From: Corbicula japonica | Lineage: Eukaryota; Mollusca; Bivalvia; Venerida; Cyrenidae | NCBI GenBank assembly: GCA_038501625.1 | Contig: JAZAYU010000890.1 | Span: forward strand, 1-64,000 | Reading direction: 5' to 3' | Length of the DNA: 64,000 nucleotides | Part shown: one piece after another, positions 1 through 64,000 of the stretch | Numbering within the stretch: the stretch's first letter is position 1 | How the letters are laid out: the number at the start of each line of letters is the position of its first letter | Notes under the pieces: generated by a model | Told to the model about the DNA's origin: nothing | Database searches by the model: none | What the model saw: the letters and a program-made list of their open reading frames with translations, nothing else | Position numbers and translations under genes: made by a program

Positions 1-1221
1 GACGAAAGGGACCTAACATGCATAAAGGAGGGTTTTATAAATAGAGTTTGAAACTGCATGTTTGTTTCAACAAAGTTGTTTTTTTTTATTTTCCAGGCCC
101 TTTTTATCAATAATTACCTTAAAGTATACAGTTTTTTACACAAGCTTTTGATGTTAACTAACTTATTAAAAATATTTTAAACGCATACTTGAGATAGCAC
201 TTTTTTGGATGCAAACGTTACTCCGGAAATTATCAAACTTATGAAGAAAATGGGGTTTAAATAACTGTTTTGTTCAATGTCTCAAAATGTATCGTTTTAA
301 ACATGTTAAATACTTTAATCATTGTTCACCAACTTCTCATATTTAAAAAGGCGTTGCAAATGCTATGAGCAGACAAATAGCAGGAGCGGATCCAGGATTT
401 CAGCAAGGGGGTTTCAACTCAGCGAGTCGCATGTATAACAGCGACAATTTGCAACTGAGCTAAAACATCAGTCTTTCGGACACTTCCAGGTTCCCAATAA
501 ATAATGTTTGTAAAAGGCCCCAATGAATTTTTAGAGTCCTAACTAATTTATGGGGGTCCGCGGGCCTGCTCCTCCGGAAAATTGTGAGATGTTTTGTGGG
601 AATTTTATAGCAAGTTTTGAACTACTCCTTCATGCTTGATTTTAGCTATTTCTTTGTGAGCAGAAGTGATGCACTCAGATCCAAAAACTCTGCCTCACTG
701 TCTGAGTCTAGATATGCGACTTACAATGTTTCAACCCAAGAAGTTGTTATTTAGAGAAAAACTACTCGAAATGGCTAAGTTCAGGGTTTCCAGTTTCTGG
801 TCAATACTTTCGCCAGTTGGAAAATGTTGAAGACATTTTAGATGCACCAATAACTGTTTGTGGTGGGATGGGGTTTTAAAAAAGATAAAACTTTGAAAGC
901 CATCTAACACGACACATACGAAAATATTGCAGGCTCGGCATTGAACAAAAAAGTTATTTAAACTCCATTTACTTCATCAGTTAGATAATTTCCGGAGTAA
1001 CGTTTGCATCCAAACAAGTGCTATCTAAAGTATGTGTTTAAAATCTTTTTAATAAATAAGTCAACATCAAAAGCTTGTGTAAAAAACTGTATACCTTAAG
1101 GTAATTATCAATAAAAGGGGCCTGAAAAATGAAGAAAAAAAAACAACTTTGTTGAAACAAACATGCAGTTTCAAACTCTATTTATAAAAACCTCCTTTAT
1201 GCATGTTATTTCCATTTCGTC
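1..1221. mobile_element. Foldback / long-TIR DNA element (left end at window edge)
   Basis: Bases 1-280 are repeated in inverted orientation at about 940-1221, with only scattered mismatches and small indels. Both arms carry the same landmarks in mirrored order: the outermost GACGAAA, a CATGCATAAAGGAGG block, a TATACAGTTTTTTACAC block and a GATGCAAACGTTACTCCGG block. The unique centre (about 281-939) has no ORF of note and includes a fragment of a dispersed SINE-like repeat near 883-957. No transposase is visible, so this is a non-autonomous long-inverted-repeat element. The arm may extend left of the window, so the true end and any target-site duplication cannot be judged. Confidence 0.75.
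883..957. repeat. Dispersed SINE-like repeat fragment (family S)
   Basis: Contains the family landmarks AACTTTGAAAGCCAT, AACACGACACATACG and ATATTGCAGGCTCGG. The same ordered blocks occur near 9988, 14661, 22764 and 23425. It lies inside the loop of the foldback element at 1-1221. It is a partial copy; its ends are not well defined. Confidence 0.5.
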
Positions 1222-3980
1222 TATATCACCGATATCAAAGTTTGACTGTTTCACTGCGCATGTCTGTACTTTCAGCAGACAACGACAGTAGTAAACCAAT
1301 TTTGTCTGGCGGCTATAACCGCCAGAGAATCCTTAGCGAGTTTCAGTTATCTTTCCTTGAGGTTTAAATTAGGCGGCATTCCCCACATTTACAAGTACAT
1401 AACAACACCAGCTAGTGGTAGGTTTAACAAGAAAAGTATAACACACACGTGTTATATGTGGACGACATTCATGCTAATGATGTAATGTCCTTGAGCCAAG
1501 TTGCGGATTGAATTGATTGTAGATATGAAGTGAATAGTTGTTTGACCTATGATATGAAATAGACATCAAGTATAAGTAGTTATATAAGTAGTAAATTTTA
1601 TTGAATATCACATATGACTGGCAATGATGTGATTATGATATCTTCAAGAATATCAGCATGGATGAAAGATCCCTGGCTAGAGGGAAGTGGATATTGTCCG
1701 CATAAGTTAAGCAATGTATTAAAAACATTTAGTTAGACTAGATTTCACAAAACATAGACATGAGAACTTCTGACGTACTCGTACATGTAAATAGATGTTG
1801 CAATATTAAATAATACAAAGTAAAAAGGTGTTTTATGCAATCCACAGTGTAAACAATGGTTCCTTGTGATAAGATATTTGCTGTAAATTTAACAGAAAAT
1901 TCTGAACCTTGAAGTAAGTTTCGCTCATCTGACATAACTTGAGCATTGAAATGTTTAACTGAAACTTAGATAAAAGTGTCAAGGTTTATATTTGTCAGGG
2001 AAAAGGCAAGCATTAATTGAAAAGATTCATAGAAATTCTCATAGTATTTTCATATCAAGCAGTTAAAGCATGCATTATATAATCTTGAGCTGGAGGTGGT
2101 CAGAAACAGGTGCAGTTTCAGTATCTTTATGGTGTATCATGACTAATCTTGTCTGTATATTTAAGTTAAAGATATTGTAAAATTAATATGGCTAATTATG
2201 TATGCAGGTATTCTTGCCAGTAATTATGTTAATATACTTAAGGACATTAAAAAGGATGGTGGGGATAATTGCATTTTGACAAGGAAATATACATATTATC
2301 AACATTTTCACAGTTTCATAATACCGAATGCATTGCAGTAATTTAGATACCAAAATTATGAAAATTTATTAATAATAAAAAAGTTATTGCGTAATAAAAA
2401 CTGTACCCCGAAAATAAAAAAAAACACTTTTTGCTAAATGTGACAATTAATTGGTTCAATCTGTTTCCTGTTGTTCATTGTCATTAAGTATATTTTATCA
2501 AATGTGGAAATTAAATGTATTGTTTTTGTTGTTGTTGTAATTGTTTTTTAGATGCAAGGCAGGTATTGATGCTGGGGACGAGAAGGATATTATTATTAAT
2601 TGATTAGGGCAAATGGTTCCAAATTTATAGTACCATAATTCAAAAGAGAAAAGTTATATAGATGCCTAAAAATTACTATTGGTTTAAACAGTATTTATTT
2701 CAAAGTATACATATACATCGATGTATAACAGAGCAAGACAATACAAGTATATTTGAGAGGATGAGAAAACAAGCTATCAGATGATAGCTTATATTAATTC
2801 TTCTCCCCGAAAATTACTATTCTGCCATGCAAAAAATGTCTACAGCTAAAAGATTGACTTAATTTTCTATATCATAAGCGGAATATAAGAGGCTCGAATA
2901 GGGTATGGATTTCTTTCTGTAGGTCCTTTTCCTCCAACAAAATATCAACTGAATTTGCATGTACACTTTTAACTTTTTTTTGCTTTGTCAATAATGAAAT
3001 ACAGCCGACCACATGCACTTATCCACTTTTTGAACTTGTGTTCATTTGTGGGTATAAAGATTTTGGTTTCAGATCATGCATCAACACAAGCTAATTTTTA
3101 GTAAACTGAATGCAAGTCATACAAAAATTTGTACAGCTAACAAGGTTGCTTAGGTCAATAATCTTATCAGTGAATCTATTTTTACCTGTGAATCCTTCCT
3201 ATACAATATTTACATGCAAAGGGAGAGAAATCAAACATAATTTACTGAAAGGGGAGAGCAGTCAAACATAACTTAATGAAAGGGATGTTCAAAAAGTTCT
3301 TCTACCTCGTCAAATTCACTCAACAATTTCACTTCAAAAACTAAGGTTTCTACCCATAAAAACGTTTATAACATTACATTTCATTTCTAAAACAATAACT
3401 TTGAATACTAAGTAACAAAAAACATGTATTTACCATGTATTTACCAAAACAACATCTTTCCTGAACTTTTTTAGTAACCCTCTTTTCTCTCTTGGGTCAA
3501 ACTAATTGTACATATTAAACATCCTCTATTAATAGTTAATAATAAACATAATACATGACCCATAATTCGTCCAGAAAATACAAACACATTGGAGTCATAT
3601 TACAGATGTATGTTTACCATTATCCCAACTGGGTTGTTGATAGCAATTTGATGCCACTTAACCTGGTCACTGACTTAATGCCATAGGCTACATATGTTTG
3701 GAATGCCTACATTACTGTGATATGTTAAACCTTCGAGTTGCACAAATTCTGCACAATGTTTGCCATATAATGTTGTTCAGTGCGCTGTTTACACCTTCCA
3801 GTTGCTTATTTAAAAAGTATCAGCTGTACTTCTTCTAATCTTTATCACAAATACTAAGTACATATTTACTCGATCATGCTTTATCCACGTCAAGGTTTAT
3901 CACGAATTATTGTGATGAGCAATAAGCCTTGTTTATAAGCAGCCAGAGAGAGAGTTTTTTAAAAAAAGATACAGAGAGCA
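1222..3980. other. AT-rich intergenic stretch, nothing recognised
   Basis: About 2.8 kb of AT-rich sequence with short homopolymer runs and a small GTT-rich tract near 2522-2550. No ORF with recognisable protein similarity, RNA gene or clear repeat was seen on either strand. Confidence 0.5.
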
Positions 3981-3984
3981 AGTG

Positions 3985-4005
3985 TGACGTCATCCAGCAG
4001 CCAAT
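3985..4005 (+). promoter_or_regulatory. Possible CRE plus CCAAT box pair
   Basis: A perfect palindromic cAMP-response element, TGACGTCA, lies at 3985-3992. A CCAAT box at 4001-4005 (in AGCCAATCAGAG) follows nine bases later. This pairing is typical of animal proximal promoters. No recognisable gene follows on the plus strand: the next 200 bases hold only an anonymous 62-codon ORF before the palindromic repeat array begins. It may be a promoter of an unseen non-coding transcript, part of a repeat, or chance. Confidence 0.3.
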
Positions 4006-4375
4006 CAGAGGCCTCTAGATTTTGGTTTACAACAGTCGTTTATTTTCTGATAACGACGGAGAAAGAGTCTATATCAAAGTAAACATTTCGTATATATCTC
4101 GCTTTAAACTTTTATGTAAATTTATTTTTCGAGAAGTTTACTCGACAAAAACTTGTCGAGAAGACAGAAATTATCTAGTTTGTCGAAACTTATTATTTCA
4201 ATTTGTATAATAATTTGTTTCAATTGAAGAATAATTAAGTGGAAAAGGTTACACATGTTTTTAAACGAATTGAGAAAAACAAGTAGAAATTCTAATAGTA
4301 ATTCAACAAATTGACAAAAATAAGTATAAAATCTCGAAAGAATTACTCACATCTCGAGGCCCTTTAACGCTTCCG

Positions 4376-5106
4376 TACAGCGAGACCACGAAAACGCGAA
4401 ACAACGATGCGAGAACGCGAAAACACGATGCGAGGTCGCGAAAGTACGATGCGAGAACGCGATATTAATATCGCGCCCTCGCATCGTTGTTTCGCGTTCT
4501 CGCATCGTTGTTTCGCGATCTCGCATCGTGTTTTCGCGTTCTACCATCGTTGTTTCGCGTTTTCGTGGTCTCGCTGTCCTTAGGGTGAGATCACGAAAAC
4601 GCGAAATCACGATGCGAGAACGCGAAACAACGATGCGAGATTGCGAAAGTACGATGCGAGAACGCGATATTAATATTCTCGCATCGTACTTTCGCGATCT
4701 TGCATCGTGTTTTCGCGTTTTCGTTGTCTCGCTGTCCTGAGGGCGAGACCACGAAAACGCGAAAACACGATGCGAGAACGCGAAACAACGATGCGAGGTC
4801 GCGAAAGTACTATGCGAGGGCGCGATATTAATATCGCGTTCTCGCATCGTACTTTCGCGATCTCGCATCGTGTTTTCGCGTTTTCGTGGTCTCGCTGTCT
4901 TGAGGGCGAGACCACGAAAACGCGAAAACACGATGCGAGAACGCGAAACAACGATGCGAGGTTGCGAAAGTACGATGCGAGAGCGCGATATAAATATCGC
5001 GTTATCGCTTCGTACTTTCGCGACCTCGCATCGTTCTTTCGCAACCTCGCATCGTTCTTTCGCGATCTCGCATCGTGTTTTCGCGTTTTCGTGTTCTCGC
5101 CCAAGA
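4376..5106. repeat. CpG-rich array of large palindromes built on a 20-bp subrepeat
   Basis: Four long inverted repeats follow one another, centred near 4466, 4671, 4830 and 4993. Three have a core close to CGCGATATTAATATCGCG. Each arm is made of 20-bp subrepeats of the form CGCGAAANNACGATGCGAGN, running toward the centre on one side and away in reverse complement on the other. A GAGACCACGAAAACGCG block and a GCTGTCCTGAGGGC spacer separate adjacent palindromes. CpG density is far above the AT-rich surroundings. The subrepeats lack stop codons in several frames, so long arginine/serine-rich ORFs appear on both strands; these are by-products of the repeat and not genes. Confidence 0.9.
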
Positions 5107-5939
5107 TGTCGAAAGTGCGAAACAACGATGGCCCCAACGGAATTCCGTAGTATTCCACAGTGTGGATTTCTGATTTTCGTATTTCAACAATAACGTGTGT
5201 TATATGCGACTTAACGAAAACGGGAAATTCTCCTCGCTGTTCTACAACCATTACGATATTCTTTTAAACCCCTGTCACTCTTGGGTAGCGTTCTCACGAC
5301 GATCACGAGAACGCCGAGGTGAGCGCAATACCTTCGCAAGCATCGAACAGCAACATAGTAGCATCGCATGTAGACACATTCGGATCGCATAGAACGCCTA
5401 GCCACGGCGCTCACTTTGTGCATGCACAAAACAAATGCCGTCGCTTTGCGTTCTCGTAAGAGCGCAGTGGGGTCGCCGTAGCAGCGCAATAAGGTCTCCT
5501 ACAAAGCCAGACGAGCTCCGCGTTCGCACAGTGGTCGCAGTGCGAACGCTGTGCTGATCGGTGGCGCTTGCACCGAGATTGCACGGCGATGTCTGAGATG
5601 AGACTCTACTGCGCTTAATGGCGGGTCTATGGCGCTTTTACGGACAGTTAATTACTTTACTGTGCTTATTTAACAACTGCACGGAGCTGTCACGTCGATC
5701 ATCGTGCTTCCAATGACCTTCTACCACGTTGTCACGGCGAGCATTGCGCTCCTAATGCGCATCCACCACTTCTATTGTCTTTTGCATGACAAATACGAGC
5801 AAAATGGCATAATTGTAAAAAATATGCAAACAAACATTAATTTCATCATGACTGATTTACGGCTGCTGACTTAAAATGCAGGCCAATCAGATACATCAAA
5901 CTGCAGACGTATGTAAAGCATTCTAACAAGGCGAAGGAG
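5107..5939. other. Locally GC-rich non-coding stretch next to the palindrome array
   Basis: From about 5270 to 5760 the sequence is unusually GC- and CpG-rich for this window, with many short GCG/CGC-containing words but no clear tandem period. It may be decayed transposon sequence, since a Harbinger-like transposase fossil begins just after it. No confident gene was found; the ORFs seen have no recognisable domains. Confidence 0.4.
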
Positions 5940-6200
5940 GAGGGCCCAATGGCATAGGAGAGTTTAGGTTCGACTATGGCTGGACGAAGGCATGAGGTTG
6001 CAGTATGGCCGCTATCATCGTCTCATGCCTGAGCTGCGATATGATGACCCTGCTAGTTAATTCTTTGAGTGCCGCATGTTTGACCAGCTAATAGAGAGGC
6101 TCGTCCTTGAATCATCAAAAAGACACACGGTATAGGAAAGCGTTCGAAATAGGATAAACACTAGCTTTGACAATGCATCATCTTGCTGCTAGGACAGATT
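5940..6200 (+). pseudogene. Degenerate HARBI1-like (Harbinger) transposase fragment
   Basis: Frame reading from 6001 gives QYGRYHRLMPELRYDD, then a stop at 6058-6060, then RMFDQLIERL. A frameshift near 6131 leads to YRKAFEIG, a stop, and TLALTMHHLAA. The order of a YG-Y--LM-ELR block, an F--L--R block and a YRKA-(8-10)-LAL---LAA block is what I know from the N-terminal part of Harbinger transposases and the related HARBI1 nuclease, ahead of the catalytic DDE residues. At least two in-frame stops and one frameshift mean it is dead. The catalytic part is absent. The assignment rests on remembered family patterns, not a search. Confidence 0.6.
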
Positions 6201-6654
6201 GAAATAGTTTACACATTTTTTTGCTTTTTTTACACAGTGATTAATATTGTTCTCAGGGTCCCTTAGTATATACATTAAGGCATCACATTTATAGTCCACA
6301 TTTCTTGAACCTTTTGATCGTGATGATATTAAAACTTTTAAAAAATACACTTAGTTATACGTTTAAAAAGGTATAAAGACCGTATTCCTTCACTCATCTA
6401 GTGTTGCGACGGCACTTTAACCGGGCATGTCGATTGTGTCTGCTTGAGAAAGTCCACGGACCACCGACAACATTGGTTGCAGTTCAGTAATCTGCCCTTG
6501 TATCCAGGCGGAATTCTGCGGACCCACACAAGCAAGTTCTGTTGGACGGTTGTTTGTCACTGCTGAGGTGAAAGCGCTGTGCACGCTGTGGAAGAGCCAT
6601 ATAGGGCGAGGGGGTGGGGACTGATAACAAAACTGCATAATGCGTAATACTCAC
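6201..6654. other. Intron downstream of receptor exon 4, no further exon recognised
   Basis: In the minus-strand gene this follows the exon 4 donor. A 73-codon minus-strand ORF (6417-6638) overlaps it but lacks the YxCC loop C or the hydrophobic TM1-TM3 segments expected of the next receptor exon. Nothing else was recognised. Confidence 0.4.
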
Positions 6655-6753
6655 TTCATCTTTTGAGTAACTCCATGCCACAAACTCCAGCTTACATTCT
6701 TGTACATCAAAAGGGAAGTACATGATATCCATGGAGCAAGTTGACTCGAAAAC
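6655..6753 (-). CDS. Cys-loop receptor (nAChR-like) exon 4: Cys-loop and loop B
   Basis: This 99-nt exon encodes 33 residues starting VFESTCSMD. It has the signature disulphide loop of pentameric ligand-gated channels: two cysteines separated by exactly 13 residues, with the diagnostic FPFD inside. It is followed by EFVAWSYSKDE, whose Trp matches the loop B aromatic of the agonist pocket. The acceptor is TTTCAG before 6753 and the donor is GAA|GTGAGT at 6654. Entry and exit phases are both 0, so it joins exon 3 in frame. Translation through the donor soon runs into non-receptor sequence, which supports the splice site. The next exons (loop C, TM1-TM4) were not found to the left within this window. 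The choice of nAChR over other Cys-loop families rests on the FPFD and WxPD motifs; which subunit is unknown. Confidence 0.9.
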
Positions 6754-7361
6754 CTGAAAGTACAACGACTTCGGATGAAATGAATAATTGTATGTATTAA
6801 CAAGCCATTACAACAATACTTGAGATTGAAATAAACCAAAAGAGTAAGTATTACTTCGTGGTCCATTCGAATATAGCCCGATTCACGAAACATATTTCAA
6901 CACTTGAGATAACTGAAATGTACACCAACCCCCTCCTGTTTGTCAATACGTAGTTCATGTGGCACAATTAAATTCTTTGTATGCATTTTGGCAATATATG
7001 TATCACTAAAGTATGCATATTAATTTCATGTATCCGTGTTTGTTTTTAAAGTAATAGTAATTGCTTTACACTTCTACGAGATTTCGGATTTTAATACATG
7101 TTGGCTTTTTCAAATCGTTTTAAACATCCGTCTTCATGTACCTATTACAATCAACTTTATGTTTTGATTAAACGCAAGTAATTAATATCATGTGTGTCAA
7201 AAATGTATGCTTTGATACTTCTATACTCTACTGTCCGATGTGTAGGATATCAGCCAATTAGAAGTTTGAAGAAGTCAAATGTTACCAAACATAAACTCTG
7301 AGAACACTTGGAGAAATATTGATACGTTAAAATCTAGAACTAAAAGACAGAAATAAGGTAC
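6754..7361. other. Intron 3 of the Cys-loop receptor gene
   Basis: 608 bases between exons 3 and 4 of the minus-strand gene, with GTACCT at the donor side and TTTCAG at the acceptor side. AT-rich; no nested feature recognised. Confidence 0.75.
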
Positions 7362-7484
7362 CTGGAATGGATACCATGTCACTTCTCCGGTCGATGTGAC
7401 CTTAACGTTTAGAGATGGCACTCCTAGCTCCTTGTACTCCAGGTTGGAGTTTTTCAAAGCTATATCGGGCTTCCAGACATCACC
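7362..7484 (-). CDS. Cys-loop receptor (nAChR-like) exon 3: loop A and loop E region
   Basis: This 123-nt exon encodes 41 residues beginning GDVWKPDIALKN. WKPD is the WxPD hallmark of the nicotinic receptor ligand-binding domain (loop A). The exon ends TSTGEVTWYPFQ, matching the TGxVxWxP strand that precedes the Cys-loop in this family. The acceptor is ACACAG before 7484 and the donor is CCAG|GTACCT at 7361. Both phases are 0. Joined to exon 2 it reads HWPQ-GDVWKPD, the usual arrangement in invertebrate subunits, where the short separate exon seen in vertebrate genes is merged. No stop or frameshift is present. Confidence 0.9.
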
Positions 7485-8094
7485 CTGTGTGTTGTTAAAC
7501 AAAACAATCGGTTACACATGTACCTACGAAACTAATAATTATAAGTAGGATGATCAGTATATCATCTTCTTTGTATTGCATAAGGGAAACATTCGTTTCG
7601 GCTGTGTCTGCTGGATGTGGCATGCCTGATATGCATATTTCACTTTTTATGTCAAATTAAGTACATGTACTTAATATAGAAAAAGAGCAACATAGAAACG
7701 TTGAAATTTCAAGGAAATGGTAAAAAAACTTACAAAAGTTGAACTTTATTTTATTTCATCTATGTTATACACGTAATGAAACTCTACAATATTCCGTTAC
7801 AAAATTGTCAAATTAAGAATTATTTTAACAACGTAGGAATTTTTGTCTTTAGGGGATGATTGATTTTAAATTAGGGTATTTTCTGTAGGGAATTGTGTCA
7901 TGTAGGGGAGTTTTCGATTTTCTTGAAATCAACGTAGAGATTAAGCCCGTAGGGGATTATGACCGCACACCACAGAAAATACACTATAGTCCGATTTTAC
8001 GCATTGAGCCGTGAATGTACTTTTGTATTCATAGATAATAGGGATGTTAGGTATTCCCATCATAGCTCATTATGTTGAAATTGTACTGCTCTAT

Positions 8095-8200
8095 AACAAA
8101 AGGTTTCATGGTCGTGGCAGTAACGCTTCTGATTTCTTGTAATATGACATAAGGGTTGTGTGTTCGAATCCCATGAGGACATTTCATTTTTTTCTGTTTG
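8095..8200 (+). repeat. tRNA-derived SINE fragment (B box)
   Basis: GTTCGAATCC at 8162-8171, within GTGTTCGAATCCCATGAGG, is a near-perfect RNA polymerase III B box, as in the T-arm of a tRNA. A T-rich run follows about 15 bases downstream and can act as a Pol III terminator. The upstream 65 bases are tRNA-sized, but the A box is degenerate, so this is more likely a SINE head or tRNA pseudogene than a working tRNA. Confidence 0.5.
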
Positions 8201-8639
8201 TAATGTCTTTTTATTCAATAAATTCATATTGACACCGTCAAAAATGACATTAAACCGTACAAATTTCGAGTAAGCTTTCATCAAGCGAGTTGATAAAATG
8301 TCGCGATTGGTGCTCAAAACACATTTTTGGGCGATGCAAAACATTGTATAAAGTGGTTTTGCATTATGTAAATTATTAAAGAAAAAGAATGTAACAACAA
8401 GTGTTTACAGAACGCCAGGATTCACAATTGTCAACGCTTCTTTGGTATGGAGGTGTATGGGGTCAGGGCAAGCTGCTTAACAAAAATATATTGTTAAAAA
8501 TGGAATGAACATGAACAAAAATGAACGTGGGTTGCAAAATATAAAGATAAAACAGCTCAATACTATTAAAAATAATATCATATGAACTAAATTAAAATTA
8601 TTAAAAAAGAAATGAGACAAAAATAAAAAGTTATTTTTA

Positions 8640-8706
8640 TTGGATTCGTTCATGCAATGTTTTGCATCATAGCCCGAGATCTTATCCACTGAGCTATTGC
8701 GTCGTG
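8640..8706 (-). repeat. tRNA-like SINE head or tRNA pseudogene
   Basis: On the minus strand TAGCTCAGTGG (8686-8696) is a canonical Pol III A box, or tRNA D-arm. About 40 bases later comes AACGAATCCA, a damaged T-arm/B box in which the expected GGTTCGAATCC is altered. The spacing is tRNA-like, but the T-arm no longer pairs well. It lies in receptor intron 2. Confidence 0.5.
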
Positions 8707-8949
8707 ACGAAATATCTGCTGCTTTCAACAGGTTTTAATGTCATATAAGTAAAGTAATTTAACGGTAACTCTGTAAAATGACGCACTTCACCTATTTAGT
8801 ATAATAACTGTGGACTTGTCCGAAAGGTCACAGCTCACGGGTCAAAATCGAACTATACAGAAAATAACAAGTATTCACATAATATTGCATTTTTTGTTTA
8901 TAGGGATGTTCTATAACGTATAATTCTGCATTAAGCTTATCCTTATATT

Positions 8950-9560
8950 TACCTTTGTATGGTTCCTCTAAAACATTTACCTCTGCATGGTTCTTCTAAA
9001 ACATTTACCTTTGCAAGGTTCCTCTAAAACATTTACAATTGCATGGTTCTTCTAAAACATCTACCTTTGAATGGTTCCTCTAAAACATTTACCTTTGCAT
9101 GATCCCTTTAAAACACGAACCTTTGAATGGTTCCTATAAAACATTTACCTTTGCATGATTCCTATATAAAACAGGAACAATTGCATGGTTCCTCTTAAAC
9201 ATTTACCTTTGCATGGTTCCTCTATAAAACATTTACCATTGCATGGTTCCTCTAAAACATTTACCTTTGCATGGTTCCTCTATAAAACATTTACCATTGC
9301 ATGGTTCCTCTAAAACATTTACCTTTGCATGGTTCCCATATAAAAGATTTACCATTGCATGGCTCCTCTAAAACATTTACCTTTGCATGGTTCCTCTATA
9401 AAACATTTACCATTGCATGGTTCCTCTAAAACATTTACCTTGCATGGTTGTTCTATAAAACATTTACCATCGCATGGTTCCTGTAAAACATTTACCTTTG
9501 TAATGTTCCTCTTAAATATTAGCCTGTGCAAGGTTGTTCTAAAATATTAACCTTTGCAAA
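8950..9560. repeat. Minisatellite, about 21 copies of a 28/30-bp unit, related to a splice-donor flank
   Basis: The unit is close to TTTGCATGGTTCCTCTAAAA followed by CATTTACC. I count about 21 copies. Left copies are diverged; from about 9180 rightwards, 28-bp units alternate with ~30-bp units (CTCTATAAAA in place of CTCTAAAA), giving a dimeric higher-order repeat of about 58 bp. On the minus strand, the receptor's coding strand, each unit reads GGTAAATGTTTTAGAGG. This closely matches the intron sequence directly after receptor exon 2, GGTAAATATTTTAGAGG at 9829-9813. The array lies about 270 bases downstream of that exon in the direction of transcription. Confidence 0.9.
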
Positions 9561-9828
9561 TGCTATTGGCCCTACTGGGGATCGAGTCCATAAGGCGACA
9601 GGTCCAAGCCATGCAATGCCAATGACGATACCTATGGAACTAACCTGGACAATCCCCAAAAAGGACAACGGAAACGGAAACAACTCATACCAGTACTGAC
9701 TTTATGCACGGGGAGACTTTAAACGTCCGCCACACTGCAATTCAAATAATATTGTCCCTATTGCGGGACGAATAAGCACGGCGACAGAGCCTTAGCCATG
9801 CATCGCAAGGATCCTCTAAAATATTTAC
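9561..9828. repeat. Repeat-rich spacer between minisatellite and exon 2
   Basis: Two related ~45-bp segments occur in direct orientation (about 9580-9625 and 9762-9805). Both contain a GGCGACAG core and an AGCCATGCA block. Between them, 9685-9745 resembles the family S block GTACGGGAAGAC...CCGCC seen at 23365-23395. This is decayed repeat sequence inside receptor intron 2. Confidence 0.45.
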
Positions 9829-9986
9829 CTGAGGCCAGTGATAATAATCAAGATCTCCAAAATTGGTGGGGTCCCACTTCAGAAACTCGTCTGTCCAGTA
9901 GACATTTAGAAAGGAGGTGACCTTCATTGTCTCTGTGACCTCACTTAGCTCGTTGATGGACAAAAGGTACAGTTCCACGTATACCT
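9829..9986 (-). CDS. Cys-loop receptor (nAChR-like) exon 2: start of ligand-binding domain
   Basis: This 158-nt exon, plus one base carried from exon 1, encodes 53 residues. It begins EVYVELYLLSINELSEV and continues TSFLNVYWTDEFLKWDP to end DYYHWPQ. The VxVxLxLxxIxxLxE start and W-x-D/E...L-x-W-x-P are the first beta strands and loop D of nicotinic receptor subunits. The acceptor is TTGGGTAG before 9986 (phase 1 in); the donor is CAG|GTAAAT at 9828 (phase 0 out). The pyrimidine tract of the acceptor lies in a family S SINE-like repeat, and the donor flank resembles the minisatellite unit at 8950-9560. The exon is therefore closely boxed in by repeats on both sides. The reading frame is intact. 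Confidence 0.9.
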
Positions 9987-9987
9987 C

Positions 9988-10190
9988 TACCCAAATATAT
10001 GAAAAGGGAACTTTGAAAGCATGAAAGCAATTAAACACGAAAAATATCAAAATGTTGCAGGTTCAGTTTGATTCTGCCTGTTTATGTGTAGTGAATGCAT
10101 ATTACTTTCCACGCCTAGTACTACTAGATAACTACTCGATATAAACACATTGAAATATATGTATCGTGCTCAACGGCCTTCAAAGATGTT
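9988..10190. repeat. Dispersed SINE-like repeat (family S), abutting the exon 2 acceptor
   Basis: Contains TATGAAAAGGGAACTTTGAA, AAACACGAAAAATAT, TGTTGCAGGTTCAGTTTGAT and GCATATTACTTTCCACGCC. All occur in the same order in the copy at 22764-22890. A second block, ATGTATCGTGCTCAACG..CTTCAAAG (10158-10187), matches 23308-23335. On the minus strand it supplies the TTCCCTTTTCATATATT tract just upstream of receptor exon 2. Confidence 0.6.
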
Positions 10191-10202
10191 GAGAGAACAA
10201 AA

Positions 10203-10424
10203 ATGACCACACAATGTGAAGTATTAAATTTTATATTAGTATTTTTATCTGTTGTTTCATATGCGCAAACAGTCTTAATCGAGACGCATTCTAAACAAGT
10301 TCCGCAACAAGCGGTTTTTAACTTCTGGTATACCATTATTCAAGAAAACGGGCTCTACGATGACAGCGAGATCAGGATGAAATTTTATGCAGACACTGCA
10401 AGCCTAACATTTTACGACATTTGA
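10203..10424 (+). CDS. Candidate small secreted ORF antisense to receptor intron 1
   Basis: A 73-codon ORF starts with ATG in a fair context (A at -3). Residues about 6-21 (EVLNFILVFLSVVSYA) form a hydrophobic core ending in a typical small-x-small signal peptidase motif before QTVLIETHSK. The remaining ~50 residues are polar, with no cysteines, repeats or recognised domain. It lies within receptor intron 1 on the opposite strand, directly after a SINE-like fragment. A competing ORF exists on the other strand. It could be a first exon, a short secreted peptide or chance. I do not recognise it. Confidence 0.25.
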   Translation: MTTQCEVLNFILVFLSVVSYAQTVLIETHSKQVPQQAVFNFWYTIIQENGLYDDSEIRMKFYADTASLTFYDI

Positions 10425-12644
10425 GCGCTTTTTGTACCTACTCGTGTAATTTTGAAGCTTTTAGGACAGAAACACTAACCAACAAACAAAGAACAACACC
10501 GCTACGAGCTCTTCTGCTGCTGCGTTCATTTATAATTTAATTTAGATTAGCACGAGGCATTCAATATTGTAAATAGGAAGTCGTGCCGAAATTAAGTTCC
10601 ATAAATTCTTCATTTTCTTCAATATAATGGGAAATTGAACAAAAGTAATCGCAACTAACAAATAATCATTGAAAAACCATGAGATTATTGACTATACTTC
10701 CCGATTATCATCATGATTCGGCTAGCTGGTTTCTATCAAAAGAACAATTACGCGCGCTCTTTTAAATCACATTCGCTTGCATCAAAACAAAACTATCGGT
10801 TTCCAGTTACTGGTAGATACTCCATATATTATTGAAATGTACTTAGGAAAATCATTGAATTTGAAAGCTACAAAAATACATTTTTTAAGAATATACGAAC
10901 TATCAAACAGGTATGTCACCTGTTGACCAAGTTTAACGAATACACCCGTCGATGTTAAGTAACTGTACGGAACAATTCCCTTAATTAGCGATAACCTAAT
11001 GAGAATATCATCGTTAACTACATACTTTTAATGTCCAAGCACATTGGTCGTCTTGTGTTTCCGAAGTCTACGTACATTTCGGTCTGTTGTTGCCGGAGAT
11101 TTCAAGAGGTGGTTCTAGGGATATGTAAATATTCAACGCCGAAAGTCTTTTAACGATTTCAGCGCTTTGATTATTGTTTATTTTAGAAGGCATAATTCTC
11201 AGAGTATTTATCTTTGACACTTTTGGTTGCGAAATTGTCCTTCTCAATCAGCAAAATTATGTTTATGTTTATACATGTGATACCGTTTTGTTCCCTTGAT
11301 GAGAACATTTCAAAGAGAAAAACTAGACAAGCTTTCATTTTTAAAAATATAGTAATGTGCATTATTCGACCCATCTGTTTATTATAATTTATGATTAAAT
11401 CCTAAATTTCAGAAGAGTTATGATATTACGATGCCTTAACTTATATGAAAAAATGGTGAAAAGCCCATGATTGTTGTCAAAGAATTCTATGATATACAAA
11501 CACAAAGTAGAAACATGTGTTCAATTTCACCGACAAAACATCATTGCGAAATAATATTTATGAAGCAAGTATATTGTAAATAATCAAGCCAGAGACTTGT
11601 AGTAATATGCTAATTAATCACAATCCCGAGAAATCGTCTCAAAAATCTGCCGCGACTTTTGTCCTCAACGTTAATATACAGAGTTGCAGTTCCTGAAATC
11701 GTGAATAGCTAAAGAAAACTGTCCTAAGATTACATACATGTTATTGACATGAAACATACTTGATCCTATTACGTGTAAAGAGGTTTCAATATACACCTTG
11801 TTGTTTTAATAATATTTAAGCTTCGACTGATCGATACATATATATAACCCGATTTCCAACAGTAGCAAGCAATATTCAAATAGGATCATTTTGTTCGATG
11901 ACAGTTCAGTTAAAGATAACGCGCTATACAGTTATATGAGTACTTTTGCATAATTGCGGGAACATCACCTTAGATCTCAGAATATAAAAGGATATATAAC
12001 TTGGCTCTTCTCTTTTACCATATTAGTTCATTGACATATCCCTCGCTTGTCTTTTTAGCCTAACATATTTAAAACTACAATTCAAGTCCCGAATTCGCAG
12101 CTCTTTCCCCGTTAAGTTGACAGAATTTAGCCTCAAAGTCAATCAGGAACATTTTTTATTGGCATTTTATAACTCTTCGATCGTCATCTGCATTAGACGT
12201 AGATGAAAAATTGTGAGTTTTGAGAAATAAAAAATAATTTTCTGTTGGTCCGTTCGAATCTTACTTTAGTTTCGAAGGAAAATAAAGAAATATTGGCCAA
12301 CGACGATTTCAGGGAACCGACGTACTACAGCTCACGTGAAGTTTATTCTAAAAGTCTGAAACTATTTTATTACATTTTTTTGCTAACATTTACTAAAACT
12401 GGAAAAATCTGCTAAATTACATATATAACATACATTGTTAAATTCCCAAAACGCGCCGGAAAACGCATACCTTAAATTATTTGTAGCTTAAGCGCGTTTA
12501 TTGCAGTATTCGTAAATTATATTGATGCACAATCGAGCATAAGGCGCTTACATATTTAATTAATTTAAGATGTCATATCGAAAAGTTAATATTGAAATTA
12601 AAAACTAAAACGTTGGTTGTTGTTGTTGTTGTTATAATTCTTAC
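10425..12644. other. Intron 1 of the Cys-loop receptor gene, remaining part
   Basis: AT-rich intron sequence with no recognised coding exon or RNA gene. A short TTG/TGT microsatellite lies at about 12612-12632, only 10-30 bases inside the intron from the exon 1 donor. Confidence 0.6.
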
Positions 12645-12816
12645 CTATTGGATCTGTTTGGTTGTCTGAAGGTCTGACTTTAGCATCATATGCTTTAGTA
12701 ACAAATAAGTCAGTTCGAAGAGCTTTCGCATTCGCTCCAGTAGCACATAGACCATGTTGTATCCAAATCCCGGAGATACAAACAATACATATCCAGTGCA
12801 AAAGTTTGTCATTCAT
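12645..12816 (-). CDS. Cys-loop receptor (nAChR-like) exon 1: signal peptide and N-terminus
   Basis: This 172-nt coding exon gives 57 residues beginning MNDKLLHWICIVCISGIW. It has a hydrophobic signal peptide core and a likely cleavage near HGLCATG-ANA. The tail contains an NQT glycosylation sequon near its end and finishes DNQTDPI plus one base (phase 1). The donor is ATAG|GTAAGA at 12644; with the AG of exon 2 the split codon is Glu. I chose the ATG at 12816-12814 because it is the first ATG after an in-frame TAA and directly precedes the signal peptide. A TATA box lies about 70 bases upstream. The four exons join to 184 residues without a stop. The exon is less conserved than exons 2-4, so its membership rests on phase, position and signal peptide. 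Confidence 0.75.
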
Positions 12817-12880
12817 ATCAAAACAACTCACTTAGACTTAAATTTGAAATTGATAAATCTTATTTAGCTTATTTAATTCA

Positions 12881-12890
12881 GTTTTATATA
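12881..12890 (-). promoter_or_regulatory. Possible TATA box of the Cys-loop receptor gene
   Basis: On the minus strand, TATATAAAAC lies about 65 bases upstream of the chosen start codon. That would place transcription start near 12855 and leave a 5' UTR of about 40 bases. No initiator or other element was identified. AT-rich surroundings make chance matches common. Confidence 0.35.
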
Positions 12891-12899
12891 TCCTTCTAT

Positions 12900-14377
12900 G
12901 GAATTCAGAAATAAATAGAAAGTCTCCACAATAACTATGATCACACACTCAATAAAATCGCTATTTAATCGCTCTATCCAATTGTCGTCTATGACAATGC
13001 GTATATTAATTAACAGTTGATTTTTTTTATTTGATAATTAAACAATACTTAATGATCGGTGGTTATTTTTGAATCATCCAGTTGTATCTGGTTTTAATAT
13101 ATATTTCAAAACCTGTCATTAAGCATGTTGCTAAAATTCGATAAGCATTCAATAGTATCTCTAGGAAATATCAGATACACACCAGTCACTACAGGAGATC
13201 GTTTTGTCATTTAATTAAGAACAATATTAATGAATTTGGAGCTGTTTTAGGACGTCCTCGACGAACCATATATGCTTCCGTATATAGTTGTCCTCTTTTT
13301 TGATTTTTTTTATCTTCCAGTATATGACTAGCTTAGTTGATCTATTTTGATGTTGAACTTCTTTCTTGCTGATGTTAAATCCCACTGACTTCTTTAGTTG
13401 TTTTTATACTCAGTAAGATTTCATTGTCTGTTAAACTAGTTGTAAAAAAAGGATTTTCCATTTCGTCATGAGGTGTTTCTATGTTCTTTGTTCTCCTAAT
13501 GTCTGGCCTTCTTCTTAGTTGATAGAAAGAGTTCATCCAATCGACCGACTACATACACTGCACCGTTGATTTTCCTCCCACCAGCGACCATACAAGTCAG
13601 TACAATCAGGGTATAAGTGTTTGTTTAAAAAAGTTGTAAAAGCGGTTCAAACCGTTATGAACATATACAAAATCATGTCCGAGACCGAGCGCGACCAGTA
13701 GGCAGACTGACAAAAGCTGTCCAGAAAAGCAACCACCCTTCCATTGGTATCTGTTTAAAAGCCTGAAACGGCTCTTTTGAAAGCTAATAGTCACTGAACC
13801 TTCTAGATTTCGCCGTGTAGCTTTAGGAATTTACTACAGTTTTTCTACTTCTTAAAAGTGTATACTTTGTCAAAGCAACTGAAGTTATTTACTTAAGATA
13901 CATGACTTTGTTTAAAACTCATGGATCACTTATTCAGTAAATTTCCGAAATGTATTAACGAGGCCAGTTTAATGCCCGATAAAAATCAGACACTTTGTAG
14001 AGCGCTTCTGACGTAAATGTCTTCAGACTGTGTTAGTCTGCAATCGTTCAACTGATGTAATCGTTAACGGGTTAATTGCCTGACTTATTTATTAACCGGT
14101 TATAACTGTATTTTCACAAGATGAATAATCAAGCATTTTGTAAAACAAGAAAAATAATGCCAATACAAATTTCAATGTAACAAATGCATGTTTCACAGCT
14201 AAGCAAATGATGTTGTCACTTTTGCTGCTGAAAGTTGCATTGTAGAATTGCAATATATGGTCTAAATCGTTAAACGTTGAGGGTTTGTTTGCTGTTTTGT
14301 GTTTACGATTTAAGCACTCAAATGCGTCTTGTTCAATGTTGAAATGGACCGCACTTTGGTAGTGTTATGTACGTATT
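12900..14377. other. Intergenic stretch upstream of the receptor gene, nothing recognised
   Basis: AT-rich sequence with no convincing ORF, RNA gene or repeat. It probably includes distal regulatory sequence of the receptor gene, but no specific site stands out. Confidence 0.45.
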
Positions 14378-14626
14378 CAGACAGACAGACAGACAGACAG
14401 ACAGACGGACGGACGGACGGACGGACGGACGGACGGACGATCCTACAGATGGGCATTTGTTGGGTATTTCTTTTGTTTAAAACTACCCAACAAGCGAAAA
14501 ACTACCCAATAAGAGACTAACGGAATGAATGGAAAGTTCTCACAGATGGGCATTTGTTCGGTATTTCGGTACCCAACAAGTGCCCATCGGTACGCCCGGA
14601 CGGACGGACGGAGGGACGGACGGACG

Positions 14627-14661
<35 letters not shown>
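14378..14661. repeat. Mirrored tetranucleotide microsatellites flanking a small palindrome
   Basis: A (CAGA)n run (14378-14406) passes into (CGGA)n (to 14440). After ~155 bases, (CGGA)n (from about 14596) passes back into (CAGA)n (to 14661). The order is mirrored on the same strand. The spacer has two direct copies of CAGATGGGCATTTGTT (about 14446 and 14544). The second forms a hairpin with TACCCAACAAGTGCCCATC (about 14571-14589). A family S repeat fragment begins immediately after the second microsatellite. Confidence 0.85.
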
Positions 14662-14662
<1 letters not shown>

Positions 14663-14740
14663 TATATGAAAATGGAACTTTGAATGCCACCAAATACGAC
14701 AGATATGAACATATTGCGGGTTCGGTTTGACCATGAAGCA
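14661..14740. repeat. Dispersed SINE-like repeat fragment (family S)
   Basis: Contains ATATGAAAATGGAACTTTGA, AAATACGACAGATATGAAC and ATTGCGGGTTCGGTTTGA, in the family order. It directly abuts the (CAGA)n tract, so the microsatellite may have grown from the repeat's end. Confidence 0.55.
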
Positions 14741-15999
14741 CATTCTTCAAACGAGTAATATATTCGTCAAAGCATGTTTTTTTTTTCTTGCATACGGGTT
14801 CATTTTATTGTTATGACAAAATCATGTTATATGCTGGTATCCGAAGTACTACTGAGGCAATCAACAAAAATAACATAATAGTATTTTACAGCCGAATGCC
14901 GTCTGCTTTTTGGTTGTGTGGGGGACTGTGTTTTAAGAGTCTTGATTTGCATGTTTTACCTTTTACATTTACGTCACAATCGCTTTATTGTCACACAATA
15001 AAGGAAATTGTGTCATAAAATTTAGTTTTGAGGTAGAAATAATAATCTTTAATTGAAAAGATAATAAAACCCCATATTAGTTATGAGAAAATAATAGATA
15101 ATTGTGAGCTATTTCGAAATACATTGTATAGAAAGAACTGAACTTAAAAAAAACCTATTTACCAAAAACACCTTTTCCCGTGACGTGCCCGAAATAATAT
15201 ATGACTGTCTATCGTTTTTCTGGTCATCATATTACATATGTATTGGCAATACCTTTGTTATCATTACCATAAGCATAAAAACTTAAACAGTTAAACCATT
15301 TACTGTTTAAGTTCTTTATGTGCATATACACATATATGTATTAGCACGTTTAGAGCATTAATAAATTGTTTCAAAATAAACATAATCATTCCGAAAAACA
15401 TGAACTTGGTAAAAAGAACTGATATGCTCGGACTGAATCTTATTAACGAAAGATCAAACCCGACATCAATTTAAGTGAAGAATAGAAAATTGGTAACTTC
15501 CTTAAAAATGTGTTCGAGAAATATTTACTTTATTTTAAGAAAAACAACTATACGTGGACTGCTAAGGATGCTTTATTATTTGCAAATAAAACAAACTGTC
15601 TGCAGTACAATTTTGCAAAATAACCAGAACTTGATAAAAAAAAACTGTTGGAAATTTGACAAACTAGCAAACCACGTATCGGCAGGTCGGTGACCTGTAA
15701 GCGAGCCTGGATAAACCAAGAATGCTGACCCGTAATACCTTAATACATTTTTTCCGTTTTTTGCGAAAAGAGATTCAGAGTGGAATAATGACGGATCAAT
15801 AGCCAGTATTTTATCAAGTCAGAGTGCCTGTCTTGTGTCCGTCTTCAGTCCGCGCCATTTCGACGATAATATAATAAGGTATTAATGTTATGATGAATAC
15901 GCGTCTATCAATTAACAGACCGTAGAATAATTTAAACTGTGACACTCATACCCTATGGACGTGCTTATTTAGATACTGCTTTAGATACTGTATCAAAGC
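14741..15999. other. Intergenic stretch, nothing recognised
   Basis: AT-rich sequence with a few anonymous ORFs of 60-76 codons. They lack recognisable domains, signal peptides or supporting splice sites. Confidence 0.45.
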
Positions 16000-16145
16000 T
16001 TTCGAAATTCCATTTTCATCAATTTCAGTTTAACAGTAGCGTTGTTTGCACCATGTGGCGGCTGTAATAAGTCTCTCCGTACATTCAATCAGTGCTGTTA
16101 TCAGTTAAGGTCGCCGAGAACGATACATGTCAACAGAAGCATTAA
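16000..16145. repeat. Dispersed SINE-like repeat (family S), opposite orientation
   Basis: Reads CCATTTTCATCAATTTCAG, CAGTAGCGTTGTTTGCACC, GTGGCGGCTGTAATAAG, AGTGCTGTTATCAGTTA and GAACGATACATGT. This is the reverse complement of the copy at 23296-23430, with about 80% agreement by eye. The two copies define a family of at least ~250 bp. Confidence 0.65.
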
Positions 16146-19100
16146 AATTACTTCTGTTTTATTATTTCTGCCAGGTAATAGAACGGTTATTTCAATATCC
16201 CAGCCAATATAGATTTGGATATCGTTCAATCGCCCCTACGATATATTTCCTATGTTAAAATTTACCTTTGGTGTTCTCTATGATATGTAGGATTTGTTTT
16301 ATCTGATCCCCTATCAAAATTCTATCCAGTTTAGTTCCGCCAGTTGTGTTCTCGTTTATGACACTCCCATTCTTTTATCTGGGAAACATGTCGCTGAACA
16401 TGAAATGCTATCAACGTGAAAATACTGCATTGAAAGTTCCCTGTTCACCGTCTTATTCATGTCATCGTTTGGGATGAACGTAAATTGTACTATTCACTTG
16501 TGAAAATATTAAGTTGCGCTCAACCAAGGTCTAGGCGCGTGGTCGGTAATATGATTTTTCATGAATGCCAATAAACAGGCCAATCAAACAGAGCCCGTAA
16601 TATTTTTCATATTGCTTGTGTTCGGTGGTTTTCAAAGTTTCATTTTCATCTACTTAAATCACAAACTGAAAAAAACAAAACAAATAAAGAACAACAAATA
16701 AAATATATCGGCTTTGAATAATAGTTTATCTCCCACTTAAAGTATGAACTCAGTTTTGTGATATGTATGCTACATGTAGCTATGGTTACTTAATTATTTC
16801 GGGATATCGTTGATTAGTTATTCCATTTCATAAGTACTCATGGGATAGATCAAGATTCTCAGAACATTATCTTTGTATAGTTTCTTGGTAAGTATTCATT
16901 AAAAGCATAACGAGGAAAACAAATCAAGGGTTGAAATAACTGTCTGTAACGTGTTTACGTTGTGGTAACTGCCCCGAGAAAGCATTTAGCATGTTTATCA
17001 GTCGGTGTTAGGAAACTTTTGTTCTTTTATTCGTAAACTTACCTATATATTAAATCAATAATTTGCCATTATCTCTTATAAAAGAGTACCTGTATATGAT
17101 CCTTATAAAAGATTTGCAATTAAAACCAATAATGGGTGATTATCTCCAATATTAATAATAAACTAATTGCTCTCTAAACACGTTCTGTACGAACGACAAG
17201 TGTTTTGTACATAGACTAAAACTAATTAAAAGATATTTTGTTTGAACAAAGTTACCAAATTACATGGAATACACTCAAATGTCAGTAGTAATCAGTTGTT
17301 TCAATTAATACTAGCTTTATCCAAATAAAAACCATTATACCGATCTGATGTAAAGGAAAATTTCAACGGTGCTGGAAAAATGTCATCATTTGTATAAATT
17401 CACGCGCTATGTACTTTATTGAATGAGGTTCAATAAAATTGCAACTAGAATCAATCACGTATGTTTGGTACGATTTGGGAAATTTCAGCCCTAGGGCAAC
17501 TGTTACTGGTTACTAGGTTCGGTTTCGTTCCAAGTCCCTCGGGCTTTATTTTCAAAATCTAAAAGATACTTATATTGCTAGTCTTACGACACTCTACATA
17601 GACGTCATATTCCTAGTTCACCGAACACACAACTTTTATATTTGTTTATTTTGTACTATCATTTACATACTTCATTATCGATTTGTTCAAACAATTTCAA
17701 TAGCACAATAAATTATGTTTCGTATGTTATCGCTATTTCATCCTTATGTGCATGCTATGACTAATATCAACACCTGAAATAACAGATCGATTTCGGTGAT
17801 TCCTATTTTGATTTCTCTCTATCTGGAGAATTTTATTTGATCTTTACTGAATAACAGATAATGGTGGAGTGCATAAAACACCAATTAGGCATATCGAATT
17901 CTCACTGGTATTGCCAATAACATGTGAATCAACCAATTTTATTCAGATTTGCATATCTTGATCCATATTCAAAATGAACTGAATGAATTCGGTAATAACC
18001 GATTTCTACCTTTTGGAGTTAGGAGAAAGACAATTCGTTAGTTAAGGATGTTGATAAAATACCTGTTTTTTTTATTTTGTTCAATTCAACATTTTACGGC
18101 CATACTACTCATTTTATAAAATGTTCGATTTCTTGAGCACTTCGTGATATATATCGAGATTAAAAGAAATGAAAGAGTGGCTTTCTAAGTGAGGTTTGTT
18201 CTTAGTTGGTTTATATAGCCGTGTTTACATATCAAAACAGTTCTGGAACAATCCTGTTAAAACAGAAACCCGTGTTGTTTGACCTTAAAAATAGAAAGAC
18301 AAAAAATAAAAACCCGATGGGCTACAATGTACCATAGGAATTATGCCAGTGCTGGCAACTTTCAACATTTCTAGACCAAGCTGCATAGCGAAAGTTGATA
18401 TCTTAGCAATTGGCATTTAGCCGATCATATTTTCCGCAAAACATCCGCAAATAGTTGAACAAGTCGAAAATGCTTTTAGAAAACTCCTATTATAAACATA
18501 TTCACATACCTTTTGAGTCAATGAATGTGCTAGTTTGGTATCGCCATGGTCAAATATAGCATGCGAACAGCTTATGGCATCTGACAACTTATGTTTGTCT
18601 TGACCATAGTCAACCATCTGCAAAGAAACTCAGAATTGGCGATGACTCGACTGTAAGATGATGGTCCAACGACGTGTTGGCAATCGACTAGTAATAAACT
18701 CTTTGCACGAGCAATTCGGAAATCGGTCGGCGAGAGATCTGCAAACGGTAAACGACCATTCAAGACAAAAACGAGAAGTTAGCGATAAAGGTAAGATGGT
18801 CGTTAACCTTTTCACATATTATTTAAGGTCATTTCTTACAAATCGAAATATTTTAATACTTTAATAAAGAAGCATGCAATATTATAATGCCAGAGGGACA
18901 GCTACAATAGCGAAATGGGAGACGTTAATTTCTTTGGTGACATCGCACATTGGCCCAAAAGTTTGTTGACTATTGTGTTTTGATCATAATCAGGTGGCTC
19001 ATTTGCTATGGTAATAAGGGTTGTTCAGGAATTGTTTTATTTTCTCTACTGTCTTCCTTCTATGTAGATTCCGTTGTAGCATTGTATTTTACTTAAAACA

Positions 19101-20940
19101 CAAGAGACTCAGTGTTGTTAACATACCTATTTTTAAAGTTTTGGTGTTGAAGGTTGTGGAATAGTTGTCGATAAACTTTTCGGCGATCGGTTGTTGTCGA
19201 TGACTGAGTTAAACGGGCCTTGATGAGATCTGCGACACGCTGAACAACTATAGACCAATTCAAATCTTTTCAGCATCGAACACCTTCTTTCGGCAAGGTC
19301 CAACAAACAGTCGCCGATAAATAATCAGTGACAAATAGCAAAATACTTCCAGCAATCTTTAAATCTTATAACCACTTCTTCGGTGATCCTGAATAGTCGC
19401 TTAGTAAGTTTGAGCTATAATTGGTCACTCTTTTTACCAATACGAACCTTATATAATGATATTTTCGATGTCTTTGCTTTCAGATCGAGGTCAATTTATA
19501 TCAACAAATTATTGTTTTCGTAACTAAGGATGAAACGGAAATCACATTTCATTTTGGGAAATTCCGGACCTCTGAGTGAATTTGTATAGATGATGGCCTT
19601 GGAAATTTTCTAAGCTGGAAAACGTGTGTACCAGCAAGGCCGATGGCCATCATCGGGGAGTTTGTTTAATTGAATGTGGTGTAGAATAAATAAATTGCTA
19701 ACTTAGCATTATAGTCGTTTACTTTTACATCGCAACTTGACGTTAGTTTGGTATGTTCAGCGTTAGTACGGTCTGTCTGGACGTTATCATTGACGGCGTC
19801 TATCGACTTGCTACAGCGCAGAACTTGAGTACGGAGTAAGGAACGGTATGTGGTACGTGCCGGACCTAGTTCAGATTATACTGTACTTCCGTTTGTTGCT
19901 TAAAACATTTGCAAAGCTGGAATGCATGTGCATAAGCTTTTGGTGGACTCTATCAGACTCACAGTTCGTTATTTTAAAACTGATACAGGGAGTACTTAAG
20001 CAACGAGATACTAGTGCATACTAAAATCATTAATCAAGCACGGAAAAGGCTTTAACTAACGTTTGGTGCCGTTGCGCGAACAAACATCCAGGACGCTGAA
20101 AAATTCAGCCATTTCAATTACTTAAAAATGGCATAGTGAGGGCACTTTATTTTCCACACAGAATGATATATGTCCAAAAAAAAACTTTTGTGGCGCAAAA
20201 CAAAAACAATATTATTTCTTTTTTTTAGTTTTACTTAAATGTATCGTTCCAAACATCGAATAACGAATATAAGAATAATTTTGTTTTCAATAAAAAAAGT
20301 AAGCTTAAGGGCTTACAACACTCCCAACCACATTCATTTTCTTTTTATCGATGAACATGCTGGGGGGGTGGGGGGAGTGTAGTGGGCTCCTAATATCATG
20401 TGTGTACACTTATAAATCTAATGTGAAAACTATGAAAACGCGAATGAAATTAACGTTACATATGGATCGCCCTCGTATACGTGGGGAGTTTTTCGGACCG
20501 ACTGTCAACTTTTTCAGCAAATATTGAATAATTGAGAAAACGATAGAATGGTGAGAAATGCTAACTTAGCATCGTTACTCTATTCCTGTATTCTTCTGAG
20601 ATCACCATTTGCTATACTGATTTCTCCTGTAATACTTTTATTATAATTATTCAAAACCTCGAACATTTTCACAAAGAAAAACAAACGAATGTCGGATTCC
20701 GACGCGATATTACCATTAGGCACGGGGTCTCCGTTCTTCTGGGATAGAAATGAAGATAACGCGAAGAGACGCCATATTGTCTAAAAATAACTGCACAAAG
20801 TTGGATTTACGAGACTTGTCCCTTATTTCTCTTTCTTGCATATAAAGAATTTCAATCCCAACTATTTTCTATAATCATCTTCTTCTCCTATTTCTTGTTT
20901 GTTAAAACATATACACGAACTTACGTCCAGTGAAATAATA
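16146..20940. other. Long intergenic stretch, nothing recognised
   Basis: About 4.8 kb of mostly AT-rich sequence between the two genes. An ORF at 18658-18864 ends near a donor-like AAAG|GTAAGA but shows no recognised domain. A G-rich run lies at about 20361-20380. No RNA gene, transposase or clear repeat was seen. Confidence 0.45.
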
Positions 20941-21783
20941 TCTTTAAGGTAATTCATACCCCCAGATAGTACAGTTGCACTAATGATGAGCTGTGAAAAT
21001 TAAATTATCATTTTTCAACAATTTCCGGACAAACCGTTATTATATTGTTACAAACAGATGAATATTGATAATAACAGGAGACAATTGTTGAAAAAAAAAG
21101 AATTTTGTTAGAAAAGTAATAAAATGTGGTACCTGCTATGTTGTCTAATCCGGGTGTCAAAATAAAGCACTTTCCGTTCAAATATATCAAAAATAATTAA
21201 TTACAATATCCAGTTTAATGTTCCATCTAGATTCAACCAGTGTTACTTTTTCAAAATAACTTGAAAATATTGCTCTTATAAATCAAAATTCAAACACATC
21301 ATCCCTTGTCCCATGAGGTCACTCACCCATGCAAAAAGCATGCAAATCATGCCCACTTGTGTTTACCTGTAGGACAGTTTAATCTCTACATGTATAACAA
21401 TTTAAATCTTGTGTGATGGTATTTGTGCAGTGTTTTTAAATTCATAATAGTCAATGTTTAAAAAGTTATTTTGAAAAAGTAACACTGGTTGGCCCTAGAA
21501 GGAACATTGAACTGGATATTGTAATTAATTGTTTTGGATTTATTTGAGTGGAAAATGCTTTATTTTGACACCCGGATTAGACAACATAGCAGGTACCACA
21601 TTGTATTACTTTTCTAACAAAATTAATTTTTTCCACAATTGTCTCCTGTTATTATCAATATTCATCTGTTTGTAACAATATAATAACGGTTTGTCCGGAA
21701 ATTGTTGAAAAAATGATAATTTACTTTTCACAGCTCATCATTAGTGCAACTGTACTATCTGGGGGTATGAATTACCTTAAAGA
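20941..21783. mobile_element. Foldback element with ~320-bp arms
   Basis: The left arm (20941-21262) is repeated in inverted orientation at 21463-21783, with few differences. Shared blocks include TCTTTAAGGTAATTCATACC at the outer ends, CAATTTCCGGACAAACCG, AATCCGGGTGTCAAAATAAA and CAGTGTTACTTTTTCAAAAT near the centre. The 200-base loop is unique and non-coding. There is no transposase, so it is non-autonomous. The transcript would fold into a long hairpin. No clear target-site duplication is visible at the outer ends. Confidence 0.85.
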
Positions 21784-22052
21784 GGGAATAAAAGATTCCT
21801 TGACACTTTTTGTACATTTTTTTACAGAAACTAATTTAATCTCTCAATGGAAAGTTTTAATTAAACAGGTCTCAAAATGTCAAAATGGACTAAATTAAAT
21901 GAATGATATCAAAATATTACGGATAGAATGCAGTCATATGGACTTTTATCTGATGAACGCAAACAAAATTTAATGATACTGTAACGATAGTTGTTCATCT
22001 GATATGAAAACTATATCATAAGATCAAGTAGTAAGTTGTGTTAATCTTCAAA

Positions 22053-22246
22053 ATGATCTCACGTATAGACCTTTATGTCGGTACGGGACTTTATTTATTA
22101 AAAACGTCCTATGTATATCTCTTATTATGTTTAGTATTTCCTGTCACAGCCAGGGATTGTATTGGAAGAGACCAGTGTTCGTGCCAGTTTGACGATGGAG
22201 GTCTAGTGGCTTTAAACAGCCTGGGAAATTCGGACATGACTGCAAA
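22053..22246 (+). CDS. MRH-like domain protein exon 1: signal peptide and first domain strands
   Basis: This 194-nt exon gives 64 residues plus two bases. It starts MISRIDLYVGTGLYL, has a hydrophobic stretch (about residues 20-36, YVYLLLCLVFPVTA) that reads as a signal peptide, and continues RDCIGRDQCSCQFDDGG, then LNSLGNSDMTAK. The C-x(5)-C-x-C-x-F-DDG pattern followed by a LxxLG turn is how I know the start of mannose-6-phosphate receptor homology (MRH) and related lectin-like domains in invertebrate secreted or type I membrane proteins. The donor is GCAAA|GTAAGT at 22247 (phase 2). The ATG is the first plausible one ahead of the signal peptide. The exact family (MRH, ATG27-like or other) is uncertain, and no ligand can be inferred. 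Confidence 0.7.
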
Positions 22247-22763
22247 GTAAGTTACATTTGTAGCTCAAATATTTAACATCTTCATGACCGAGCATTTACT
22301 TCTTTTTAATCATTAATAGGTTATCAAATAACGATTTTGTCGTTTTTTCCCTGTGATCTATTTTTATAAGCATTTTTATTCACTTGTTAATGTGTGAGGG
22401 GTGTAGAACATCCCACATTTTTCATTCATAGTTTATGTCTGCATTTTATGTTTTGGGAGGGCCCTTTCGAATCACAGGCCATCCCAAGGGTATGGCTTGT
22501 GAACATGTGACCTGTCATATGAAGTTGATCTTTCTTAAACTGTTTCTTAAAAGGTTGCTAAAGTATGATCGGAAAAAATCTTTTCTTTTAATTATTTTTT
22601 TCCTTCAAACCATTGTACGATCTTGTCTTTGGAGGTAGTGTCGTGGTTATGAAACCCGACATTAAGTTGGATTGAAGTGAACACTCGTAAAGTTTGGATG
22701 AAATCCCTACGTCAGTTGCAAAGTTATGATCAAAAAGCTAGAACTGCGACCTTTTTAAACTAA

Positions 22764-22890
22764 TAGATGGAAAGGGAACTTTAAAAGCTTTTGAACACGA
22801 CACATGTGAAAATATTGCTGGTTCGTTTTGATTAAGCCTGTTCATGGGCAGTAATGGAAATGCATATTACTGCCCACGCCGCATAGCCCC
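22764..22890. repeat. Dispersed SINE-like repeat (family S)
   Basis: Contains ATGGAAAGGGAACTTTAAAA, GAACACGACACATGTG, AATATTGCTGGTTCGTTTTG, TTAAGCCTGTTCATGGG and GCATATTACTGCCCACGCC. It is the best reference copy for the right-hand part of the family. It lies in intron 1 of the MRH-like gene. Confidence 0.65.
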
Positions 22891-23295
22891 GGGATGAGCG
22901 CAATTCATTATTTACACCAATACATAGTACAATTTTGGTCCATTACAAACAATGGTATGCATATGGCGGTAAACATGGTTCCATCAGTGCGGTATTTTCA
23001 GAAAAATACCATTCAATGCTCAGCGACGTATGGTCCTCAGAAAAACGACAGGGTTCGCCCTTAACGAGAAAACAACGGGCGGAATTAAACAAAATATAAT
23101 TTTGACAGGGAATCTGAGAATATCTGAGAATATAAATCCTGCATAGCACAGACAATACCAAAGGCAAAATTAAAAAAGCAAGTATATCCTTGGGGTGATT
23201 GAACAATATCTGAATCTATATTGGTTGGAATATTGAAACCACCTATCTATAAACTGGCCGAAATATTAAAGCAAACGTAAAGTTTGAAGTACTAT

Positions 23296-23560
23296 TAACA
23301 TAGTACATATGTATCGTGCTCAACGACCTTCAAAGGACGTAACTGATAACAGCACTAATTAAATGTACGGGAAGACATTTTACAGCCGCCACGTGGCACG
23401 AACAACGCTACTGTGATACTGAAATAGATGAAAAGGGAACTTTTAAAGCCATTAAACACGACAAATATGAAAATTGCAGGCAGAGTTTGATTAAGCCTGT
23501 CCATTGGTAATAATGGAGAGAACGTATCCTTTGAGGTAGGTCCAAGGTTCTTGGGCATGA
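23296..23560. repeat. Dispersed SINE-like repeat (family S), longest copy
   Basis: Joins the two halves of the family in one copy. ATGTATCGTGCTCAACGACC and GTACGGGAAGACATTTTACA come first, then CCGCCACGTGGCACGAAC. These are followed by GATGAAAAGGGAACTTT, TAAACACGACAAATATG and GATTAAGCCTGTCCATTGG. On the minus strand it reads TTCCCTTTTCATCTATTTCAG, which resembles a strong splice acceptor. Confidence 0.65.
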
Positions 23561-24298
23561 CACTGCCTCAGTTAAAGGAACTTTATTGTTCTGAGCAGTT
23601 CGACTGAAGCACATTAACAATAAGTTCCAGTTATGCTCCAAAAACTATATTTTGGCATAGTTTGACCTTCAAACAGAAATTTTGACCTAAGTTAACACTC
23701 CGTCTTGAGACTGGTTTCCAATCTCAGCTTTATAACCTTCAGGCCTGAATGCGGAATATTTATTACATACTACATTAAAAACAAAACAACACATACAATT
23801 GACATAGTCTAAAGACGCGTTGCCTTGAAGCAGCTAGTGGCAAACGATTGCGCCAATAGTAGAGTGGTTTGGGGTTAACTAGGTTTAAGTGTTCACAATA
23901 CTCACAGTTATACCGCAGGTTGTCAAATGAATAAATAATAAACAACCGTACGCTTATACGCATGCAATTGAGATGTCTCGAAATCGTTTCTAATACATGC
24001 ACTTTGATTGTGCCCCTCTCACTATATCTCTGCACTTCCTCTATACTTCAAAATTTTAATATGCTTGCACAAATAACAGCGATTTTACGTGAACGTCATT
24101 GTTAAAAACGATTTCTTGAATTAAAGAGACATTAGAGCTCATCGGAAATTGTATAAAGAATGCTGATGAAACTTCTGGCTTTCATTGGACGATGTAAACA
24201 TGTTCTAACTTACTCATAGAACCACAAGCAATTGAACTAGCACTTACGAATGTTATCATGTTATTTAATCGCTCTCATCAGATATTGAATGTTGTTAG

Positions 24299-24395
24299 AT
24301 TCCAAGATGTGTTGTCGGCAGATGGCGATAAATACTCCTACAATCCATGTTACCCTTTCTCTGAAGGTTCTCAGGGGGACTGTCAACAGGCAGCG
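24299..24395 (+). CDS. MRH-like domain protein exon 2
   Basis: This 97-nt exon supplies the last base of a Lys codon and 32 residues, FQDVLSADGDKYSYNPCYPF then SEGSQGDCQQAA. FxDVxSxDG followed by YSYNPCxPF is the expected continuation of the MRH-like domain. The acceptor is TTGTTAG before 24299; it restores the frame from exon 1 (AA+A). The donor is GCAGCG|GTAAGT at 24396 (phase 0). The last 50 bases of the exon with this donor form the first unit of a nine-copy 65-bp tandem repeat, so eight further copies of the exon end follow. Only use of the first donor is clearly compatible with the domain: reading on unspliced meets a stop in the second unit. Later exons of the domain were not found. 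Confidence 0.75.
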
Positions 24396-24930
24396 GTAAG
24401 TAGTAATATACATGTTACCCTTTCTCTGAAGGATCTCAGGGGGACTGCCAACAGGCAGCGGTAAGTAGCAATATACATGTTACCCTTTCTCTGAACGTTC
24501 TCAGGGGGACTGTCAACAGGCAGCGGTGAGTAGCAATATACATGTTACCCATTCTCTGAAGGATCTCAGGGGGACTTTCAACAGGAAGTGGTAAGTTGCA
24601 AAATACATGTTACCCTTTCTCTGAAGGATCTCAGGGGGACTGTCAACAGGCAGCGGTAAGTAGCAATATACATGTTACCCTTTCTCTGAAGGATCTCAGG
24701 GTGACTGTCAACAGGCAGCGGTAAGTAGCAATATACATGTTACCCTTTCTCTGAAGGATCTCAGGGGGACTGTCAACAGGCAGCGGTAAGTAGCAATATA
24801 CAGGTTACCCTTTTTCTGAAGGATCTCAGGGGGACCATCAACAGGCAGCGGTAAGTAGCAATATACATGTTACCCTTTCTCTGAAGGATCGCAAGGGGAC
24901 TGTCAACAGGCAGCGGTAAGTAGCAATAAA
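24346..24930 (+). repeat. 65-bp minisatellite, 9 copies, each carrying an exon end and a splice donor
   Basis: Units start at 24346, 24411, 24476, 24541, 24606, 24671, 24736, 24801 and 24866, with an exact 65-base spacing. Each begins near CATGTTACCCTTTCTCTGAA, contains the coding block GGGGACTGTCAACAGGCAG, then a GTAAGT donor and AGCAATATA. The donor is intact in all copies (GTGAGT in the third). The first unit overlaps the real exon 2. Because 65 is not a multiple of three, the coding frame is not kept through the array. Confidence 0.95.
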
Positions 24931-25692
24931 CAGATAAACACGCTAAAGATGCCTTTAATTAGTCCTATAATGAAATAGGAAATTTTACAATATATAAGTT
25001 TAAAGTGCGGTACCATTTTGCGCTTGTAAATTATAAATTATTTGGATTGTTGGTATATGATAGTTCTCATGGTTTCTTGCTAGTAACGACTTGATATCAT
25101 TTTGGAATTATTCATAACATGTTTAATCAAATCAAATTATTTAGCAATATTGTGACATAAACTTTGTCGTGGTCGGTGTTTTTTAATTTCCTCTTCATCT
25201 ATTTAATTACAAAAGTAGCGTTGTTTGTGGCGTGTGGGGGCCATAAAACTCCAATCATAACAAAGGACAATCGTGACAAGTGTGGATTTGCATGAACATA
25301 TTTTGTTGCTCTAACAAATAAAGAAATTTTCTGAAATTAAGCATCTGAATTTAATTTTAATCAGTCTGTTTTCGCAAAATTACAAGTGGAATCTTGATTT
25401 TCTTTTCTTCGTATCCACTTCCTTGCATTTTACCAATATACTGTCACGTATGTGATCCGTCTTAATCAATTCCTATACATATGGAATATTACATGTAAAA
25501 AATTGCTGCTAATGCAGCAAAAGGAGTACACGGCCTAAAAAGCGAGCTGTGTGTCAAACCATTCCATTTTAACTATTTGTAAACCTGTTTGAAATGTGTA
25601 TTATGCCTATTCGATTATTTGGTTGTTTTAGCCATCGTTATCTAACTTGGTTAGGGGAAATGAGAAAATCAGGGAAACTACTCAGCGCATAT
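24931..25692. other. Stretch after the minisatellite, no further MRH exon recognised
   Basis: AT-rich. It contains a family S fragment at about 25165-25260 (AAGTAGCGTTGTTTGTGGC and GTGTGGGGGCCATAAAACT, matching 16030-16070). No exon with the remaining cysteines of the MRH-like domain could be identified. Confidence 0.45.
25165..25260. repeat. Dispersed SINE-like repeat fragment (family S)
   Basis: TTTCCTCTTCATCTATTTAA followed by AAGTAGCGTTGTTTGTGGCG and GGGGGCCATAAAACTCC, parallel to the copy at 16000-16145. The right half of the family is missing or diverged. Confidence 0.5.
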
Positions 25693-26381
25693 ATCGTGGG
25701 CGGGTTGAGCGCAACACGGTTGTAAGTCACTTTTTAAAAAAGTTTTCAGTATTAACAAAAAACTAATTTGTGTTCTCATATTTGAATGTTTATTCTTTCT
25801 GTTTATATGCATATAACTTATAAGAAGAAATGTTAAAAAATAATTTCCAAAAAAGATATTTATAATTATATGACTTACAACCGTTTTCCACTTAAAATTT
25901 GACGTAAATGAGAACAATGATTTTTTATTGCAAAAGAGATCTTTGAATACAACTATATATTCAAAACATTCTGGTTTAAAGCCATTCATAGTTCATGGTA
26001 ACTGGTAAGGGGACTTCTGTTAATGAAACCCCAGTAATGACAATTTGAATTCATGCTTATATTTTATATTTTATAAATTATGTACATATAAAGACTGAGT
26101 TACATCTCTATTCCACTTACAACTCATCCCAGTTAAGTCAATTCCTTTTTGTGCAACATGGTTTTAATTTGAGTTACAACCGTATTGCACACAAAATTTA
26201 TTCAATATAAGATTTAGCCTTACGCCTTATTTGCAATATTTAGTGTTTTTTTTTTTCAAAAGCATTTTTCTTTAATCATTTTTATGTACAATGTATTAAT
26301 ATAAAATGAGCCATATTATGCAAAAAAGTCATTTTTTAAAAAAAAAGTGGAGTTACAACCCTATTGCGCTCAACCCACGAT
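25693..26381. mobile_element. MITE with ~45-bp inverted repeats and internal copies of the terminal motif
   Basis: The left end ATCGTGGGCGGGTTGAGCGC, then ACGGTTGTAAGTCAC, is matched in inverted orientation by the right end AGTTACAACCCTATTGCGC, then AACCCACGAT. A possible 3-bp TAT duplication flanks it. The motif TTACAACCG/C occurs again internally near 25874 and 26174, and a TTACAACTC variant near 26117. These look like subterminal transposase-binding repeats. There is no coding capacity, so it is non-autonomous. Confidence 0.7.
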
Positions 26382-27578
26382 TATTGTTTATTCTAATCAG
26401 GTTCGAACTATGATTTTACTTTTTGGGCTACGTTTGCCTTAATCGTAAAATCATTCTAAAGAGACATCACACGCGCGATCAATAGCGATTTGAACACTGG
26501 GACAGCGGAGGAGATGATTTTGGCTGCATAACAGTGGCATGTCGATATGAAAAAGTTACTTATTTATAATACACTTATATGTAATCATTTGGTAAATTAA
26601 ACGGTTAAATCATATACTGAAATACTGCAAGCAATAATAGGATCCCAGTTCATAAATTTGATATCGATTCTCTCTATAATAATAATTTTACATAAATATG
26701 AAAACAAAAAATGGATCAGTAATTATGTTTTTAGATGCGGATCAAGAGTCGTTGTTTTGTTTGTTTGTTTGTTCTATTTTTTTTTTTTTTTTTTGGGGGG
26801 GGGGGGGGTGAGGAAGAGGGGTGGGGTGGGGGGTCGGGGTGTGATCGAACCCCGTTTGATGCAGAATTATTTAAATTTCACGGAGATGTTGCTACTTTTG
26901 GAAATTATCATGTAATTATCATAAGACGACCCCAACGAACCCCTTTATGAAAATCTAGCCTCCGACCCTGTTCTTTGAATACGACATTGTTTTCCATATT
27001 CTGTGTAGCGCTGCTTATTCCATACATTTAACTGGTATTACCTCCTTACTCAACCGTGGCTTTAATACCCTGAGGAAATCACGCAACATATCGCCATTTC
27101 CTGGATGTTGACACTTGACTTTTATGTATTATGTATTAGGCAAACCGACAACGATTTTCATGCAAAAACGAAGACCTGATGGTAGGAGTATATTGTATAT
27201 CACCTACCTTCTTATTCTTGAAATTGCTAAAGCAGTGTAGCGGTGATCTATCGATGTTAATTCATTTCGGCTGATAACAACAGCAATCTACATCATGCTT
27301 TACCTCTTTTGTCTGTACCCTTCCCTTCTAAGGCATGGGCCTTTCTGTCATCAAGTTGACAGATGTTGGGTAGTTTAGGCCTATGCCTGTCTTGTACAGT
27401 TTGGACACAAATAGCGTAGGTTTGAATCTAAAGGGGAATATAATCAGCAAGGTGCGAAGTAACATAACTTTGAAAGGCTGCGCGATTTTAAAGAAATTTG
27501 ATGAGGAGAAGGTGCTCCTAACTCCATTTACTTAAGAAGGAAATCAGTTCTCTGATGCGGTGCCTGTTTACATAAAAT
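26382..27578. other. Intergenic stretch with a poly-T/poly-G tract
   Basis: A long T run passes directly into a G run and then a G-rich, purine-biased segment (about 26777-26840). It has G-quadruplex potential on the plus strand. No gene was recognised elsewhere in the stretch. Confidence 0.5.
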
Positions 27579-28290
27579 TTGCCCTTGTTCACATTAGCTA
27601 ACCTCTGTCGATGGGGACTGTCGACAGACCCAACATGCAAGCTCTGTGACCTCCCAGACACTTTAGAACATGTCCTGTCTTCCTGTTCTACAGCGCTGAC
27701 ACAAGGAAGATTTAGGTGGCGTCATGACAACGTCCTCAGAGAGGTGGCTGACTGGCTGGAAATTGAAAGAAAGAAGGATCGAAGAAGTAACCCGCAGCAA
27801 CGTCACATCAACTTCGTAAAGCCGGGTGAAGCTGCCAAACCACAGCCAATCAATCCTGGATGGTACTACAGGTTTGAACATGGAGGTGGACCTAGGAAAG
27901 AAGCTCGTGTTCCCAGGTATTGTCCAGACCAACCTAAGACAAGATATCGTACTGTGGTCGGAAACAGGGAAGAAGCTCATCCTGATCGAGCTAACAGTAC
28001 CCTGGGAAACACGATGTGAAGAAGCCTACGAGAGGAAGAAAGCCAAGTATACAGAGCTTCTGAAAGAGTGCAGAGAGAGAGGCTACCGCACATGGCTGTT
28101 TCCCATTGAAGTAGGCGCCAGGGGATTTTGTTCTCAATCTGTGTGCCGACTGATGGCAGCAATCGGGACGACTGGCAGAGACAGGCGCAGGACAATTCAA
28201 AAACTGAGCCAAGCTGCAGAGCGTGCGTCTAGCTGGCTGTGGCTACGACGAGAGGAGAAGAGCTGGAAGCTATCGACCTCCACACCGTAA
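27579..28290 (+). pseudogene. 3' end of a non-LTR retrotransposon: zinc knuckle and restriction-like endonuclease region
   Basis: The first frame gives CRWGLSTDPTCKLCD, whose CKLC...H...C fits C-x2-C-x7-H-x4-C. This is the CCHC knuckle located after the reverse transcriptase in retrotransposons with a restriction-like endonuclease (R2/HERO-type). From about 27826-27870 the reading moves to another frame. That frame gives EVDLGKKLVFPG, DIVLWSETGKKLILIELTV and PWETRCEEAYERKKAKY, then WLFPIEVGARGF and AAERASSWLWLRREE. The D-x(n)-E-L-T region is the candidate PD-(D/E)xK-like nuclease core, with RQD where RPD is usual. The reverse transcriptase is missing, a stop precedes 27579, and the frameshift splits the rest, so it is dead. 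The clade assignment is from memory. Confidence 0.75.
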
Positions 28291-28807
28291 GACGGCGGGG
28301 CCACTCGCTATCAGATATACATGGATAAGGCCCGAAATATCAATGACGGCGAGCACCATGCTGATGATGGAGGTCGAGGAGCAAACCACTGACCACAACA
28401 AAGCGACAGTTACTGGGTCTCCGGCCGTTGGTACCCGTGGGTCTGTCCAACAGGCCTGGGGAAACTGGTTAGAGACGGATCCTCAACAGATGTAGGGAAG
28501 CAGGAACAATGGTCAGCAGGCTGTTTCACATACATTAGCAAAACGAAACCACAATACCAAATTTCAACAGAAATCGACACAATGCTTGATGCATCATTTG
28601 CATTTAATTTACATGTAGATACAAATTTAGGCCTATGACTCTTAGTAAGTTCAATGATTTGTGCATTTAATGATTGGTGCTTCATTTGCATTTAATTAAG
28701 TTGCGAATTTAAGCCCATACCTGTTAGTTATCACAATGCTTTGTTCCAATTCGCATATTGAAAGTAAACTAAAATTACTATTATTGCGAAAGTAAAATAC
28801 TTATTTA
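28291..28807. other. Probable retrotransposon 3' UTR followed by a small direct duplication
   Basis: The sequence stays GC-richer than its surroundings to about 28500, as expected for the 3' UTR of the preceding element. There is no poly-A tail. Then two imperfect direct copies of GCATTTGCATTTAATT.. followed by a CCTATGACTCTTAG/CCATACCTGTTAG block lie about 95 bases apart (about 28585 and 28680). Confidence 0.45.
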
Positions 28808-29016
28808 GGCCACACCAAATTGATTTCTTGGTCAACGGATTTCACGCACCATTTTTTTCCAAAATGAAATAAAAATATTTGTTTTTCCTTTTTGCCTTCC
28901 GCCCGCATCGTTAAAAAATTATCAAAAAAAAATTTCCGAGCGGATGCAATTTTAGCGGCATGTAACCTTTATTCGATTAATTTTACCATTCCGAACATAA
29001 TTATTCTCGCATCATA

Positions 29017-29388
29017 ATGTACTACATTAATCGTTCGCGCCTTACGGAAAACATGTCCGCCGCCACAATGGCCGTGCGAATAGTGATCGCATGCATTAAA
29101 CCGGGAAAATCAGGCAGTCGTAGGTTTGCTGTCCAAGTGAGTAAAGAAGACAGTTTTGCTGCATTATTTTCTAAAACTGCAACACTTTCCAAAGTAGATT
29201 TGAGCCTGGATTCGGTCACAGGTATAAAAATACACGAGCAGTACAAACACTCGATTGATGATGGAATTTTGATTCAAAAGGATATGAATATACATGATGT
29301 TATGGACGACTTAAACTGTCGATATATTGATTTTATTTGCTCTGAACCCGACAAAAACAATAACTTGGAAGTAAATGCATTTAATGTA
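29017..29388 (+). pseudogene. Unrecognised transposon-borne ORF, 5' part (split by insertion)
   Basis: 124 codons run from the first ATG to the insertion point. A second ATG at 29068 has an excellent initiation context (GCCGCCACAATGG) and would give MAVRIVIACIKPGKSG as the N-terminus. The segment is a mix of short hydrophobic strands and charged turns (RRFAVQVSKEDSF, LDSVTGIKIHEQYKHSIDDG, LNCRYIDFICSE). It could be a small alpha/beta fold, perhaps ubiquitin-like, but I recognise no family. The ORF runs into the nested element at codon GTA (29386-29388); its natural continuation is at 31427. It lies inside the outer TIR element, so it is either a transposon accessory protein or a captured host gene. 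Confidence 0.65.
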
Positions 29389-29389
29389 A

Positions 29390-31424
29390 GGCCTAAAAAA
29401 AAAAGGTTTGTTTCTGGTTACCCGACCGACCGTCTCTAAATAGCGCCGACCGTAACTTTTTTCAGCCCTCCCAAAAAAATTGTATGAAAAGCCGACCGGG
29501 ATTTTGACCGACGAAAAATTCTGTTATTTTCGGACACAATGTCCGGTGCAAAATAACAGCCAGCACCGTTTCATTTTTGGAAAATTTACTTTCACTTTCT
29601 TCTCCGGCGTGATTTTTGTCCATGTAACATATGTAAACCCCGTTGCGTGTGCTTTCGGGTCAACGTTGCTAATTCCATGATTGAATTCGCCGAGGTAAAC
29701 AATCATGGATGTCAACGTTCGGCGAGCCAGTAAAAATATTCTTTTTGATCCACCGACGACTTCATTGTGGAATTAATGAAGCAAATAGATTAAGATTTCT
29801 GTTCGAAGTGCATACGTGATACGGCGTAAATGCAGAATCGTTTAATAATGGCTTTATTAGTGAACAATTATGTACTGATATCTGTATCGTAAAATGAGTG
29901 AAAGAAACAGCACTGATCAAATTATTAACCCTGCTTTGGTGGTAGTGATAGAACTTTTACCATCTTTGACGGGATATGTATATATTTGATTATGTGTTAA
30001 TTGCAACAATATCACGAATACAGCTAAAAACGACTTAATACGAGTTGAAAGTGAGGCACAGTGGTTGCAAAAAGTGGTAGGTATTAAGGTAAGTATATCC
30101 AACATATTTTTTTACAAAAAATAGCCATGAACAAATCAACAATATCCACGCATTAAACCACATTACGGCATTACACATCTAATTGTAATTAAAAGAATAA
30201 TTATTTATATTACATGTTAAGCAAAACAATTCAACTTTAAGTTGAAACACTGGTTTATTATTTTCAATGGAATTAAAGTATAAAATGCAGTGAGTTTTTC
30301 CTTTTCTACACTTCAATACCTTAAAAGATACCTCTAAAAAAGATAGATACATTTCCGGGCAAATAAACTGTAACCTGTCACCTCTTTCAAACAGCACATT
30401 CAATCGGGCGTTAAAAATCTGTTACAAATACACCGGAACCTAGGCCTATCCGTTATCTAGACGTTATTGGTATTTAATTGGTATTGAACTTACAATAATC
30501 CACGTTCAAATTCCATTGTCTCTTTTAAATCATCACATAATCCGCACAATTCAAAAACAAACAAAAAGAAATTTTCTCAAAAATGTTTTAAAAATACTCG
30601 TAGATTAATGTACATTTCTTTGATCCGCCTTCCCTGTTAATTTCATACGGAGACTGAATTTGATTGACACTCAGTATGGAGGTAAACATTGATACCAACC
30701 GTCAATGAAATGCAACTTCAAAGGAAATTGTCGGCTCATATCAAGACTGTGTTGTTTTATCGGCTCTGCTTTGAAATCGTTTGATCTACAAGAAGTGTGT
30801 ACGTGACATTTGTCATTTTTAGCTGAGTTAAATTGGTTGATGATGCAATAATACTGAAATATGATACTTGAGATAAAATTGGGATGTAATTTATTATGGA
30901 ATATGTTCGCATTGGTTAGTGTTTTAATCAAAGACCTATATAGGTAATAAATAGGTCTTTGTTTTAATACTTATTTTACATTCACGTTGTAAATTTCGCG
31001 GTCACATAATATAATTTGAAACTTTGATTCTGTAGCAGTACATGACAGAAGGGTCTGTTAATCAATTTATAAACATATAAATGATGCATATTTATCACGA
31101 GTATTGTCCAGAACACGATCTACCTGACCTCCCTTGTCAACAAATATATGCAGATTTAATGATGTATACGATTACCGGCGAATCGAACACTCCGGGCAAT
31201 AGAATATTTTTAGCTGACAATTTGTGTATTCGATTTCCCGGAGTCTACTGTACAAATTGAACAATTTTAATCTTTGATATACTTACTAACACACAAGATG
31301 GTATATACTTGGACTTTGGTTCCTTCCCCTTAAAAAAAAAAAAAAAAAAAAAAAGAAAGCCGACCTACCGACCCATTGTTTTTTCAAGGATGTAACCAGA
31401 AACAAACCTAATTTTTTTTAGGCC
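29390..31424. mobile_element. Nested Harbinger-like element inserted in the outer element's ORF
   Basis: 2,035 bp with inverted termini. The left end reads GGCCTAAAAAAAAAAGG then TTTGTTTCTGGTTAC. The right end in reverse complement reads GGCCTAAAAAAAATTAGG then TTTGTTTCTGGTTAC. A direct TAA duplication flanks it (29387-29389 and 31425-31427). GGCC ends and a TAA target again fit PIF/Harbinger. A ~23-base A run near 31331 and CCGACC/CCGACCG words lie just inside the ends. No transposase ORF is visible. Internal small features include a hairpin at 30929-30961. It is younger than the outer element because it interrupts it. Confidence 0.88.
30929..30961. repeat. Small hairpin flanked by 8-bp direct repeats
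   Basis: CAAAGACCTAT (30929-30939) pairs with ATAGGTCTTTG (30951-30961) around an 11-base loop. GTTTTAAT is directly repeated on both sides (30921-30928 and 30961-30968). It may be a tiny insertion or a replication-slippage product inside the nested element. Confidence 0.5.
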
Positions 31425-31426
31425 TA

Positions 31427-31780
31427 ATGATGAAGAGCATAACTCGTCATGTTCTTCCCGAGAAACCAAAGCCAACAAATTCGAATGGAAAACTCACAGG
31501 TCCACAAATATTGTTGACTGATTTGATAGATTTTGCAGAAGAGCTTGGCTGTGGATGGTCTGTGGATTTAATTGAATCTGGACGAAAAGCTTTGAAAAAA
31601 TTAGCAGATGCATTGTGGTATATTGATCACGCTCACTCTAGATTTAAAGAGCAAGGGTGTCCTGTTCTATCAGTCTTTGAAAAATTTCAGCATTATAACC
31701 AGTTTACAAAGCACCATCATACTCCTCCAAATATAAAATCAGAGCGCCTAGAGTGCACAGTGCACAGTGCACTATGTTGA
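31427..31780 (+). pseudogene. Unrecognised transposon-borne ORF, 3' part (split by insertion)
   Basis: 117 codons plus stop, beginning MMKSITRHVLPEKPKP. With the nested element and one TAA removed, codon GTA at 29386 joins this ATG in the same frame, so the two parts form one ORF of about 241 codons (224 from the better start). The segment looks largely helical: ILLTDLIDFAEELGCGW, DLIESGRKALKKLADALWY, then IDHAHSRFKEQGCPVLS and a basic C-terminus. It has no zinc-finger pattern, HTH signature or DDE motif that I can see. The absence of other stops or frameshifts suggests recent interruption. Function unknown. Confidence 0.65.
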
Positions 31781-32373
31781 CCTTGATCAAGTAAATCAGA
31801 TATGTACCTGAACTAGAGCATTGCTTAAATTGTATAAGATTTTAAAGATGCTTTTTAATATCTGATGTATTCAAAAGATATAAAATAAATACAGTTTCCC
31901 TTTGTCATTTATTTTTATATTTACTAAAACCAGTTTAGTATTTACATGTATCATACAGTCATGTGTTTAAGTGAAGGACTGACCAGTATTTTAAACAGAT
32001 GATAAGAAACACATAAACAGATTTGATTTTTTATAACAAGCTTCTAAGCTCACACAAGCTTTGAAAGCTTAGGTGTAATTTCTTGAGACTGTTCATTGTG
32101 ACTCTGATTGATTTCATTTTGTCATTCCAACCAAAGATTTCCTTGCATTGAGATTGAATCAATGTTAGAGTATTGTGATCTCACAGTAAAAAGTACTTGT
32201 AGTAGTTTTACATACTTTTTTAACTATAGTTTTATTTTGAAAATGCTGTTTCGCTTCTCGCTCGCTCCTAAAATTAGCAAAATGGAAAAAAAATATTTGC
32301 ATTTGTTTTTCGCTCGCTCGCTCCATTTTTATCCAACAAAATCCGTTGACCAATAAATCAATTTGGTGTGGCC
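31781..32373. other. 3' region of the outer transposon
   Basis: Non-coding sequence between the split ORF's stop and the right inverted repeat. It contains an AATAAA-like signal near 31882 and CGCTCGCTCC words near 32257 and 32314 close to the terminus. No other gene is recognised. Confidence 0.5.
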
Positions 32374-32376
32374 TTA

Positions 32377-32984
32377 ATATGAGAAATGTATCAAACCGAT
32401 TAACAGTCACTTATATTGATTATCCAACAGATGTCGAAACTGGTACAAAAAGCTATAAATAGATTGGCCAAAACATGATCTTTATAGCTTTAGAGAACCA
32501 TCGTCTGGATCCACTTTTATTCGAATGTGATAATCATTAATGGTTACAGACCACTTATTAATGTTGATCCGGCATGTAAACACTTTTAGAAAGTCAGAAT
32601 TGATTGAGAAACATGGAAATTGAAAGGTAAAAAAGAAAATAATGTTGGGAAAATATATGATTTGAGTAGTAAGCCGAAAAAAATCGTAAAATTGTATACT
32701 TTCAAATTCCGTGATTAAATTAGTAGCACGTATTTTGACAGATTGTAGACAAAAGTTCCGCGACTTGGGCTAAAATGCCGAAAACGTTTACCGTTTATGC
32801 TATGATAAGAGTCGAATTTTAATATGTCTTTAAGTTGGTTCTAAATATAAGATTTTAAAGGCTTGACCAAATAGCAAATTTGAAATTTGATGAATTGCTA
32901 AAGTGGGAGTCTATAGGATTTGATTTAGTGGTCTATAGCCTAAACAGTCACGTGCTCCTCCATGTTACATCTCAATTCGTTATA
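32377..32984. other. Unique spacer between transposon and R element, nothing recognised
   Basis: About 600 bases of AT-rich sequence with no ORF or repeat that I recognise. It ends at TTATA, immediately before the first R copy. Confidence 0.5.
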
Positions 32985-33443
32985 GATCAGCGTACACTAA
33001 ATAAAAGCTGCTTCCCGGTTGGTTAAAAAAAAGTTAGGGGAAACCCGTAAGACTCTATAGAAACATTAGTTGATTGGCCAATATAGCTAAGGAAAAAATA
33101 AAACTCCTTCTAAAAAATAGAAATTGTGTATTTCTGCAGCTGTTGGAACCAAAAATCATTATCCAAAACATTTTGGATAAGAAAAAAATTACTTTTAAAA
33201 TAATGCCTATAAACAGGTTAGCCACAAGTAAATTTAGTCAATAGGCAAGGGTGGTAGTCTTCAAAGTGAAATTTGAGGTAGAAACCTACGGTCATGGTCG
33301 TATTTCATCTATGTTTTTATGTAGATTTATATTCAAACTTCATCAGAAGACCATGCCTGATATTGTCTAAGAATAAATAAATCAAGGAGACTCCCAAGAC
33401 TCTATATAGAACATATAGGGAAACGCAATAGTGTACGCTGACC
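32985..33443 (+). mobile_element. R element (MITE-like), copy 1, left border of macrosatellite
   Basis: 459 bp, starting GATCAGCGTACACTA and ending TAGTGTACGCTGACC, which are 15-bp inverted repeats with one mismatch. It is non-coding. By eye it is essentially identical to copy 2 at 43914-44373 (one A-run length difference and one substitution noticed), in the same orientation. Its left flank is TATA; its right flank is TTAA, which is the start of the satellite array. Confidence 0.85.
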
Positions 33444-36400
33444 TTAAGGCAGCAAGACTCTGGATGTATGTGATCTATTGAGCGCCTTGTTTGAAACTGA
33501 TTTTGTATACAATTTGTTAATTTTGTGAATATTGACAAATCTAAAGAATTTCTGCTTACATTTGCAGCAGTTAGAAGGTCAGTCTGATTGTAAGTTGTTA
33601 ATAAAGGGGCCTCTGAATTAAGACAGTGTTGAAAATAGCCTTATTCACTATATTCAGATTGGGAGATGGTGTTGTAGCTTTGTTGAGACCTGCACTTTAT
33701 TATATTTCCCATGAAAAGTATAGAAATTGTCACTTTTTAAGGTTGGATTGTTGTAAAACTATACATGGGAGTGCATTTGTTGTTATGCATTTGCTTATTT
33801 TGGTATAAAAAGGTTGCTAGATTTTGAGGATAATGCTTGCATTTGATGAAACTTAGAGGTGGTTTTCACTGTAAGGTATATTTGGATCAAAAGTGTAGCT
33901 TTGATTTAATTCTGGTTAGGAAAAAGTGACTTTATAATGAATTAGATTTGCCTTTTAGACACAAAAACTGTGTTTTTCCTCTTTTAGAAGTCTTTCTTAA
34001 TATTTCAGTAAGTCTCAGATTTGTTAGATATGTTTTTGATGCCTAATGTTGAACAGTGTAGAGTGGCTGTATATTAAAACTGGTAATAGAATAAAGGCAA
34101 AATGAGAAAAAATGAACTTTATGTGTGACTTTTGTTCGGTATGAGTTGGATTTCAGTTGCGAAGCAGTAAATTATTTCGCGAACAAATAATTTTGAGTCT
34201 GTTCCTGGAAGTTGCGATAAGTTTGACCATAAAATGCCACCGGGTATGTTAAATAGATCTCTGACTGTGTAAAGCATTTCACTTACTGATTTGCTACTAT
34301 GATTGGGGTATACAATAGTTTTAAATTTTGTTTTTAACAGAGAATAGCAGTATTTCTCTGTAAAAGTGGTTAACTGGTTTTCTTTTGGGAGTCTGGTCCC
34401 AGAAAACCATGGATTTTATGACAGACCTAAATCTGGCATATATGTTTACTAGAAATTGTTTAACATGGGGCCTTAAACATTGTCTGCTTGACACTTTTGT
34501 TTTCAAAACTGTAGCACCAGCTTGAGATTTTTTGAAAATAATTATAGCAGAAATATTTTTATTATATTTATACATACAAAATTGTAAGTTATAGCAAATT
34601 AGACTTATTTAGAGAACATGAGTTGTCTCCCTTTCAACAAAGAAAATTGAAACAGAAAAATCATTTAATGAAATATGCTTTATTATACAATCAGAGCAAT
34701 TGAATTACATAATAATTTAATCATTTCATGCATACTGACTATTTTTAAAGCATTTTGGATCTGATAATTCTTTATTTCATGGGATTTTGATATAGGATTA
34801 CCTATGAGGAGTGACATCATAGAGGCATTTCAGGGCAAAAACAAGCCCCTGGGTAAATAGCAGTGTCCAGTCAAGGTGTATTGTTTATTTTCATGCATAA
34901 AAACACATTTTATATGACAACTGGAAGAATTTAGTAAAAAACAGTCTCATGAAATGAATGATTTCCACTCCAAATGCATCAAAATGTCATTTTCTTTTGG
35001 ATTTTCACTATGTCTTGGTTTCCACAAAAGTCATGGCTGTGTATTTTAAGTGCAGAATGATACTAAATAGACTGTGTTTCCATGAATAAATATGTTTATA
35101 GCTGCTTTTAATGTAAAATTCAGGAATTTGATCTTGCAGGTAGTGAAAATTTATTGAAATAATAGCTAGAAAATGTCTTTTTTTGTATTTTTACATGGGG
35201 TGGGGATACAAAAATGACTCTGTATAGAAGCATTTAAGGCCAAGCCAAAAAATTACTTGTTTAAAATATCATGCCTGTGTGTGAGTCTTCAGTGGTCAAG
35301 TTTTATAACATAAACTGGAATATTCTATTTTTCCTGATTTTTTTTTGTTATGAATGTTTATAATCTGTTTATAGTGTTTTTAGTGTGGCTGAACTGTCAC
35401 CAACTGCTTACACTTGAAGAAGGGCTGTGAGTTCAGATTTAGACAAAAACAAACAAAACATGGATTTTAATTTTTGGAATTATTTATTTCTTCATTTTAT
35501 ACAATGTTTGAATATAACTAAAAATAATATGTGACGCTTAAGGCAGCAAGACTCTGGATGTATGTGATCTATTGAGCGCCTTGTTTGAAACTGATTTTGT
35601 ATACAATTTGTTAATTTTGTGAATATTGACAAATCTAAAGAATTTCTGCATACATTTGCAGCAGTTAGAAGGTCAGTCTGATTGTAAGTTGTTAATAAAG
35701 GGGCCTCTGAATTAAGATAGTGTTGAAAATAGCCTTATTCACTATATTCAGATTGGGAGATGGTGTTGTAGCTTTGTTGAGACCTGCACTTTATTATATT
35801 TCCCATGAAAAGTATAGAAATTGTCACTTTTTAAGGTTGGATTGTTGTAAAACTATACATGGGAGTGCATTTTTTGTTATGCATTTGCTTATTTTGGTAT
35901 AAAAAGGTTGCTAGATTTTGAGGATAATGCTTGCATTTGATGAAACTTAGAGGTGGTTTTCACTGTAAGGTATATTTGGATCAAAAGTGTAGCTTTGATT
36001 TAATTCTGGTTAGGAAAAAGTGACTTTATAATGAATTAGATTTGCCTTTTAGACACAAAAACTGTGTTTTTCCTCTTTTAGAAGTCTTTCTTAATATTTC
36101 AGTAAGTCTCAGATTTGTTAGATATGTTTTTGATGCCTAATGTTGAACAGTGTAGAGTGGCTGTATATTAAAACTGGTAATAGAATAAAGGCAAAATGAG
36201 AAAAAATGAATTTTATGTGTGACTTTTGTTCGGTATGAGTTGGATTTCAGTTGCGAAGCAGTAAATTATTTCGCGAACAAATAATTTTAAGTCTGTTCCT
36301 GGAAGTTGCGATAAGTTTGACCATAAAATGCCACCGGGTATGTTAAATAGATCTCTGACTGTGTAAAGCATTTCACTTACTGATTTGCTACTATGATTGG

Positions 36401-39400
36401 GGTATACAATAGTTTTAAATTTTGTTTTTAACAGAGAATAGCAGTATTTCTCTGTAAAAGTGGTTAACTGGTTTTCTTTTGGGAGTCTGGTCCCAGAAAA
36501 CCATGGATTTTATGACAGACCTAAATCTGGCATATATGTTTACTAGAAATTGTTTAACATGGGGCCTTAAACATTGTCTGCTTGACACTTTTGTTTTCAA
36601 AACTGTAGCACCAGCTTGAGATTTTTTGAAAATAATTATAGCAGAAATATTTTTATTATATTTATACATACAAAATTGTAAGTTATAGCAAATTAGACTT
36701 ATTTAGAGAACATGAGTTGTCTCCCTTTCAACAAAGAAAATTGAAACAGAAAAATCATTTAATGAAATATGCTTTATTATACAATCAGAGCAATTGAATT
36801 ACATAATAATTTAATCATTTCATGCATATTGACTATTTTTAAAGCATTTTGGATCTGATAATTCTTTATTTCATGGGATTTTGATATAGGATTACCTATG
36901 AGGAGTGACATCATAGAGGCATTTCAGGGCAAAAACAAGCCCCTGGGTAAATAGCAGTGTCCAGTCAAGGTGTATTGTTTATTTTCATGCATAAAAACAC
37001 ATTTTATATGACAACTGGAAGAATTTAGTAAAAAACAGTCTCATGAAATGAATGATTTCCACTCCAAATGCATCAAAATGTCATTTTCTTTTGGATTTTC
37101 ACTATGTCTTGGTTTCCACAAAAGTCATGGCTGTGTATTTTAAGTGCAGAATGATACTAAATAGACTGTGTTTCCATGAATAAATATGTTTATAGCTGCT
37201 TTTAATGTAAAATTCAGGAATTTGATCTTGCAGGTAGTGAAAATTTATTGAAATAATAGCTAGAAAATGTCTTTTTTTGTATTTTTACATGGGGTGGGGA
37301 TACAAAAATGACTCTGTATAGAAGCATTTAAGGCCAAGCCAAAAAATTACTTGTTTAAAATATCATGCCTGTGTGTGAGTCTTCAGTGGTCAAGTTTTAT
37401 AACATAAACTGGAATATTCTATTTTTCCTGATTTTTTTTGTTATGAATGTTTATAATCTGTTTATAGTGTTTTTAGTGTGGCTGAACTGTCACCAACTGC
37501 TTACACTTGAAGAAGGGCTGTGAGTTCAGATTTAGACAAAAACAAACAAAACATGGATTTTAATTTTTGGAATTATTTATTTCTTCATTTTATACAATGT
37601 TTGAATATAACTAAAAATAATATGTGACGCTTAAGGCAGCAAGACTCTGGATGTATGTGATCTATTGAGCGCCTTGTTTGAAACTGATTTTGTATACAAT
37701 TTGTTAATTTTGTGAATATTGACAAATCTAAAGAATTTCTGCATACATTTGCAGCAGTTAGAAGGTCAGTCTGATTGTAAGTTGTTAATAAAGGGGCCTC
37801 TGAATTAAGATAGTGTTGAAAATAGCCTTATTCACTATATTCAGATTGGGAGATGGTGTTGTAGCTTTGTTGAGACCTGCACTTTATTATATTTCCCATG
37901 AAAAGTATAGAAATTGTCACTTTTTAAGGTTGGATTGTTGTAAAACTATACATGGGAGTGCATTTTTTGTTATGCATTTGCTTATTTTGGTATAAAAAGG
38001 TTGCTAGATTTTGAGGATAATGCTTGCATTTGATGAAACTTAGAGGTGGTTTTCACTGTAAGGTATATTTGGATCAAAAGTGTAGCTTTGATTTAATTCT
38101 GGTTAGGAAAAAGTGACTTTATAATGAATTAGATTTGCCTTTTAGACACAAAAACTGTGTTTTTCCTCTTTTAGAAGTCTTTCTTAATATTTCAGTAAGT
38201 CTCAGATTTGTTAGATATGTTTTTGATGCCTAATGTTGAACAGTGTAGAGTGGCTGTATATTAAAACTGGTAATAGAATAAAGGCAAAATGAGAAAAAAT
38301 GAATTTTATGTGTGACTTTTGTTCGGTATGAGTTGGATTTCAGTTGCGAAGCAGTAAATTATTTCGCGAACAAATAATTTTAAGTCTGTTCCTGGAAGTT
38401 GCGATAAGTTTGACCATAAAATGCCACCGGGTATGTTAAATAGATCTCTGACTGTGTAAAGCATTTCACTTACTGATTTGCTACTATGATTGGGGTATAC
38501 AATAGTTTTAAATTTTGTTTTTAACAGAGAATAGCAGTATTTCTCTGTAAAAGTGGTTAACTGGTTTTCTTTTGGGAGTCTGGTCCCAGAAAACCATGGA
38601 TTTTATGACAGACCTAAATCTGGCATATATGTTTACTAGAAATTGTTTAACATGGGGCCTTAAACATTGTCTGCTTGACACTTTTGTTTTCAAAACTGTA
38701 GCACCAGCTTGAGATTTTTTGAAAATAATTATAGCAGAAATATTTTTATTATATTTATACATACAAAATTGTAAGTTATAGCAAATTAGACTTATTTAGA
38801 GAACATGAGTTGTCTCCCTTTCAACAAAGAAAATTGAAACAGAAAAATCATTTAATGAAATATGCTTTATTATACAATCAGAGCAATTGAATTACATAAT
38901 AATTTAATCATTTCATGCATATTGACTATTTTTAAAGCATTTTGGATCTGATAATTCTTTATTTCATGGGATTTTGATATAGGATTACCTATGAGGAGTG
39001 ACATCATAGAGGCATTTCAGGGCAAAAACAAGCCCCTGGGTAAATAGCAGTGTCCAGTCAAGGTGTATTGTTTATTTTCATGCATAAAAACACATTTTAT
39101 ATGACAACTGGAAGAATTTAGTAAAAAACAGTCTCATGAAATGAATGATTTCCACTCCAAATGCATCAAAATGTCATTTTCTTTTGGATTTTCACTATGT
39201 CTTGGTTTCCACAAAAGTCATGGCTGTGTATTTTAAGTGCAGAATGATACTAAATAGACTGTGTTTCCATGAATAAATATGTTTATAGCTGCTTTTAATG
39301 TAAAATTCAGGAATTTGATCTTGCAGGTAGTGAAAATTTATTGAAATAATAGCTAGAAAATGTCTTTTTTTGTATTTTTACATGGGGTGGGGATACAAAA

Positions 39401-42400
39401 ATGACTCTGTATAGAAGCATTTAAGGCCAAGCCAAAAAATTACTTGTTTAAAATATCATGCCTGTGTGTGAGTCTTCAGTGGTCAAGTTTTATAACATAA
39501 ACTGGAATATTCTATTTTTCCTGATTTTTTTTGTTATGAATGTTTATAATCTGTTTATAGTGTTTTTAGTGTGGCTGAACTGTCACCAACTGCTTACACT
39601 TGAAGAAGGGCTGTGAGTTCAGATTTAGACAAAAACAAACAAAACATGGATTTTAATTTTTGGAATTATTTATTTCTTCATTTTATACAATGTTTGAATA
39701 TAACTAAAAATAATATGTGACGCTTAAGGCAGCAAGACTCTGGATGTATGTGATCTATTGAGCGCCTTGTTTGAAACTGATTTTGTATACAATTTGTTAA
39801 TTTTGTGAATATTGACAAATCTAAAGAATTTCTGCATACATTTGCAGCAGTTAGAAGGTCAGTCTGATTGTAAGTTGTTAATAAAGGGGCCTCTGAATTA
39901 AGATAGTGTTGAAAATAGCCTTATTCACTATATTCAGATTGGGAGATGGTGTTGTAGCTTTGTTGAGACCTGCACTTTATTATATTTCCCATGAAAAGTA
40001 TAGAAATTGTCACTTTTTAAGGTTGGATTGTTGTAAAACTATACATGGGAGTGCATTTTTTGTTATGCATTTGCTTATTTTGGTATAAAAAGGTTGCTAG
40101 ATTTTGAGGATAATGCTTGCATTTGATGAAACTTAGAGGTGGTTTTCACTGTAAGGTATATTTGGATCAAAAGTGTAGCTTTGATTTAATTCTGGTTAGG
40201 AAAAAGTGACTTTATAATGAATTAGATTTGCCTTTTAGACACAAAAACTGTGTTTTTCCTCTTTTAGAAGTCTTTCTTAATATTTCAGTAAGTCTCAGAT
40301 TTGTTAGATATGTTTTTGATGCCTAATGTTGAACAGTGTAGAGTGGCTGTATATTAAAACTGGTAATAGAATAAAGGCAAAATGAGAAAAAATGAATTTT
40401 ATGTGTGACTTTTGTTCGGTATGAGTTGGATTTCAGTTGCGAAGCAGTAAATTATTTCGCGAACAAATAATTTTAAGTCTGTTCCTGGAAGTTGCGATAA
40501 GTTTGACCATAAAATGCCACCGGGTATGTTAAATAGATCTCTGACTGTGTAAAGCATTTCACTTACTGATTTGCTACTATGATTGGGGTATACAATAGTT
40601 TTAAATTTTGTTTTTAACAGAGAATAGCAGTATTTCTCTGTAAAAGTGGTTAACTGGTTTTCTTTTGGGAGTCTGGTCCCAGAAAACCATGGATTTTATG
40701 ACAGACCTAAATCTGGCATATATGTTTACTAGAAATTGTTTAACATGGGGCCTTAAACATTGTCTGCTTGACACTTTTGTTTTCAAAACTGTAGCACCAG
40801 CTTGAGATTTTTTGAAAATAATTATAGCAGAAATATTTTTATTATATTTATACATACAAAATTGTAAGTTATAGCAAATTAGACTTATTTAGAGAACATG
40901 AGTTGTCTCCCTTTCAACAAAGAAAATTGAAACAGAAAAATCATTTAATGAAATATGCTTTATTATACAATCAGAGCAATTGAATTACATAATAATTTAA
41001 TCATTTCATGCATATTGACTATTTTTAAAGCATTTTGGATCTGATAATTCTTTATTTCATGGGATTTTGATATAGGATTACCTATGAGGAGTGACATCAT
41101 AGAGGCATTTCAGGGCAAAAACAAGCCCCTGGGTAAATAGCAGTGTCCAGTCAAGGTGTATTGTTTATTTTCATGCATAAAAACACATTTTATATGACAA
41201 CTGGAAGAATTTAGTAAAAAACAGTCTCATGAAATGAATGATTTCCACTCCAAATGCATCAAAATGTCATTTTCTTTTGGATTTTCACTATGTCTTGGTT
41301 TCCACAAAAGTCATGGCTGTGTATTTTAAGTGCAGAATGATACTAAATAGACTGTGTTTCCATGAATAAATATGTTTATAGCTGCTTTTAATGTAAAATT
41401 CAGGAATTTGATCTTGCAGGTAGTGAAAATTTATTGAAATAATAGCTAGAAAATGTCTTTTTTTGTATTTTTACATGGGGTGGGGATACAAAAATGACTC
41501 TGTATAGAAGCATTTAAGGCCAAGCCAAAAAATTACTTGTTTAAAATATCATGCCTGTGTGTGAGTCTTCAGTGGTCAAGTTTTATAACATAAACTGGAA
41601 TATTCTATTTTTCCTGATTTTTTTTGTTATGAATGTTTATAATCTGTTTATAGTGTTTTTAGTGTGGCTGAACTGTCACCAACTGCTTACACTTGAAGAA
41701 GGGCTGTGAGTTCAGATTTAGACAAAAACAAACAAAACATGGATTTTAATTTTTGGAATTATTTATTTCTTCATTTTATACAATGTTTGAATATAACTAA
41801 AAATAATATGTGACGCTAAAGGCAGCAAGACTCTGGATGTATGTGATCTATTGAGCGCCTTGTTTGAAACTGATTTTGTATACAATTTGTTAATTTTGTG
41901 AATATTGACAAATCTAAAGAATTTCTGCATACATTTGCAGCAGTTAGAAGGTCAGTCTGATTGTAAGTTGTTAATAAAGGGGCCTCTGAATTAAGATAGT
42001 GTTGAAAATAGCCTTATTCACTATATTCAGATTGGGAGATGGTGTTGTAGCTTTGTTGAGACCTGCACTTTATTATATTTCCCATGAAAAGTATAGAAAT
42101 TGTCACTTTTTAAGGTTGGATTGTTGTAAAACTATACATGGGAGTGCATTTTTTGTTATGCATTTGCTTATTTTGGTATAAAAAGGTTGCTAGATTTTGA
42201 GGATAATGCTTGCATTTGATGAAACTTAGAGGTGGTTTTCACTGTAAGGTATATTTGGATCAAAAGTGTAGCTTTGATTTAATTCTGGTTAGGAAAAAGT
42301 GACTTTATAATGAATTAGATTTGCCTTTTAGACACAAAAACTGTGTTTTTCCTCTTTTAGAAGTCTTTCTTAATATTTCAGTAAGTCTCAGATTTGTTAG

Positions 42401-43913
42401 ATATGTTTTTGATGCCTAATGTTGAACAGTGTAGAGTGGCTGTATATTAAAACTGGTAATAGAATAAAGGCAAAATGAGAAAAAATGAATTTTATGTGTG
42501 ACTTTTGTTCGGTATGAGTTGGATTTCAGTTGCGAAGCAGTAAATTATTTCGCGAACAAATAATTTTAAGTCTGTTCCTGGAAGTTGCGATAAGTTTGAC
42601 CATAAAATGCCACCGGGTATGTTAAATAGATCTCTGACTGTGTAAAGCATTTCACTTACTGATTTGCTACTATGATTGGGGTATACAATAGTTTTAAATT
42701 TTGTTTTTAACAGAGAATAGCAGTATTTCTCTGTAAAAGTGGTTAACTGGTTTTCTTTTGGGAGTCTGGTCCCAGAAAACCATGGATTTTATGACAGACC
42801 TAAATCTGGCATATATGTTTACTAGAAATTGTTTAACATGGGGCCTTAAACATTGTCTGCTTGACACTTTTGTTTTCAAAACTGTAGCACCAGCTTGAGA
42901 TTTTTTGAAAATAATTATAGCAGAAATATTTTTATTATATTTATACCTACAAAATTGTAAGTTATAGCAAATTAGACTTATTTAGAGAACATGAGTTGTC
43001 TCCCTTTCAACAAAGAAAATTGAAACAGAAAAATCATTTAATGAAATATGCTTTATTATACAATCAGAGCAATTGAATTACATAATAATTTAATCATTTC
43101 ATGCATATTGACTATTTTTAAAGCATTTTGGATCTGATAATTCTTTATTTCATGGGATTTTGATATAGGATTACCTATGAGGAGTGACATCATAGAGGCA
43201 TTTCAGGGCAAAAACAAGCCCCTGGGTAAATAGCAGTGTCCAGTCAAGGTGTATTGTTTATTTTCATGCATAAAAACACATTTTATATGACAACTGGAAG
43301 AATTTAGTAAAAAACAGTCTCATGAAATGAATGATTTCCACTCCAAATGCATCAAAATGTCATTTTCTTTTGGATTTTCACTATGTCTTGGTTTCCACAA
43401 AAGTCATGGCTGTGTATTTTAAGTGCAGAATGATACTAAATAGACTGTGTTTCCATGAATAAATATGTTTATAGCTGCTTTTAATGTAAAATTCAGGAAT
43501 TTGATCTTGCAGGTAGTGAAAATTTATTGAAATAATAGCTAGAAAATGTCTTTTTTTGTATTTTTACATGGGGTGGGGATACAAAAATGACTCTGTATAG
43601 AAGCATTTAAGGCCAAGCCAAAAAATTACTTGTTTAAAATATCATGCCTGTGTGTGAGTCTTCAGTGGTCAAGTTTTATAACATAAACTGGAATATTCTA
43701 TTTTTCCTGATTTTTTTTGTTATGAATGTTTATAATCTGTTTATAGTGTTTTTAGTGTGGCTGAACTGTCACCAACTGCTTACACTTGAAGAAGGGCTGT
43801 GAGTTCAGATTTAGACAAAAACAAACAAAACATGGATTTTAATTTTTGGAATTATTTATTTCTTCATTTTATACAATGTTTGAATATAACTAAAAATAAT
43901 ATGTGACGCTTAA
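33444..43913 (+). repeat. 2,093-bp macrosatellite, block A, five units
   Basis: Units begin at GGCAGCAAG: 33448, 35542, 37635, 39728 and 41821. The first is 2,094 bp and the others 2,093 bp. Unit borders read GACGCTTAAGGCAGCAAG, except before the fifth (GCTAAAGG). Units 2-5 are almost identical; unit 1 differs at several sites (for example TTGAGTCTG for TTAAGTCTG, and a 9-T run for 8-T). Each unit contains a 60-codon plus-strand ORF with a GTG start and an 84-codon minus-strand ORF. Neither has recognisable domains, so they are not called as genes. The plus strand is T- and G-rich with C the rarest base. The block is bounded by R copies on both sides. Confidence 0.97.
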
Positions 43914-44373
43914 GATCAGCGTACACTAAATAAAAGCTGCTTCCCGGTTGGTTAAAAAAAAAGTTAGGGGAAACCCGTAAGACTCTATAGAAACATTAGT
44001 TGATTGGCCAATATAGCTAAGGAAAAAATAAAACTCCTTCTAAAAAATAGAAATTGTGTATTTCTGCAGCTGTTGGAACCAAAAATCATTATCCAAAACA
44101 TTTTGGATAAGAAAAAAATTACTTTTAAAATAATGCCTATAAACAGGTTAGCCACAAGTAAATTTAGTCAATAGGCAAGGGTGGTAGTCTTCAAAGTGAA
44201 ATTTGAGGTAGAAACCTACGGTCATGGTGGTATTTCATCTATGTTTTTATGTAGATTTATATTCAAACTTCATCAGAAGACCATGCCTGATATTGTCTAA
44301 GAATAAATAAATCAAGGAGACTCCCAAGACTCTATATAGAACATATAGGGAAACGCAATAGTGTACGCTGACC
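43914..44373 (+). mobile_element. R element (MITE-like), copy 2, right border of satellite block A
   Basis: 460 bp, direct repeat of copy 1. Its left flank is the satellite border GACGCTTAA; its right flank is TAAAC of unique sequence. The inner flanks of the two copies (TTAA on both) together look like a TTAA target-site duplication in a satellite unit. The outer flanks (TTATA and TAAAC) would belong to a different insertion. Confidence 0.85.
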
Positions 44374-45427
44374 TAAACTTTCTCTTTCTTTCAGAAGTAC
44401 CGCGAGACTGTTTTCCGAAAATTTTATTTATGTGATATTTTTTTAATAAATGACAACAAACTGCATCAATTCTTTTCTACATGTTTTAATCTAAGTCCAG
44501 AATACAAATATAAAAAAAAATACGAAAAAAATAAGAAACTATTTTATTCAGAAATCACGATCGTGAAGTTCCGTATCCAGTCGGCCTTTTTCGGACGCTG
44601 TGTGGTATATGGGCCCCATCTGGGTCCCGTATGGGCAGTTAGCCCAGATACAGCCCATATGGGGCCCATTTGGGCTTGCGTGCTGGGAACGTCGCTATCC
44701 CAATTTTTAACTGAGAGAACTGATAAAGTTACATAAAGCGCATTATTTCTCGTGTCATTTAATATATTTTTACATATTCAGTAACTGTCTATTGAAAAAA
44801 TTGTTGATTTCAATAAAAAAAAATAAAATATGATTAATTTTACGCATAGCTGCAATGTCGTCATACATACGCTTACCCCCCTGACCGATTGTACGGAAAT
44901 ATCGACTTCCGTAGTTTAGACACTAATTTCGAAATGGTCAATTGCACACGGATCAATGTCTTATTGTCCTATCAGAAAACCTTATTTGCAAACCGGAAGA
45001 CACGGTTTCAAAGTCTCAAGGTACTCCTTTATGCTCATGCGCAATACCGTTATCGGAATCGACACGACACAATTTGACGCGCTTCGTAGGGTCGATTCCG
45101 TATGAAGACTGTCAATATTTTAGTGTCTGTTAACTTTGTTCGATGCGCCTTGCTATTAAATACTGAAACAGACTATCATGTATATGAATGTAAAGCTTTC
45201 GCATTGACTTTCAGATAAACAATATTTCCTGACACTGAACGCTTCCGATACGAGAGAGATGCTTAAGAAAGTTGTTTCGAGAAATTTTCGGGATCCTCCA
45301 CTGGTGCATGGATTTGCTGCAAACAAATGGAAACCTTGGATACAAGGTGTATGGAATATGATACAAATCAGATTTGGAAATGATCTTATAGTTTTTAGTG
45401 ATCTTCAGATCTTTCCTGTGTTATTTG
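44374..45427. other. Unique segment between R copy 2 and the gap, with a palindromic GGGCCC-rich repeat
   Basis: About 1 kb, mostly AT-rich. Around 44607-44680, words such as TGGGCCCCATCTGGG, AGCCCAGATACAGCCCATAT and GGGGCCCATTTGGGC form overlapping inverted repeats. An open frame from 45259 runs into the gap, but its 56 readable residues are not recognised. Confidence 0.55.
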
Positions 45428-45927
45428 NNNNNNNNNNNNNNNNNNNNNNNNNNNNNNNNNNNNNNNNNNNNNNNNNNNNNNNNNNNNNNNNNNNNNNNNN
45501 NNNNNNNNNNNNNNNNNNNNNNNNNNNNNNNNNNNNNNNNNNNNNNNNNNNNNNNNNNNNNNNNNNNNNNNNNNNNNNNNNNNNNNNNNNNNNNNNNNNN
45601 NNNNNNNNNNNNNNNNNNNNNNNNNNNNNNNNNNNNNNNNNNNNNNNNNNNNNNNNNNNNNNNNNNNNNNNNNNNNNNNNNNNNNNNNNNNNNNNNNNNN
45701 NNNNNNNNNNNNNNNNNNNNNNNNNNNNNNNNNNNNNNNNNNNNNNNNNNNNNNNNNNNNNNNNNNNNNNNNNNNNNNNNNNNNNNNNNNNNNNNNNNNN
45801 NNNNNNNNNNNNNNNNNNNNNNNNNNNNNNNNNNNNNNNNNNNNNNNNNNNNNNNNNNNNNNNNNNNNNNNNNNNNNNNNNNNNNNNNNNNNNNNNNNNN
45901 NNNNNNNNNNNNNNNNNNNNNNNNNNN
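45428..45927. other. Assembly gap of 500 Ns
   Basis: Exactly 500 undetermined bases, the usual arbitrary scaffold gap size, so the true distance is unknown. The sequence resumes in mid-satellite, about 46 bases into a unit. Confidence 0.98.
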
Positions 45928-48900
45928 AAACTGATTTTGTATACAATTTGTTAATTTTGTGAATATTGACAAATCTAAAGAATTTCTGCATACATTTGCA
46001 GCAGTTAGAAGGTCAGTCTGATTGTAAGTTGTTAATAAAGGGGCCTCTGAATTAAGATAGTGTTGAAAATAGCCTTATTCACTATATTCAGATTGGGAGA
46101 TGGTGTTGTAGCTTTGTTGAGACCTGCACTTTATTATATTTCCCATGAAAAGTATAGAAATTGTCACTTTTTAAGGTTGGATTGTTGTAAAACTATACAT
46201 GGGAGTGCATGTTTTGTTATGCATTTGCTTATTTTGGTATAAAAAGGTTGCTAGATTTTGAGGATAATGCTTGCATTTGATGAAACTTAGAGGTGGTTTT
46301 CACTGTAAGGTATATTTGGATCAAAAGTGTAGCTTTGATTTAATTCTGGTTAGGAAAAAGTGACTTTATAATGAATTAGATTTGCCTTTTAGACACAAAA
46401 ACTGTGTTTTTCCTCTTTTAGAAGTCTTTCTTAATATTTCAGTAAGTCTCAGATTTGTTAGATATGTTTTTGATGCCTAATGTTGAACAGTGTAGAGTGG
46501 CTGTATATTAAAACTGGTAATAGAATAAAGGCAAAATGAGAAAAAATGAATTTTATGTGTGACTTTTGTTCGGTATGAGTTGGATTTCAGTTGCGAAGCA
46601 GTAAATTATTTCGCGAACAAATAATTTTAAGTCTGTTCCTGGAAGTTGCGATAAGTTTGACCATAAAATGCCACCGGGTATGTTAAATAGATCTCTGACT
46701 GTGTAAAGCATTTCACTTACTGATTTGCTACTATGATTGGGGTATACAATAGTTTTAAATTTTGTTTTTAACAGAGAATAGCAGTATTTCTCTGTAAAAG
46801 TGGTTAACTGGTTTTCTTTTGGGAGTCTGGTCCCAGAAAACCATGGATTTTATGACAGACCTAAATCTGGCATATATGTTTACTAGAAATTGTTTAACAT
46901 GGGGCCTTAAACATTGTCTGCTTGACACTTTTGTTTTCAAAACTGTAGCACCAGCTTGAGATTTTTTGAAAATAATTATAGCAGAAATATTTTTATTATA
47001 TTTATACATACAAAATTGTAAGTTATAGCAAATTAGACTTATTTAGAGAACATGAGTTGTCTCCCTTTCAACAAAGAAAATTGAAACAGAAAAATCATTT
47101 AATGAAATATGCTTTATTATACAATCAGAGCAATTGAATTACATAATAATTTAATCATTTCATGCATACTGACTATTTTTAAAGCATTTTGGATCTGATA
47201 ATTCTTTATTTCATGGGATTTTGATATAGGATTACCTATGAGGAGTGACATCATAGAGGCATTTCAGGGCAAAAACAAGCCCCTGGGTAAATAGCAGTGT
47301 CCAGTCAAGGTGTATTGTTTATTTTCATGCATAAAAACACATTTTATATGACAACTGGAAGAATTTAGTAAAAAACAGTCTCATGAAATGAATGATTTCC
47401 ACTCCAAATGCATCAAAATGTCATTTTCTTTTGGATTTTCACTATGTCTTGGTTTCCACAAAAGTCATGGCTGTGTATTTTAAGTGCAGAATGATACTAA
47501 ATAGACTGTGTTTCCATGAATAAATATGTTTATAGCTGCTTTTAATGTAAAATTCAGGAATTTGATCTTGCAGGTAGTGAAAATTTATTGAAATAATAGC
47601 TAGAAAATGTCTTTTTTTGTATTTTTACATGGGGTGGGGATACAAAAATGACTCTGTATAGAAGCATTTAAGGCCAAGCCAAAAAATTACTTGTTTAAAA
47701 TATCATGCCTGTGTGTGAGTCTTCAGTGGTCAAGTTTTATAACATAAACTGGAATATTCTATTTTTCCTGATTTTTTTTGTTATGAATGTTTATAATCTG
47801 TTTATAGTGTTTTTAGTGTGGCTGAACTGTCACCAACTGCTTACACTTGAAGAAGGGCTGTGAGTTCAGATTTAGACAAAAACAAACAAAACATGGATTT
47901 TAATTTTTGGAATTATTTATTTCTTCATTTTATACAATGTTTGAATATAACTAAAAATAATATGTGACGCTTAAAGGCAGCAAGACTCTGGATGTATGTG
48001 ATCTATTGAGCGCCTTGTTTGAAACTGATTTTGTATACAATTTGTTAATTTTGTGAATATTGACAAATCTAAAGAATTTCTGCATACATTTGCAGCAGTT
48101 AGAAGGTCAGTCTGATTGTAAGTTGTTAATAAAGGGGCCTCTGAATTAAGATAGTGTTGAAAATAGCCTTATTCACTATATTCAGATTGGGAGATGGTGT
48201 TGTAGCTTTGTTGAGACCTGCACTTTATTATATTTCCCATGAAAAGTATAGAAATTGTCACTTTTTAAGGTTGGATTGTTGTAAAACTATACATGGGAGT
48301 GCATGTTTTGTTATGCATTTGCTTATTTTGGTATAAAAAGGTTGCTAGATTTTGAGGATAATGCTTGCATTTGATGAAACTTAGAGGTGGTTTTCACTGT
48401 AAGGTATATTTGGATCAAAAGTGTAGCTTTGATTTAATTCTGGTTAGGAAAAAGTGACTTTATAATGAATTAGATTTGCCTTTTAGACACAAAAACTGTG
48501 TTTTTCCTCTTTTAGAAGTCTTTCTTAATATTTCAGTAAGTCTCAGATTTGTTAGATATGTTTTTGATGCCTAATGTTGAACAGTGTAGAGTGGCTGTAT
48601 ATTAAAACTGGTAATAGAATAAAGGCAAAATGAGAAAAAATGAATTTTATGTGTGACTTTTGTTCGGTATGAGTTGGATTTCAGTTGCGAAGCAGTAAAT
48701 TATTTCGCGAACAAATAATTTTAAGTCTGTTCCTGGAAGTTGCGATAAGTTTGACCATAAAATGCCACCGGGTATGTTAAATAGATCTCTGACTGTGTAA
48801 AGCATTTCACTTACTGATTTGCTACTATGATTGGGGTATACAATAGTTTTAAATTTTGTTTTTAACAGAGAATAGCAGTATTTCTCTGTAAAAGTGGTTA

Positions 48901-51900
48901 ACTGGTTTTCTTTTGGGAGTCTGGTCCCAGAAAACCATGGATTTTATGACAGACCTAAATCTGGCATATATGTTTACTAGAAATTGTTTAACATGGGGCC
49001 TTAAACATTGTCTGCTTGACACTTTTGTTTTCAAAACTGTAGCACCAGCTTGAGATTTTTTGAAAATAATTATAGCAGAAATATTTTTATTATATTTATA
49101 CATACAAAATTGTAAGTTATAGCAAATTAGACTTATTTAGAGAACATGAGTTGTCTCCCTTTCAACAAAGAAAATTGAAACAGAAAAATCATTTAATGAA
49201 ATATGCTTTATTATACAATCAGAGCAATTGAATTACATAATAATTTAATCATTTCATGCATACTGACTATTTTTAAAGCATTTTGGATCTGATAATTCTT
49301 TATTTCATGGGATTTTGATATAGGATTACCTATGAGGAGTGACATCATAGAGGCATTTCAGGGCAAAAACAAGCCCCTGGGTAAATAGCAGTGTCCAGTC
49401 AAGGTGTATTGTTTATTTTCATGCATAAAAACACATTTTATATGACAACTGGAAGAATTTAGTAAAAAACAGTCTCATGAAATGAATGATTTCCACTCCA
49501 AATGCATCAAAATGTCATTTTCTTTTGGATTTTCACTATGTCTTGGTTTCCACAAAAGTCATGGCTGTGTATTTTAAGTGCAGAATGATACTAAATAGAC
49601 TGTGTTTCCATGAATAAATATGTTTATAGCTGCTTTTAATGTAAAATTCAGGAATTTGATCTTGCAGGTAGTGAAAATTTATTGAAATAATAGCTAGAAA
49701 ATGTCTTTTTTTGTATTTTTACATGGGGTGGGGATACAAAAATGACTCTGTATAGAAGCATTTAAGGCCAAGCCAAAAAATTACTTGTTTAAAATATCAT
49801 GCCTGTGTGTGAGTCTTCAGTGGTCAAGTTTTATAACATAAACTGGAATATTCTATTTTTCCTGATTTTTTTTGTTATGAATGTTTATAATCTGTTTATA
49901 GTGTTTTTAGTGTGGCTGAACTGTCACCAACTGCTTACACTTGAAGAAGGGCTGTGAGTTCAGATTTAGACAAAAACAAACAAAACATGGATTTTAATTT
50001 TTGGAATTATTTATTTCTTCATTTTATACAATGTTTGAATATAACTAAAAATAATATGTGACGCTTAAGGCAGCAAGACTCTGGATGTATGTGATCTATT
50101 GAGCGCCTTGTTTGAAACTGATTTTGTATACAATTTGTTAATTTTGTGAATATTGACAAATCTAAAGAATTTCTGCATACATTTGCAGCAGTTAGAAGGT
50201 CAGTCTGATTGTAAGTTGTTAATAAAGGGGCCTCTGAATTAAGATAGTGTTGAAAATAGCCTTATTCACTATATTCAGATTGGGAGATGGTGTTGTAGCT
50301 TTGTTGAGACCTGCACTTTATTATATTTCCCATGAAAAGTATAGAAATTGTCACTTTTTAAGGTTGGATTGTTGTAAAACTATACATGGGAGTGCATTTT
50401 TTGTTATGCATTTGCTTATTTTGGTATAAAAAGGTTGCTAGATTTTGAGGATAATGCTTGCATTTGATGAAACTTAGAGGTGGTTTTCACTGTAAGGTAT
50501 ATTTGGATCAAAAGTGTAGCTTTGATTTAATTCTGGTTAGGAAAAAGTGACTTTATAATGAATTAGATTTGCCTTTTAGACACAAAAACTGTGTTTTTCC
50601 TCTTTTAGAAGTCTTTCTTAATATTTCAGTAAGTCTCAGATTTGTTAGATATGTTTTTGATGCCTAATGTTGAACAGTGTAGAGTGGCTGTATATTAAAA
50701 CTGGTAATAGAATAAAGGCAAAATGAGAAAAAATGAATTTTATGTGTGACTTTTGTTCGGTATGAGTTGGATTTCAGTTGCGAAGCAGTAAATTATTTCG
50801 CGAACAAATAATTTTAAGTCTGTTCCTGGAAGTTGCGATAAGTTTGACCATAAAATGCCACCGGGTATGTTAAATAGATCTCTGACTGTGTAAAGCATTT
50901 CACTTACTGATTTGCTACTATGATTGGGGTATACAATAGTTTTAAATTTTGTTTTTAACAGAGAATAGCAGTATTTCTCTGTAAAAGTGGTTAACTGGTT
51001 TTCTTTTGGGAGTCTGGTCCCAGAAAACCATGGATTTTATGACAGACCTAAATCTGGCATATATGTTTACTAGAAATTGTTTAACATGGGGCCTTAAACA
51101 TTGTCTGCTTGACACTTTTGTTTTCAAAACTGTAGCACCAGCTTGAGATTTTTTGAAAATAATTATAGCAGAAATATTTTTATTATATTTATACATACAA
51201 AATTGTAAGTTATAGCAAATTAGACTTATTTAGAGAACATGAGTTGTCTCCCTTTCAACAAAGAAAATTGAAACAGAAAAATCATTTAATGAAATATGCT
51301 TTATTATACAATCAGAGCAATTGAATTACATAATAATTTAATCATTTCATGCATACTGACTATTTTTAAAGCATTTTGGATCTGATAATTCTTTATTTCA
51401 TGGGATTTTGATATAGGATTACCTATGAGGAGTGACATCATAGAGGCATTTCAGGGCAAAAACAAGCCCCTGGGTAAATAGCAGTGTCCAGTCAAGGTGT
51501 ATTGTTTATTTTCATGCATAAAAACACATTTTATATGACAACTGGAAGAATTTAGTAAAAAACAGTCTCATGAAATGAATGATTTCCACTCCAAATGCAT
51601 CAAAATGTCATTTTCTTTTGGATTTTCACTATGTCTTGGTTTCCACAAAAGTCATGGCTGTGTATTTTAAGTGCAGAATGATACTAAATAGACTGTGTTT
51701 CCATGAATAAATATGTTTATAGCTGCTTTTAATGTAAAATTCAGGAATTTGATCTTGCAGGTAGTGAAAATTTATTGAAATAATAGCTAGAAAATGTCTT
51801 TTTTTGTATTTTTACATGGGGTGGGGATACAAAAATGACTCTGTATAGAAGCATTTAAGGCCAAGCCAAAAAATTACTTGTTTAAAATATCATGCCTGTG

Positions 51901-54900
51901 TGTGAGTCTTCAGTGGTCAAGTTTTATAACATAAACTGGAATATTCTATTTTTCCTGATTTTTTTTGTTATGAATGTTTATAATCTGTTTATAGTGTTTT
52001 TAGTGTGGCTGAACTGTCACCAACTGCTTACACTTGAAGAAGGGCTGTGAGTTCAGATTTAGACAAAAACAAACAAAACATGGATTTTAATTTTTGGAAT
52101 TATTTATTTCTTCATTTTATACAATGTTTGAATATAACTAAAAATAATATGTGACGCTTAAGGCAGCAAGACTCTGGATGTATGTGATCTATTGAGCGCC
52201 TTGTTTGAAACTGATTTTGTATACAATTTGTTAATTTTGTGAATATTGACAAATCTAAAGAATTTCTGCATACATTTGCAGCAGTTAGAAGGTCAGTCTG
52301 ATTGTAAGTTGTTAATAAAGGGGCCTCTGAATTAAGATAGTGTTGAAAATAGCCTTATTCACTATATTCAGATTGGGAGATGGTGTTGTAGCTTTGTTGA
52401 GACCTGCACTTTATTATATTTCCCATGAAAAGTATAGAAATTGTCACTTTTTAAGGTTGGATTGTTGTAAAACTATACATGGGAGTGCATTTTTTGTTAT
52501 GCATTTGCTTATTTTGGTATAAAAAGGTTGCTAGATTTTGAGGATAATGCTTGCATTTGATGAAACTTAGAGGTGGTTTTCACTGTAAGGTATATTTGGA
52601 TCAAAAGTGTAGCTTTGATTTAATTCTGGTTAGGAAAAAGTGACTTTATAATGAATTAGATTTGCCTTTTAGACACAAAAACTGTGTTTTTCCTCTTTTA
52701 GAAGTCTTTCTTAATATTTCAGTAAGTCTCAGATTTGTTAGATATGTTTTTGATGCCTAATGTTGAACAGTGTAGAGTGGCTGTATATTAAAACTGGTAA
52801 TAGAATAAAGGCAAAATGAGAAAAAATGAATTTTATGTGTGACTTTTGTTCGGTATGAGTTGGATTTCAGTTGCGAAGCAGTAAATTATTTCGCGAACAA
52901 ATAATTTTAAGTCTGTTCCTGGAAGTTGCGATAAGTTTGACCATAAAATGCCACCGGGTATGTTAAATAGATCTCTGACTGTGTAAAGCATTTCACTTAC
53001 TGATTTGCTACTATGATTGGGGTATACAATAGTTTTAAATTTTGTTTTTAACAGAGAATAGCAGTATTTCTCTGTAAAAGTGGTTAACTGGTTTTCTTTT
53101 GGGAGTCTGGTCCCAGAAAACCATGGATTTTATGACAGACCTAAATCTGGCATATATGTTTACTAGAAATTGTTTAACATGGGGCCTTAAACATTGTCTG
53201 CTTGACACTTTTGTTTTCAAAACTGTAGCACCAGCTTGAGATTTTTTGAAAATAATTATAGCAGAAATATTTTTATTATATTTATACATACAAAATTGTA
53301 AGTTATAGCAAATTAGACTTATTTAGAGAACATGAGTTGTCTCCCTTTCAACAAAGAAAATTGAAACAGAAAAATCATTTAATGAAATATGCTTTATTAT
53401 ACAATCAGAGCAATTGAATTACATAATAATTTAATCATTTCATGCATACTGACTATTTTTAAAGCATTTTGGATCTGATAATTCTTTATTTCATGGGATT
53501 TTGATATAGGATTACCTATGAGGAGTGACATCATAGAGGCATTTCAGGGCAAAAACAAGCCCCTGGGTAAATAGCAGTGTCCAGTCAAGGTGTATTGTTT
53601 ATTTTCATGCATAAAAACACATTTTATATGACAACTGGAAGAATTTAGTAAAAAACAGTCTCATGAAATGAATGATTTCCACTCCAAATGCATCAAAATG
53701 TCATTTTCTTTTGGATTTTCACTATGTCTTGGTTTCCACAAAAGTCATGGCTGTGTATTTTAAGTGCAGAATGATACTAAATAGACTGTGTTTCCATGAA
53801 TAAATATGTTTATAGCTGCTTTTAATGTAAAATTCAGGAATTTGATCTTGCAGGTAGTGAAAATTTATTGAAATAATAGCTAGAAAATGTCTTTTTTTGT
53901 ATTTTTACATGGGGTGGGGATACAAAAATGACTCTGTATAGAAGCATTTAAGGCCAAGCCAAAAAATTACTTGTTTAAAATATCATGCCTGTGTGTGAGT
54001 CTTCAGTGGTCAAGTTTTATAACATAAACTGGAATATTCTATTTTTCCTGATTTTTTTTGTTATGAATGTTTATAATCTGTTTATAGTGTTTTTAGTGTG
54101 GCTGAACTGTCACCAACTGCTTACACTTGAAGAAGGGCTGTGAGTTCAGATTTAGACAAAAACAAACAAAACATGGATTTTAATTTTTGGAATTATTTAT
54201 TTCTTCATTTTATACAATGTTTGAATATAACTAAAAATAATATGTGACGCTTAAGGCAGCAAGACTCTGGATGTATGTGATCTATTGAGCGCCTTGTTTG
54301 AAACTGATTTTGTATACAATTTGTTAATTTTGTGAATATTGACAAATCTAAAGAATTTCTGCATACATTTGCAGCAGTTAGAAGGTCAGTCTGATTGTAA
54401 GTTGTTAATAAAGGGGCCTCTGAATTAAGATAGTGTTGAAAATAGCCTTATTCACTATATTCAGATTGGGAGATGGTGTTGTAGCTTTGTTGAGACCTGC
54501 ACTTTATTATATTTCCCATGAAAAGTATAGAAATTGTCACTTTTTAAGGTTGGATTGTTGTAAAACTATACATGGGAGTGCATTTTTTGTTATGCATTTG
54601 CTTATTTTGGTATAAAAAGGTTGCTAGATTTTGAGGATAATGCTTGCATTTGATGAAACTTAGAGGTGGTTTTCACTGTAAGGTATATTTGGATCAAAAG
54701 TGTAGCTTTGATTTAATTCTGGTTAGGAAAAAGTGACTTTATAATGAATTAGATTTGCCTTTTAGACACAAAAACTGTGTTTTTCCTCTTTTAGAAGTCT
54801 TTCTTAATATTTCAGTAAGTCTCAGATTTGTTAGATATGTTTTTGATGCCTAATGTTGAACAGTGTAGAGTGGCTGTATATTAAAACTGGTAATAGAATA

Positions 54901-57900
54901 AAGGCAAAATGAGAAAAAATGAATTTTATGTGTGACTTTTGTTCGGTATGAGTTGGATTTCAGTTGCGAAGCAGTAAATTATTTCGCGAACAAATAATTT
55001 TAAGTCTGTTCCTGGAAGTTGCGATAAGTTTGACCATAAAATGCCACCGGGTATGTTAAATAGATCTCTGACTGTGTAAAGCATTTCACTTACTGATTTG
55101 CTACTATGATTGGGGTATACAATAGTTTTAAATTTTGTTTTTAACAGAGAATAGCAGTATTTCTCTGTAAAAGTGGTTAACTGGTTTTCTTTTGGGAGTC
55201 TGGTCCCAGAAAACCATGGATTTTATGACAGACCTAAATCTGGCATATATGTTTACTAGAAATTGTTTAACATGGGGCCTTAAACATTGTCTGCTTGACA
55301 CTTTTGTTTTCAAAACTGTAGCACCAGCTTGAGATTTTTTGAAAATAATTATAGCAGAAATATTTTTATTATATTTATACATACAAAATTGTAAGTTATA
55401 GCAAATTAGACTTATTTAGAGAACATGAGTTGTCTCCCTTTCAACAAAGAAAATTGAAACAGAAAAATCATTTAATGAAATATGCTTTATTATACAATCA
55501 GAGCAATTGAATTACATAATAATTTAATCATTTCATGCATACTGACTATTTTTAAAGCATTTTGGATCTGATAATTCTTTATTTCATGGGATTTTGATAT
55601 AGGATTACCTATGAGGAGTGACATCATAGAGGCATTTCAGGGCAAAAACAAGCCCCTGGGTAAATAGCAGTGTCCAGTCAAGGTGTATTGTTTATTTTCA
55701 TGCATAAAAACACATTTTATATGACAACTGGAAGAATTTAGTAAAAAACAGTCTCATGAAATGAATGATTTCCACTCCAAATGCATCAAAATGTCATTTT
55801 CTTTTGGATTTTCACTATGTCTTGGTTTCCACAAAAGTCATGGCTGTGTATTTTAAGTGCAGAATGATACTAAATAGACTGTGTTTCCATGAATAAATAT
55901 GTTTATAGCTGCTTTTAATGTAAAATTCAGGAATTTGATCTTGCAGGTAGTGAAAATTTATTGAAATAATAGCTAGAAAATGTCTTTTTTTGTATTTTTA
56001 CATGGGGTGGGGATACAAAAATGACTCTGTATAGAAGCATTTAAGGCCAAGCCAAAAAATTACTTGTTTAAAATATCATGCCTGTGTGTGAGTCTTCAGT
56101 GGTCAAGTTTTATAACATAAACTGGAATATTCTATTTTTCCTGATTTTTTTTGTTATGAATGTTTATAATCTGTTTATAGTGTTTTTAGTGTGGCTGAAC
56201 TGTCACCAACTGCTTACACTTGAAGAAGGGCTGTGAGTTCAGATTTAGACAAAAACAAACAAAACATGGATTTTAATTTTTGGAATTATTTATTTCTTCA
56301 TTTTATACAATGTTTGAATATAACTAAAAATAATATGTGACGCTTAAGGCAGCAAGACTCTGGATGTATGTGATCTATTGAGCGCCTTGTTTGAAACTGA
56401 TTTTGTATACAATTTGTTAATTTTGTGAATATTGACAAATCTAAAGAATTTCTGCATACATTTGCAGCAGTTAGAAGGTCAGTCTGATTGTAAGTTGTTA
56501 ATAAAGGGGCCTCTGAATTAAGATAGTGTTGAAAATAGCCTTATTCACTATATTCAGATTGGGAGATGGTGTTGTAGCTTTGTTGAGACCTGCACTTTAT
56601 TATATTTCCCATGAAAAGTATAGAAATTGTCACTTTTTAAGGTTGGATTGTTGTAAAACTATACATGGGAGTGCATTTTTTGTTATGCATTTGCTTATTT
56701 TGGTATAAAAAGGTTGCTAGATTTTGAGGATAATGCTTGCATTTGATGAAACTTAGAGGTGGTTTTCACTGTAAGGTATATTTGGATCAAAAGTGTAGCT
56801 TTGATTTAATTCTGGTTAGGAAAAAGTGACTTTATAATGAATTAGATTTGCCTTTTAGACACAAAAACTGTGTTTTTCCTCTTTTAGAAGTCTTTCTTAA
56901 TATTTCAGTAAGTCTCAGATTTGTTAGATATGTTTTTGATGCCTAATGTTGAACAGTGTAGAGTGGCTGTATATTAAAACTGGTAATAGAATAAAGGCAA
57001 AATGAGAAAAAATGAATTTTATGTGTGACTTTTGTTCGGTATGAGTTGGATTTCAGTTGCGAAGCAGTAAATTATTTCGCGAACAAATAATTTTAAGTCT
57101 GTTCCTGGAAGTTGCGATAAGTTTGACCATAAAATGCCACCGGGTATGTTAAATAGATCTCTGACTGTGTAAAGCATTTCACTTACTGATTTGCTACTAT
57201 GATTGGGGTATACAATAGTTTTAAATTTTGTTTTTAACAGAGAATAGCAGTATTTCTCTGTAAAAGTGGTTAACTGGTTTTCTTTTGGGAGTCTGGTCCC
57301 AGAAAACCATGGATTTTATGACAGACCTAAATCTGGCATATATGTTTACTAGAAATTGTTTAACATGGGGCCTTAAACATTGTCTGCTTGACACTTTTGT
57401 TTTCAAAACTGTAGCACCAGCTTGAGATTTTTTGAAAATAATTATAGCAGAAATATTTTTATTATATTTATACATACAAAATTGTAAGTTATAGCAAATT
57501 AGACTTATTTAGAGAACATGAGTTGTCTCCCTTTCAACAAAGAAAATTGAAACAGAAAAATCATTTAATGAAATATGCTTTATTATACAATCAGAGCAAT
57601 TGAATTACATAATAATTTAATCATTTCATGCATACTGACTATTTTTAAAGCATTTTGGATCTGATAATTCTTTATTTCATGGGATTTTGATATAGGATTA
57701 CCTATGAGGAGTGACATCATAGAGGCATTTCAGGGCAAAAACAAGCCCCTGGGTAAATAGCAGTGTCCAGTCAAGGTGTATTGTTTATTTTCATGCATAA
57801 AAACACATTTTATATGACAACTGGAAGAATTTAGTAAAAAACAGTCTCATGAAATGAATGATTTCCACTCCAAATGCATCAAAATGTCATTTTCTTTTGG

Positions 57901-60900
57901 ATTTTCACTATGTCTTGGTTTCCACAAAAGTCATGGCTGTGTATTTTAAGTGCAGAATGATACTAAATAGACTGTGTTTCCATGAATAAATATGTTTATA
58001 GCTGCTTTTAATGTAAAATTCAGGAATTTGATCTTGCAGGTAGTGAAAATTTATTGAAATAATAGCTAGAAAATGTCTTTTTTTGTATTTTTACATGGGG
58101 TGGGGATACAAAAATGACTCTGTATAGAAGCATTTAAGGCCAAGCCAAAAAATTACTTGTTTAAAATATCATGCCTGTGTGTGAGTCTTCAGTGGTCAAG
58201 TTTTATAACATAAACTGGAATATTCTATTTTTCCTGATTTTTTTTGTTATGAATGTTTATAATCTGTTTATAGTGTTTTTAGTGTGGCTGAACTGTCACC
58301 AACTGCTTACACTTGAAGAAGGGCTGTGAGTTCAGATTTAGACAAAAACAAACAAAACATGGATTTTAATTTTTGGAATTATTTATTTCTTCATTTTATA
58401 CAATGTTTGAATATAACTAAAAATAATATGTGACGCTTAAGGCAGCAAGACTCTGGATGTATGTGATCTATTGAGCGCCTTGTTTGAAACTGATTTTGTA
58501 TACAATTTGTTAATTTTGTGAATATTGACAAATCTAAAGAATTTCTGCATACATTTGCAGCAGTTAGAAGGTCAGTCTGATTGTAAGTTGTTAATAAAGG
58601 GGCCTCTGAATTAAGATAGTGTTGAAAATAGCCTTATTCACTATATTCAGATTGGGAGATGGTGTTGTAGCTTTGTTGAGACCTGCACTTTATTATATTT
58701 CCCATGAAAAGTATAGAAATTGTCACTTTTTAAGGTTGGATTGTTGTAAAACTATACATGGGAGTGCATTTTTTGTTATGCATTTGCTTATTTTGGTATA
58801 AAAAGGTTGCTAGATTTTGAGGATAATGCTTGCATTTGATGAAACTTAGAGGTGGTTTTCACTGTAAGGTATATTTGGATCAAAAGTGTAGCTTTGATTT
58901 AATTCTGGTTAGGAAAAAGTGACTTTATAATGAATTAGATTTGCCTTTTAGACACAAAAACTGTGTTTTTCCTCTTTTAGAAGTCTTTCTTAATATTTCA
59001 GTAAGTCTCAGATTTGTTAGATATGTTTTTGATGCCTAATGTTGAACAGTGTAGAGTGGCTGTATATTAAAACTGGTAATAGAATAAAGGCAAAATGAGA
59101 AAAAATGAATTTTATGTGTGACTTTTGTTCGGTATGAGTTGGATTTCAGTTGCGAAGCAGTAAATTATTTCGCGAACAAATAATTTTAAGTCTGTTCCTG
59201 GAAGTTGCGATAAGTTTGACCATAAAATGCCACCGGGTATGTTAAATAGATCTCTGACTGTGTAAAGCATTTCACTTACTGATTTGCTACTATGATTGGG
59301 GTATACAATAGTTTTAAATTTTGTTTTTAACAGAGAATAGCAGTATTTCTCTGTAAAAGTGGTTAACTGGTTTTCTTTTGGGAGTCTGGTCCCAGAAAAC
59401 CATGGATTTTATGACAGACCTAAATCTGGCATATATGTTTACTAGAAATTGTTTAACATGGGGCCTTAAACATTGTCTGCTTGACACTTTTGTTTTCAAA
59501 ACTGTAGCACCAGCTTGAGATTTTTTGAAAATAATTATAGCAGAAATATTTTTATTATATTTATACATACAAAATTGTAAGTTATAGCAAATTAGACTTA
59601 TTTAGAGAACATGAGTTGTCTCCCTTTCAACAAAGAAAATTGAAACAGAAAAATCATTTAATGAAATATGCTTTATTATACAATCAGAGCAATTGAATTA
59701 CATAATAATTTAATCATTTCATGCATACTGACTATTTTTAAAGCATTTTGGATCTGATAATTCTTTATTTCATGGGATTTTGATATAGGATTACCTATGA
59801 GGAGTGACATCATAGAGGCATTTCAGGGCAAAAACAAGCCCCTGGGTAAATAGCAGTGTCCAGTCAAGGTGTATTGTTTATTTTCATGCATAAAAACACA
59901 TTTTATATGACAACTGGAAGAATTTAGTAAAAAACAGTCTCATGAAATGAATGATTTCCACTCCAAATGCATCAAAATGTCATTTTCTTTTGGATTTTCA
60001 CTATGTCTTGGTTTCCACAAAAGTCATGGCTGTGTATTTTAAGTGCAGAATGATACTAAATAGACTGTGTTTCCATGAATAAATATGTTTATAGCTGCTT
60101 TTAATGTAAAATTCAGGAATTTGATCTTGCAGGTAGTGAAAATTTATTGAAATAATAGCTAGAAAATGTCTTTTTTTGTATTTTTACATGGGGTGGGGAT
60201 ACAAAAATGACTCTGTATAGAAGCATTTAAGGCCAAGCCAAAAAATTACTTGTTTAAAATATCATGCCTGTGTGTGAGTCTTCAGTGGTCAAGTTTTATA
60301 ACATAAACTGGAATATTCTATTTTTCCTGATTTTTTTTGTTATGAATGTTTATAATCTGTTTATAGTGTTTTTAGTGTGGCTGAACTGTCACCAACTGCT
60401 TACACTTGAAGAAGGGCTGTGAGTTCAGATTTAGACAAAAACAAACAAAACATGGATTTTAATTTTTGGAATTATTTATTTCTTCATTTTATACAATGTT
60501 TGAATATAACTAAAAATAATATGTGACGCTTAAGGCAGCAAGACTCTGGATGTATGTGATCTATTGAGCGCCTTGTTTGAAACTGATTTTGTATACAATT
60601 TGTTAATTTTGTGAATATTGACAAATCTAAAGAATTTCTGCATACATTTGCAGCAGTTAGAAGGTCAGTCTGATTGTAAGTTGTTAATAAAGGGGCCTCT
60701 GAATTAAGATAGTGTTGAAAATAGCCTTATTCACTATATTCAGATTGGGAGATGGTGTTGTAGCTTTGTTGAGACCTGCACTTTATTATATTTCCCATGA
60801 AAAGTATAGAAATTGTCACTTTTTAAGGTTGGATTGTTGTAAAACTATACATGGGAGTGCATTTTTTGTTATGCATTTGCTTATTTTGGTATAAAAAGGT

Positions 60901-63900
60901 TGCTAGATTTTGAGGATAATGCTTGCATTTGATGAAACTTAGAGGTGGTTTTCACTGTAAGGTATATTTGGATCAAAAGTGTAGCTTTGATTTAATTCTG
61001 GTTAGGAAAAAGTGACTTTATAATGAATTAGATTTGCCTTTTAGACACAAAAACTGTGTTTTTCCTCTTTTAGAAGTCTTTCTTAATATTTCAGTAAGTC
61101 TCAGATTTGTTAGATATGTTTTTGATGCCTAATGTTGAACAGTGTAGAGTGGCTGTATATTAAAACTGGTAATAGAATAAAGGCAAAATGAGAAAAAATG
61201 AATTTTATGTGTGACTTTTGTTCGGTATGAGTTGGATTTCAGTTGCGAAGCAGTAAATTATTTCGCGAACAAATAATTTTAAGTCTGTTCCTGGAAGTTG
61301 CGATAAGTTTGACCATAAAATGCCACCGGGTATGTTAAATAGATCTCTGACTGTGTAAAGCATTTCACTTACTGATTTGCTACTATGATTGGGGTATACA
61401 ATAGTTTTAAATTTTGTTTTTAACAGAGAATAGCAGTATTTCTCTGTAAAAGTGGTTAACTGGTTTTCTTTTGGGAGTCTGGTCCCAGAAAACCATGGAT
61501 TTTATGACAGACCTAAATCTGGCATATATGTTTACTAGAAATTGTTTAACATGGGGCCTTAAACATTGTCTGCTTGACACTTTTGTTTTCAAAACTGTAG
61601 CACCAGCTTGAGATTTTTTGAAAATAATTATAGCAGAAATATTTTTATTATATTTATACATACAAAATTGTAAGTTATAGCAAATTAGACTTATTTAGAG
61701 AACATGAGTTGTCTCCCTTTCAACAAAGAAAATTGAAACAGAAAAATCATTTAATGAAATATGCTTTATTATACAATCAGAGCAATTGAATTACATAATA
61801 ATTTAATCATTTCATGCATACTGACTATTTTTAAAGCATTTTGGATCTGATAATTCTTTATTTCATGGGATTTTGATATAGGATTACCTATGAGGAGTGA
61901 CATCATAGAGGCATTTCAGGGCAAAAACAAGCCCCTGGGTAAATAGCAGTGTCCAGTCAAGGTGTATTGTTTATTTTCATGCATAAAAACACATTTTATA
62001 TGACAACTGGAAGAATTTAGTAAAAAACAGTCTCATGAAATGAATGATTTCCACTCCAAATGCATCAAAATGTCATTTTCTTTTGGATTTTCACTATGTC
62101 TTGGTTTCCACAAAAGTCATGGCTGTGTATTTTAAGTGCAGAATGATACTAAATAGACTGTGTTTCCATGAATAAATATGTTTATAGCTGCTTTTAATGT
62201 AAAATTCAGGAATTTGATCTTGCAGGTAGTGAAAATTTATTGAAATAATAGCTAGAAAATGTCTTTTTTTGTATTTTTACATGGGGTGGGGATACAAAAA
62301 TGACTCTGTATAGAAGCATTTAAGGCCAAGCCAAAAAATTACTTGTTTAAAATATCATGCCTGTGTGTGAGTCTTCAGTGGTCAAGTTTTATAACATAAA
62401 CTGGAATATTCTATTTTTCCTGATTTTTTTTTGTTATGAATGTTTATAATCTGTTTATAGTGTTTTTAGTGTGGCTGAACTGTCACCAACTGCTTACACT
62501 TGAAGAAGGGCTGTGAGTTCAGATTTAGACAAAAACAAACAAAACATGGATTTTAATTTTTGGAATTATTTATTTCTTCATTTTATACAATGTTTGAATA
62601 TAACTAAAAATAATATGTGACGCTTAAGGCAGCAAGACTCTGGATGTATGTGATCTATTGAGCGCCTTGTTTGAAACTGATTTTGTATACAATTTGTTAA
62701 TTTTGTGAATATTGACAAATCTAAAGAATTTCTGCATACATTTGCAGCAGTTAGAAGGTCAGTCTGATTGTAAGTTGTTAATAAAGGGGCCTCTGAATTA
62801 AGATAGTGTTGAAAATAGCCTTATTCACTATATTCAGATTGGGAGATGGTGTTGTAGCTTTGTTGAGACCTGCACTTTATTATATTTCCCATGAAAAGTA
62901 TAGAAATTGTCACTTTTTAAGGTTGGATTGTTGTAAAACTATACATGGGAGTGCATTTTTTGTTATGCATTTGCTTATTTTGGTATAAAAAGGTTGCTAG
63001 ATTTTGAGGATAATGCTTGCATTTGATGAAACTTAGAGGTGGTTTTCACTGTAAGGTATATTTGGATCAAAAGTGTAGCTTTGATTTAATTCTGGTTAGG
63101 AAAAAGTGACTTTATAATGAATTAGATTTGCCTTTTAGACACAAAAACTGTGTTTTTCCTCTTTTAGAAGTCTTTCTTAATATTTCAGTAAGTCTCAGAT
63201 TTGTTAGATATGTTTTTGATGCCTAATGTTGAACAGTGTAGAGTGGCTGTATATTAAAACTGGTAATAGAATAAAGGCAAAATGAGAAAAAATGAATTTT
63301 ATGTGTGACTTTTGTTCGGTATGAGTTGGATTTCAGTTGCGAAGCAGTAAATTATTTCGCGAACAAATAATTTTAAGTCTGTTCCTGGAAGTTGCGATAA
63401 GTTTGACCATAAAATGCCACCGGGTATGTTAAATAGATCTCTGACTGTGTAAAGCATTTCACTTACTGATTTGCTACTATGATTGGGGTATACAATAGTT
63501 TTAAATTTTGTTTTTAACAGAGAATAGCAGTATTTCTCTGTAAAAGTGGTTAACTGGTTTTCTTTTGGGAGTCTGGTCCCAGAAAACCATGGATTTTATG
63601 ACAGACCTAAATCTGGCATATATGTTTACTAGAAATTGTTTAACATGGGGCCTTAAACATTGTCTGCTTGACACTTTTGTTTTCAAAACTGTAGCACCAG
63701 CTTGAGATTTTTTGAAAATAATTATAGCAGAAATATTTTTATTATATTTATACATACAAAATTGTAAGTTATAGCAAATTAGACTTATTTAGAGAACATG
63801 AGTTGTCTCCCTTTCAACAAAGAAAATTGAAACAGAAAAATCATTTAATGAAATATGCTTTATTATACAATCAGAGCAATTGAATTACATAATAATTTAA

Positions 63901-64000
63901 TCATTTCATGCATACTGACTATTTTTAAAGCATTTTGGATCTGATAATTCTTTATTTCATGGGATTTTGATATAGGATTACCTATGAGGAGTGACATCAT
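45928..64000 (+). repeat. 2,093-bp macrosatellite, block B, eight near-complete/complete units plus a partial one
   Basis: The first unit lacks its first ~46 bases to the gap. Complete units start at 47976, 50069, 52162, 54255, 56348, 58441 and 60534. A partial unit starts at 62628 and runs off the window. Subfamily markers: the first two units have GCATGTTTTGTTATG where the later ones have GCATTTTTTGTTATG. All block B units read GCATACTGAC, whereas units 2-5 of block A read GCATATTGAC. Spacing is 2,093 bp, or 2,094 where a T run or A run gains a base. No coding gene is recognised in the unit. Confidence 0.97.

Follow-up and report, generated by a model that had tools for sequence, protein, structure and literature searches.

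Which splice donor is used when the end of an exon, donor included, stands nine times in a row, and what becomes of the RNA if another is chosen? The question is raised by a gene of the bivalve Corbicula japonica that begins in the DNA analyzed here, a window of 64,000 nucleotides that makes up the first 64 kb of a 129,888-base contig (C890) in an assembly of 1.07 Gb. To answer it, we considered how the repeat is built, whether the gene that carries it is intact, which donor is likely to be ancestral, and what each of the others would do to the reading frame.

A minisatellite repeats the end of exon 2 together with its donor

The array occupies positions 24346 to 24930 on the plus strand. TRF called a repeat with a period of 65 at 24346-24932 (9.0 copies, 0% indels, score of 1034), and an in-register alignment resolved nine full head-to-tail units at 24346-24930, likewise with no indels. 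Each 65-bp unit combines the 50 nt that close exon 2 (unit nucleotides 1 to 50) with the first 15 nt of the intron, with the donor at nucleotides 51 to 56. The tandem array overlaps the exon/intron boundary and repeats its donor, and in this sense it is a donor-spanning minisatellite. Identity at a lag of 65 was 0.93 inside the array, and no 520-bp stretch in the rest of the first 33 kb exceeded 0.34. The donor hexamer is GTAAGT in eight of the nine copies and GTGAGT in copy 3, which confirms an earlier note on this DNA that described the last 50 nt of exon 2 and its donor as amplified at a 65-bp period, with a donor in every copy. The same note placed a CTCAG in each copy; this holds for eight of the nine, and copy 9 has no AG at that place. 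Relative to the consensus, copies 1 to 9 carry 2, 1, 3, 6, 0, 1, 0, 4, and 3 substitutions (20 in total); copies 5 and 7 are identical, and copy 4, with its six differences, is the most diverged.

A transposon or other dispersed repeat was considered as the source of the unit and rejected. No further copy was found elsewhere in the window, where the one other match was a 15-base chance match, and a search of the 1.07-Gb genome with an 801-bp query that included the array, in which very common words were skipped and the best candidates alone were scored, returned one matching place, the window itself. A 29-base piece of the unit had no exact match in viral contigs, and an Rfam search of the window gave no match. 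A structured RNA was likewise rejected, as the fold of two units had a z score of −1.12 and 23 of 200 shuffles folded equally well or better. The junction between units, with TCCATG at the left edge and AACAGA at the right edge, would be compatible with a 2-bp CA microhomology.

The array lies in an intact receptor-like gene

Because no exon 3 was found inside the window, either with the predicted window proteins or with 58 relatives as queries, we considered that the locus might be a gene fragment or pseudogene. This was rejected once exons 3 to 7 turned up farther along the contig. The gene is intact: its seven exons lie in order on one strand of one contig and form an open frame of 266 aa. 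The coding part of exon 1 (22053-22246, plus strand; located by tblastn with predicted proteins and by the gene model) contains the start codon, an N-terminus that looks like a signal peptide when the sequence is read by eye, and the first part of the MRH-like region. It is followed by a GTAAGT donor at 22247, placed on the same strand by its donor score. Exon 2 (24299-24395, plus strand; tblastn and gene model) is 97 nt long, ends in CQQAA, and closes in phase 0. The gene model places exons 3, 4, 5, and 6 at contig positions 94847-94965, 95770-95854, 97038-97156, and 98173-98299 and the start of exon 7 at 98588, all on the plus strand.

The spliced model supports the MRH-like assignment made in the earlier note. 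It matched two Pfam families above their cut-offs, ATG27 (PF09451; 54.9 bits, cut-off of 27) and Man-6-P_recep (PF02157; 38.6 bits, cut-off of 25.4), and there was a weak similarity in sequence to the cation-independent receptor (E = 0.0013). By themselves, exons 1 and 2 matched no Pfam family and no PDB entry. Over 65 residues they show 74% agreement with LOC123532604 (isoform X2) of Mercenaria mercenaria, and the gene model agrees with a Mercenaria protein at 61% over its 204 aligned residues. On the strength of these matches, the predicted product is an MRH-domain membrane protein that resembles Atg27 and the cation-dependent mannose-6-phosphate receptor.

A profile search in which the best 7993 candidates were scored gave at least 58 relatives at an E value of ≤0.001, and the named species among them are mostly molluscs. 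MRH-gene matches cluster on both strands within 62 kb at G000:C55:3896227-3958439, and others are located on C80, C17, and C284. Judging from such matches, the predicted MRH genes form a gene family in this genome.

The first donor is most likely ancestral

Donor 1 (GTAAGT at 24396-24401, plus strand) is the only one of the nine that joins exon 3 in frame (phase 0). The resulting junction, GDCQQAA/ACSISALGE, aligned with AQAAACETSLGE of Mercenaria, with CQQAA/ACSIS opposite AQAAACETS. Junction excerpts were obtained from 49 of the 58 relatives, and 27 of these 49 have the exact pattern CxxAA[AV]C. The spacing from NPC to AxC could be measured in 43 of the 58 and was 11 to 13 residues in 40 and 17 to 22 residues in three; in the donor-1 form of the window gene it is 14 residues.

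Paralogues point in the same direction. Among 30 scored candidates, we found at least five paralogous exon 2 ends (L015, L019, L020, L022, and L023). The donor is at the same codon in all five, and a TRF array covers it in none; in L019, a two-copy 20-bp repeat begins 7 nt inside the intron. As the sole in-frame donor, located where the relatives have theirs and at the codon shared by the paralogues, donor 1 most likely represents the ancestral exon 2 donor. Since five paralogues have a donor at this codon and no array, the most likely origin of the repeat is a single donor amplified in this gene.

As a control for donor competition, the paralogues are mixed. In three of the five, every later GT within 640 nt is weaker than the donor of the gene itself, whereas L020 has three later sites that match or surpass its donor and L022 has one, so competing donors also occur without an array. 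In the window gene, seven later donors equal or exceed donor 1 in strength and eight lie within 0.2 of it.

Downstream donors are strong and would be unproductive

A donor scan placed donors 2 to 9 at 24461-24921 on the plus strand, with their GT at 24461, 24526 (the GTGAGT copy), 24591, 24656, 24721, 24786, 24851, and 24916. Ranked by a donor matrix with the 6822 GT sites of the two window strands, all nine array donors reach the 99.75th percentile or higher, and they account for 9 of the 17 sites that score 5.26 or more. Their scores range from 5.26 to 5.38 and their U1 duplexes from −9.1 to −11.0 kcal/mol. Nine strong donors with nearly equal scores agree with the earlier proposal of nine competing 5′ splice sites. 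The acceptor of exon 2 scores poorly (65th percentile). As the copies cannot be told apart by the strength of their donors, one nearer to the intron could win; the case for use of donor 1 comes from protein conservation.

Use of donor 2 would add 65 nt to exon 2 (162 nt in all) with no stop within them, and the frameshift would bring a TAG into frame some 20 nt after the start of exon 3. Use of donor 3 would extend the exon to 227 nt, and from donor 3 through donor 9, the extended exon would include an in-frame TAA, found by a reading-frame check at 24462-24464 on the plus strand, at least 61 nt upstream of the exon 2/3 junction. Because of these two stops, all eight downstream donors would be unproductive. 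The premature stop that had been predicted for a downstream donor is thus expected in eight of eight cases, but not as a single outcome, as the stop of donor 2 lies in exon 3. Skipping of exon 2 also ends in a stop.

Intron 2 and its surroundings

According to the gene model, intron 2 occupies the window from 24396 to 64000 on the plus strand and runs on to contig position 94846. It measures 70,451 nt, compared with 0.55 to 1.26 kb in four paralogues (552, 1264, 971, and 861 nt). Monomer matching revealed a 2093-bp satellite, to which no strand was assigned, from 33439 to 64000 and on to contig position 93858, with an interruption at 43915-45927; the satellite pieces between 33439 and 93858, which are separated by further interruptions as well, account for about 54 kb of the intron. 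Two 500-N gaps lie in the satellite region (45428-45927 and contig positions 78621-79120). The satellite pieces are 97 to 100% like the reference monomer, mostly more than 99.5%, and the satellite is strand skewed (GC skew of ∼0.2), with a longest stop-free frame of 98 aa. The intron also contains a reverse-transcriptase-like remnant at 27576-28019, which matched Pfam zf-RVT at 24.6 bits, under the cut-off of 27.5.

The window holds several other tandem repeats. An array with a 163-bp period at 4389-5085 has 21-bp blocks (CGAGAACGCGAAAAAACGATG) that alternate with near reverse complements, and its single strands could form hairpins. A second minisatellite at 8947-9558 has 10.7 copies of a 58-bp unit made of two 28-bp-like halves, and there are two tetranucleotide runs, GACG (15.0 copies at 14380-14439) and CGGA (16.2 copies at 14597-14661).

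Comparison with known boundary-spanning repeats

Minisatellites at splice donors are known from human genes. In CBS, donors within the repeats are used in splicing, and the repeat unit of IFI6 is 12 bp long. The best tested parallel to the clam array is ABCA7, which has a 25-bp VNTR in intron 18 whose first bases are the GT of the exon 18 donor and which varies from about 12 to 427 units (PMC5954066). The donor of the next unit is used there, with the result that 25 nt are retained, the frame shifts, and the RNA becomes sensitive to NMD; VNTR length changed the skipping of exon 19, not the retention of the unit (PMC5954066). In both genes the repeat carries the donor of the exon, and use of the next-unit donor shifts or would shift the frame, but the ABCA7 unit has 25 bp and begins with GT, whereas the clam unit has 65 bp and includes 50 nt of coding exon.

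The 31-bp VNTR of CBS is written c.1444_1467+7(16_21), a notation that corresponds to 24 nt of exon end and 7 nt of intron (PMC2630376), and is located at the exon 13/intron 13 boundary (PMC5188458). It resembles the clam array in that each unit combines an exon end with an intron start and the units have a fixed length with substitutions between them; it differs in having 16 to 21 short units and in varying among people, whereas the clam array has nine 65-bp units in one assembly. A minisatellite also supplies multiple donors in IFI6 (6-16, G1P3), where, in work by Turri et al. in 1995 as cited in PMC4526556, two downstream units serve as donors and three mRNAs result. The IFI6 isoforms encode proteins, whereas the downstream donors of the clam would lead to stops. 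Segments duplicated across a splice boundary have given rise to new potential introns in the RdRp gene of potato (PMC4974935) and in Drosophila (PMC2891723); there the new intron is used, whereas the clam copies, as far as the DNA tells, sit inside an existing intron.

Taken with these cases, the clam array looks like a further example of the donor-spanning VNTR type already known from human ABCA7, CBS, and IFI6. No molluscan donor-spanning minisatellite was found in the literature searched, a body that lies mostly outside subscription journals. The nearest molluscan case, in a TSSK1-like gene of abalone, is a length-variable 27-bp intronic minisatellite that is not described as covering a donor.

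Probable decoy donors and alternative explanations

The array is probably a VNTR that supplies decoy donors, with donor 1 dominant and a leak toward unproductive RNA. The sequence shows that 65 bp spanning the end of exon 2 and the start of intron 2 were amplified in tandem to nine copies, of which copy 1 has the exon end expected for this protein family and copies 2 to 9 lie at the start of the 70-kb intron. Through exon definition, the acceptor of exon 2 would be paired mostly with donor 1 to give the 266-aa protein, and the eight downstream donors, nearly as strong, would serve as decoys. The likeliest leaks would be to donor 2 (162-nt exon) and donor 3 (227 nt), and as they meet a premature stop, the leaked RNAs would probably be degraded or encode a truncated receptor. 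The number of copies probably differs between individuals. The array is explicable without a dedicated function.

Donor 1 may instead be used essentially always, with the downstream copies behaving as ordinary intron. An exon 2 that ends at donor 1 and measures 97 nt is in keeping with such a silent bystander, as are the substitutions, which are spread along the unit about as length predicts (8, 7, 1, and 4 in four unit parts, compared with expected values of 8.9, 6.5, 1.8, and 2.8). However, the donors are nearly identical and stand in an identical 50-nt context, and downstream units are used in the human parallels (PMC4526556 and PMC5954066), which makes complete silence rather unlikely. What plain drift within an intron fails to predict is, above all, a deficit of nonsynonymous changes. 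Over unit nucleotides 3 to 50, copies 2 to 9 have seven nonsynonymous and seven synonymous changes, where 76% nonsynonymous would be expected (P = 0.031 by a one-sided test), and the addition of copy 1 gives seven and eight (P = 0.013); these values come from few changes and four tests, and the synonymous excess lies outside the part of the unit proposed as a microexon (see below). The deficit could reflect constraint, conversion with the coding copy, or chance.

We find it improbable that the array is kept as a copy-number-dependent NMD rheostat, in which more units would lead to more downstream-donor use and less receptor. Eight downstream donors of near-equal strength that would all lead to stops, and stops that for donors 3 to 9 precede the junction by 61 nt or more, are what such a device would call for, and human CBS activity is lower with more repeats according to a review (PMC5188458). 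Yet the donors show no excess conservation: with 1 of 20 substitutions at donor positions compared with 1.85 expected (P = 0.44), there is no sign that they are specially kept. In ABCA7, moreover, retention of the unit is independent of VNTR length, which speaks against a simple rheostat (PMC5954066).

A more speculative idea, to which we give little credence, is that the nine donors form a U1 landing pad at the 70-kb satellite-filled intron, with leakage tying receptor dose to copy number. U1 protects long introns, and intron 2 is long here relative to the paralogues, a link that rests on one gene. If the idea is true, extra U1 binding would aid exon 2 definition or keep 3′ ends from forming prematurely.

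The earlier note had further suggested that each unit could give an in-frame 21-nt microexon (GDCQQAA), so that the array would act as a ladder of such exons. This chain was not supported, and we consider it very improbable. Insertion of 0 to 7 blocks would leave the frame open, and since human introns of 43 to 65 nt are spliced (PMC8363638), microexons are unlikely, not impossible. However, an intron of one unit would have 44 nt, with about 22 nt by manual count between the donor and the nearest branch-like GTTAC, compared with a minimal productive donor-to-branchpoint length of 46 nt in a human study (PMC11291888); a single-unit intron is sterically doubtful by this analogy. CTCAG is absent from copy 9, and in the copies examined (1, 2, and 9), a pyrimidine-backed GAAG upstream of the CTCAG position scores higher as an acceptor by a crude score (99th percentile, compared with the 92nd and 82nd percentiles for CTCAG in copies 1 and 2); by unit arithmetic, its use would give a frame-shifting piece of 29 nt. 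Nucleotides 30 to 50 of the unit show no coding constraint (five nonsynonymous and two synonymous changes; P = 0.53), and no repeated block was seen in the junction excerpts of the 49 relatives.

An assembly artefact, with units multiplied or collapsed during assembly, is hardly credible even for a single assembly and a contig with scaffold gaps, although nine as an exact figure is uncertain. Substitutions relative to the consensus occur in seven of the nine copies and are wholly or partly unshared in six of these, and the flanking exons lie in order on the same contig.

Significance

The arrays of human ABCA7 and CBS, for which effects on splicing or enzyme activity are reported (PMC5954066 and PMC5188458), are now joined by a bivalve one, which suggests that donor-spanning arrays arise independently and are tolerated. 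With nine near-identical donors, spaced 65 nt apart in the same 50-nt context and placed before a 70-kb intron, the clam gene constitutes a natural test of spliceosome choice.
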